Shown: positions 1-44,908 of the stretch, one piece after another | Position numbering within the stretch: position 1 is the stretch's first letter | Layout of the letters: the number at the start of each line of letters is the position of its first letter | Assembly: GCA_031291595.1 (NCBI GenBank) | Contig: JARLIU010000029.1 | Coordinates: forward strand, 1 to 44,908 | DNA: 44,908 nt | Source of the DNA: Ancalomicrobiaceae bacterium | GTDB taxonomy: Bacteria; Pseudomonadota; Alphaproteobacteria; Rhizobiales; Ancalomicrobiaceae | Direction: 5' to 3' | Made by a program: the position numbers and the translations under genes | The notes under the pieces: model-generated | What the model was told of the DNA's origin: nothing | The model's database searches: none | The model's input: the letters and a program-made list of their open reading frames with translations, nothing else

Positions 1-156
1 GACGGCGACGGACGTACTCTTCATCCTGATCCACCGACCAGCCTCCAGCACGGCTGCCGGCACCAGTGCCGGATCAGTCCACGGCGAAACTGGGCGAGAC
101 GACTGCATCAGACAAGGCGGCCGTCACCGGAGGGATACGAAAGAACGGACGCATTT

Positions 157-900
157 TTGCCTGTAGATACGTTGTTTTATTCTGGAGAACGTGCACGAAG
201 CTTTCCAGAAATCGAATCTTTCGAACATAACGATCTTAAATTCATACTTTCGCATATTGATCATCGGCTAAAATTCATGCGGGATCAGGGATTTCTGAAA
301 GAGTGTAGCGATAAAGAAGGACGTGAAATAGAAATTGAGGAAATGTTGACCGCGTTTAACTCTGCGTGGAGCGCGGTTGAGAGCTTTGCAAGAATGCCCA
401 CAAAATGGGGGTGGGCGCTGTTGCAAATAAACTCCGACATTGCTCTCGCGATGAACGGGCACGCGCCTCAATTCATTATACCAAAACCTTATATCGGTAC
501 AAAGACAAGCAGTCATAAACATAAAGAACTGCGGATGAGAACTTCATACGCAGTGGCATGTCTAATAACGCGCGGCCTGAGTCGAGACGATGCGTGCGTG
601 AGAGTTGCCGGCGCTCTTGCGGGCATGCACGCAACTACAAATAAAAACGGACGACCTCTCAGCTCCAGAACGATACGCGGATGGTATCTGGACCTGAAGC
701 GAAAGGTGGAAGGGAAAGAAAATCTGGAATTGAAAATAGAAAATATGAATGATGATGGGTATAAGTTCGTTCGATGGATAAAGATGGATATTGAGGACTT
801 CGACTCAAAAGGTAAGGGTCCTGATCACAAGGGGTTTCTAGGCGTTTCGCCGATTGAGTGCCTCAAAAGGATGGTAGAACACTTGTTGCCCATAGTTTGA
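157..900 (+). CDS. Hypothetical protein, AT-rich cargo gene
   Basis: I do not recognise this 247-residue protein. It has no signal peptide or membrane segment. The middle (about residues 120-190) is basic and helical, with the segment RGLSRDDACVRVAGAL followed by SSRTIRGWYLDLKRK, which resembles a helix-turn-helix DNA-binding arrangement, but this is only an impression. The gene is clearly richer in A and T than the DNA on both sides and uses AAA, GAA and ATA freely, which suggests recent transfer. The start given is a TTG at 157. The reading frame stays open leftward to base 1, so the real start may lie outside the window, but the composition changes sharply near base 140 and the upstream translation does not look like protein. 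It sits just before an excisionase-like gene in what appears to be an integrated element. Confidence 0.55.
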   Translation: MPVDTLFYSGERARSFPEIESFEHNDLKFILSHIDHRLKFMRDQGFLKECSDKEGREIEIEEMLTAFNSAWSAVESFARMPTKWGWALLQINSDIALAMNGHAPQFIIPKPYIGTKTSSHKHKELRMRTSYAVACLITRGLSRDDACVRVAGALAGMHATTNKNGRPLSSRTIRGWYLDLKRKVEGKENLELKIENMNDDGYKFVRWIKMDIEDFDSKGKGPDHKGFLGVSPIECLKRMVEHLLPIV

Positions 901-916
901 TTGATCCCGTACCCCT

Positions 917-950
917 GTTGGACAAAAACAGCCTGTCGAAAATGTCCAAC
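917..950. repeat. 8-bp perfect inverted repeat upstream of the excisionase-like gene
   Basis: GTTGGACA at 917-924 is repeated in inverted form as TGTCCAAC at 943-950, with 18 bases between. It lies in the short gap between the AT-rich gene and the operon beginning at 1017. The left arm also contains a -35-like TTGGACA. It could be an operator for the AlpA-like regulator or a transcription stop for the upstream gene. There is no T-run, so an operator or recombination-protein site is slightly preferred. Confidence 0.4.
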
Positions 951-1016
951 GATCCATGGCGATCTCTAGGTTAGCTGCGGACGGATGCGTGTCCGCTGCT
1001 GAACCGGAGATTGTTC

Positions 1017-1211
1017 ATGCAAGCGACCGCAAATTCCGAGCCCCTCTCCTATCGCGTTGATGATGCCTGCCGTGCTCTTGGTATCGGCCGTACGACGCTG
1101 TATGGCCTGATTGCTTGCGGCCAACTGAAGGCGATCAAGATTGCGGGCCGCACCCTCATACCGCGCTCGGAAATTGAACGTCTTGTAGCTGAGGCTATGG
1201 CCGATGCATGA
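1017..1211 (+). CDS. AlpA/excisionase-family helix-turn-helix DNA-binding protein
   Basis: This small protein (64 residues from the ATG at 1017) has the excisionase/AlpA-type winged helix-turn-helix. VDDACRALGIGRTTLYGLI forms the first helices and recognition helix, and KIAGRTLIPRSEIERLV is the wing and closing helix. Such proteins act as recombination directionality factors or as regulators of an element's integrase and replication genes. GGAGA at 1005-1009 is well placed for the ATG at 1017; an in-frame TTG at 1011 would be too close to it. The last 8 bases overlap the next gene, so it heads a translationally coupled replication operon. The family assignment is firm. Whether it promotes excision or controls transcription is inference. 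Confidence 0.8.
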   Translation: MQATANSEPLSYRVDDACRALGIGRTTLYGLIACGQLKAIKIAGRTLIPRSEIERLVAEAMADA

Positions 1212-1530
1212 CGGACGCCAATCCCTCGATTTCACTGCGATCAACGCTGCCGTCTTGGCTGTCGCCGGTCCTGTCCTTTTCCGCCTTGCTCCCGGTGGCA
1301 CCGTCCAGGCCGGCGAGTATGTCGCTCTCAACCCCCGCCGTGCGGATCATCGGCTCGGCTCGTTCCGCGTCAACATGCGGACCGGCCGCTGGGCTGATTT
1401 CGCCACGGGCGATCGTGGCGGCGACATCATTTCCTACGCGGCTTACGCCTGGAACTGCTCGCAGGTTGAGGCTGCCCGCGCCCTTGCCCGCATGATCGGC
1501 ATCGAGATCGGGGCGCGCGCCCATGGCTGA
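1204..1530 (+). CDS. Primase N-terminal (CHC2-like, zinc-less) domain protein
   Basis: The 108-residue product resembles the front domain of element-encoded primases. GSFRVNMRTGRWADFATGD, then GGDIISYAAYAWNCSQVEAARALARMIGI, is the pattern usually found after the zinc ribbon of DnaG/P4-type primases, where template is recognised. Only one cysteine is present, so the classical zinc ligands are absent. It overlaps the upstream regulator gene and the downstream TOPRIM-helicase gene by 8 bases each, which argues that the two products work together as a split primase. It begins at the ATG at 1204. The other overlapping frames here are shadows. The match is by motif memory, so the domain name is moderately certain and the role as primase accessory is inferred. 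Confidence 0.68.
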   Translation: MHDGRQSLDFTAINAAVLAVAGPVLFRLAPGGTVQAGEYVALNPRRADHRLGSFRVNMRTGRWADFATGDRGGDIISYAAYAWNCSQVEAARALARMIGIEIGARAHG

Positions 1531-4012
1531 AGTCGCGCTCGACCTCTGTGCCCCGCTTACGGACGATGAGAAGGCGACAGCGGCACCAATCGCTGCTGCC
1601 GAGCCCCAGATCGAAATCATCATGCCCGTGCCTTCCAACGCGCCGTCGCCGTCGTTTCGGCACGTGCGACATGGTGAGTCTTCTGCGGTTTGGACGTACC
1701 GCGATGCCGACGGGGCCGCGCTGCTGCACGTCTGCCGTTACAACAAGCCTGACGGCGGCAAGGAGTTCGCGCCGCGCGCCTGGGGGCGGCTGCCGACCGG
1801 GGCGACCGCCTGGTACTGGAAGATGCCGCCGGCCAATCGGCCGCTCTACGGACTCGACAGGCTCGCCAAAAGCCCTTCTGCCTCAGTCGTCATCTGCGAG
1901 GGTGAAAAGGCGACGGATGCGGCCGCAAAGGTCTTTCTGAAGTCGGTCACCATGTGCTGGGCGGGCGGCTCGAACGCGGTGGCGAAGACCGATTTCTCGC
2001 CGCTCGCCGGTCGCAAGGTGCTGCTCTGGCCGGACAACGACGGGCCCGGCCTGAAGGCCATGGAGCAAGTCGCCAGCATCCTTGCCGACCTCAATTGCGA
2101 GGTGAGCGCCATCGATTCGTCGAAAGCGGCGGCAATGGTTCCGGACCAACTGGAAACCCAGCGCGAGCCCGTGGCGACGTGGGATGCTGCGGATGCGGTA
2201 GCAGAATGGTCGAAACTGGGCGAATTGCGCAAGGCGCTCTTTGGTCTGGCCGAGCGCAAAGAGGCACCAGCGAAATATCTCTCCTTCGACGACTTCCGGA
2301 TGTCCGCCGATGGTCTGACGGTGACTGCCGTCAAAGGGCGCGGCGACACCGCCAAAGAGGTTGAGGAGTGGGTTTCGGCCGCGTTCGAAATCATCGGCCG
2401 GGTTCGTGATCCTGAAAGCAACGGCTGGGCCAAGCTTCTGCGCTGGCAGGACGAGGACGGCAAGACGCATTCGCACTCGGTGGCAGATGCGTTGGTGCAT
2501 GGCGATGCAAAGGTGTTCGTCAGTGAGTTGGCCTCGCGCGGCCTCAACATTCGCCGTGGAGGTGGTTCGCAGCTTGCCGACTATCTGAATCGCGCGAAGG
2601 TCGATCGGCGAGTGACGACGGTCGGGCGGACCGGCTGGCACGAAGTGGGCGGCAAGCAGGTGTTTGTGCTGCCGGCTGAGACGATCGGCTCGTCTGCCGC
2701 CGAAACTGTCATTTTGGCGGGGGCGAATTCGGCGCCATTCGAGGCAAAGGGCTACTTGTCCGGCTGGCAGGCTGGCGTCGGCGCGCTCGTTCAGAATCAC
2801 CACCGCCATGTCTTTGCAGTCGCCTCAGCCTTCGCAGGGCCGCTATTGGCACTGGTGAAACAAGATGGCGGTGGGTTCAACTTCCACGGCGGCTCGTCCA
2901 CCGGCAAAAGCACGGCTATCGAGGCCGCAGCGAGTGTGTGGGGGCGTGGTTCGTCGCCGGGCTATGTCCGGTCGTGGCGGGCGACAGCCAACGCCATTGA
3001 GGCTGCCGCTGCACTTCACACCGATACCGCGCTCGTGCTCGATGAATTGGGCGTGGTTGACGCCAGAGAGGCCGGCGCGGCCGCCTATCAGTTGGCCGCC
3101 GGGTCAGGCAAAGGCCGGTCGGCGCGGGACGGTTCGTTGCGAACGCCGCTGACGTGGCGAACGTTGATCCTGTCGACTGGTGAGATCCGGCTTGCGGACA
3201 AGCTCACTGAAGGCAAGCAACGTGCGATGGCTGGGCAAGCGGTTCGGTTGGTTGATATCCCCGCCGATGCTGGCAAGGGTTTCGGGTCGTTTGATCACAG
3301 CGGCCCAACCGGCAATGCAAAGGACATCGCCGACAGCATCAAGCGGGCGGCGCGAACGGCTTACGGCACGGCAGGACCGGAGTTCGTCCGGCGATTGATT
3401 TCCGAAGGGCTGGAGGAAGTGTCGAGCTTGGCGCTGGGGAGTGTGGACGCCTTCCGGTCAACGATGGTTCCGCGCGGCGCTGACGGACAGGTACAGCGCG
3501 CCGCCGATCGGTTTGGGTTGGTTGCCGCAGCCGGTGAGATCGCAGCATCGCTTGGCGTCGTGCCATGGCCGGCCGGGTCGGCGAAGCGGGCCGCCGAAGT
3601 ATGTTTCCTGGCCTGGATGGAGTCTCGCGGGGGGTCGGAAGCACATGAGGTGCGCGAAGCGGTCGAGCGGGTTCGGGCATTTGTCCAAGCCCATGGCGAC
3701 AGCCGCTTCGAACCGCTGCCGAAAATGCTCGAATCCCGGCCTATCCCAAATCGCGTCGGATACCGCCGTGGAGAGGGCGGCGATCGCGAGTGGTTGATTT
3801 TTCCGGAGGCATGGAAAGCCGAAGTCGTCGCCGGGCTCGATCCGAAGGCAGCGGCGAGCGCGCTTTCCGATCGCTGCATGTTGCGACGTGCCAACGACGG
3901 TTTCCAGCGGGTTGAAAAGATCGATGGAAAGCCGACGCGATTCTATGTCGTGACCGCGGAAATCTTGACCAGCCAACCGACGGGAGAGCTCCATGTCGCG
4001 GCTGAAAGCTGA
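1523..4012 (+). CDS. TOPRIM-DUF927 primase/helicase of a mobile element
   Basis: This 829-residue protein has two recognisable halves. The N-terminal part carries a TOPRIM-like domain: the acidic motif ICEGEKATDAA with Glu126, then LLWPDNDGPG with Asp171 and Asp173, expected to bind metal for primer synthesis. The C-terminal part is a DUF927-type helicase ATPase with Walker A GGSSTGKST at residues 456-464 and Walker B LVLDE with Asp507-Glu508. Proteins of this type drive replication of phage satellites and integrated plasmids. The start is the ATG at 1523, overlapping the previous gene by 8 bases. The stop lies 20 bases inside the next gene, so expression is coupled. GC content is like the chromosome, suggesting an old resident of this group of bacteria. 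Confidence 0.88.
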   Translation: MAEVALDLCAPLTDDEKATAAPIAAAEPQIEIIMPVPSNAPSPSFRHVRHGESSAVWTYRDADGAALLHVCRYNKPDGGKEFAPRAWGRLPTGATAWYWKMPPANRPLYGLDRLAKSPSASVVICEGEKATDAAAKVFLKSVTMCWAGGSNAVAKTDFSPLAGRKVLLWPDNDGPGLKAMEQVASILADLNCEVSAIDSSKAAAMVPDQLETQREPVATWDAADAVAEWSKLGELRKALFGLAERKEAPAKYLSFDDFRMSADGLTVTAVKGRGDTAKEVEEWVSAAFEIIGRVRDPESNGWAKLLRWQDEDGKTHSHSVADALVHGDAKVFVSELASRGLNIRRGGGSQLADYLNRAKVDRRVTTVGRTGWHEVGGKQVFVLPAETIGSSAAETVILAGANSAPFEAKGYLSGWQAGVGALVQNHHRHVFAVASAFAGPLLALVKQDGGGFNFHGGSSTGKSTAIEAAASVWGRGSSPGYVRSWRATANAIEAAAALHTDTALVLDELGVVDAREAGAAAYQLAAGSGKGRSARDGSLRTPLTWRTLILSTGEIRLADKLTEGKQRAMAGQAVRLVDIPADAGKGFGSFDHSGPTGNAKDIADSIKRAARTAYGTAGPEFVRRLISEGLEEVSSLALGSVDAFRSTMVPRGADGQVQRAADRFGLVAAAGEIAASLGVVPWPAGSAKRAAEVCFLAWMESRGGSEAHEVREAVERVRAFVQAHGDSRFEPLPKMLESRPIPNRVGYRRGEGGDREWLIFPEAWKAEVVAGLDPKAAASALSDRCMLRRANDGFQRVEKIDGKPTRFYVVTAEILTSQPTGELHVAAES

Positions 4013-4550
4013 TCTCGAAAAGGTCTGGGGGCCTCTGCCGGGAATTGGCGTAACGGGCGTAACAGGCGTAACCGCACACTCGGTTACGCCAAGAAAACCC
4101 AATGGTTACAATGGTTACACCGGTTACGCCTCAAATTCAGTGATCGCCGAATGCGGTGAGATCAAACCCGTAACCGAAAGAGAACCTGTCGGCAACGACG
4201 ACGGCGAGGACATCGAACGGGCCGCCATCATTGAATTCGATGGGGGTAGGCCCGGCGCTCTTGCTGACGCCTTCGCCGCGATGGAGGCCCGTTGCCCGGA
4301 CGGGGCCGGATCCGAAAGATGGTCTCAGGCAATCGATGATGCCGGGCGTCTGTTGGACCGTTGGGGCGCGACGCTGACGGGGCTCGGATGGAACACCGCC
4401 GACATCTTCGAATGGAGGCCGGTCGGATGCTGCGGTTTGGCGTGGGAAATGACCGGCCGCGACGTTCTTGCCGTCACCGATACCGGCGCCGCGCTGGGGC
4501 CGGATGTTCGGACTGAATGGGCGTGGTTTGCCCGGCACACAACAAGATAG
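3993..4550 (+). CDS. Hypothetical protein with repeat-encoded GVT/NGY tract
   Basis: The 185-residue product is of unknown function. Residues 19-27 are three GVT repeats, and residues 38-46 are three NGY/TGY repeats, both produced by a 9-bp DNA repeat array (4047-4130). The rest is acidic and soluble, with AIDDAGRLLDRWGATLTGLGW and a C-terminal stretch containing GCCGLAWEM and GRDVLAVTDTGA. No known catalytic motif is visible. It begins 20 bases before the end of the primase/helicase gene, so it is the fourth member of the operon. Similar short proteins with VTGVTGVT runs next to DUF927 genes are something I recall from other elements, but I cannot verify it. The repeat content suggests the DNA is the conserved object and the peptide follows from it. 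Confidence 0.6.
   Translation: MSRLKADLEKVWGPLPGIGVTGVTGVTAHSVTPRKPNGYNGYTGYASNSVIAECGEIKPVTEREPVGNDDGEDIERAAIIEFDGGRPGALADAFAAMEARCPDGAGSERWSQAIDDAGRLLDRWGATLTGLGWNTADIFEWRPVGCCGLAWEMTGRDVLAVTDTGAALGPDVRTEWAWFARHTTR
4047..4130. repeat. Iteron-like array: 9-bp direct repeats and their inverted copies
   Basis: GGCGTAAC occurs at 4047-4054, 4056-4063 and 4065-4072, exactly 9 bases apart. Its reverse complement GTTACGCC occurs at 4083-4090 and 4123-4130, and the related GGTTACAAT and GGTTACACC fill 4104-4112 and 4113-4121, again on a 9-base period. A further GTAACC lies at 4170-4175. The array therefore has three forward and four reverse units around a short A-rich centre (aagaaaaccc at 4091-4100). 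It lies directly after the primase/helicase gene. This geometry fits an origin bound by a replication protein or a strong regulatory site. Function is inferred. Confidence 0.7.
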
Positions 4551-4597
4551 TCCGTGACCTATCCTTACAATTTTGCTTCGCATTTTCAGAGGAAACC

Positions 4598-5227
4598 ATG
4601 ACCGAAACAGCGAATTGCAATGAAAAGGCACGGCCGGCGCTCCCGTCAGTTGCCGGTCAGGACGATGGTCGCGCCATAGCCAAGAAAAGTGTGAAGGCAA
4701 TTCCTCGCATTTCTATCAATCAGAACGGCGATAGCTTCCAAATACAAATTGGCAAAAGCGACTCTGTCGGCGAAAATTTTGAACTGATGCAAGCCCTGGG
4801 GACGACGGATCTCGCATTCTATAACGGCCTTCTCAATAGCATCCTGAATGCAGCAAAAGAGGGCGGAAAGGTTGCCGACCAGGGCGCCAACTTCATTGCG
4901 TCGGTGGTCGCCGGCATCGAACCGCGAGACCAACTTGAAGCTATGCTCGCGGTCCAAATGGCCGCGATCCATAATGCGACAATCGCCACGGCGCGCCACT
5001 TCACGCATGCCAAGACACTACAGCAGCTTGAAGTGCAAGAACGCGCCTTGAATAAGCTCGCCAGAACGTTCACCACGCAGATTGAAGCATTGAAACGATA
5101 TCGCAGCAGCGGCCAGCAAAAGGTCACGGTTGAACATGTCACTGTTAATGCTGGCGGGCAGGCAATCGTCGGAACCGTCGAACACCCTGGGGGAGGTGGG
5201 TCGAAAAGTGGGGGAACGACCCCATGA
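4598..5227 (+). CDS. Conserved-looking hypothetical protein of the element
   Basis: This soluble 209-residue protein has no recognised function. The centre (about residues 60-175) is helical with heptad-like Leu/Ala spacing, including a long segment ending QLEVQERALNKLARTFTTQIEALKRYR that could form a coiled coil. A short conserved-looking tail, KVTVEHVTVNAGGQAIVG, is followed by a Gly-rich end. I recall VxVEHVxVxxGGQAIVG tails in small proteins of alphaproteobacterial integrated elements, without a known role. The start at 4598 is chosen because AGAGGA at 4588-4593 precedes the ATG; the frame is open back to 4517 but that part reads poorly. The stop overlaps the next ATG by 4 bases (ATGA). 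Confidence 0.65.
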   Translation: MTETANCNEKARPALPSVAGQDDGRAIAKKSVKAIPRISINQNGDSFQIQIGKSDSVGENFELMQALGTTDLAFYNGLLNSILNAAKEGGKVADQGANFIASVVAGIEPRDQLEAMLAVQMAAIHNATIATARHFTHAKTLQQLEVQERALNKLARTFTTQIEALKRYRSSGQQKVTVEHVTVNAGGQAIVGTVEHPGGGGSKSGGTTP

Positions 5228-5478
5228 GCCGTTTGGACGCTGCTCGGAATTCGGCACGCTGTTCCGCTCGATCAAAGCGGACAGGTGAGCACTGCAAAGG
5301 CCCGGCTGTTCGCGGGTGGCGCGTCTGTCGATTCCATGGCGCCCGTGGTGGTGGTCCGACGGGACTTGCCAATGGCAACTACCGGCATGGAGAGTTCACG
5401 GCTGAAGCGATCGAAACGCGGCACGTGATAGCTGAACTCATTCGCGCGACGCGCGAGACGTTGGACGATCTTCCATAG
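5224..5478 (+). CDS. Small Cys/His-rich 'HGARGGG' protein
   Basis: The 84-residue protein has Cys13, Cys24, Cys35 and His38 in the pattern RCSARSKRTGEHCKGPAVRGWRVCRFHGARGGGP, which looks like a small zinc-binding fold, followed by a short helical tail. Proteins with this CKxPAVxGxxxCRxHGA signature are common, unassigned residents of phages and integrated elements. They often sit beside terminase or replication genes; that statement is from memory. It starts inside the stop of the previous gene (ATGA overlap), making it the last gene of the operon running from 1017. A DNA-binding or packaging role is possible but unproven. Confidence 0.68.
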   Translation: MSRLDAARNSARCSARSKRTGEHCKGPAVRGWRVCRFHGARGGGPTGLANGNYRHGEFTAEAIETRHVIAELIRATRETLDDLP

Positions 5479-5695
5479 GTTTTAATCGAAGATGCCGGAT
5501 CTGCACGACGGCAACAGATGGTTCGGTCGACGGTTGCTACTGACCGTGCGGCATCGTCGGGATTTGTTACTAGGTGGACCAATCAGGGTAGGCAGTAAGC
5601 ACCCTCCACACGCGCGCGACGTGGTTACCACCAGGTTGGCAGCCAACGCTCCGTATTCGAGAGCATTGGAATGCGTACTGACAAGGGTGTCTAGG

Positions 5696-6103
5696 CTAGA
5701 CCAAACAGGTTTTTATAATATTAGACTGGGCAGGGGAAATATCAAGACTTATCAAGGCACAATCTTGGACAAGACGAAGCATAGTATTGTCTATTGTGCA
5801 TACCGGTTTAACCTTGCCATCATACGCCTTTTTGAGCATTTTTGTGGGGCTCAGTTCATAAAATTCATCCAAACACACCCATGTTGCCTTCTTCAAATAG
5901 CAAGATCCGGGCGGCAGAAAGAAATTGTGAAACCGATCGGAAGGTTGGCACCCAAAAATAACGCCTCTTCCGTGCTGTTGCGAAGTGGTTTTGGTAACAA
6001 CGGAAACAGGCCCAACAGTTCCAACAACTAAGAAAAGCTTCTCTCCGCTCTCACCGTCATGAAAGGCAAAATCCTCATCGAAAAATATAGATCCAGGATT
6101 CAC
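5696..6103 (-). CDS. Putative toxin partner of the Panacea antitoxin
   Basis: The 135-residue protein is unrecognised. It begins PGSIFFDEDFAFHDGESGEKLFLVVG, which loosely recalls the first strands of the PemK/MazF RNase fold (a G-D-I-hydrophobic start, a gap, then a K-hydrophobic strand), and continues FFLPPGSCYLKKATWVCLDEFYELS. No catalytic residues can be assigned with confidence. Its GTG start overlaps the stop of the Panacea gene by 4 bases (GTGA), and both are AT-rich against GC-rich surroundings. Panacea antitoxins are known to pair with many unrelated toxins encoded next to them, so a toxin or anti-phage effector role is inferred from context. The stop is at 5696. The opposite-strand frame over the same bases is treated as a shadow. 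Confidence 0.5.
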   Translation of the reverse strand: MNPGSIFFDEDFAFHDGESGEKLFLVVGTVGPVSVVTKTTSQQHGRGVIFGCQPSDRFHNFFLPPGSCYLKKATWVCLDEFYELSPTKMLKKAYDGKVKPVCTIDNTMLRLVQDCALISLDISPAQSNIIKTCLV

Positions 6104-6651
6104 CTTAGCTTCTCCATAATCTCCTCTCTTGCTTCAGAGATTTTCATAACATAATCCCTTTCATCATTTCTGATCGCCAGACTATACGGGATCTCTTTTT
6201 GTTTCTTCCCTTCCTTATTATACACCCTATCCCACGGAAGATTTTCAAGATGGGTAGCTTCGATCATACTTTCAGCGTCAGTATCTCGATATTCTTCAGC
6301 GAGATTCTTCATAATCATCATTTCCCTCTTGGTAAAATGATGTCCTGAAAAATCTACTTTAGGCGTAATAGCCAGCATCCAGTTCTCTTTGAGCGCGCGC
6401 TTTTCAATCTGAAAGGCATCGCTCAGGTCAGAGGGCGGGTTGTCAATTTCGTTGTAAAGGTCAACCGGGACGGGACCCTTCGGCCATGCGTAATACGTCA
6501 GGCCAGTGACATTTCTGCCCGTCAGCTTGTAATGCTCGAAATCTAGGAAATAAAGCAGTTTGAATAGCTTTATCTTTCCAAACTTTCTTGTATTTCTAGC
6601 GAAAAAATTGATTGCTTGAATCAACTTCTCGCGCTCATGCGTGATAAGCAT
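6100..6651 (-). CDS. Panacea-domain (SocA-like, DUF4065) antitoxin
   Basis: The 183-residue product matches the Panacea/SocA antitoxin fold. It has an N-terminal helical part with INFFARNTRKFGKIKLFKLLYFLDFEHYKLTGRNVTGLTYYAWPKGPVP, which contains the family's characteristic K-L-x-K-L-L-Y-F-x-D-x-x-H and YxAWxxGPVP motifs, and a later helical region. SocA of Caulobacter is a proteolytic adaptor antitoxin, and other Panacea proteins neutralise diverse toxins by direct binding. The start at 6651 (MLITHEREKL) is chosen because the family begins there; the open frame extends to 6762 but reads as junk. It precedes and overlaps the toxin candidate. The AT-rich composition marks it as acquired cargo. 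Confidence 0.82.
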   Translation of the reverse strand: MLITHEREKLIQAINFFARNTRKFGKIKLFKLLYFLDFEHYKLTGRNVTGLTYYAWPKGPVPVDLYNEIDNPPSDLSDAFQIEKRALKENWMLAITPKVDFSGHHFTKREMMIMKNLAEEYRDTDAESMIEATHLENLPWDRVYNKEGKKQKEIPYSLAIRNDERDYVMKISEAREEIMEKLR

Positions 6652-7147
6652 TCGAGCAATCCCTCTAGTGGGCGGCCTGCACTCCGAATCATACACGTAG
6701 CCCGGCGCAATAGGCGAGCAAAAATGACCCGTCGTGCGCCAACTCAATATGTAGGTCGGCAATATGTTTCAATTTCGTTCCTAAAATGCCACACGAACTC
6801 GCCCCGCACCTTCTGTGCCAGCTGCGTGATGATCCCGGCCCGTAGACCGCGTAGCGGAAGCGTTGCGAAGGGCACTCATTTGGTGCGCACCTCAACTCAC
6901 GCGAGGGCGGGAGCGCGCGCCAGTTGGCGCAAGATTGTTCTCACTCAAAAAAGTTGGAACGGAGTCTTCCGGTCGCCACCGTGCGCCGTCTGAGAATACG
7001 GCCAAGCCCGGCTTCACTTTCGCGCGGAATTCGCCTTCGTCCATCCAAATTCGCGCCTATCCGCCGCAGAGTGGTGGATGAAATGGTGGGTTAATGAAGC
7101 TGCCATTTGTAAAAGGCTTTGAACTTCAATGCCTTCGTTGGAGGAGT
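6652..7147. other. Gene-poor stretch between the Panacea gene and tRNA-Ala
   Basis: About 500 bases without a convincing gene. On the minus strand a 50-codon frame from the ATG at 7044 to 6892 begins MDEGEFRAKVKPGLAVFSDG, and a 43-codon frame from the GTG at 6875 to 6744 ends RGEFVWHFRNEIETYCRPTY. Both look more protein-like than chance in part but match nothing I know; they may be gene remnants left at the element edge. No integrase remnant is recognisable. The promoter of the antitoxin-toxin unit should lie in the left part. Confidence 0.4.
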
Positions 7148-7223
<76 letters not shown>

Positions 7224-7639
7224 ACGTCAGCATGATCACCAAGGTGATCAGTCCGAAACTTGCCCTCGAAGTTTCCGGCCGATGCTGGGCCCAAGGCCCA
7301 AATCAACCGACAAACCATCCCGTTGGCGGGGCGTTGGGGCGCCCCCCGTGTTGGGCGCATGCTTTAAGCCGAACCGCGATTGGGATCAAGTGGCTTTGTC
7401 GGATGCGTCGCAAATTCTTCATCGCGCAGCAATCGTGTTGGGGAAAACGACACCGGCCGGCTCCGAATGACGCTCGGACCGGCGCAAATATCGGCTGAAA
7501 TGGCCGATTCGGCCCGGGATCGGCAAACCGTCCCCCGGCCCCTGCGCCATCCGCGGCGTTGCGCCCGAGGCACCAAAAGTCCCCCGGCGGGGCGAACCGT
7601 CGACCAGACGAGGCGCCCGCCGCGCGGGCGCCATGGCGA
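7224..7639. other. Non-coding stretch between tRNA-Ala and the TIGR02300 gene
   Basis: No convincing gene is seen in these roughly 415 bases. Several short frames exist on both strands but have no protein character. The region should contain the tRNA promoter (right of 7223) and the terminator of the minus-strand gene that ends at 7640. I see no clear hairpin with a T-run. Confidence 0.5.
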
Positions 7640-8014
7640 TCACGGCTCTTCGTCCTCGCCGGCAACGTCGATATCGATGCCGTCGATATCGTCGTCCTCC
7701 TCGTCGGGCGCCAGGAACGTATCGTCATCGTCGCCGCCGATATCCTCGATCTCCTCGTCCTCGATGCCCGGCACCTCGGCCTCACCGGATTCCTCGGCGT
7801 CGGCCTCTTCGAGCGAGACGAAATCGACCGGCAACGCCTCGACCGTCTCTTCCTCTTCCTCGGCCACCGGTACGACCTTGGTGCGCATGGCCATGGCGGC
7901 CACCGTGAACGGCGTGCCGCACTTCGGACAGAGAATCGGATCCCGGTTGAGATCGTAGTACTTGGTGCTGCAGCTCGGGCAGAGCCGCTTAATTCCGAGC
8001 TCGGGTTTTGCCAC
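7640..8014 (-). CDS. TIGR02300 family protein (FYDLN acidic protein)
   Basis: This 124-residue protein belongs to the TIGR02300 family of alphaproteobacteria. The first third is a zinc-ribbon: Cys12, Cys15, Cys29 and Cys32 around KYYDLNRDPILCPKCG, with YYDLN in place of the more usual FYDLN. From about residue 50 onward it is extremely acidic, nearly all Glu and Asp, ending GEDEEP. Function is unknown in the family. Its place between tRNA-Ala and aroA is a conserved Rhizobiales arrangement. It starts with GTG at 8014, preceded by a GGCGAGG-like ribosome site, and a good sigma-70-type promoter lies just upstream. Confidence 0.88.
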   Translation of the reverse strand: MAKPELGIKRLCPSCSTKYYDLNRDPILCPKCGTPFTVAAMAMRTKVVPVAEEEEETVEALPVDFVSLEEADAEESGEAEVPGIEDEEIEDIGGDDDDTFLAPDEEDDDIDGIDIDVAGEDEEP

Positions 8015-8055
8015 AGATGCCTCGCCTGGAGCTAGTTGTCGATAAAAGGTGGAAC

Positions 8056-8084
8056 CCCATAATGCCAGCGCGCGCGCCTGTCAA
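8056..8084 (-). promoter_or_regulatory. Sigma-70-type promoter for the TIGR02300 gene
   Basis: On the minus strand TTGACA (8084-8079) is followed after 17 bases by TATGGG (8061-8056). The -35 is perfect, the -10 is approximate and the spacing is ideal. A transcript would start about 30-40 bases before the GTG at 8014. The alternating GC spacer is unusual. Confidence 0.45.
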
Positions 8085-8210
8085 AAGGCAATCGTACGCC
8101 TCTCGTATGTGTTGGCAACGGGGCCAGCCGCAACGACGGCCGGAATGGCATTTCGCCGAGTCGCGCGCACCGCCGGAGAGGTGACGCGTCAGCCCCTCCA
8201 TGCTAGATGA

Positions 8211-9647
<1,437 letters not shown>

Positions 9648-9670
9648 CGCAGAACAGACGTGGGGATGCC

Positions 9671-10843
9671 ATGCACGTCGGGCCGGCTCCGGGCAAGCCG
9701 AATGCGCATGAGCGCCTGAAAGCCGCGGCGACTGCCGAAGCCCTGCGCCTCGGCCTCACCGCGCCGCGCATCGTCAGCGCGTCCGGCCATGGCCAACGAC
9801 TGACGGACCGGCTGCAAGCCTTCCTCGATCAGCGCCGGCACGGCAGCATGGCCTGGATGGCCGAGCGCACCGCCGCCCGCGCCGATCCGACCGTGCTGTG
9901 GCCTGAGGCCGGTTCGATCCTCGTTGTCGGCCTCGACTATGGCCCGGACGAGGATGCGCTCGCCGTCACCCGCCTGCCCGATGTCGGCGCCATTTCGGTC
10001 TATGCGCGCGGCCGCGACTATCATGACGTGCTGAAGGGCAAATTGAAGCAGCTCGCCGGCCGGATCGGCGCGCGCGGCCGTGACCTGGGGCTGGACGTTC
10101 AGGTCAAGGTCTTCGTCGATACCGCTCCGGTGATGGAGAAACCGCTGGCCGCCGGTTCCGGCCTCGGCTGGCAGGGCAAGCACACCAACCTGGTGTCGCG
10201 CGCGCATGGCTCCTGGCTGTTTCTCGGCGAGATCTTTCTGAACGTGATGCTGCCGGCCGACGCGGCGGAAACCGACCATTGCGGCTCCTGTCGCGCCTGC
10301 CTCGACGCCTGCCCGACCGACGCCTTCCCGGCGCCCTATCAGCTCGACGCCCGCCGCTGCATCTCCTATTTGACCATCGAACACGCCGGACCGATCCCGC
10401 GCGACCTCAGGCCGTTGATCGGCAATCGCATTTACGGCTGCGACGACTGCCTCGCGGTCTGCCCGTGGAACAAGTTTGCCGCGGTCGGTGCCGAGGCAAA
10501 GCTGGCGGCGCGGAACGATTTGCGCCGCCCGAGCCTTGCCGATCTGGCGATGCTTGACGACGGCGCGTTTCGCGCGCGCTTTTCGGCCTCGCCGATCAAG
10601 CGCATCGGCCGCGATCGGTTCGTGCGCAACGTGCTGATTGCCATCGGCAATTCGGGCGATCCGTCGCATTTGCCGCGGCTCGTCGGTCTGCTCGGCGATG
10701 CCTCTGCCCTCGTGCGAGGTGCCGGCGTCTGGGCCCTGTCGCGGTTGTTGCCGCCGGCGGACTTCGCCGCGCTTGCCGTCGCGCATCTGCCGGCAGAGAG
10801 CGATTGGGACGTGCGGGCGGAATGGTCTCGCCCTAACGCCTAA
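9671..10843 (+). CDS. queG: Epoxyqueuosine reductase
   Basis: QueG reduces epoxyqueuosine to queuosine in tRNA, the last step of queuosine synthesis, using cobalamin and two 4Fe-4S clusters. The sequence shows the expected layout: an N-terminal cobalamin-binding half with [11 protein letters not shown] and the conserved [26 protein letters not shown], then the ferredoxin-like part with [12 protein letters not shown] (Cys204, 207, 210, 214), Cys230 and [14 protein letters not shown] (Cys257, 260, 264), and a C-terminal HEAT-like tail. I use the ATG at 9671 (390 residues) with GGGGA just before it. A GTG at 9644 overlapping the aroA stop is an equally possible start and would imply coupling to aroA. 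Confidence 0.93.
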
Positions 10844-10927
10844 CCCGCATGCGAACGGGCCGGCTTTGCCCCCGTGCCGATCTCGGCTAGCGTGCGGGTG
10901 GTGAAATCGTCGCCCCCGGGAACCATC

Positions 10928-12154
10928 ATGCTGGCGGACAAGCGCATCCTTCTCGTCATTTCCGGCGGCATTGCCGCCTACAAGTCGCTCGACCTCATCC
11001 GCAGGCTGAAGGAGCGCGGCGCCTCAGTGCGCGTGGTGTTGACCAAATCGGCAGAACACTTCGTCACGCCGCTGTCCGCCGGCGCACTCTCCGGCGATCG
11101 CGTCTATTCCGACCTGTTCGATCTGACCGGCGAACACGATATCGGCCACATCAAGCTGTCGCGCGATACCGATCTGATCGTGGTGGCGCCGGCGACCGCC
11201 AATATTCTTGCCAAGATGGCGGCCGGCATCGCCGACGATCTCGCCACCAACATCCTGTTGGCGACCGACAAGCCGATTCTCGCCGCCCCGGCGATGAACC
11301 CGCGCATGTGGGCCAATGCCGCGACCAGACGCAATGTCGCCTGGCTGAAAGATCAGGGCATCGCGACCGTCGGGCCCAACGTCGGCGCCATGGCCGAGCG
11401 GGGCGAGACCGGCGAGGGGCGCATGGCCGAGCCGATGGAGATCGTCGCGGCGGTCGAGGCGATCCTCACCCCCGCCGCCTCCGCTGGAGGCGCTGCTTCC
11501 GGCCCGCTCACCCGTCGCCATGTGCTCGTCACATCGGGACCGACGCATGAGCCGATCGATCCGGTGCGGTTCCTGGCCAATCGCTCCTCCGGCAAACAGG
11601 GTCACGCCGTTGCGATCGCCGCCGCGAGGCTCGGCGCTCGCGTCACCCTGGTGTCCGGCCCGGTGACCATCCCCGATCCGGCCGGTGTCACCGTCGTGCG
11701 CGTCGAGACCGCGCAGCAGATGCTCGCGGCGGTCGAAGCGGCGCTGCCGGCCGATATCGCCATCTTCGCTGCCGCCGTCGCCGACTGGCGCGTGGCGACT
11801 GCGGCGGACGAGAAGATCAAGAAGGGGCCGGGCGGCGTGCCGCAGCTCGCCCTGGTCGAGAATCCCGACATTCTCGCTGCGATCGGCCGCCACCCGACGC
11901 AGCGCCCGAAGGTGGTCATCGGCTTTGCCGCCGAGACCGAAAATCTTCTCGCCAACGCCGCGGCGAAGCTGAAGCGCAAGGGCGCGGATGCCATCGTCGC
12001 CAATGATGTGTCGCCGGGGACCGGCATCATGGGGGGTGATCGCAATCATGTGCGTTTTCTCTCAGGCGATGGCGTGGAAGACTGGCCGGAGGGGGGGAAG
12101 GACGCGGTGGCGGCGATGATCATCGCCAAGGCGGTCCAGCTCCTGCAAGGCTGA
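10928..12154 (+). CDS. coaBC: Bifunctional phosphopantothenoylcysteine decarboxylase / phosphopantothenate-cysteine ligase
   Basis: CoaBC makes 4'-phosphopantetheine for coenzyme A by adding cysteine to phosphopantothenate and then decarboxylating it. The 408-residue protein has the flavin-binding CoaC half first (GGIAAYKSLDLIRRLKERG, the HIKLSR histidine region, PATANILAKMAAGIADDL, PAMNPRMW). The CoaB ligase half follows from about residue 195 (TSGPTHEPIDPVRFLANRSSGKQG, AAVADWR, KIKKGPGG). The start is the ATG at 10928; the frame is open upstream to 10874 but that part is not conserved family sequence. It follows queG by 84 bases on the same strand. Confidence 0.96.
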   Translation: MLADKRILLVISGGIAAYKSLDLIRRLKERGASVRVVLTKSAEHFVTPLSAGALSGDRVYSDLFDLTGEHDIGHIKLSRDTDLIVVAPATANILAKMAAGIADDLATNILLATDKPILAAPAMNPRMWANAATRRNVAWLKDQGIATVGPNVGAMAERGETGEGRMAEPMEIVAAVEAILTPAASAGGAASGPLTRRHVLVTSGPTHEPIDPVRFLANRSSGKQGHAVAIAAARLGARVTLVSGPVTIPDPAGVTVVRVETAQQMLAAVEAALPADIAIFAAAVADWRVATAADEKIKKGPGGVPQLALVENPDILAAIGRHPTQRPKVVIGFAAETENLLANAAAKLKRKGADAIVANDVSPGTGIMGGDRNHVRFLSGDGVEDWPEGGKDAVAAMIIAKAVQLLQG

Positions 12155-12190
12155 GCCCCCGGCCGCTACGACAACGCCCGGAGGGAAGAG

Positions 12191-13954
12191 ATGAATCTGC
12201 TCGGCCGTCGCCTGCTTTCCCGGCTCCTCCTCGCGGCGCTCCTCGCGCTCGCTCCGGCGCATGGCTTCGCCCAAAGCGGCCCGCCCGGCATGCCGCAGGC
12301 CGGCGTCGCCATTCCCTCGAGTGCCGCGCGGCTGCTCCCCGTCGTCGCCAAGCACGGCGCGGTCTCCAGCCAGGAGGCACTGGCCACCCGCGTCGGCGTC
12401 GACATCTTGCAGCGCGGCGGCAATGCGATCGATGCCGCGGTCGCCGTCGGCTTCGCGCTCGCCGTCACGCTGCCGTCGGCCGGCAATCTCGGTGGCGGCG
12501 GTTTCATGCTGGTGCATCTCGCCAAAACGGGCGAGACGGTTGCCATCGACTACCGCGAGACTGCGCCGAAGGCGGCCACCCGCGACATGTTTCTCGGGCC
12601 GAACGGCGAGCCGGACCCGGCGAAGTCGCGCGATTCGGGGCTCGGCATCGGCGTTCCCGGCAGCGTCGCCGGTTTGGCCGAGGCCGAAGCCCGCTATGGC
12701 TCGGGCAAGTTCACCCTGGCCGATCTGATCGCCCCGGCGATCGCGCTGGCGCGTCAGGGCATTCCGGTCGAAGCCGGGCTGGCCGATTCGCTCGACCAGG
12801 ACACGCGGCTCGGCAAATTCGCTTCGAGCCGCGCCATCTTCTTTGCCGGCGACAAGCCGATTCCGCGCGGCGAGAAGCTGGTGCAGGCTGATCTTGCCGC
12901 AACGCTTGGGGCCATCGCCCGCTCCGGTCCGGACGCGTTCTATCACGGGCCTGTCGCCGAGAAGATCGTCGCGGCGGTCAAGGGCGTCGGCGGCATCATG
13001 ACGCTGGAGGATCTGGCGGCCTACAAGCCCGTCATCCGCCAGCCGGTGACCGGCAGCTACCGCGGCTTTCAGATCGTCTCCATGCCGCCGCCGTCGTCGG
13101 GCGGCGTGCACCTGATCGAGATCCTCAACATTCTGGAAGGCTTCGATCTGGCGAAATTGGGCGCCGGCAGCGCCGACCAGATCCATCTGCTCGCCGAAGC
13201 GATGAAGCCGGCCTATGCCGATCGGGCGAAGTTCCTCGGCGATCCCGATCGCGTTACGGTGCCGCTCGCCGGCCTGACGTCGAAGGTCTATGCGGAGAAG
13301 CTGCGCGCCGCGATCGACCTGACGAAGGCGCGGCCGGCCAAGGACGTTGCCGCCGGCGATCCCCTGCCGTACGAGCACGACCAGACGACGCATTTCTCGG
13401 TGGTCGACGCCGACGGCAATGCCGTCGCCAACACCTATACGCTCAACTTCCTCTATGGCATCGGGTTGGTCGCCGACGGCACCGGGGTGCTCTTGAACAA
13501 CGAGCTCGACGATTTCTCGGCCAAGCCCGGCGCGCAGAACGCCTATGGCCTCGTCGGTGGCGAGGCCAACAGCGTGGCCCCCAACGCCCGCCCGCTGTCG
13601 TCGATGACGCCAACCTTCGTCTTCAAGGACGGCAAGCTCGTGCTGGTCACCGGTTCGCCCGGCGGCAGCCGCATCATCACCACGGTGCTGCAGGTCATCG
13701 TCAACGTCATCGACAATGGCATGAATATCGCCGAGGCCGTCGCCGCGCCGCGCATCCACGACCAATGGCTGCCGGACGTGCTGTTGACCGAAACCGGCCT
13801 GTCGCCGGATACCATCCGGATCCTCAGGGAGCGTGGCCACGACGTGGTGGTCGGCACCACCTCCGGTTCGGCCAATTCGATCGCGGTTACGCCGCAAGGG
13901 CTGGAGGCTGCCGCCGATCCGCGCCAGAGAGGCACCTTGGCGGCAGGCTATTGA
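12191..13954 (+). CDS. ggt: Gamma-glutamyltransferase
   Basis: A periplasmic N-terminal nucleophile hydrolase that removes or transfers the gamma-glutamyl group of glutathione and related peptides. The 587-residue precursor has a signal peptide (MNLLGRRLLSRLLLAALLALAPAHGFAQ). It matures by self-cleavage before a threonine; here Thr399 in DQTTHFSVVDADGN is the expected nucleophile, leaving a large subunit of about 370 residues after signal removal and a small subunit of about 190. Other family marks are GGGGFMLVH, the lid region NNELDDFSAKPG, RPLSSMTPT and GSPGGSRIITT. It is close to the E. coli enzyme in this part. The neighbouring peptide importer on the other strand makes glutathione or peptide use a reasonable setting. 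Confidence 0.96.
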   Translation: MNLLGRRLLSRLLLAALLALAPAHGFAQSGPPGMPQAGVAIPSSAARLLPVVAKHGAVSSQEALATRVGVDILQRGGNAIDAAVAVGFALAVTLPSAGNLGGGGFMLVHLAKTGETVAIDYRETAPKAATRDMFLGPNGEPDPAKSRDSGLGIGVPGSVAGLAEAEARYGSGKFTLADLIAPAIALARQGIPVEAGLADSLDQDTRLGKFASSRAIFFAGDKPIPRGEKLVQADLAATLGAIARSGPDAFYHGPVAEKIVAAVKGVGGIMTLEDLAAYKPVIRQPVTGSYRGFQIVSMPPPSSGGVHLIEILNILEGFDLAKLGAGSADQIHLLAEAMKPAYADRAKFLGDPDRVTVPLAGLTSKVYAEKLRAAIDLTKARPAKDVAAGDPLPYEHDQTTHFSVVDADGNAVANTYTLNFLYGIGLVADGTGVLLNNELDDFSAKPGAQNAYGLVGGEANSVAPNARPLSSMTPTFVFKDGKLVLVTGSPGGSRIITTVLQVIVNVIDNGMNIAEAVAAPRIHDQWLPDVLLTETGLSPDTIRILRERGHDVVVGTTSGSANSIAVTPQGLEAAADPRQRGTLAAGY

Positions 13955-13958
13955 CGGC

Positions 13959-15638
13959 CTACTGCCGCACGCTTCCTTCGATCGCCTCGATGTTGAAGGC
14001 GGCGGCCATCAGCGCCTTGGTATAGGGCGACTGCGGCGATGCGAAGATCGCCTCGGTCGAGCCCTCTTCGACCACCTTGCCGTCCTTCATCACGATCACG
14101 TCGTTGGCGAGCGCCCGCACCACTTTCAGGTCGTGCGAGATGAACAGGTAGGCGAGCCCGTGCCGGGCCTGCAGCGCCCTGAGCAGGTCGACCACCTCGG
14201 CCTGCACCGACATGTCCAAGGCCGAAGTCGGCTCGTCGAGCATCACGAACTTCGGCTCCAGCACCAGCGCGCGCGCGATCGAGATGCGTTGGCGCTGGCC
14301 GCCGGAAAACTCGTGCGGATAGCGGAAGCGCGTCTCGGCATCGAGCCCGACTTCGGTCAGCGCCGAGACGACCTTGGCATCGAGTTCCTGCGGTTTCATG
14401 CCCGGCCGGTGCACGCTGAGCCCCTCGCCGACGATGTCGGCGATCGACAGCCTGGGCGACAGGGCGCCGAACGGGTCCTGGAAGACGACCTGCATGTCCT
14501 TGCGCAAGCTGCGCGTGGCTTTCGACTTCAGCCCCTGGATGTCGCGGCCCATGAACACGATGCTGCCTTCCGACGAGATCAGGCGCAGCAGCGCCAGCCC
14601 GAGCGTGGTCTTGCCGGAGCCGGATTCGCCGACGACGCCGACCGTCTGTCCGGCCCGGACCTTCAGCGAAATGCCATCGACCGCCTTGATGTAGCCGACC
14701 GTGCGCCTCAAGAACCCGCGCTTGATCGGAAACCACACCTTCAGGTCTTTCACCTCGGCGATGACCGGCGCGGTCGGGTTCGAGACCGGCGGCGCGCCCT
14801 TCGGTTCGGCCGCGAGCAGCTTTTGCGTATAGGGGTGCTGCGGATCGGCGAAGATCGCCTCGGTCGGCCCCATTTCGACGATGCGGCCGTTGGTCATCAC
14901 CGCCACCCGGTCGGCAAAACGCCGGACAATGCCGAGATCGTGGGTGATGAACAGCACGGCCATGTTGCGGCGGCGTTTCAGATCGTCGAGCAGATTGAGG
15001 ATCTGCGCCTGCACGGTGACGTCGAGCGCGGTGGTCGGTTCGTCGGCGATCAAGAGCGCCGGCTCGTTGGCGAGCGCGATGGCGATCATCACCCGCTGCC
15101 GCTGCCCGCCGGACAATTGGTGCGGATAGGCGTTGAGCCGCGATCGCGGATCGGGGATGCCGACCTGGGTCAAGAGATCGATGACACGGGTGTGGACCTC
15201 CTTCTGGCCGATGCCGAAATGTGCCCGCATGATCTCGCCGACCTGCTGCTCGATCGTGTGCAGCGGATTGAGCGACGTCATCGGCTCCTGGAACACCATG
15301 GTGATGTCGCGGCCGCGCACCTGGCGCATGTCGCGCTCGTCGAGCTTCAACAGATCGCGCCCGTTGAGCCGCACCTCGCCCGACGGGTGGAAGGCGGCGG
15401 GGTAGGGTAAGAGCCGCGGGATCGACAGCGCCGTCACCGACTTGCCGGAGCCGGATTCGCCGACGAGCGCCAGGGTTTCGCCACGCGCGATGTCGAAGGA
15501 GACACCCTCGGCCGCCGGGAACACCGTGCCGCCCTGCCGGAACGATACGGCGAGGTTGCGGACTTCGAGAAGCGGCTGGGGGTCGGACGATGTCACGTCG
15601 GTATCCGTGCGGGGCGAAGGGATCGGGGCGACCAGCAT
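13959..15638 (-). CDS. yejF: Peptide/microcin C-type ABC importer, double ATP-binding protein (YejF-like)
   Basis: This 559-residue protein fuses two ABC ATPase domains. The first has Walker [10 protein letters not shown] and signature LSGGQRQRV followed by [13 protein letters not shown]. The second has [24 protein letters not shown] and [12 protein letters not shown] double ATPase of this length is typical of YejF, which powers the YejABEF importer of peptides and microcin C-type peptide-nucleotides. It is the last gene of a minus-strand operon, 11 bases after yejE, and converges with ggt only 4 bases away, so there is almost no room for terminators between them. Confidence 0.93.
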
Positions 15639-15649
15639 TGGGCGTCAGC

Positions 15650-16792
15650 TCACAGGAACGTCTTGCGCGGATCGAAGGCGTCGCGCACCGCCTCGCCGGC
15701 AAATATCAGCAGGCTCAGCATCAACGAGATGGTCAAGAAGCCGGAGAGGCCGAGCCACGGCGCTTGCAGGTTGTTCTTGCCCTGCGCCAGCAGCTCGCCG
15801 AGCGACGGTGAGCCCGGTGGCAGGCCGAAGCCGAGGAAGTCGAGCGAGGTCAGGGTCGAGATCGAGCCGTTGAGGACGAACGGCATGAAGGTCAGCGTCG
15901 CCACCATGGCATTGGGCAGCAGATGGCGGCGCATGATGGTGAAATTTCCGACACCCAAGGCGCGGGCCGCCCGCACGTATTCGAAGTTGCGGGCGCGCAG
16001 GAACTCCGCCCTGACGACGCCGACCAGCCGCACCCAGGAGAACAGCAGGAGGATGCCGAGCAGGATCCAGAAACCCGGCGGCAGGATGGCGGCGACGATC
16101 AACAGCAGGTAGAGCTCCGGCAGCGACGTCCAGATCTCGATGAAGCGCTGGAACAAGAGATCGGTCCAGCCACCGAAATAGCCCTGCACCGCGCCGGCGG
16201 CGACGCCGATGACCGAGGAAACGGCCGTCAGGATCAGGCCGAACAGCACGGAGATGCGGAAGCCGTAGATCATGCGGGCGAGCACGTCGCGGCCGAGGTC
16301 GTCGGTGCCGAGCCAGTTCCAGTTGCCGATGACGCAGCGGGCGTCGGCGAGCCCCTGATCATAGCGGCTGCAACGCTTTTGCGCATCGTACAGCCAGGAC
16401 GGCTTGGCCGGCGCCGGATCGGGGATTTCGTAGTTGACCGTCGAATAGGAGTAGCGCACCGGCGGCCACAGCGCCCAGCCATTGTCGGCGATCGCCTTCT
16501 GGTTGACCGGATCGCGATAGTCGGTCTGCGGCAGGAAGCCGCCGAAGGTTGCCTCCGGATAGTCGAAGACGACCGGGAACAGGTATTCGCCCTTGTAGGA
16601 AACGACGATCGGCCGGTCGTTGGCGATCACTTCGGCAAACAGCGACAGGACGAACAGCACCAGGAACAGGTAGAGCGAGTAGGAGCCGCGCTTGTTGGCG
16701 CGGAAATTGGCGAGCCGGCGCTGATTGAGCGGCGAGAGCCACAGCTTGCGGCGGGGGCGGGCGGCGGCGGGGACGAAGGCGACATCGGTCAT
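15650..16792 (-). CDS. yejE: ABC importer permease (YejE-like)
   Basis: This 380-residue inner-membrane permease has one N-terminal membrane segment (SLYLFLVLFVLSLFAEVIA), a large periplasmic loop, and a C-terminal group of segments with the DppC/OppC-type transport domain. The loop includes PVVFDYPEATFGGFLPQTDYRDPV, a YejE hallmark. The EAA loop lies around ARALGVGNFTIMRRHLLPNAM. The start is the ATG at 16792, only 7 bases after the stop of yejB, so the two partner permeases are co-translated. The long periplasmic insertion distinguishes it from ordinary dipeptide permeases. Confidence 0.93.
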   Translation of the reverse strand: MTDVAFVPAAARPRRKLWLSPLNQRRLANFRANKRGSYSLYLFLVLFVLSLFAEVIANDRPIVVSYKGEYLFPVVFDYPEATFGGFLPQTDYRDPVNQKAIADNGWALWPPVRYSYSTVNYEIPDPAPAKPSWLYDAQKRCSRYDQGLADARCVIGNWNWLGTDDLGRDVLARMIYGFRISVLFGLILTAVSSVIGVAAGAVQGYFGGWTDLLFQRFIEIWTSLPELYLLLIVAAILPPGFWILLGILLLFSWVRLVGVVRAEFLRARNFEYVRAARALGVGNFTIMRRHLLPNAMVATLTFMPFVLNGSISTLTSLDFLGFGLPPGSPSLGELLAQGKNNLQAPWLGLSGFLTISLMLSLLIFAGEAVRDAFDPRKTFL

Positions 16793-16799
16793 GGCTGCC

Positions 16800-17906
16800 T
16801 CAGACCTCCCGCGATTCGAAATCGATTCTGGGATCGATCCAGGTGTAGGTGAGGTCGGAGATGAGCCCGATCAGCAGCCCGAGAAGCGAGAAGATGAAGA
16901 GCGTTGCGAACACCACCGGGTAGTCGCGATCGATCACCGAGTTGAAGCCGAGCTGCCCAAGCCCGTCGAGCGAGAAGATCTGCTCGATCAACAGCGAACC
17001 GGAGAAGAATGCGCCGATGAAGGCGCCGGGGAAGCCGGCGATGACGAGGAGCATGGCATTGCGGAACACGTGGCCGTACAGCACTTGCCGCTCGCCCAGA
17101 CCCTTCATCCGCGCCGTCGTCACGTATTGCTTGCGGATCTCGTCGAGGAAGCAGTTCTTGGTCAACAGCGTCGTATTGGCAAAGGCCGACAGCCCCATGG
17201 CGGTGATCGGCAGCACCAGGTGCCAAAGATAGTCGGCGATATAGTGCGGCCAAGACAGCGTGGCGGCATTGTCGGAATGCAGGCCCCGGAGCGGGAAGAA
17301 GTCCCAGAACGAGCCGCCGGCGAACAGCACGATCAGCAGGATGCCGAACAGGAAGCCCGGCACGGCGTAGCCGACGATCACCGCCGCGCTCGTCCAGATA
17401 TCGAAGGGTGTGCCGTCGCTGACCGCCTTGCGGATGCCCAGGGGGATCGAGATGCCATAGGACAGCAGCGTCAGCCAGAGGCCGAGCGAGATCGACACCG
17501 GCATCTTCTCGCCGATCAGTTTCAGGACCGAGACATTGCGGAAGTAGCTCTCGCCGAAATTGAACGTCAGATAGTTCTTCATCATCAAGAGGAATCGTTC
17601 CGGCGCCGGCTTGTCGAAGCCGAACTGCTTTTCCAGCTTCTTGATGAATTCGGGATCGAGCCCCTGACTGCCGCGGTAGCGCGATGACGTCGCATCGGTG
17701 GCATTGAGCGCCGCCTTGGCGCCGACGAGGTCGCCGCCGCTGCCGGAGATGCGCGCGGTCGCCGAGACGTCGTTGCCGGTCAGTTGCGCGATGATCTTTT
17801 CCACCGGCCCGCCGGGGGCGAACTGCACGATGACGAAGCTGACGGCCATGATGCCGATCATCGTCGGGATGATCAGCAGAAGACGGCGGAGAATGTAGGC
17901 GGCCAT
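16800..17906 (-). CDS. yejB: ABC importer permease (YejB-like)
   Basis: This 368-residue permease has the DppB/OppB topology: an N-terminal membrane segment (RLLLIIPTMIGIMAVSFVIVQFAPGGPVE), a periplasmic region of about 130 residues with LDPEFIKKLEKQFGFDKP, then five more segments. The EAA loop is ARMKGLGERQVLYGHVFRNAM. It pairs with YejE to form the channel. It starts with ATG at 17906. The 116 bases separating it from the binding-protein gene upstream contain no obvious hairpin, so it most likely belongs to the same transcript as the two yejA genes. Confidence 0.93.
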   Translation of the reverse strand: MAAYILRRLLLIIPTMIGIMAVSFVIVQFAPGGPVEKIIAQLTGNDVSATARISGSGGDLVGAKAALNATDATSSRYRGSQGLDPEFIKKLEKQFGFDKPAPERFLLMMKNYLTFNFGESYFRNVSVLKLIGEKMPVSISLGLWLTLLSYGISIPLGIRKAVSDGTPFDIWTSAAVIVGYAVPGFLFGILLIVLFAGGSFWDFFPLRGLHSDNAATLSWPHYIADYLWHLVLPITAMGLSAFANTTLLTKNCFLDEIRKQYVTTARMKGLGERQVLYGHVFRNAMLLVIAGFPGAFIGAFFSGSLLIEQIFSLDGLGQLGFNSVIDRDYPVVFATLFIFSLLGLLIGLISDLTYTWIDPRIDFESREV

Positions 17907-18022
17907 GGAGGATCTATGGTCCCGTTCGATTGGAAGCTATCGGCGAAATGCCGTGGCAGCGCGGATTATGGCAGTAGACGAATTCGCCCTTCCTGTGTCG
18001 TCACGCGATCAACTTGGCTTGA

Positions 18023-19909
18023 TCACAACCCCTTGCCGATTTTTTCGGCACGTGCACGGTCGATCCACCAGGTCGCATTGATGCCGGCGTCGTTGTCGTA
18101 GGCAGGCACCTTGTCGGGCCGGCCATAGACGTCCCACACCGCCATGTTATGCGATGTCTTGTACCAATGCGGCACCCAGTAGCGTCCCGAGCGCAGCACC
18201 CGGTCGAGGGCGCGCGCTGCAGCTTCAAGCTCGACACGCGAATTCGCCGACAGCATCGTCTTCAGCAGCGCATCGATGACCGGATCGGCGATGCCGGCAT
18301 AGTTGCGCGAGCCCTGCAGCTTGGCGAAATCGGAGCGCCAGAACACGCTGATGCCTTCGTCCGGCGTCGGCGACATGGAAAAGCGCCGGCTGGTCGCGTC
18401 GAAGTCGAAATCGTCGAGCCGCGACTGGTACTGCGCCGCATCGATGGTGCGGACGGTCGCCGAGACGCCGAGGAGTTTCAGGTTCAGCAGATACGGCTGG
18501 ACGATGCGTTCGAGCCCGGGATCATCTTCGAGGAACTCGATCGTCAGCGCCTCGCCCTTGGCATTCTTCAAAACGCCGTTATCGGACACCCAGCCGGCTG
18601 CCTTCAACAACTCGGAAGCGCGCCTGAGCAGCGTGCGATCGTGACCCGAACCGTCGGAGACCGGTGGCACCCAGGCCTCGCCGAAGACTTCGTCCGGTAC
18701 CCGGCCGCGGAACGGTTCCAACAGCGCCAGTTCGGCGGCGCTGGGCTTGCCCGTCGCCTTCAGGTCGGAATTCTCGAAGAACGACGCCGTGCGCGTGTAG
18801 CTGCCGTAGAACAGGTTCTTGTTGGTCCATTCGAAGTCGAAGGCCAGCCCCAGCGCCTCGCGCACCCGGATGTCGGCGAACTGCGGCCGCCGCATGTTGA
18901 GGAACCAGCCCTGCGCTCCCGACGGCAGCCCGTCCGGCAGTTCGAACGTCTTCACCCGCCCGTCGATGACGGCGGGGAAGTTATACTGGGTTGCCCAATC
19001 GCGCGCGGTGAACTCCTCGCGCATCAGATATTGTCCGGCCTTGAAGGCCTCCAGGCTGACCGTGCGGTTGCGGTACATCTCGTAGCGGATGATGTCGAAA
19101 TTGCCCTGCCCGCGATTGACCGGAAGATCCTTGCCCCAATAGTCCGGCACGCGCTGGTATTCGATATAGGACCCTGCCTCGAACCGGCCGATGCGATAGG
19201 GGCCGGAGCCGAGCGGCGGCTCCATCGTCGATTTTTCGAAATCATGGGCGGTGTAATAGGCCTTCGACAGGATCGGCAGGCCGGCGACGAACAGCGGCAT
19301 GCCGCGCGAGACCCCGGCTGCAAAGGTGACGACCACCTCGCCGTCGCTGCCGACCTCGGCCGATGCCAGCCCCTTGATGCTCTCGACGATGTCCGGATGG
19401 CCTTTGTCCTTCAACAGCCGCATGGAAAACACCACGTCGTCCGCCGTCAGCGGGCTGCCATCGTGGAAGCGCGCCTCCGGGCGCAGCCTGAACACGTAGC
19501 GCCGGCCACCGTCGAGGACACGTACCGACTTGGCGACGAGCCCGTAGATCGCGTCCGGCTCGTCGAGCGCCCGTGCCATCAACGTATCGAAGATGACGAG
19601 TTCGTTCGCCGGCGCCTGGCCTTTGAGGACCAGCGAATTCAGCGTGTCGAAGGTGAGGAGGCTCTGATTGAACGCGCCGAACGCCGCGGTGCGAATGAGC
19701 CGCCCGCCGGTCGGCGCGTCCGGGTTGACGTAGTCGAAATGGGCGAAATCGGCAGGGTATTTCAGATCGCCGAAATAGGAGAGGCCGTAGCGTTCGCTGT
19801 CTTCGGCGAACGCGGCGATGCCGGCAAACGGCGCTGCGAATGGGACTGCTGCCGCGGCCTTGAGGATTTGCCGCCGCGTCGGAGTGAGGCCGTCGGGCCG
19901 CGCCCTCAA
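18023..19909 (-). CDS. yejA: Extracellular solute-binding protein, YejA-like, second copy (Tat signal)
   Basis: This periplasmic peptide-binding protein of family 5 delivers substrate to YejBE. The 628-residue precursor starts with a Tat-type leader containing TRRQILK and a hydrophobic stretch ending at AFAEDS. It continues with the YejA opening GLSYFGDLKYPADFAHFDYVNPDAPTGG. The start is TTG at 19909: it overlaps the previous stop by 4 bases (TTGA) and has GGAGG about 6-10 bases upstream. The longer frame to 20068 is a shadow inside the first yejA. It is clearly related to the upstream copy but uses Tat rather than Sec export, a notable divergence for a tandem pair. Confidence 0.9.
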   Translation of the reverse strand: MRARPDGLTPTRRQILKAAAAVPFAAPFAGIAAFAEDSERYGLSYFGDLKYPADFAHFDYVNPDAPTGGRLIRTAAFGAFNQSLLTFDTLNSLVLKGQAPANELVIFDTLMARALDEPDAIYGLVAKSVRVLDGGRRYVFRLRPEARFHDGSPLTADDVVFSMRLLKDKGHPDIVESIKGLASAEVGSDGEVVVTFAAGVSRGMPLFVAGLPILSKAYYTAHDFEKSTMEPPLGSGPYRIGRFEAGSYIEYQRVPDYWGKDLPVNRGQGNFDIIRYEMYRNRTVSLEAFKAGQYLMREEFTARDWATQYNFPAVIDGRVKTFELPDGLPSGAQGWFLNMRRPQFADIRVREALGLAFDFEWTNKNLFYGSYTRTASFFENSDLKATGKPSAAELALLEPFRGRVPDEVFGEAWVPPVSDGSGHDRTLLRRASELLKAAGWVSDNGVLKNAKGEALTIEFLEDDPGLERIVQPYLLNLKLLGVSATVRTIDAAQYQSRLDDFDFDATSRRFSMSPTPDEGISVFWRSDFAKLQGSRNYAGIADPVIDALLKTMLSANSRVELEAAARALDRVLRSGRYWVPHWYKTSHNMAVWDVYGRPDKVPAYDNDAGINATWWIDRARAEKIGKGL

Positions 19910-21798
19910 GACCTGCCTCCGGTCTTGGCGGCCTTGGCGGCATCCCACCACCAGATCGTCGGCAGGCCGGTGGAATATTTCGGCAGCGGATCGGGATGCG
20001 AGAAGCGGTCCCAGCGCGCGATGCGGATCGCGGGCAGCGTCCAGCCGGGAATGACGTAGTGGTTCCACAACAGCAGCCGGTCGAGCGCCTTGGTGGCGGC
20101 AACGAGATCGTCGCGGCCCTTGTTGTAGATGATCTCGTGGATGACGAAGTCGACCGCTGGATTCTTGATGCCGCCGTAGTTTTTCGAGCCATCGCGGTCG
20201 GCGGATGCCGAGCCGAAGTACTCCTGCTGCTCGTTGCCCGGCGAAAGCGACTCAGCCCAGCCGGAGACGATCATGTCGAAGTCACGCTTGATCACCCGGT
20301 TGATGTATTGCGAGGTATCGACCTGACGGATGCCGAGATCGATGCCGACGGCGGCGAGCGCCGCCTTGTAGGGCAGCGCCACGCGTTCGAACAGCGGCGA
20401 GGAGATCAGCAGCTCGAACCTCATCGGCTCTCTGGTCTTGGCGTTGACCAGCCGGCCGCCGTCGATCACCCAGCCGGCCGCATTGAGGAGCTTCAGCGCC
20501 TCACGCTGGTTGGCGCGCTTCAAGGTCGGGTTGCCGCCGACCGGGTTCTTGAACGGAGTGGTGAACACCTCGGCCGGAACTGGTCCCTTCTCCTTCGCCG
20601 CCTGGAGGATTTCCAGTTCGCGACCTTCCGGCAGGCCGCGCGACATCAGCTCGGTCGGATAGAAGTAGCTGTCGACATGCTCGTACTGGCCGAAGAAGAT
20701 GGTGCGGTTGATTTCCTCGAAATCGAACAGATAGCTGAGCGCCAAGCGCACGCGGTCGTCGTTGAACGGGGACCGGCGCAGATTCATGACGAAGCCGCTC
20801 ATCGCGCCCGAGGCCCGCTCGGGGAATTTTTCCAGGATGATGCGGCCGTCGGCTTTGGCCGGGATATCGTAGGCGGTCGCCCAGTTCTTGGCCGAAGACT
20901 CCGACCGGAAGTCGAAATTGTCGCCTTTGAACGCTTCGAGTTCGACTGAATCGTCGCGGTAGATGTCGTAGCGGATCTCGTCGAAATTGTTGGTGCCGAT
21001 GGCGAACGGCTGGTTCGCCGCCCAATAGTCCTTGACCCGTTCGTACGTGATGGTCTTTCCGGCTTCGAACGACTTGATCTTGTACGGGCCGGAGCCGAGC
21101 GGCGGCTCGAGCGTCGTCCTGGTGATGTCGCGCGGCTGTCCGTCGGCACCATTCGCCGTCCACCAGTGCTTGGGCAGGATGCGGAGTTCGCCGACGATCT
21201 GCGGCAGTTCGCGGTTGCCGCTCTGGTCGAAGCTGAAGGTGACCTCGTGCGGACCGGTCGCTTCGGCCTTCTTCACATGCGAATAGTAGAACTGCTGCTG
21301 CGGATCGTTGGCGGTCTGCACTTCGAACGACCACACCACGTCTTCCGGGGTGATCGGCTCGCCGTCTTGCCAGCGCGCATCGGGGCGCAAGCGGAAAGTC
21401 ACCGAAGAATAGTCGTCAGGGTATTTCAATGCCTCGGCGATGTCGCCGTATTCGCTCGATATTTCGTCGAGCGAAGCGGTCATCAGCCGTTCGTAGATCA
21501 GGTCGGCGCCCGGCGCGATATTGCCTTTGACCGAGGTGAGTACGATGTTGAAATTGTCGAAGCCGCTGCTGTCGCCTAGTCTGAGCGTGCCGCCCTTCGG
21601 GGCATTCACGTTGACATAATCGAAATGCTTGTAGTCGGCGGGATACTTCAACGGACCGATGAGCGAGACGCCGTGCCGCCATTGCGGCTCATCGGCGGTG
21701 GCAGGCGTTTGCGCGACCAACGACAGGCCGACGACGGCGATCGCCACGCCGACAGCAATCCGGCGCCAGGCGGACAGGGGCTTGAGATCTTTCATCAA
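19906..21798 (-). CDS. yejA: Extracellular solute-binding protein, YejA-like, first copy (Sec signal)
   Basis: This 630-residue family 5 solute-binding protein is the first gene of the yej operon. The leader (AWRRIAVGVAIAVVGLSLVAQTPATADEP) is a Sec-type signal peptide. The mature start RHGVSLIGPLKYPADYKHFDYVNVNAPKGG matches YejA proteins, which bind oligopeptides and microcin C-like compounds. The segment DVVWSFEVQTAN and the closing WWWDAAKAAKTGG are also typical. The start is ATG at 21798 (a second ATG follows directly). The last bases overlap the start of the second copy, so both binding proteins are made together. Confidence 0.93.
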   Translation of the reverse strand: MMKDLKPLSAWRRIAVGVAIAVVGLSLVAQTPATADEPQWRHGVSLIGPLKYPADYKHFDYVNVNAPKGGTLRLGDSSGFDNFNIVLTSVKGNIAPGADLIYERLMTASLDEISSEYGDIAEALKYPDDYSSVTFRLRPDARWQDGEPITPEDVVWSFEVQTANDPQQQFYYSHVKKAEATGPHEVTFSFDQSGNRELPQIVGELRILPKHWWTANGADGQPRDITRTTLEPPLGSGPYKIKSFEAGKTITYERVKDYWAANQPFAIGTNNFDEIRYDIYRDDSVELEAFKGDNFDFRSESSAKNWATAYDIPAKADGRIILEKFPERASGAMSGFVMNLRRSPFNDDRVRLALSYLFDFEEINRTIFFGQYEHVDSYFYPTELMSRGLPEGRELEILQAAKEKGPVPAEVFTTPFKNPVGGNPTLKRANQREALKLLNAAGWVIDGGRLVNAKTREPMRFELLISSPLFERVALPYKAALAAVGIDLGIRQVDTSQYINRVIKRDFDMIVSGWAESLSPGNEQQEYFGSASADRDGSKNYGGIKNPAVDFVIHEIIYNKGRDDLVAATKALDRLLLWNHYVIPGWTLPAIRIARWDRFSHPDPLPKYSTGLPTIWWWDAAKAAKTGGRS

Positions 21799-22064
21799 CG
21801 GTGAGTCGCTCCGAAGGTCTGCAACGACGGCTACTATTAACTCGGTTCAGCCGAAAACCAATCGGGGCACGCCATTGTGACGAAAATATCGCATGCCGCA
21901 GGTGCGTGATTCGGGCGGCAAAGCGGCTGGATGAAGGCGGAGAGCCGCAAGCCTCGAATGCCTTTCGGCACCGATCGGCGGCAGGGCATGCGAAGGCCGT
22001 TCAAATGCAACGGGAGCCGAACCTTGCGGTCCGGCTCCCCGAAGAAGCGGCGGTATGCCGTGGC

Positions 22065-22610
22065 TCAGTTCGGCATCGGCATGGGCGCGTCGGACTGCGA
22101 GCGCAGGTACATGATGACGGCGGCGCGATCCTCCGGCTTCGGCAGGCCAGCGAACGTCATCTTGGTCCCTTTGACGAAGTCCCTCGGGCTGGTCAGGAAC
22201 TTGTCGAGATCCTCATAGCTCCACTTCGCCCCGGTCTTGGCGCGGTCTTCCATGCCGCTCGAATAGGTGAACGTCGGCATGTGTGCCGCCGGGCCGCCGA
22301 CGACGCCCCACAGGTTGGGGCCGACGCCTTTCGGGCCGCCCTTGTCGGCGTTGTGGCAACTCTTGCAGTTGTTGAACACTTTCAGGCCGGCTTCGGCCGT
22401 CGTCGCTTTCATCCGGTCGGCGATCGGGGCGACGGGCTCGGCCTTCGCTTCCTTGGCCGGGGCATTGGTATCGGCGGTCTTGACGAGGAAGCCCGGCTTC
22501 GCCGGAGCGTCGGATGAGAATATTCCTTCTCCGAGGATGTTGAGTCCGACCGCGAACAGCAACGCGCCCAATCCGGCGCCGGCGATCTTGTTGAACAGCA
22601 AGGATTCCAT
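22065..22610 (-). CDS. Membrane-anchored c-type cytochrome
   Basis: This 181-residue class I cytochrome c is held in the inner membrane by an uncleaved N-terminal segment (residues 8-27) with the heme domain in the periplasm. Heme attachment is CKSCH at 82-86, followed by GVGPNLWGVVGG and the distal region GTKMTFAGLPKPEDRAAVIMYLRS containing the Met ligand. This layout is that of the CycM/c552-type electron carrier between the bc1 complex and cytochrome oxidase in rhizobia. A Lys/Ala/Pro-rich linker (residues 44-62) gives reach. The ATG at 22610 is chosen; the frame extends far upstream but is antisense to kdsB. It is divergent from kdsB, which is its usual neighbour in this order. Confidence 0.92.
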   Translation of the reverse strand: MESLLFNKIAGAGLGALLFAVGLNILGEGIFSSDAPAKPGFLVKTADTNAPAKEAKAEPVAPIADRMKATTAEAGLKVFNNCKSCHNADKGGPKGVGPNLWGVVGGPAAHMPTFTYSSGMEDRAKTGAKWSYEDLDKFLTSPRDFVKGTKMTFAGLPKPEDRAAVIMYLRSQSDAPMPMPN

Positions 22611-22805
22611 CGGGTCAGGTCTCCCATCTTGCGGGCGGCCGCAGCAACGCCGGCCGCTGCAGCCGACGCTGGGTGAAACTCGTTTTGCGCGGCGGAAACT
22701 ACAAGCTTTCCTGTATGCCTGTCCAGCCGTATAAGCGGGCGCGTTGCAGCCGACTGCGGGCTTTTTCGGCAGCTTACGACTATTGCATGAATGGATGCGA
22801 AGCCT

Positions 22806-23552
22806 ATGGCGACCTCTCCCTCCGCCCTCGTCCTGATCCCGGCGCGCATGGCGGCGGCGCGGTTGCCGGGAAAGCCGCTGGCCGATATCTGCGGCGAACC
22901 GATGATCGTGCATGTCTGGCGGCGAGCGGTGGAAGCCGGCATCGGTCCGGTCGCGGTCGCCTGCGATGACGCCCGCATAGTCGATGCCGTCACCAGGGCC
23001 GGCGGCACCGCAATCCTGACCCGCCCCGATCACCCGTCGGGCTCCGACCGCATCTACGAAGCGCTCCAGGGCCTCGATCCCGACCGGCGCTACGATGTGG
23101 TCGTCAACGTGCAGGGCGACCTGCCGACCATCGAGCCCAAGGCGGTGCAGGCCTGTTTCGCCCCCCTCAGCGATCACGCCGTCGACATTGCCACCATCGC
23201 CGCCGAGATTACCCGCGAGGAGGAGAAGACCGCGCCGAGCGTGGTGAAGGTCATCGGCACGCCGGTCGACGCGACGCGGCTGCGCGCGCTGTATTTCACC
23301 CGCGCCACCGCGCCAACCGGGCCGGGGCCGCTCTACCATCACATCGGACTCTACGCCTATCGCCGCGCCGCGCTCGAGCGCTTCGTGCACCTGCCGCAGG
23401 GGACGCTGGAACGGCGCGAGAAGCTTGAGCAGTTGCGCGCGCTCGAAGCCGGCATGCGCATCGACGTCGGTCTGGTCGATACCGTGCCGCTCGGCGTCGA
23501 TACGCCCGCTGACCTCGATCGCGCCCGCCAACTGCTCGGGCACAACGGCTGA
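22806..23552 (+). CDS. kdsB: 3-deoxy-manno-octulosonate cytidylyltransferase
   Basis: KdsB activates Kdo with CTP to CMP-Kdo in the cytoplasm for lipopolysaccharide inner-core synthesis. The 248-residue protein shows the nucleotide-binding start [21 protein letters not shown], the DHPSGSDRI segment, [12 protein letters not shown] (a rhizobial variant of the usual QGDEP), the IGLYAYRR strand and [13 protein letters not shown]. Two starts are possible: the ATG at 22806 used here, and an ATG at 22791 adding five residues. Neither has a strong ribosome site. A GC-rich hairpin follows the stop. Confidence 0.95.
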
Positions 23553-23556
23553 AGCC

Positions 23557-23575
23557 GCTCGCGGCGTCCGCGAGC
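23557..23575 (+). terminator. Hairpin after kdsB
   Basis: GCTCGCGG (23557-23564) pairs with CCGCGAGC (23568-23575) over a 3-base loop, starting 5 bases after the kdsB stop. It lacks a T-run, so it would be a weak or factor-assisted terminator at best, or an mRNA 3'-end stabiliser before the pheA promoter region. Confidence 0.4.
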
Positions 23576-23745
23576 CTCGACGGAGTCGCGCATCGACCGG
23601 CCGACAGGCATTTTTGGCTTCGGCCTTGCCGACGGATCTGCTATTCGATCGCATGGACTTTAGGAGAATACCCGCAGAGACCTGCAGGTAAGTCGCAGAA
23701 GTCGGTCCGCGAGGCGAAGCGGCGATTTCCAGCAAGGACAGGACA

Positions 23746-24633
23746 ATGACCGGCCGTAAGAAGATCGTGTATCAGGGCGAGCCAGGCGCCAATTCCCACA
23801 TTGCCTGCCGTGAAGTCTATCCTGACTACGATGCCGTCCCCTGCCAGACCTTCGAGGACTGCTTTGCCATGATCGGCTCTGGCACGGCGGATCTCGGCAT
23901 GATCCCGGTGGAAAACTCCATCGCCGGCCGCGTCGTCGATATCCACAATCTTCTGCCGCAGTCGAACCTGCACATCATCGGCGAATACTTCCTGCCGATC
24001 CGGCATCAGCTGTTGGGTCTTGCCGGCACGACGCTCGCCGACATCAAGACGGTGCAGAGCCATCCGCAGGCGATCGGCCAGTGCCGCGCACATCTGCGTG
24101 AATTGGGGCTGGTGCCCGTCGTCGGCGGAGATACCGCCGGCTCGGCGCGCGAAATCGCCGCGGCCGGCGACAGGAGCCGCGGTGCCATCGCTTCCAGGCT
24201 TGCCGCCGAGATCTACAATCTCGACATCCTGGCGACCGACGTCGAGGACGAGGACCACAACACCACCCGCTTCATCATCCTGTCGGCGGAATCCTTGCGG
24301 GCTGCGGCTGGCCTCGGCCCGATCATGACGACCTTCGTGTTCAATGTGCGCAACCTGCCGGCAGCGCTGTACAAGGCACTCGGCGGCTTCGCTACCGGCG
24401 GGGTCAACATGACGCGGCTGGAAAGCTACATGATCGACGGCCAGTTCACCGCGACGCAGTTCCTGGCCGATATCGAGGGCCATCCCGATGAGCGCCATGT
24501 CGCCCGCGCCTTCGAGGAACTGGCGTTCTTCGCCGATTACCGCATCCTCGGCGTCTATCGTGCCAGCCCGTTCCGCGAGCGGGCGCTGTCGGCCGACGTG
24601 ACGCGGTTGCGCGTGCCGGTACGTGGCATGTGA
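23746..24633 (+). CDS. pheA: Prephenate dehydratase
   Basis: Converts prephenate to phenylpyruvate, the committed step to phenylalanine. The 295-residue, single-function enzyme starts with VYQGEPGANSHIACREVYPD. It has the family marks FGxx-like ADLGMIPVENSIAGRV, HPQAIGQCRAHL and NTTRFIIL (the catalytic Thr-Arg-x-x-Phe), then a C-terminal ACT domain with NLPAALYKALGGFA and NMTRLESYM that senses phenylalanine. There is no fused chorismate mutase, as expected in alphaproteobacteria. The start is ATG at 23746 with AAGGACAGGAC upstream. The 190-base leader shows no Phe-rich attenuator peptide that I can see. Confidence 0.96.
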   Translation: MTGRKKIVYQGEPGANSHIACREVYPDYDAVPCQTFEDCFAMIGSGTADLGMIPVENSIAGRVVDIHNLLPQSNLHIIGEYFLPIRHQLLGLAGTTLADIKTVQSHPQAIGQCRAHLRELGLVPVVGGDTAGSAREIAAAGDRSRGAIASRLAAEIYNLDILATDVEDEDHNTTRFIILSAESLRAAAGLGPIMTTFVFNVRNLPAALYKALGGFATGGVNMTRLESYMIDGQFTATQFLADIEGHPDERHVARAFEELAFFADYRILGVYRASPFRERALSADVTRLRVPVRGM

Positions 24634-25145
24634 CGGGCGAAACGCGCTAGTGCAGTGCCCGGGCACGTGATCGGAGCGCGGCATGCTCTGACGTCGGGCG
24701 TCCGTGTCGTCACTTGCGCTGGATCGCGATGGGTTTGGACCCGGTCTGGTCAAAGCTCATGACCGCGATCGATATCAAGGAGTTGGAGCGGGAGCTATGG
24801 CGGAAGCCGCACGCGCTTTTCGCCGTCCCGCTGTGGAATCGTTAGGTTGCTCGTGCATCTGCAGGCCATCCAATCGCTCGTTTGCCTGTTGCTCCCTGCA
24901 GCGGATGAATGTGTCGACGCATCGGGATACGCGAGCCGTCAGGGCCTTGCAGCCGGGCCGGCGAATGGGGCGCTACAAACGAAGGCCTGGGCTCCAGGCC
25001 AGGGTATGATCGGAGGACTCCGACTGGGACGAGGCTTGATCCAGCAGCCGGGACCGGTCGCCGACAATCGGGCGGAACGCCTTCGGCGGGCGCCGACGCG
25101 TCGATCGCAGGGCGGGACTGGTTACGCTCGAGTCCATGGGGCCGC
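24634..25145. other. Intergenic stretch between pheA and the AsmA-like gene
   Basis: These 510 bases hold no supported gene. A perfect 12-base palindrome GTGCCCGGGCAC lies at 24655-24666. The part 24750-24835 reads like a dispersed Rhizobiales intergenic repeat (listed separately). The long frame reaching back from the AsmA-like gene into this stretch has no protein character. Confidence 0.5.
24750..24835. repeat. Possible remnant of a dispersed Rhizobiales intergenic repeat
   Basis: AGCGGGA at 24787-24793 is matched by the inverted TCCCGCT at 24826-24832, and between them lies GCGGAAGCCGC followed by GCGCTTTTCGCC. The pattern AGCGGGA..GCGGAAA.CCGC..TTTTCGC..TCCCGCT is a type of intergenic palindrome I recall as very common in Rhizobiales genomes. 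Only one copy is in the window, so this rests on memory. Confidence 0.35.
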
Positions 25146-26915
25146 ATGAAACGAACGCTCATCATCGTTGCCTTCCTGGTCGGGATTGCCGCCTTGCTCG
25201 GCCTGATGCGCGCGCTTCTGTCGACCGATATCGTCGCGTCGCGCGTCACGGCCATCCTTTCCGCCGACGCTGCCGGCCGCCTGAGCTATTCCGGCCAGCC
25301 GCAGATCGAGCTGTTTCCCCGCCTCGCCGTCAGTTTCACCGATGCCGGTCTTTCCGGAACCGGCGCTGCCGCTCCGCATTTCACCACCCGGCGGCTGACG
25401 GCCCGGCTCGACATCCTGTCGCTTCTCGCCGGGCGACTGAACGTGACCGAGATCGATCTCGACCATCCAAAGCTCGACATGCGCGCGCTTGCCTCGCTCG
25501 CGGATCTGACGCCCGATCGATCGATCCTGCAGCACCTGCATCCGGCAGCCATCGTCGTGCATGGCGGCGAGATCGCCATGACCGCGGACGACGGCAGCCG
25601 GGCCGAGGGGGCACAAGCGATCGAGGCGGAGTTGTGGTGGCCGCGCGAGGAGAGCAGCGCCTCCTTCGTCGCGTCCTTCGTCTGGCGTGGCCAACCGGTC
25701 AGTTTCACCTGGCAGGGTCTGGCGCCGCGACGTCTCGCCAGCGGAGCCGCCTGCAACCTCGAACTCACCTTGACGCTGCCGGGCCTCAATGTCGGCTTCT
25801 CCGGTCTGGCGGTGCTCGCCGACGTCTTTCGCCTCGATGGCATGCTGTCGGTCGACAGCCGCGGCCTCGGAGCGCTCGGCCATCATCTCGGCCTCATCGC
25901 GGCCGATGCCGCCGGTCCCATCGCCGCCTTCGCCCGCCTCGATCCGAGCCTCAGCCTGTCCGGTCGGCTGCAGTCGCGAGGTTGGGCCGGGGTGGTGGAC
26001 GACGCGCACCTGAAACTGGCCAAGGCGACAGCGGAAGGCGTCGTTTCGCTCGCCTTCGATACGCCGCGCCCGCAATTGCGCGGCACGCTCGCCTTCGACC
26101 GGCTGGCACTCGCCGACGATCTCTCGCCGCTCCCCGGCGATTGGCGCTCCTGGCGCATCGAGCCGAAACCCTTGACCGTCTTCGATGTCGACCTGCGCGC
26201 CTCGATGAACGAGTTGAAGATCGGCAGCCTCGTTCTGCAGCATCCGGCTGCGGCGCTGCTGATCCAGGAAGGCCGCTTCAACGCCGAGGTCAGCGACACC
26301 GGGCTGCTCGGCGGTACCGGGTCGCTGACCTTGCGCGGCTTCGTCGGGCGCGAGCGGGCGACGGCCGACGGCCGCTTCACCCTGATCGACGTGTCGGCCC
26401 CTGCCGTGCTGGCGTTGTTCGCCGACGACAATGCCGGCATAGCGCGCGGCAAGCTGTCGCTTCTGTCCGACGTCAAGGCCGAAGGCGCCACGCTCGGCGA
26501 GATCGTCAATTCGCTCGACGGCCACCTCGATCTCGAAGCGGCGCAGGTTGCCATGCGCAATCCTTGGGCATTGCCCGGTCTCAGCCAATCGAATCCGGCG
26601 ACGGCGCTGGTCGACCGCAATCCGGTGATCGAACACGCCAGCGCCGACATCGGGCTGTCGGGCGTCAATGCGTCGGTGCACAAGCTCAGCGCCGACCTTG
26701 GTCAGCTCCGGCTCGATCTGTCCGGCACCGCCTCGCTCGCCGATGCCAGCCTCTGGCTGTCGGGGCGGCTGGGGCCACGCGATCCGCCAGCGCCGGGCGT
26801 CGAGCCGAGCCAACCCGTCGGGCTGCGCCTCATCGGGCCGCTGCTGCATCCGAGCCTGTCGCCGGAGGCGGTCGACGACGTCACCGGCGCCGCGGCCAAA
26901 CCGAAGCTGCCCTGA
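25146..26915 (+). CDS. AsmA family protein
   Basis: This 589-residue envelope protein is anchored by one N-terminal membrane segment (residues 3-22, TLIIVAFLVGIAALLGLMRALL) with the rest expected in the periplasm. The opening after the anchor, DIVASRVTAILSADAAGRLSYSGQPQIELFPRLAVSFTDAGL, is the AsmA N-terminal beta-groove repeat. The C-terminal part (LVDRNPVIEHASADIGLSGVNASVHKLSADLGQLRLDLSGTASL) is the AsmA C-terminal domain. AsmA-like proteins are thought to help lipid transport or outer-membrane assembly. The ATG at 25146 is chosen because the membrane segment starts there; the longer frame to 24909 is not protein-like. It converges with the phn operon 39 bases away. Confidence 0.85.
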   Translation: MKRTLIIVAFLVGIAALLGLMRALLSTDIVASRVTAILSADAAGRLSYSGQPQIELFPRLAVSFTDAGLSGTGAAAPHFTTRRLTARLDILSLLAGRLNVTEIDLDHPKLDMRALASLADLTPDRSILQHLHPAAIVVHGGEIAMTADDGSRAEGAQAIEAELWWPREESSASFVASFVWRGQPVSFTWQGLAPRRLASGAACNLELTLTLPGLNVGFSGLAVLADVFRLDGMLSVDSRGLGALGHHLGLIAADAAGPIAAFARLDPSLSLSGRLQSRGWAGVVDDAHLKLAKATAEGVVSLAFDTPRPQLRGTLAFDRLALADDLSPLPGDWRSWRIEPKPLTVFDVDLRASMNELKIGSLVLQHPAAALLIQEGRFNAEVSDTGLLGGTGSLTLRGFVGRERATADGRFTLIDVSAPAVLALFADDNAGIARGKLSLLSDVKAEGATLGEIVNSLDGHLDLEAAQVAMRNPWALPGLSQSNPATALVDRNPVIEHASADIGLSGVNASVHKLSADLGQLRLDLSGTASLADASLWLSGRLGPRDPPAPGVEPSQPVGLRLIGPLLHPSLSPEAVDDVTGAAAKPKLP

Positions 26916-26954
26916 TCCGAGGCGACGCGACCGTGGAGTCTGCCGGCGTTGGCT

Positions 26955-27662
26955 TCAGGCCGCCCGCGCGGCGAAGCGGGTGACGTCGACGATGCGGTCG
27001 GCGACGCGCTCGCGCACATCCTCGTCGTGGAAGATGCCGATCATCGCCACGCCCTGCCGTTTCTTGTCGAAGATGAGTTCGACCACGGCAGCGCGGTTGA
27101 CCGCATCGAGCGAGGCCGTCGGCTCGTCGAGGAGCAGCACCCGATGGTCGGCGACGAAGCCGCGGGCGATGTTGACGCGCTGCTGTTCGCCGCCCGAGAA
27201 CGTCGCCGGTGGCAGCGACCACAGCCGCTCGGGCACGTTCAGCCGCTGCAGCAGGCTCCTCGCCCGGCTCGCAGCCTTGTCCTCGTCGAGCCCCTGTTCG
27301 CGCGCCGAGGCGACGATCAGATCCAGAGCCGAGACGCGCGGAATGGCCCTGAGGAACTGGCTGACGTAGCCGAGGCTGAGCTTGCGCAGGCGGATGATCT
27401 CGCGTGGGCTGGCACTCGCCACGTCGACCGGCCCGTCGGCGGCATGCACCAGAATATGGCCGCTATCGACCCGGTAGTTGCCGTAGATCATCTTCAGGAT
27501 CGACGATTTGCCGGCACCCGATGGGCCACCGAGCACCACGCATTCGCCGGCCGCCACTTCAAGACTGACGTTGCCGACCACCGGCAGCAGCTTGCCGCCC
27601 TGCAGGTGCATGACGAAACTCTTGGCGACGCCGTCGATTTCCACTCTCGGAGCCATTTTCAT
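26955..27662 (-). CDS. phnL: C-P lyase system ATP-binding protein PhnL
   Basis: PhnL is one of two ABC-type ATPases of the carbon-phosphorus lyase machinery and is not a transporter subunit. With PhnK it docks on the PhnGHIJ core, and it is needed for conversion of phosphonate to the ribose-linked intermediate. The 235-residue sequence has Walker A GGPSGAGKSS, signature FSGGEQQRVNIARG, Walker B VLLLDEPTASLD and the characteristic opening KSFVMHLQGGKLLPVV. Start ATG at 27662 overlaps the phnK stop (ATGA); an ATG at 27656 is the alternative. It is the last gene of the operon in this window, and no phnM or phnN follows. Confidence 0.95.
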   Translation of the reverse strand: MKMAPRVEIDGVAKSFVMHLQGGKLLPVVGNVSLEVAAGECVVLGGPSGAGKSSILKMIYGNYRVDSGHILVHAADGPVDVASASPREIIRLRKLSLGYVSQFLRAIPRVSALDLIVASAREQGLDEDKAASRARSLLQRLNVPERLWSLPPATFSGGEQQRVNIARGFVADHRVLLLDEPTASLDAVNRAAVVELIFDKKRQGVAMIGIFHDEDVRERVADRIVDVTRFAARAA

Positions 27663-28441
27663 ACCTGTAGAACGGAAGACACGAGCAATTGCGTGTAGGG
27701 TTCGCGCGGATCGTCGAGCACCTGGTCGGTGAGGCCGGTCTCGATCACCCGTCCGGCCCGCATCACCATGATGCGATGCGACAAGAGCCGGGCGACGGCG
27801 AGATCGTGCGTGACGATGACGACGGCCAGCCCCAGGTCGGCGACGAGGCCGCGCAACAGATCGAGCAGCCTGGCCTGCACCGAGACGTCGAGCCCGCCGG
27901 TCGGCTCGTCCATGTAGACGAGGCGCGGCTGGGTGACGAGGTTGCGGGCGATCTGCAGCCGCTGCCGCATGCCGCCGGAGAACGTCTTCGGCGCATCGTC
28001 GACGCGGGCCAGGTCGATCTCGACGCGGCCCAGCCAGTCGAGCGCGGTCGCACGGATTTCGCCGTAGTGCCGGCTGCCGATCGCCATCAGCCGCTCGCCG
28101 ACGTTGCCGCCGGCCGAGATCCCCATCCTCAGCCCCTCGCGCGCGTCCTGGTGCACGAAGCCCCAATCAGTGCGCATGAGCAGCCGCCGCTCGGCCTCGT
28201 TCAGGCGATAGATGTCGCGCATCTCGCCGTCGCGCATGCGATAACAGACCGTGCCGGCGGTCGGTTCCAACCGGGTCGACAGCACCGACAGGAGCGTCGA
28301 TTTGCCGGAGCCCGATTCGCCCACCACGGCCAGGACTTCGCCGGCGAACAAATCGAACGAGACATCGGTGCAGCCGACGTGCCGGCCATACATCTTGGTA
28401 ATGCCGCGGGCCGTGAGCAGCGGCTGGTCGTCGGTGATCAT
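27659..28441 (-). CDS. phnK: C-P lyase system ATP-binding protein PhnK
   Basis: PhnK is the second ABC-type ATPase of C-P lyase and binds the PhnJ surface of the core complex. The 260-residue protein has GESGSGKST (Walker A), FSGGMRQRLQIARNL (signature), LVYMDEPTGGLDVSVQARLLDLL (Walker B) and a family-typical VCYRMRDGEMRDIYRLNEAERR insertion after the first strand. It starts with ATG at 28441, overlapping the phnJ stop by 4 bases, and its own stop overlaps phnL in the same way. Confidence 0.96.
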   Translation of the reverse strand: MITDDQPLLTARGITKMYGRHVGCTDVSFDLFAGEVLAVVGESGSGKSTLLSVLSTRLEPTAGTVCYRMRDGEMRDIYRLNEAERRLLMRTDWGFVHQDAREGLRMGISAGGNVGERLMAIGSRHYGEIRATALDWLGRVEIDLARVDDAPKTFSGGMRQRLQIARNLVTQPRLVYMDEPTGGLDVSVQARLLDLLRGLVADLGLAVVIVTHDLAVARLLSHRIMVMRAGRVIETGLTDQVLDDPREPYTQLLVSSVLQV

Positions 28442-29334
28442 GCCCGTGGCTCCTCATTCCCCAGCAACTCGCCGCGATGGCCGTCGGCGCGCCGCGTCTC
28501 GCAATTGTCGGTGTCGGAGCAGACGAACATCCGTCCGCCGCGATCGTCGAGGATCACCTCGTCGAGGTAGACGTCTGTCGCGCCGCACAGCGCGCAGGGC
28601 TTGTCGAACTTGTTGACCTCGAACGGATGGTCATCGAAGTCGAGGCTGACGACGTCGGTGTGCGGCGGCACGGCGTAGATGCGCTTCTCGCGACCGGCGC
28701 CGAACAGCTGCAGGGCCGGCGAGCGGTGCATCTTCGGATTGTCGAACTTCGGCGTCGGCGAAGGGTCCATCAGGTAGCGCCCGCCGACCATCACAGGATA
28801 GTCGTAGGTCTTGGCGATGCGGCCGTGCTTGGCGATGTCCTCGTAGAGCTTGACGTGCATCAGGCCGTATTCGGCCAGCGCATGCATCTTGCGGGTTTCC
28901 GTCTCGCGCGGCTCGAGGAACCTCAGCGGCTCGGGGATCGGCACCTGGTAGACCAGCACCTGGCCGGCACCGAGCGGCGTTTCCGGAATGCGGTGGCGGG
29001 TCTGGATGATGCTGGCGGCCGTGGTCGCGGTGGTGACGGCCACGCCTGCGGTCTTCTCGAAGAACTTGCGGATGGAGACGGCATTGGTGGTGTCGTCCGA
29101 GCCCTGATCGATCACCTTCAGCACGTCCGACGGCCCGATGATCGACGCCGTGACCTGCACACCGCCGGTGCCCCAGCCATAGGGCATCGGCATTTCACGG
29201 CTGGCGAACGGCACTTGATAGCCGGGAATGGCGATGGCCTTCAGGATCGCGCGGCGGATCATCCGCTTAGTCTGTTCGTCGAGGTAGGCGTAGTTGTAGG
29301 GTCTCGCAGCCTCTGCCGCAGCATTCGCGCTCAT
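28438..29334 (-). CDS. phnJ: C-P lyase catalytic subunit PhnJ (radical SAM-type)
   Basis: PhnJ breaks the carbon-phosphorus bond of ribose-1-alkylphosphonate 5-phosphate, using a 4Fe-4S cluster and S-adenosylmethionine. The 298-residue protein keeps all four functional cysteines near the C-terminus. Cys247, Cys250 and Cys272 correspond to the cluster ligands 241, 244 and 266 of E. coli, and Cys278 to the thiyl-radical Cys272, each shifted by exactly six. The opening YAYLDEQTKRMIRRAILKAIAIPGYQVPFASREMPMPYGWGTGG is typical. ATGA overlaps link it to phnI upstream and phnK downstream. An intact set of residues suggests a working enzyme. Confidence 0.97.
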   Translation of the reverse strand: MSANAAAEAARPYNYAYLDEQTKRMIRRAILKAIAIPGYQVPFASREMPMPYGWGTGGVQVTASIIGPSDVLKVIDQGSDDTTNAVSIRKFFEKTAGVAVTTATTAASIIQTRHRIPETPLGAGQVLVYQVPIPEPLRFLEPRETETRKMHALAEYGLMHVKLYEDIAKHGRIAKTYDYPVMVGGRYLMDPSPTPKFDNPKMHRSPALQLFGAGREKRIYAVPPHTDVVSLDFDDHPFEVNKFDKPCALCGATDVYLDEVILDDRGGRMFVCSDTDNCETRRADGHRGELLGNEEPRA

Positions 29335-30470
29335 TCGGCGGCCTCCCGATCTTCGGTCATGTCATCCGCCTCCGCCGGAATGGCTTCTTCCGGCTCATCG
29401 GCTCGCGCGGCGGCGGCGACCGCCCGCATTCGCCGGACGAGGCCGAGTTCAGCCTGGAAATCGACGTAATGCGGCAGCTTCAGGTGCTCGACGAAGCCGG
29501 TCGCCTGCACATTGTCGGAATGCGACAGCACGAACTCCTGGTCCTGCGCCGGCGCGGTCACGTCCTGGCCGAGGTCCTCGGCCCGGAGTGCCCGGTCGAC
29601 CAGCGCCATCGACATGGACTTGCGCTCGGACTGGCCGAAGACGAGCCCGTAGCCGCGGGTGAACTGCGGCGGCTCCGTCGCCGAGCCTTTGAACTGGTTG
29701 ACCATCTCGCATTCGGTCAGCTGCACCCGGCCGAGCGTCACGGCAAAGCCGAGTTCCTCGGCGAAGAATTCCACCTGCACTTCGCCGATGCGGATCTCGC
29801 CGACGAACGGATGACTGCCGCCGAAGCCGCGCTGGCTGGAATAGGCCAGCCCCAGGAGAAAGCCCTCATCGCCGCGCGCTAGGTTCTGCAGGCGCAAGTC
29901 TCGCCCCGCCGGGAAGGCGAGCGGCTCGCGGGTCAGGTCCCTGGGCGGATCGTCGCTGCGAGCGGCGTTGCGCTCGATCAGCCCTTCGTCGTTGAGGAGC
30001 CCCGTTACATGCGGCGCCGGCTCGAGCCCGGCCGGGTTTTCCGCCGGCCGCTCGGGCAGGGTCTCGCCGGCGAGACCGAAGTCGATCAGCCGATGGGTAT
30101 AGTCGAACGTCGGCCCGAGGATCTGCCCGCCCGGCAGGTCCTTGTAGGTCGCCGAGATTCGCCGCTCGACCACCATCCTGGAGGTCTCGACGGGAAGCGA
30201 ATAGCCGAAGCGCGGCAGCGTGGTTCGATAGGCGCGGGCGAGAAAGATCGCCTCGATCAGGTCGCCGCGCGCCTGTTTGATGGCAAGGCTGGCGACTTGC
30301 GGATCGTAGAGTGAGCCCTCCGCCATGACGCGCGCCACCGCCAGCTTCAACTGGCCGGCGATCTGCTCGGTGGAGATTTCCGCAATCTCCGGATCGCCGC
30401 GCCGGTCGTGGCCCAAGAGTCGATGCGCATTGTCGATGGCCTTTTCGCCACCCTTGACCGCCACATACAT
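29331..30470 (-). CDS. phnI: C-P lyase core subunit PhnI
   Basis: PhnI provides the nucleosidase activity that displaces adenine from ATP to attach the phosphonate to ribose triphosphate, and it forms the centre of the PhnG2H2I2J2 core. The 379-residue protein starts YVAVKGGEKAIDNAHRLLGHDRRGD, a signature opening. It contains QIAGQLKLAVARVMAEGSLYDPQVASLAIKQARGDLIEAIFLARAYRTTLPRFGYSLPVET and ends with the common TGFVEHLKLPHYVDFQAELGLVRRMR. The start codon overlaps the phnH stop by one base (TGATG). The C-terminal tail is acidic and Ala-rich. Confidence 0.97.
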   Translation of the reverse strand: MYVAVKGGEKAIDNAHRLLGHDRRGDPEIAEISTEQIAGQLKLAVARVMAEGSLYDPQVASLAIKQARGDLIEAIFLARAYRTTLPRFGYSLPVETSRMVVERRISATYKDLPGGQILGPTFDYTHRLIDFGLAGETLPERPAENPAGLEPAPHVTGLLNDEGLIERNAARSDDPPRDLTREPLAFPAGRDLRLQNLARGDEGFLLGLAYSSQRGFGGSHPFVGEIRIGEVQVEFFAEELGFAVTLGRVQLTECEMVNQFKGSATEPPQFTRGYGLVFGQSERKSMSMALVDRALRAEDLGQDVTAPAQDQEFVLSHSDNVQATGFVEHLKLPHYVDFQAELGLVRRMRAVAAAARADEPEEAIPAEADDMTEDREAAE

Positions 30471-31114
30471 CAGAAGCCCTCCTCTTCGATGCGGGTCGAG
30501 CGCGGCAGCCCGAGAATGCCGGCACCGTCGGTGACGATCAGGTCGACGCCTTGCGGGAAGCGGGCGCGGTTGTCGGCAAGCGCCGCAACGAGGCCGGCGT
30601 TGACCGGGCCGAAGCCGATGCGGGCGGTATCTGCAATGCCGGGGCCGGTGAGCCTCAGCCGCACACTGCCTTCGCCCGACACGTCACCGAGTTCGGCGAC
30701 TTGCACGATCAGCGTGGTCGAGCGATCCGGATAATCGAGCGTGCCCGGTGCGAAAGCGTCGAGCCGGTCGAGCGACGTCGGATCGGCGATCAGCGCAAAC
30801 GATGCCTCGCCGGCGCTATCGGTGATGCGGCTGCCGCAATGGAAGCTGAGGAACGCCCCGACATCGGCATTGCGCGCGGCCTCGTCGAGGAAGATCGGCG
30901 TTTCGTAGTCGGCGAGCGCCAGCAGGATCGCCGCCGCAGCGGGCGTGATCGGCGCCGGCGCATCGATCGTCCCGGTCAGAGTCTCCGGCAAGGCATGGAT
31001 CGTGCCGGGCTCGGCGAGTGCCGCCATGACGGTGCGGAACACCGTCTGCGACTGCATCACCGGATCGGCGAGACCCGGTCTGGGGGAGATGGCGAACAGC
31101 GCTTCGACCGGCAT
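30470..31114 (-). CDS. phnH: C-P lyase core subunit PhnH
   Basis: PhnH is a structural subunit of the C-P lyase core, required for activity, with a fold related to PLP-dependent transferases but no cofactor. The 214-residue protein has the family segment FRTVMAALAEPGTIHALP, then LALADYETPIFLDEAARN, FLSFHCGSRIT and TLDYPDRSTTLIVQV, with FPQGVDLIVTDGAGILGLPRSTRI at the end. The ATG at 31114 shares one base with the phnG stop (TGATG) and fits the family start; the frame extends to 31261 but that part lies within phnG. Confidence 0.95.
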   Translation of the reverse strand: MPVEALFAISPRPGLADPVMQSQTVFRTVMAALAEPGTIHALPETLTGTIDAPAPITPAAAAILLALADYETPIFLDEAARNADVGAFLSFHCGSRITDSAGEASFALIADPTSLDRLDAFAPGTLDYPDRSTTLIVQVAELGDVSGEGSVRLRLTGPGIADTARIGFGPVNAGLVAALADNRARFPQGVDLIVTDGAGILGLPRSTRIEEEGF

Positions 31115-31584
31115 CAGTCCTCTCCGCGCACAAGAGTGAAGAAATCGACTTTCGTGGCGGCGACCTGCGCCTGCCGGGCGCCGCGTGCGACGGCGAGCCG
31201 AGCTTCGACTGTCGCGACGATGTCGCGCTCGATCGTCTCGCGGGTCTCCGGCCGCTGCCACAATGCGTCGGCGATGGCCGCCAGCCGCGCCTTCGCGACG
31301 TCGCGGCCGAGCACATAGGCATGGCCGACCTCGCCGCTCGCAAGCCGGACCGAGGCGCGGGCGACGCTCGCCTCGCCGAGATTGAAGGCATTGCCGTCGC
31401 CGCCGATGCGGCCGCGCAGCATCACCAGCCCGGCTTCGGGGCGGCGCAGGTCGACGCTGGCGCGTGCCGCCTCGATACCGGTCAACACCTCGGCCAGTTC
31501 CTCGAAGCGCGCCTCGGCGAAGGCGGCCATTGCCCGCTGGCGCGCCGCCACCTCGGGCGCCTCTCGTGTCGCGGCTTCGATCAT
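31114..31584 (-). CDS. phnG: C-P lyase core subunit PhnG
   Basis: PhnG supports PhnI in coupling phosphonate to ribose triphosphate. The 156-residue protein is close to the E. coli length (about 150) and shows RQRAMAAFAEARFEELAEVL, a basic central part with MLRGRIGGDGNAFNLGEASVARASVRLASGEVGHAYVLGRD, and a C-terminal helix ending TKVDFFTLVRGED. The ATG at 31584 is chosen because GGAGA lies 8 bases before it; another ATG at 31599 would add five residues. It follows the MOSC gene by about 90 bases and starts the coupled phnGHIJKL string. Confidence 0.95.
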   Translation of the reverse strand: MIEAATREAPEVAARQRAMAAFAEARFEELAEVLTGIEAARASVDLRRPEAGLVMLRGRIGGDGNAFNLGEASVARASVRLASGEVGHAYVLGRDVAKARLAAIADALWQRPETRETIERDIVATVEARLAVARGARQAQVAATKVDFFTLVRGED

Positions 31585-31672
31585 CGACTGCGTCTCCATT
31601 GTTGCAGGACCGGCAAGCATTCGTCCCTCTCCATGACCGGTCGATGACGTAACCGGCCGGCCGCCGCAGGGC

Positions 31673-32233
31673 TCATACCCGTTCGAGCCGGACGTGCGGC
31701 CCCTCCGGCAGAGTGATCGCGATGGCATCGCCCGGACGGATGAGCCCGCCCTGCAGGACCACGCCCATGATGCCGGCCTTGCGCACCAGGTTGCCCTCGG
31801 CGTCGCGGTCGAGAACGGCATGGGTGAGCCCGTCCTGATAGTCGTTCAACTGCTGGCAAGGGTTGCGGAGGCCGGTCACCTCGACGACGGCTTCGGTGCC
31901 GAACGTCAGCCGCGCGCCGCGCGGCAGGCCGAGAAGATCGATGCCGCGGGTGGTGACGTTCTCGCCCATCACGCCGGCTGCGACGCGGAAGCCGCGGGCC
32001 ATCAACTCGTCGATGAGTTCGGCATGGATCAGATGCACCTGCCTGAGGTTCGGCTGGGTCGGATCCTGTTTGACGCGCGAGCGGTGCTGCACGGTGACGC
32101 CGCAATGCGCGTCGCCCTCGACGCCGAGACCGGCCAACAGCCGGATCCGCGCCTGGGGCGGCTTGGAAAACGCGTGCGTCGGGTGGGCCGCGACGGCGAC
32201 GACCTCGGGGCGCTCGGCAGGTGCTTTGGCCAT
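31673..32233 (-). CDS. MOSC domain-containing protein
   Basis: The 186-residue protein is mostly a MOSC domain, the fold found at the C-terminus of molybdenum-cofactor sulfurases. Visible features are ARIRLLAGLGVEGDAHCGVTVQHRS near the start, LRQVHLIHAELIDEL, GVMGENVTTRGIDLLGLPRGARL, and the conserved Cys in VTGLRNPCQQLNDY. It would handle sulfur or bind a metal-sulfur group; its substrate is unknown. ATG at 32233 has GGAG just upstream. It is the first gene behind three PhnF-type operators and in line with phnGHIJKL, so it is expected to be controlled with phosphonate degradation. Why a MOSC protein is needed there is open. Confidence 0.88.
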   Translation of the reverse strand: MAKAPAERPEVVAVAAHPTHAFSKPPQARIRLLAGLGVEGDAHCGVTVQHRSRVKQDPTQPNLRQVHLIHAELIDELMARGFRVAAGVMGENVTTRGIDLLGLPRGARLTFGTEAVVEVTGLRNPCQQLNDYQDGLTHAVLDRDAEGNLVRKAGIMGVVLQGGLIRPGDAIAITLPEGPHVRLERV

Positions 32234-32253
32234 TTGCGGCTCCGTCAGGAAAG

Positions 32254-32315
32254 AGGTATAGACCATTGCGATGGCGAGAGGTCTATACCTCGTTCCGATC
32301 GAAAGGTCTATACCT
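32254..32315. promoter_or_regulatory. Three PhnF operator palindromes
   Basis: AGGTATAGACCA at 32254-32265 and AGGTCTATACCT at 32279-32290 and 32304-32315 are the same near-palindromic site, repeated with exactly 25-base spacing. The published mycobacterial PhnF operator, TGGTATAGACCA, has the same core. The sites sit between the divergent MOSC-phnGHIJKL operon (start 32233) and phnF (start 32370) and contain TATA-like hexamers, so a repressor bound there could block both promoters. Binding itself is inferred. Confidence 0.85.
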
Positions 32316-32369
32316 CTTGTGCGCCAAAGCGGGTAAAATCGGCACGACGGAATCGGAGCTTTCCCGGCT

Positions 32370-33128
32370 ATGGACAATGAATTAGACGGCAAACAAAAAG
32401 CCGGGCCGCCGTTGTGGCGCCGCGTCGAGACGGCGCTCCGGCAACAGATCCTCGGCGGCGGCTTCAAGCCCGGGGCGCAATTGCCCTCCGACCGGCAGAT
32501 CGCCACCGCTTATGGCGCCAGCCGCATGACGGCCCGGCGCGCGCTCGCCGCCCTGGAACAGGAGGGGCTGCTCAGGATCGAGCACGGCAACGGCACCTTC
32601 GTCAGCGACGATGCGCTGGTACGCTACCGGCTCGGCGGCAGCCGCGTCCGCTTCGGCCAGGATTTCATTCCGGCCAATCCGTCGACATCGCTCTTTCGCA
32701 AGCTGGTCGGTGCGACGACTCGCGCTGCCGATCGGGAATTGGCCGGCAAGCTGCAGATCGCCGAGGGCGAGGAAGTGCTCGTCATCGTCGTCGCCGGCTA
32801 TGCCGGCGAGACGCCGATCTCGCTCGGCCGCCGCCACTGCGCGCTGCGGCGCTTCGCCGGGCTCGACAAAGCCTTCGAAAGCGAAGGCTCGTTCACCCGC
32901 GCGCTCAAGGCTTACGGTGTCGAGGATTACCACCGCGCCTCGACCGAGGTCATCGCCCGCATGCCGACGCCCGAGGAGGCGAAATTCCTGGCCCAGCCGC
33001 GCTCGCAGCCGGTGCTCGCCTATGCCGCCACCGACGTCGAGACGGCGACGGCTGAGGTCATCTCCTACCATCTTGGCTGTTTCGCCGCCGAGCGGGTGGT
33101 GATCTCGATCGATGGCGCGAGCGACTGA
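32370..33128 (+). CDS. phnF: Phosphonate operon repressor PhnF (GntR/HutC family)
   Basis: This 252-residue transcription factor has an N-terminal winged helix-turn-helix (about residues 14-80: GFKPGAQLPSDRQIATAYGASRMTARRALAALEQEGLLRIEHGNGTFV) and a C-terminal UTRA ligand-binding domain (from about residue 100, with TTRAADRELAGKLQIAEGEEVLVI and the late TDVETATAEVISYHLGCFAAERV). PhnF represses phn genes until phosphonate or phosphate shortage signals arrive. It is divergent from the MOSC-phnGHIJKL operon, and three operator-like palindromes fill the space between, so it probably also controls itself. It converges with phnE. Confidence 0.94.
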   Translation: MDNELDGKQKAGPPLWRRVETALRQQILGGGFKPGAQLPSDRQIATAYGASRMTARRALAALEQEGLLRIEHGNGTFVSDDALVRYRLGGSRVRFGQDFIPANPSTSLFRKLVGATTRAADRELAGKLQIAEGEEVLVIVVAGYAGETPISLGRRHCALRRFAGLDKAFESEGSFTRALKAYGVEDYHRASTEVIARMPTPEEAKFLAQPRSQPVLAYAATDVETATAEVISYHLGCFAAERVVISIDGASD

Positions 33129-33204
33129 GGCAACGCCCCAGCCTTCGCCGACTCCCGCATCCGGTACGGCTTCGCCCCTCCGGCTCCGGCCGCCGAGCGA
33201 TGCC

Positions 33205-34089
33205 TCAGTGCGCGGCTTTTGCCCGCTCGTTGCCGATAATGGCAAACCGCACCTTGGTCGAGACAGTGTCGATGACGGCGACGGTGATCAGCATCAACAG
33301 CGTCAGGAAGGCGACATGCTGCCACTCGTTCAGCCGGATCTGCTCCTGGAAATGCGCGCCGATGCCGCCGGCGCCGACGATGCCGATGATGGTCGCCGAG
33401 CGGGTGTTCGATTCCATCTGATACAGCATCTGGCTGATCAGCACCGGCAGGACGCCCGGCAACAGGCCGAAGCGCACGCGGTGGAGCGGACTGCCGCCGG
33501 TCGAGATGACGCCTTCGGCCGCCTTCTGGTCGGCGGCCTCGATCGCTTCGGAGAACAGCTTGCCGAACAGGCCGAAGTCGGACGTCATAATGGCGAGCAC
33601 GCCGGCGAACGGGCCGAGGCCGACGACATTGATCCAGATGAGCGCCCAGATCAGCTTGTCGACGCTTCTGACTGCGTCGAGCCCGCGCCGGGTGAAGAAG
33701 TGCACGGCCTTCTGCGCCACGACGTTGCGCGCGGCGATGAAGCCGAAGGGCACGGCGAAGATGGCGGCCAGCAGCGTGCCGAGGAAGGCGATGGCGATCG
33801 TCTCCAGCATGGCATGCAGGTAGAGGAACAGATTTTCCGTACTGCCGTACGTCGGCGGCAGCATCACCGAGACGAACTGGCCGAGCCGGGCGAAACCGGT
33901 CAGGACCCGCGACCACTCGATATCGAGGAAGATGACCGCGGCAACAGCGATGCCGATCGAGGTGACGACCGTGCCGAGCACCTTGGCCCGCGTCGCCCAA
34001 TCGGTGCGGAAGATCTCGGGATGACGCGCGGTGATCGATTGCGGATCGGCCATCACCGCTTGGAAGATCGAGGGATGGGCAGCAGTCAT
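33205..34089 (-). CDS. phnE: Phosphonate ABC importer permease PhnE (second)
   Basis: This 294-residue inner-membrane permease is paired with the phnE just upstream; the two form the channel of PhnCDE. It has about six membrane segments (VLGTVVTSIGIAVAAVIFL, ETIAIAFLGTLLAAIFAVPFGFIAA and others), the long cytoplasmic coupling region around SEAIEAADQKAAEGVISTGGSPLHRVRFGLLPGVLP, and GIVGAGGIGAHFQEQI. The ATG at 34089 shares a base with the stop of the first phnE (TGATG). It is the last gene of the phnCDEE operon and converges with phnF. Confidence 0.94.
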   Translation of the reverse strand: MTAAHPSIFQAVMADPQSITARHPEIFRTDWATRAKVLGTVVTSIGIAVAAVIFLDIEWSRVLTGFARLGQFVSVMLPPTYGSTENLFLYLHAMLETIAIAFLGTLLAAIFAVPFGFIAARNVVAQKAVHFFTRRGLDAVRSVDKLIWALIWINVVGLGPFAGVLAIMTSDFGLFGKLFSEAIEAADQKAAEGVISTGGSPLHRVRFGLLPGVLPVLISQMLYQMESNTRSATIIGIVGAGGIGAHFQEQIRLNEWQHVAFLTLLMLITVAVIDTVSTKVRFAIIGNERAKAAH

Positions 34090-34985
34090 CAGTGTCCGGC
34101 CTCCCGGCTGATCAGGCGACTGCGCACCACTTCCGTTGCCAGGTCGAGCACGCTGACGGTGGCAACGATCAGGATCAGAATGGCGCTGACGTCCGAATAA
34201 TAGAACTTGCGGATCGCCTCGATCAGATCCTGGCCGATGCCGCCGGCGCCGACCAGGCCCATGATGGCGCCCTCGCGCACGTTGATCTCAAAGCGCAACA
34301 GCGCGTAGGAGACGAAATTCGACAGGATCTGCGGCACGATGGCAAAGCGCACCGACGCGACCCAGGTTGCCCCCGTCGAGGTCATGCCTTCCATCGCCCT
34401 GAGGTCGGCGTTCTCCACCACTTCGAAGAACAGTTTGCCGAGCGACCCGGCGGTATGGATGGCGAGCGCCAGGACGCCGGGCAGCGGCCCGAAGCCGAAG
34501 GCGACGACGAAAATCATGGCGAAGGCGATTTCCGGAACGGTGCGGCAGAACTCCAGCAGCCGCCGGACAACGAACAGGATGAGGCGCGAGCGCACCAGGT
34601 TGCGGGCGGCGAGGAAGGCGGCGAAGAAGGCGACAATGCCGCCGACCAAGGTGCCGAGATAGGCGATCAGGATGGTCTCGCCGATCAGCCGCGACCAGCG
34701 GGCGATGCCCCAGAACCATTCGGCAGGATCGCTAAAGGTCAGCTGTCCCGAGTGCGGGCCGGAATCGAGCACGAAGATGCGGCCGATATAGCTGGTGAAG
34801 GCGGTGATGTGGCTGAAGAACTTGACGAGGTCGACCTCGCCGAAAATGGCCGAGAAGCCGATCATGCCGACGACCAGGGCCGCGCCGACGAGCGTCTTCG
34901 TCCGCTTGGCGGCGATGGCGCCAGTGTATTGCCCTTCGAGCTGGGCCAGTCTCAAGGGCGGCAGAGAGGGGACGCCGGTGGCCAA
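34089..34985 (-). CDS. phnE: Phosphonate ABC importer permease PhnE (first)
   Basis: This 298-residue permease is homologous to its downstream partner, with membrane segments including TLVGAALVVGMIGFSAIF and TILIAYLGTLVGGIVAFFAAFLAA. Its coupling loop is NADLRAMEGMTSTGATWVASVRFAIVPQILSNF, and it has GLVGAGGIGQDLIEAI. The start is TTG at 34985, preceded by GAGGACC, as no ATG fits. Unusually, it is separated from phnD by about 155 bases that contain a REP-like hairpin, so the binding protein may be made in larger amount than the permeases. Confidence 0.92.
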   Translation of the reverse strand: MATGVPSLPPLRLAQLEGQYTGAIAAKRTKTLVGAALVVGMIGFSAIFGEVDLVKFFSHITAFTSYIGRIFVLDSGPHSGQLTFSDPAEWFWGIARWSRLIGETILIAYLGTLVGGIVAFFAAFLAARNLVRSRLILFVVRRLLEFCRTVPEIAFAMIFVVAFGFGPLPGVLALAIHTAGSLGKLFFEVVENADLRAMEGMTSTGATWVASVRFAIVPQILSNFVSYALLRFEINVREGAIMGLVGAGGIGQDLIEAIRKFYYSDVSAILILIVATVSVLDLATEVVRSRLISREAGH

Positions 34986-35062
34986 GGAGGTCCTCTTCGG
35001 ATCGTTTCGAAACGGCGCTGCAAGCGCGGGTCAACTGCGCGCTCGGGCGCGGGCTGCAGCCA

Positions 35063-35093
35063 AGGCCTCTCCCCTCTGGTCGGGGAGGGCCCT
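35063..35093. repeat. REP-like hairpin between phnD and phnE
   Basis: The 12-base arms 35063-35074 and 35082-35093 pair with one mismatch and one G-T pair over a 7-base loop (TCTGGTC). It lies in the spacer between phnD and the first phnE on the transcribed strand. Such hairpins can protect the upstream message or cut transcription, raising the level of binding protein over permease. Confidence 0.55.
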
Positions 35094-35141
35094 GGTCGCA
35101 TGGTTCGGAATGCGCTCAAGCGCTTTCCGGCAGGCGAACGA

Positions 35142-36071
35142 TCAGCTCTTCTTGCGCAGCGAGTCGATGAATTTCACCAGTTCGATGGTCGATTCGTAGT
35201 CCTTGTCGGCGATCGGGGTGAAGCTCTGCTTCTGGCCGTCCCAGATCTTGTCGTAAACGGCCTTGTTCTTGGTGGCCGTGTCGAGGAAGGCCTTCTTGAC
35301 GGCGGCCTTCAGGTCGTCGGGCAGATCGGAGAGCACGACGTAGGGGCCGTTCAGGATCGCCGACGAGGTGTTGATGATGCGGAACTCGTCCTTCTTGAAC
35401 GGCGTGCCGTCCTCATGCTTCAGGATGCCCTTGGTCAGCATCTGCTGCAGCGTGGAATCATTGTCGTTGGTCCACTGATTGGCGGCCATGTCGACCGAGC
35501 CCTGGGAGAGGGCGAGGACGGCGTTCTCGTGGCTGCCGGTGTAGACGACCTTGCCGAAGTAATCTTCCGGCTTGATGCTGTGCTTGTTCAGTTCGAAGCG
35601 CGGAACATTGTTGCCGGAGGTGGAGTTCGGGTCGACGAGACCGAGGTTCTTACCCTTCAGGTCCTCGATCTTCTGGTAGGGGCTCTTGGCGAGCACATAG
35701 AACACCGAATAGTAGCCGGTCGAGCCGTCGCCGTTCTTGTCGGTGGCGAAGGCTTCGGTCTTGACGCCGGTGATCTTGGCACGGGCAAACGACGCGGCAC
35801 CGAAGTTGGCGATCTGGATGTTGCCGGCGCGCTGGCCTTCGATGACGGCGGCGTAGTCCTGCGCGACGCGCATGTTGACCTTCACGCCGAGTTCCTTCGA
35901 CAGGTAGTCGACGAAGGGGCCCCAGCGGTTGAGCGTGTCGGCGCCATTCTCGACCGGCACGATGGCGAAGGTCAGTTCCGGATACTTGGCCTTCCAGTCG
36001 TCGGCCGCATGGGCGGGGGCGACGAGGGCGGCGGCGGCGAGCGCGCCAAGAACGAGACGGCGGGTCAGCAT
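35142..36071 (-). CDS. phnD: Phosphonate ABC importer substrate-binding protein PhnD
   Basis: This periplasmic receptor for alkylphosphonates delivers them to PhnE. The 309-residue precursor has a signal peptide (RRLVLGALAAAALVAPAHA, cleavage likely before ADDW). The mature protein shows LTFAIVPVENGADTLNRWGPFVDYLSKELGV, the type I phosphonate-binding start, then NFGAASFARA, LGLVDPNSTSGNNVPRFEL (the Ser/Thr-rich phosphonate pocket) and TGSHENAVLALSQGSVDMAANQ. ATG at 36071 is preceded by GGGAG. It is the second gene of phnCDEE. Confidence 0.95.
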   Translation of the reverse strand: MLTRRLVLGALAAAALVAPAHAADDWKAKYPELTFAIVPVENGADTLNRWGPFVDYLSKELGVKVNMRVAQDYAAVIEGQRAGNIQIANFGAASFARAKITGVKTEAFATDKNGDGSTGYYSVFYVLAKSPYQKIEDLKGKNLGLVDPNSTSGNNVPRFELNKHSIKPEDYFGKVVYTGSHENAVLALSQGSVDMAANQWTNDNDSTLQQMLTKGILKHEDGTPFKKDEFRIINTSSAILNGPYVVLSDLPDDLKAAVKKAFLDTATKNKAVYDKIWDGQKQSFTPIADKDYESTIELVKFIDSLRKKS

Positions 36072-36139
36072 GCTAGGTCTCCCGGTTAATAAGCACGTGA
36101 GTGATTGGGGCTTGCGCCGGATCGGCGACGAGCCGCCGG

Positions 36140-36934
36140 TCAGGCGTCGAGAAATTGCCGGCTGGCGACCGGTTCGTCGTCAAGATCCATGACGTCGCCG
36201 GCCTCGAGCCCGTAGAGTTCGCGCGCCACGTCCTCGGTCAGGTCGAAGGCCTTGCCATCGAACACGACGCGGCCGGCGGACATGCCGATCAGGCGGTCGC
36301 AATAGGCGCGTGCCAGATCGAGCGAATGCAGGTTGCAGAGAACGGTGATGCCGAAGTCCTTGTTCATCCGCTGCAAGGCGTCCATGACGATCTTGGTGTT
36401 GCGCGGATCGAGCGAGGCGATCGGCTCGTCGGCGAGCACGATCTTGGGCTCCTGCACCAGCGCACGGGCAATCGCCACGCGTTGCTGTTGGCCGCCCGAC
36501 AGGCTGTCGGCGCGCTGTGCGGCGAGATTGGCGATGTCGAAAGCCTCGAGCGCGGCGAGCGCCATGGCCATGTCCTGGCGCGACCACAGCCTGAGGACGG
36601 AGGGAACGGTCGACACCTTGTTGAGTCGGCCCATGAGCACGTTGGTCAGCACATCGAGGCGGCCGACCAGATTGAATTGCTGGAACACCATGGCGCAATC
36701 GGCACGCCAGTCCCTGAGCGCCTTGCCCTTGAGCGCGGTCACGTCGCGATCGTGATAGACGATGCGGCCGGACGTCGGCTCGGCGAGGCGGTTGATTTGC
36801 CTAAGGAGCGTTGACTTGCCGGCGCCGGAACGGCCGATGATGCCGACGAAACTGCCTTCCGCTACCTTCAGTGTCACGTCGTCCAGCGCCCGTTTGCTGC
36901 CGAAATGTCGTGAAAGCCCTTCGATTGAAAGCAT
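36140..36934 (-). CDS. phnC: Phosphonate ABC importer ATP-binding protein PhnC
   Basis: This 264-residue ATPase powers phosphonate import. It has Walker [10 protein letters not shown], the PhnC-typical [25 protein letters not shown], signature [15 protein letters not shown] and Walker [16 protein letters not shown]. The start is ATG at 36934. It opens the phnCDEE operon, with its promoter in the 180-base divergent region shared with the hexapeptide acyltransferase gene. Confidence 0.95.
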
Positions 36935-37054
36935 GTCGCTGTCCCGGTCAATTCGGATCGGGGCCGACTCCTAGTCGCGCTCGGCAACGCTTTCATGACG
37001 TCCCCGGAAGCATCTATCGAATGACAGGTGACCTTAGCCGGATATTCATTTGAG

Positions 37055-37072
37055 ACGTCATAGAATTGTCGC
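37055..37072 (+). promoter_or_regulatory. Possible degenerate Pho box in the phnC divergent region
   Basis: ACGTCATAGAATTGTCGC shows two 7-base units four apart that match CTGTCAT at 5 and 4 positions. A perfect half-site CTGTCAT lies on the other strand at 37027-37021 but without a good second half. PhoB control of phn genes is well known in rhizobia, so the search was prompted by expectation; the site is weak. Confidence 0.25.
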
Positions 37073-37116
37073 GAATACCATGGCAACGAGCAGGTTCGAT
37101 CTGGGGAGAGATGACT

Positions 37117-37761
37117 ATGGATAATTTTGCGGATGCCCGCTCGTCCGGGAAAAAGCTTGGAGACCTGCCGTTCATTCATCCGACGGCGCATGTGCGTGAC
37201 GTCCGTTTCGGCCGTTATACCGAGGTCGGCGAGCGCACCAGGATCGCCGAGAGCGGCATGGACGACTATTCCTATGTCGTCAACGACTCCGACATCATCT
37301 ACACCACCATCGGCAAGTTCTGCTCGATCGCGGCGATGACCCGCATCAATCCCGGCAATCATCCGATGCACCGCGCCACGCAGGCTCATTTCACCTACCG
37401 GTCGTCGGCCTACTTCGACGGCGAAGCAGATGATCAGGCCTTCTTCGACTGGCGGCGCCAGCATCGCGTCAGCCTCGGCCACGACATCTGGGTCGGCCAT
37501 GGCGCCATCATCCTCGCCGGCCGCACCATCGGCACCGGTGCGGTGGTGGCGGCCGGCGCGGTCGTCTCCAAGGATGTGGCGCCCTATACCATCGTCGCCG
37601 GCACGCCCGCCCGCGTCGTCAAGCGGCGCTTCGACGAGAAGACCGCCGAACGCATGCTGGCGCTCGCGTGGTGGGATTGGGAGCACGAACGCCTGCACGC
37701 CGCGCTGCCGGATTTCCGTGCGCTCACGGCGGAGGAATTCCTGGAGAAGCACGAGGGGTGA
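37117..37761 (+). CDS. Phosphonate-type hexapeptide-repeat acyltransferase
   Basis: The 214-residue protein is a left-handed beta-helix transferase with hexapeptide repeats ([55 protein letters not shown]) and an upstream [18 protein letters not shown] containing the likely catalytic His. It resembles the chloramphenicol-acetyltransferase-like proteins regularly found in phn clusters (the TIGR03308-type family), which may acetylate aminoalkylphosphonates or play a related part. The ATG at 37117 is preferred over 37111 because GGGGAG at 37103-37108 is correctly spaced. It is divergent from phnC. Confidence 0.85.
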
Positions 37762-37793
37762 GTGGGCTCGCTGCGGCGATTGCTGGCCCTGTC

Positions 37794-37937
37794 ACCCCTC
37801 TCCCGCCCTTCGGGCACCCTGCCCCACAAGGGGGGAGGGCGAAAGAGCCGCAGGGACGGTGGTTTCAGCAAGGTCGAAGGGCGCCTCATCCCCCCCCCCC
37901 CTTGGGGGGGAGGGTGCCCGAAGGGCGGGAGAGGGGT
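37794..37937. repeat. Paired REP-like palindromes with 27-bp perfect inverted arms
   Basis: The 27 bases 37794-37820 recur in perfect inverted form at 37911-37937. Inside the right copy there is a run of 12 C (37890-37901) followed by TT and 7 G (37904-37910); the left copy has the related GCCCCACAAGGGGGGAGGGC. This is the architecture of two REP elements facing each other, between two convergent genes. It could stop transcription from both sides or be a non-autonomous mobile repeat. Confidence 0.8.
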
Positions 37938-37964
37938 TCAAAGCGTCGGAAAACGTCGCGCCGC

Positions 37965-39224
37965 TTACCGCGGCAACAGTTTCTTCGTCTCGGCCGCCAT
38001 GGTGGCGAGCGTCTCTTCCGGCGTGGTCTTCTGCTCGATCAGGCCGCCGAGATTGTCGACGATCACCTGGGTGATCTTGACGCCGTTGTTGCCGGGGAAG
38101 GCGTACCACGGCACCATTACCGGCAGCTGCTTCAGCCCGGCGAGGAACAGCGGGTTCTTGGCGTAGAAGCTCTTCAGGTACTTGTCGTCCTCAGCGGCGA
38201 GCGCGTTGGTCGGCACGTAGCCGGTGCCCGGCACGACGATCGATTCGCCGAACGGGCCGGTGACGAACTTCATGAAGTCGAAGACGACCTTCTGCTTCGC
38301 CGGGTCCTGAGTGAACATGACGATGGCATTGCCGCCGGTCGGCAGATGGCCGTTCGTCGCGTCCAGGCCGGGGTAGGTGGTGGTGCGGAGCTCGAACTTG
38401 TCGCCGACGCCGTTGATGGTCGACTTGAGCGCGCCGGTGGTCCAGAAGAACATGCCGGTCTTGCCTGCGGTGAACGCCTGCTTCATGGCGTCCGGGCTCA
38501 GCACCGGCATCTTGCCCTCCTTGACGAAGCGGGCGAGCAGATTGACCGCCTTGTTGCCGGCCTCGGCGTCGAAGGCGACCGACTTTTCGTCCACCGACAT
38601 CATCGTGCCGCCGTTGGAGAACACCAGCGCCGAGAACATCCAGTCATCGAGCGCCCAGAAATAGCTCATGCCGTTCACGCCGTCGCCGAGATCGTTGATC
38701 TTGGCGGCGAGCTTGATGACGCCGTCCCAATCCCTGGGCATGTTGTCCGGGTCGCCGCCGGCCTTCTTAACGAGGTCGGCGTTGTAATAGAAGATCGGGC
38801 TCGAGGCGGCGAAGGCGAGGCCGACCTGGCGGTCCTTGAAGCGACCGAGGCCGAGGATCTGGTCGGTGAAGCCTTCGGCCGCGAGGTTCTTGTCCTCGGC
38901 GAGAATCGGCTTCAGATCGACGCCAATGTTCTTCTCGGCCAGCACGCGCAGACGGTTGAGGCCGACGAAGGAAACGTCCGGCATGTCGGACGTGCCGGCC
39001 TGACGCAGGAGGAGTTGCAGGCCTTCGTCATAGGACGCCGACGGGCTGACGAAGGTGATCTTCACGTCCGGATGGCTCTTGACGTACTCGTCGGCGATCT
39101 TCGCCATCACGTCCTTGAAGAAGCCCGGCATCGGGTAGTGGACGGTGATTTCGGTTGTTGCGGCCATGGCCGGACCGGCCATGAGGGCCATGCCGGCGAC
39201 GAGGCCCATGATCATGCGACGCAT
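37965..39224 (-). CDS. Ugp-like ABC importer substrate-binding protein
   Basis: This periplasmic binding protein of the sugar/glycerol-phosphate family 1 type is 419 residues long with signal peptide MRRMIMGLVAGMALMAGPAMA. The mature start TTEITVHYPMPGFFKDVMAKIADEY and the segments GTSDMPDVSFVGLNRLRVLAEKN, GLAFAASSPIFYYN and the closing QKTTPEETLATMAAETKKLL are characteristic of the UgpB/MalE superfamily. The substrate is not evident from sequence. ATG at 39224 is preceded by GGGAG. It is the last gene of its operon, an unusual position, since binding-protein genes usually come first. Confidence 0.88.
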   Translation of the reverse strand: MRRMIMGLVAGMALMAGPAMAATTEITVHYPMPGFFKDVMAKIADEYVKSHPDVKITFVSPSASYDEGLQLLLRQAGTSDMPDVSFVGLNRLRVLAEKNIGVDLKPILAEDKNLAAEGFTDQILGLGRFKDRQVGLAFAASSPIFYYNADLVKKAGGDPDNMPRDWDGVIKLAAKINDLGDGVNGMSYFWALDDWMFSALVFSNGGTMMSVDEKSVAFDAEAGNKAVNLLARFVKEGKMPVLSPDAMKQAFTAGKTGMFFWTTGALKSTINGVGDKFELRTTTYPGLDATNGHLPTGGNAIVMFTQDPAKQKVVFDFMKFVTGPFGESIVVPGTGYVPTNALAAEDDKYLKSFYAKNPLFLAGLKQLPVMVPWYAFPGNNGVKITQVIVDNLGGLIEQKTTPEETLATMAAETKKLLPR

Positions 39225-39261
39225 GGTGACGCTCCCAGGTTGGTTGGATGCAGGTATCGGC

Positions 39262-40113
39262 TCAGCCCTTCAGCCCCGAGGAGGTCACCCCCTCGATGAA
39301 GGCCTTCTGGGCGAAGAGAAACAGCAGGATCAGCGGCAACGTTGCGATGACGGTCGCCGCCATCAGCGCGCCGTAGTCGTCGCCGGCCTCGGCCGCGCGG
39401 AAGAACAGCAGACCTAAGGGCGGCGTCGCCAGTTCGGTCTTGGTGATCACCACCGACGGCCAGTAGAGGTCGTTCCAGTGGGCGACGACCGAGAACACGG
39501 CAAACGACGTCGCCGCCGGCCAGATATTCGGCAAGACGACCCGCCAGCAAATGCCGAGTTCCGACATGCCGTCCATGCGCGCCGCCTGGATCAGATCGTC
39601 GGGGATCGACTTGATCGCTTGGCGGAATTGGAAGATGGCGAACACCGATAGGACGAACGGGATCACCAGGATCGCCAGCGTGTTGATCAGGTCGAGCGCC
39701 TTTGCCGCGGCATAGAGCGGGATCGACAGCGCGTGGATCGGCACCAGAAGCCCGAGGATCACCGAGCCGAACAGCAGTTCTCGACCACGGAATTTGAGTT
39801 TTGCCAGCGCATAGGCCGCCGGCAGCGCAAACACGATCTGAAAGGCGACGATCGTCACGCAGACGACGGTGCCGTTGACGAGGATCCGCCCCATCGGCAC
39901 CCGGCTGAGCGCCTTGCCGTAGTTGACGAGGAACGACCAGTGATCGGGGATCAGCGACAGGGATGAGGCGAAGACCTCGGATTGCGGCTTCAGCGATGTC
40001 GACAGCATCCACAGGTACGGCATCAGGAAGACCAGCGCCGCTGCCCCGAGCACGACGAGCCGGGCGACGCGGCAGATCCGGCAGGAGCCGGGCAGGTGCG
40101 TCGCCGCGCTCAT
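39262..40113 (-). CDS. Ugp-like ABC importer permease (UgpE/MalG type)
   Basis: This 283-residue inner-membrane permease has six membrane segments, beginning LVVLGAAALVFLMPYLWMLSTSLK, with the EAA loop IQAARMDGMSELGICWRVVLPNIWP near residue 190. It forms the channel with the permease just upstream. ATG at 40113 overlaps the stop of that gene by 4 bases (ATGA). The frame extends much further upstream, but that part is antisense or shadow reading of the partner gene. Confidence 0.9.
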   Translation of the reverse strand: MSAATHLPGSCRICRVARLVVLGAAALVFLMPYLWMLSTSLKPQSEVFASSLSLIPDHWSFLVNYGKALSRVPMGRILVNGTVVCVTIVAFQIVFALPAAYALAKLKFRGRELLFGSVILGLLVPIHALSIPLYAAAKALDLINTLAILVIPFVLSVFAIFQFRQAIKSIPDDLIQAARMDGMSELGICWRVVLPNIWPAATSFAVFSVVAHWNDLYWPSVVITKTELATPPLGLLFFRAAEAGDDYGALMAATVIATLPLILLFLFAQKAFIEGVTSSGLKG

Positions 40114-41033
40114 GAGTAGTGCACCCGTCTGTCGAGGACCCGGGTCTGCAACACGACGAGGACCAGCAGCACGACGATGAACACCACCGCCATCGCCGAG
40201 GCCGAGCCGATCTGCAGGTAGGTGAAACCCTGCTTGAAGATCGTCCACAACAGCACTTCCGAGGCCTTCGCCGGCCCGCCTTCGGTCAGCGTGTAGACGG
40301 TCTCGAACACTTTCAACGCGTTGATCATTGTTACGGTCGTAACAAACAATGTCGTCGGCCCGAGCATCGGCCAGGTGACGAGCCGGAAGCGGTCTAAGGG
40401 GCTCTTGGCGCCGTCGATCTCGGCCGCCTGGTAGAGCTGCGGGTCGATGGCGGTGAGGCCGGCGAGGAACAACACCATGGCGAAGCCGGTCGCCTGCCAG
40501 ATGCCGATGACGGCCAGACCGGTGAGCACCCAGTCGCTCGACGACAGCCAGTTGATGGCGGGCAGCCCGACGAGCCGGAACATCTGGTTGATCGGCCCGA
40601 TGGTCGGATGCATCAGGTATTGCCACACCGAGGCCATGGCGACCGTCAGCGACACCACCGGCAGGAAGAAGGCCGAGCGGAAGAAGCCTTTGAGTTCCAC
40701 GCTCGATTCGATCAGCAGCGCCAGCCCGAGCCCGAGCGCCACCGAGGCGGGCGCGACCAGGAGGACGAAGCGCGCCGTGTTCCAGATCGAGATGCGGAAC
40801 GTGCGGTCTCCGGCGAGATCGCTGTAGTTGGAAACGCCGATGAAATGCCACTCGCTGCTACCGAGTTCGGCGTCCGTCAGCGACAGGCCGAACACCGCGA
40901 TGGTCGGGGCGATGAGCAGGACGATGACGAGCAGCATCACCGGTGCGCTCAGGCGCCAGCCGGCGTACTCCTCCTGGCGGACGCGCACCTCGCTCGTCCT
41001 GGCTCGACTGGTCGCGGCGCCGGCCTCAGCCAT
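40110..41033 (-). CDS. Ugp-like ABC importer permease (UgpA/MalF type)
   Basis: The 307-residue permease has six predicted membrane segments, the first being APVMLLVIVLLIAPTIAVFGLSL. The EAA loop is YQAAEIDGAKSPLDRFRLVTWPML. The C-terminal segments include SASAMAVVFIVVLLVLVVL. The start at 41033 overlaps the ATPase stop by 8 bases, and its end overlaps the next permease. Substrate specificity cannot be read from it; Ugp-like is based on the company it keeps. Confidence 0.9.
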   Translation of the reverse strand: MAEAGAATSRARTSEVRVRQEEYAGWRLSAPVMLLVIVLLIAPTIAVFGLSLTDAELGSSEWHFIGVSNYSDLAGDRTFRISIWNTARFVLLVAPASVALGLGLALLIESSVELKGFFRSAFFLPVVSLTVAMASVWQYLMHPTIGPINQMFRLVGLPAINWLSSSDWVLTGLAVIGIWQATGFAMVLFLAGLTAIDPQLYQAAEIDGAKSPLDRFRLVTWPMLGPTTLFVTTVTMINALKVFETVYTLTEGGPAKASEVLLWTIFKQGFTYLQIGSASAMAVVFIVVLLVLVVLQTRVLDRRVHYS

Positions 41034-42213
41034 GCATGGCCTCCGCAGCGTGGGGAGCGGCGAGCGACGTGCCGGTGCGCAGCCGGTCGCCGGAGGGCGC
41101 GAACAGCATCAACTGCCTGATCGGCAGCACCAGTTGGAATACACGGCTGTCGGCCGGGGGAACGAAGTCGTGTCCGACCCTGAGTTCGACGCTTTCGCCG
41201 GTCGCGAGCGTGCCGTGCGCGATGGCGCCGGCGCCGAGGAATTCCAGTCGCGTCAGGCTGAAGCTGACGGCGACCTCGCCGTCGCCTGGCCGCTCCTGCG
41301 GTCCGATCCGGCCGTGTTCGGGGCGGAAGCCGACGCGCAGCACCGAACCATGGAAATCGCCGAGCCCGTCCGCGATGACAGTCGGCCCAAGCCGGGCGAC
41401 GCCATCGCTGCCGACATCGGCGGCGGCGAGGTTGATCTTTGGCGAGCCGATGAATTCCGCCACCTCGATATGGTCAGGATCGTCGTAGATGGCGCGCGGG
41501 GTGGCGACCTGCAGCAGTCGGCCCTCCTTCATCACCGCCACCCGGTCGGCCATGGACAGCGCCTCTTCCTGGTCGTGCGTGACGTAGACGGTGGTCGCCC
41601 CCAGGCGGCGGTGCAGGTCGACGATCTCGGAGCGGGTATGGACCCTGAGCGCCGCATCGAGGTTCGATAAGGGCTCGTCCATGAGAAACGCCTTCGGCTC
41701 GCGCACGATGGCGCGCCCGAGCGCGACGCGCTGACGCTGGCCGCCTGACATCTGGCCGGGCTTGCGGTCGAGAAGAGCGGCGATCTTCAGGCTGTCGGCA
41801 ACCGAGCCGACCTTGTCGGCGATCTTGGCGTCGACCGCCCGCCGTCCCGGCATCATCGGGCCGACGAAGGGCAGCCGTTGCCAGGCGTTCATGCGGCGCA
41901 TCACCAAGGGCACGGCCATGTTCTGCCGCGCCGTCAGATGCGGGTAGAGCGCGTAGGACTGGAACACCATGGCGACGTCGCGATCCGCGGCCCGGCGCGC
42001 CGTCACATCCTGGCCGGCGATCGAGATGCGGCCGTCATCGAGGCTTTCCAGCCCGGCGAGGATCCGCAACAGCGTGGACTTGCCGCAGCCCGACGGCCCG
42101 ACCAGGGCGAGGAATTCGCCTTGGGCGATGTCGAGCGATACGGACTTCAGCGCCAGCGTCGCGCCGTAGCGCTTGGCGACCGAGCGAAACGAGATCTGCG
42201 GCGGCGCACTCAT
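41026..42213 (-). CDS. Ugp/MalK-type ABC importer ATP-binding protein
   Basis: This 395-residue ATPase has Walker A GPSGCGKST, signature [15 protein letters not shown], Walker B FLMDEPLSNLDA and a C-terminal OB-fold regulatory extension (TOBE-type, from about residue 255), as in MalK and UgpC. An insertion around MNAWQRLPFVGPMMPGRRAV follows the Q-loop, longer than in most relatives. ATG at 42213 is preferred because GAGGA stands just before it; an ATG at 42228 is possible and would overlap the phosphodiesterase gene by 8 bases. Confidence 0.92.
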   Translation of the reverse strand: MSAPPQISFRSVAKRYGATLALKSVSLDIAQGEFLALVGPSGCGKSTLLRILAGLESLDDGRISIAGQDVTARRAADRDVAMVFQSYALYPHLTARQNMAVPLVMRRMNAWQRLPFVGPMMPGRRAVDAKIADKVGSVADSLKIAALLDRKPGQMSGGQRQRVALGRAIVREPKAFLMDEPLSNLDAALRVHTRSEIVDLHRRLGATTVYVTHDQEEALSMADRVAVMKEGRLLQVATPRAIYDDPDHIEVAEFIGSPKINLAAADVGSDGVARLGPTVIADGLGDFHGSVLRVGFRPEHGRIGPQERPGDGEVAVSFSLTRLEFLGAGAIAHGTLATGESVELRVGHDFVPPADSRVFQLVLPIRQLMLFAPSGDRLRTGTSLAAPHAAEAMHG

Positions 42214-42220
42214 CGGGTCC

Positions 42221-43045
42221 TCATGCATCTTCCGCCGCGAACGGCGGATAGATCAGGTCGTGCAGGGGATCGAGCGGCAGGTCGCGGGCGTCTTCGGGAA
42301 AGACGAAGCGATGGGTGAACCCGTCAGGAGAAAATTCGTATTCGACCCAGCCGATACGCCGGTCGCCGCCGAGGTCTTCCTGCATGTCGCCGCACACGAA
42401 CGAGCCGGCAGGGGACCAGATGTGCTCGATGCCGCCGATCGTCCGATGCTTGGCGATGTGCAGATGGCCGGAGGCGACGAGGCGGAGATCCGACTGGCCG
42501 AGCGCCGCCAGCAGTGGCCGCCGCCGTTCCGGCACCACGGTCCAATAGCCACGCGGTCCCTCGTCGAGCGTGTCGATGCAGAGCGGCTTGTGCAGGAACA
42601 GCGCGACCTTGGCATCGACGCGAGCGACGTCGGCGAGCCAGTCGATCTGTTCCTCGTCTTCCCGGTGGCCGGTCGCAAACAGCATGGCGTTGAGGCCGAT
42701 CAGCCGCCAGCCTGGGATGTCCTCGACCCAGCGGTCGGGACCGATCACCCGGCGGAACGTCTCGAGCCTTGCATCGTCGAGCGGCTGGTCGGCGCGGATC
42801 TCGACACGGTCGCCGACATCGTGATTGCCGGGAACGGCTTTGACCGGCACGCCCAACGAGCGGTGCCATCCGGCCGCCAGCGCCAGATCGGCCGGGCTGA
42901 CGGCACCGTTCATCGACAGATCGCCGGTATTGATGACCAGATCGGCGCCGGAAGCCGCGACGTGGCGTCCGATCGTCTCCGCGTTGGCTGCGAAGTGCGA
43001 GAATTCAGCCGAAAGATGCGTGTCCGATATCTGAATGATGCGCAA
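42221..43045 (-). CDS. Class III phosphodiesterase (metallophosphoesterase, CpdA/GpdQ-like)
   Basis: The 274-residue enzyme has the full two-metal metallophosphoesterase set: ISDTHLS (D-x-H) at the start, NTGDLSMNG (G-D), PGNHDVGD (G-N-H-D), a later His in LFLHKPL and SGHLHIAKH (G-H-x-H). This subgroup includes cyclic-nucleotide and glycerophosphodiester phosphodiesterases. It lacks a signal peptide, so it acts in the cytoplasm, on imported or internal phosphodiesters. TTG at 43045 is chosen for the strong GGAGGT five bases upstream and because family sequence starts there. It is the first gene of the Ugp-like importer operon, suggesting that it cleaves what the importer brings in. Confidence 0.86.
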   Translation of the reverse strand: MRIIQISDTHLSAEFSHFAANAETIGRHVAASGADLVINTGDLSMNGAVSPADLALAAGWHRSLGVPVKAVPGNHDVGDRVEIRADQPLDDARLETFRRVIGPDRWVEDIPGWRLIGLNAMLFATGHREDEEQIDWLADVARVDAKVALFLHKPLCIDTLDEGPRGYWTVVPERRRPLLAALGQSDLRLVASGHLHIAKHRTIGGIEHIWSPAGSFVCGDMQEDLGGDRRIGWVEYEFSPDGFTHRFVFPEDARDLPLDPLHDLIYPPFAAEDA

Positions 43046-43207
43046 GATCCACCTCCGCCCCACGTCCGGTCTCGGGTAGTCCCGGCACATGACGGGAAGA
43101 TGAAGCGGCGTCTTGAATGAACGGCGTCGGGGTTTGCTGCGGCTGGACGAATCTCACGCGAATGGGGCATATGGAGGCGAGGCAAACCCGCCCTCCGCTG
43201 CATCGCC

Positions 43208-43459
43208 ATGCTTGTCCGGTTCATCGCCTCGCTCGTGAAGCTGACTGCCGCCTCGCTTGGCGTCGGCGTGCTATTGTCGCTCGTCCACATCACCCATGCC
43301 GACGTGCTGGCGCATCTCGGCCTGACGCCGGATCAGTTCGTCGAACTGATCATGCGCGGCGTGGCCTGGGCCATCCCCAAGATCGGGCTCGGCGCCTTCA
43401 TCGTCGTTCCGATCTGGATCGTCATCAATGTGCTGCGTCCGCCGCATCGCGGCGACTGA
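43208..43459 (+). CDS. DUF6460 small membrane protein
   Basis: This 83-residue protein has two membrane segments (ASLVKLTAASLGVGVLLSLVHI and KIGLGAFIVVPIWIVINVL) separated by ADVLAHLGLTPDQFVELIMRGVAWA, ending in a short basic tail RPPHRGD. It belongs to a small family of unknown role (DUF6460, from memory) found upstream of glutamine synthetase-like genes in Rhizobiales. The start is ATG at 43208. It is divergent from the phosphodiesterase operon and 51 bases ahead of the next gene, so the two are likely co-transcribed. Confidence 0.75.
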   Translation: MLVRFIASLVKLTAASLGVGVLLSLVHITHADVLAHLGLTPDQFVELIMRGVAWAIPKIGLGAFIVVPIWIVINVLRPPHRGD

Positions 43460-43510
43460 CGCGCCGAGGGCCGCGCGGCGCCCAGCCCTCCTGTCGCTTA
43501 AGGAAACCCC

Positions 43511-44908
43511 ATGGCGAAGAAGAAGAAACTGGTTCGCGACGTAGCAGTGAACCGCGGCGTCGCCGATGCCGCGGCCGCCGCCGAATGGCTCGCCGGCCGT
43601 GGGCTCGAAGACATCGAATGCCTCGTCCCCGACATGGCTGGCGTCGCCCGTGGCAAGATGATGCCGGTGGAGAAATTCGTCGCCTCCACTTCCATGTCGA
43701 TCCCCGGCTCGATCTTCCTGCAGACGATCACCGGCGAATATCCGGAGGACGAGGAGACCTTCGTCGCCGATCCCGGCGACGGCGACATCGTGCTGGTACC
43801 GGATTTTGCCACCCTCGCCGTGGTGCCCTGGGCCAAGGATCCGACGGCGCAGGTGATCCACGACGCCTACCATCAGGACGGCCGTCCGGTGGACCTCGCG
43901 CCGCGTCAGGTGCTGAAGCGGATCATCGAGCTTTACAAGCACAAGGGTTGGCGCGCCGTCGTCGCCCCGGAAATCGAGTTCTATCTCGTCGACCGCAACC
44001 AGGACCCCGATTATCCGCTGAAGCCGCCGATCGGCCGTTCCGGGCGCGCCGAGACCGGCCGGCAATCCTATTCGATCGCCGCCGTCAACGAATTCGATGC
44101 GCTGTTCGACGACATCTACGACTATTCGGAAGCGCAGGGGCTGGAGATCGACACGCTCATCCATGAGGAGGGCGCAGCGCAGATGGAGATCAACCTCCTC
44201 CACGGCGACCCTCTGGCGCTCGCCGATCAGGTGTTCCTGTTCAAGCGCACCATCCGCGAGGCGGCGCTGAAGCATGGCATGTACGCCACCTTCATGGCCA
44301 AGCCGATCGCCAACGAACCCGGCTCGGCCATGCACATCCACCAGTCGATCGTCGACACCGAAACCGGCGACAACATCTTTTCCAACGCCCTGGGCGGGCC
44401 GACGCGCGAATTCTTCGCCTTCATCGGCGGCCAGCAGAAGCTGTTGCCGCATGTGATGTGCATGCTGGCGCCTTACGTCAATTCCTACCGCAGATTGTTG
44501 CGCCAGTCGGTTGCCCCGATCAACGTGCATTGGGGCTACGACAACCGCACGGTCGGGTTGCGCGTCCCCAACTCGTCGCCCCAGGCGCGACGGGTGGAAA
44601 ACCGCGTGCCGTCGTCGGACGCCAACCCCTACCTCGCCATGGCCGCATCGCTCGCCTGCGGCTATATCGGCATGATGGAAGGCTATGTGCCGGAAGAACC
44701 GATCGACGGCTCGGCCTATTCGCTGCCCTTCGGCCTGCCGCGCGGCATTCTCGAGGCCGTCGCCCTGTTCGACGAGAGCGACGAACTGAGCGAGATCTTC
44801 GGCAAGAGCTTCGTCTCGGCCTATCGCGCGATCAAACAGGCGGAGTTCGAGACGTTTATGCGCGTGATCTCACCGTGGGAGCGGGAATATCTGTTGTTGA
44901 AGGTGTGA
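43511..44908 (+). CDS. Glutamine synthetase family protein (gamma-glutamylpolyamine/GlnA-like ligase)
   Basis: The 465-residue enzyme is of the glutamine synthetase fold: ATP-dependent joining of glutamate to an amine. It has an N-terminal beta-grasp region (VPDMAGVARGKMMPVEKFV), then the catalytic domain with APEIEFYLV (metal-binding Glu), GAAQMEINL, NEPGSAMHIHQS (His for metal and ATP), DNRTVGLRVP and ENRVPSSDANPYLAMAAS. It lacks the adenylylation-loop sequence of GlnA type I that I would expect, so it is likelier a PuuA-like or GlnT-like ligase for polyamines or related amines. The start is ATG at 43511 with AAGGA upstream. The gene is complete and ends with the window. Confidence 0.9.
   Translation: MAKKKKLVRDVAVNRGVADAAAAAEWLAGRGLEDIECLVPDMAGVARGKMMPVEKFVASTSMSIPGSIFLQTITGEYPEDEETFVADPGDGDIVLVPDFATLAVVPWAKDPTAQVIHDAYHQDGRPVDLAPRQVLKRIIELYKHKGWRAVVAPEIEFYLVDRNQDPDYPLKPPIGRSGRAETGRQSYSIAAVNEFDALFDDIYDYSEAQGLEIDTLIHEEGAAQMEINLLHGDPLALADQVFLFKRTIREAALKHGMYATFMAKPIANEPGSAMHIHQSIVDTETGDNIFSNALGGPTREFFAFIGGQQKLLPHVMCMLAPYVNSYRRLLRQSVAPINVHWGYDNRTVGLRVPNSSPQARRVENRVPSSDANPYLAMAASLACGYIGMMEGYVPEEPIDGSAYSLPFGLPRGILEAVALFDESDELSEIFGKSFVSAYRAIKQAEFETFMRVISPWEREYLLLKV

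Follow-up and report, generated by a model that had tools for sequence, protein, structure and literature searches.

The window, by which we mean the whole 44,908-nucleotide stretch of DNA analysed here, carries a gene for a TOPRIM-DUF927 helicase and, overlapping its end, an open reading frame (ORF) in which sets of short iteron-like units lie in opposite orientations. The features of the locus are listed below in window coordinates.

1020-1211, + strand: small HTH_17 protein, excisionase/AlpA-like (Pfam 1.3e-11; phrog_66 4.8e-6)
1204-1530, + strand: zinc-finger ORF, possible primase part (weak DnaG-type CHC2 match, Pfam 0.0025, below the cut-off)
1523-4012, + strand: TOPRIM-DUF927 helicase of 829 aa, candidate initiator (Pfam DUF927 2e-72; Toprim_3 below the cut-off; phmmer matches to 5dgk and 8tch; fold)
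3635-3985, + strand: C-terminal winged-helix region of the helicase, proposed reader of the units (converted from model residues 448-564)
3993-4550, + strand: ORF of 185 aa containing the array in its N-terminal part, with an ERAAI-type domain downstream
4047-4054, 4056-4063 and 4065-4072, + strand: three forward units GGCGTAAC, 9-bp period
4083-4090, - strand: first inverted unit GTTACGCC, in another frame than the remaining inverted units
4090-4103, no strand: A/T-rich core CAAGAAAACCCAAT, putative melting site (AT 0.64, against 0.36 across the helicase gene)
4104-4130, - strand: three inverted units, 9-bp period (GGTTAC at 4104-4109 and 4113-4118; GTTACGCC at 4123-4130)
4170-4175, + strand: outlying short copy GTAACC
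7148-7223, - strand: tRNA-Ala, candidate for the integration site and the right-hand end of the element (ARAGORN, Rfam)

The candidate initiator is a Cch/SaPI-Rep-type AAA+ helicase, matched by phmmer to SCC Cch (5dgk, 9.8e-15) and SaPIbov1 Rep (8tch, 2.5e-13). Its predicted model (mean pLDDT 90.2) gave a fold Z of 31.7 to 5dgk, the closest solved structure, and 27.7 to 8tch. The model also predicts a C-terminal winged-helix DNA-binding domain, with residues 448-564 matching 5vfy, a relaxosome protein with a winged helix (Z 11.0, 96 residues, 3.3 A). A search of genome contigs with the full helicase returned no relative. The element, whose left end lies off the contig, is not classed as a PICI; an HTH_17 gene and a candidate tRNA end are seen, AlpA itself was not matched by the HTH_17 protein in Pfam or PHROGs, and no convincing copy of a second tRNA-Ala end was found in the same genome. 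ARAGORN also called a tRNA-Ala at 2818-2895 inside the helicase gene; the call has no support from Rfam and is probably false. A SocA/Panacea antitoxin-like gene (6100-6762, minus strand, Pfam 2.1e-20) adjoins the ORF at 5696-6103, perhaps as a toxin-antitoxin pair.

The array begins 35 bp past the helicase stop (4012). The preliminary description had placed forward and inverted repeats at 4047-4130, and three forward and four inverted copies are present there. Its statement that every unit keeps an exact 9-bp period holds for the two 9-bp runs, both of which were detected by TRF, but not for the first inverted copy, which lies 22 bp before the next. The inverted copies had been read as encoding NGY/TGY, whereas the first is in another frame (GGTTACGCC encodes VTP at 4082 and, within the one ORF, GYA at 4122); nor are the repeats confined to the range given, the short copy at 4170-4175 being an eighth. 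The window array is small, and its 14-bp A/T-rich core falls between the first and second inverted copies, not between the opposite sets. Within the 500 bp surrounding the helicase stop, no exact 7-mer occurs more than 5 times, a count that 0 of 100 dinucleotide shuffles attained, and across the whole window a count of at least 5 was found in 4 of 445 overlapping 500-bp frames, all four of which contain the array. The tandem 17-mer GGCGTAACNGGCGTAAC occurs in its own genome (a 5.25 Mb draft in 319 contigs) at the array site only, as two overlapping matches; across 397 genomes it was found in 5, against 8 for the reversed control, and is therefore not above the control.

To place the array in its family, DUF927 helicases were searched for in 297 genomes of the host's order (27 matched) and 385 genomes of the class (22 matched), a strong locus being one with E<1e-35 and an array being at least five copies of one 7-mer within the 500 bp around the helicase stop. 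Places without a locus identifier were left out, as was L164, whose gene is cut by the contig end. An array is present at 22 of the 35 strong loci. Of the weak loci 1 in 22 has one, and 554 control windows taken from the loci surveyed have none. In viral contigs (the best 80 of 180 relatives) they occurred at 55 of 80 loci, against 11 of 1818 control windows. Genomes, viral contigs and three plasmids together gave 118 strong loci; 81 show five or more copies of an element-specific 7-mer just 3' of the gene and 37 show fewer. Removal of near-identical arrays left 53 non-redundant arrays with 43 different 7-mers, and both orientations are present in 51 of them. The first copy lies a median of 43 bp past the helicase stop, and the largest gap within the array has an A/T content of 0.546, against 0.451 in the 200 bp past the array and 0.414 at the end of the helicase gene (n=52). 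An A/T-rich stretch flanked by iteron sets is clearer in this average than in the window. The window array is one case of a pattern 3' of DUF927 helicase genes.

Three plasmids, circular pMNOD05 and pSR-7 and linear pCECT9189-4, have no evident initiator gene other than DUF927 in their PLSDB gene tables, and on each of them an array adjoins it. The 20.3 kb pMNOD05 (L272) has 13 exact copies of GGTGTGAC, 12 of which form two arrays with an identical unit and mirrored steps of 9-9-45-21-21; one array is inside an annotated gene and the other is in no listed gene, in a gene table known to be incomplete. The second array (19924-20036) is separated from the first by about 1.9 kb that span the start of the record, and is possibly a second origin or an incompatibility site. 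GC skew gave no clear origin mark on pMNOD05. The 9.8 kb pCECT9189-4 (L275) encodes a protelomerase and has a large GTGTAAC array at 3188-3482 beside its DUF927 gene. On pMaqPC2 (L276) the nearest array is about 1.1 kb downstream of the DUF927 gene, and no array was found at the DUF927 gene of pTAO100, which also has RepM. The 38 kb record of pMaqPC2 appears to be two copies in tandem of a sequence of about 19.4 kb.

The protein encoded by the array-bearing ORF has no Pfam or PHROGs match. Relatives were matched in 9 of the 297 genomes of the host's order, through the domain downstream of the array. The units in those relatives that also follow a replication helicase are TTGCGAC (L003), a CGGTAC type (L021/L004) and GTGGGGAC (L016/L008), the L003 array adjoining a DUF3987 helicase, not a DUF927 one; the weaker homologues L005, L006, L007 and L011 have no such array beside the match. 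Copies in the same orientation fall in more than one frame of a single ORF in the window, L015, L016, L017, L025, L163, L174, L176 and others, though not in L042 or L028. On a strict count that disregards stray outer copies (as in L173), 14 of the 53 arrays have no open forward frame, and 11 of these are closed in all six frames. In the window, all three forward units use GTA for valine, against 3% of 90 nearby valine codons. The unit GGCGTAAC is retained in L316, a DUF927 element from a different genus within the same bacterial family, but there it is flipped and in another layout.

Closely related loci separate the unit from its surroundings. The viral contigs L217, L244 and L211 have near-identical geometry, with a unit that differs in register. 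L244 and L211 agree in 42 of 42 unit columns and in 37 of 63 spacer columns. L217 and L244 share 111 of 131 columns 3' of the array, and because third codon positions hold 12 of the 15 differences in this tail, the gene tail is read as protein. In the paralogues L182 and L188, one identical base change is found in all five copies of the unit, with matched spacing.

DNA rather than peptide looks to be under selection, as the preliminary description had argued, and the multi-frame copies, the closed-frame arrays, the pMNOD05 pair and the flipped L316 unit all support this. Among the relatives with the same unit, which are few, none was met in which different codons encode the GVT/NGY peptide, the contrary case that had been named in advance. 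The same description had also linked the 9-bp period to preservation of the frame. A step of three codons does allow such an array to sit within a gene, but the frame does not explain the period. The 9-bp step makes up 133 of 228 same-orientation steps, and among steps of at most 25 bp it accounts for 32 of 60 in forward-closed arrays and 101 of 147 in open arrays, with 25 of 51 in arrays closed in all six frames. As it is the commonest step in closed-frame arrays too, the period is a property of the array rather than of the coding.

Spacings between copies in opposite orientation gather near 22, 32, 43 and 54 bp. The vector strength of 138 such spacings peaks at 0.48 for a period of 10.75-11 bp, against a null 95% level of 0.165, and none of 5000 draws was as high, a strength overstated to some degree because related arrays were counted as independent. 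Phasing of opposite copies at about 10.75 bp suggests assembly of protein on one face of the duplex.

Three other explanations of the array were weighed. It could be a protein-level repeat, in which 9-bp slippage expanded a low-complexity GVT/GY peptide and produced the DNA pattern only as a side effect; the three-codon step and the open ORF are compatible with this, slippage would account for the identical codons, and pure GVT-type peptide repeats do exist in collagen-like phage proteins. Simple slippage does not produce inverted and multi-frame copies, however, and the arrays closed in all forward frames, the matching pMNOD05 array outside any listed gene and the different units in relatives of the ORF leave this explanation highly improbable. 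An equally slight chance is given to a regulatory RNA or terminator, in which the inverted sets would form a hairpin in the operon transcript. The segment 4040-4135 does fold with -43.5 kcal/mol (z -5.88), a stability reached by 0 of 200 shuffles, but any inverted array folds well, the helical phasing of opposite copies points to a protein on duplex DNA, and a search of window positions 1-8000 found no Rfam family other than tRNA, with none at the array.

That the array binds a protein for some other purpose, as a partition centromere, a transfer origin or an operator bound by the HTH_17 protein, is improbable, if a little less so. Tandem operator-like units would fit these functions, there is the resemblance of the C-terminal winged helix to the relaxosome protein 5vfy, and ParA is encoded on pSR-7 and pMaqPC2. 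Set against this, the published PICI origin occupies the equivalent place (PMC6092414), ParA lies kilobases away on both plasmids, and the arrays are at the 3' end of the helicase gene in the 81 of 118 loci described above.

Rep_3/RepA-type iteron plasmids resemble the window in having repeated initiator sites, but the window initiator is an AAA+ helicase; the iterons of such plasmids are longer and mostly one-directional. SaPI origins lie directly 3' of rep and consist of short iterons recognised by the Rep C-terminal domain (Ubeda et al. 2007, as cited in PMC7581432). SaPIs and Gram-positive PICIs share with the window a homologous self-loading helicase (8tch) and an origin just 3' of the helicase gene, whereas the window array is inside the next gene with units in several frames; for SaPI the comparison is with the published description. 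The SCCmec helicases Cch and Cch2 are similar through homology to Cch (5dgk), and the C-terminal domain of Cch2 binds repeats that lie 3' of the gene for Cch2 (PMC7581432). The origin described there is that of Cch2; it is intergenic and has 5-nt iterons.

Gram-negative PICIs have iteron sets around A/T-rich DNA 3' of rep or pri-rep, and the EcCICFT073 rep-ori is reported to have replicated a plasmid in DH5alpha (both from PMC6092414). The CFT073 element with capsid and decoration genes, which we infer to be EcCICFT073, was taken as a positive control: 3' of its pri-rep, GGTAGA occurs 11 times with steps of 9/46/22/11/9/31/11/22/46/9. With its steps of 9, 11, 22, 31 and 46 bp this array is close to those described here, but the helicase is of the D5_N/DUF5906 type, not DUF927, and the origin is between annotated genes. 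Iteron origins inside genes are already known from lambda, where four 18-bp iterons inside gene O are bound by the product of O itself beside an A/T-rich stretch (PMC3349717). The window shares iterons in coding sequence near an A/T-rich stretch, but its array is past the helicase stop at 4012, in the ORF 3993-4550, and hence not in the gene of its own initiator. What is new is that the array is embedded in a downstream gene, that units turn over while the geometry stays, and that the pattern is broad. No description of coding-embedded arrays of this kind was found in searches of an open-licence literature library.

We consider it very probable that the array serves an integrated mobile element as its origin of replication, a rep-ori of the SaPI/PICI/SCC type that is read by the helicase winged helix and embedded in the next gene. 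The earlier suggestion of a candidate origin within an ORF is thereby supported as the best reading, because helicases of the Cch/SaPI-Rep type precede the arrays, both on small plasmids and on island-like elements, and because a PICI rep-ori that is reported to work has a similar layout. Helicase binding, melting, replication and subunit-to-unit contacts we infer as follows. The DUF927 helicase, as an MCM-like AAA+ ring, would bind the 8-bp units via its C-terminal winged helix, the 9-bp spacing would hold adjacent helicase subunits, and the inverted sets would point helicase assemblies at each other. Nearby A/T-rich DNA would then melt and be unwound, with priming by the TOPRIM and zinc-finger parts of the element or by the host. 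Selection would act to preserve the units in the DNA together with their helical geometry, and the gene would keep its open frame and C-terminal domain. The origin may extend over the beginning of the next gene because this part of the encoded protein can accept changes.

The units are likely to be read by the helicase winged helix; the general correspondence between unit and C-terminal domain is weak. Most helicase blocks of L217 and L244 are 80-92% identical, but the last two full blocks only 64% and 36%, while those of L244 and L211 are still 92-94% identical, so that in this trio the C-terminal part follows the unit. After removal of near-identical helicases (81 reduced to 54), a partial Mantel test of unit against C-terminal domain gave r 0.089, with 47 of 2000 permutations as high, and the same test against the helicase core gave no such signal. 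No difference was seen below 50% core identity. The viral helicase alignment used 48 of 65 usable sequences, drawn from the best 80 of 180. Two loci run counter to the trend: L247 has the unit of L244, yet is 56-66% identical in the last blocks, and L316 has the unit of the window, yet is 37-42% identical there.

A two-layer code may be at work, a tentative proposal to which we give somewhat less than even weight. DUF927 helicases, and probably DUF3987 helicases, would have an exchangeable C-terminal address domain, and when it changes, all units of the origin would be rewritten to fit, while the geometry (9-bp steps, with inverted pairs at multiples of about 10.75 bp), and where coding the frame and tail of the host gene, would be kept. 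If this is true, replicon identity groups would diversify inside protein-coding DNA, and a joint change of helicase tail and unit would show how new replicon compatibility groups originate. The overlap of DNA docking geometry with protein sequence is a natural one between two codes, and their conflict is measurable. For the islands, satellites and small plasmids of proteobacteria that form this large and poorly described group, the locus also offers an origin and an initiator that can be tested. Origins in other elements may be found by a simple rule: look for a bidirectional array of 7-8-mers immediately 3' of the gene for a DUF927 or DUF3987 helicase.

Loci were also collected by unit. Among 117 loci with TTGCGAC triple arrays in genome contigs there was no DUF927-type ORF. 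An ORF of at least 250 aa ends within 500 bp upstream in 71 of them, and among these 71 ORFs DUF3987 is the commonest family (17); the other 46 loci have no such ORF. In the mirrored control, 50 of the 117 loci had an ORF at their 5' side, so position beside an ORF is by itself weak evidence. TTGCGAC arrays beside DUF3987 helicases (L003, L050, L068, L091, L113 and L120) show a like architecture in a second helicase family. Twenty-three viral contigs with a GGCGTAAC triple also lack a DUF927-type ORF, and several are collagen-like GVT repeats in one orientation only; the unit alone is therefore not diagnostic. In L286, L291, L294, L303 and others, the triples are in repetitive VT-rich phage proteins, some collagen-like, in a single orientation. 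The viral contigs L288, L289, L295, L296, L298, L302 and L307 have an inverted GGCGTAAC array with steps of 9-9-45 and no DUF927-type ORF.
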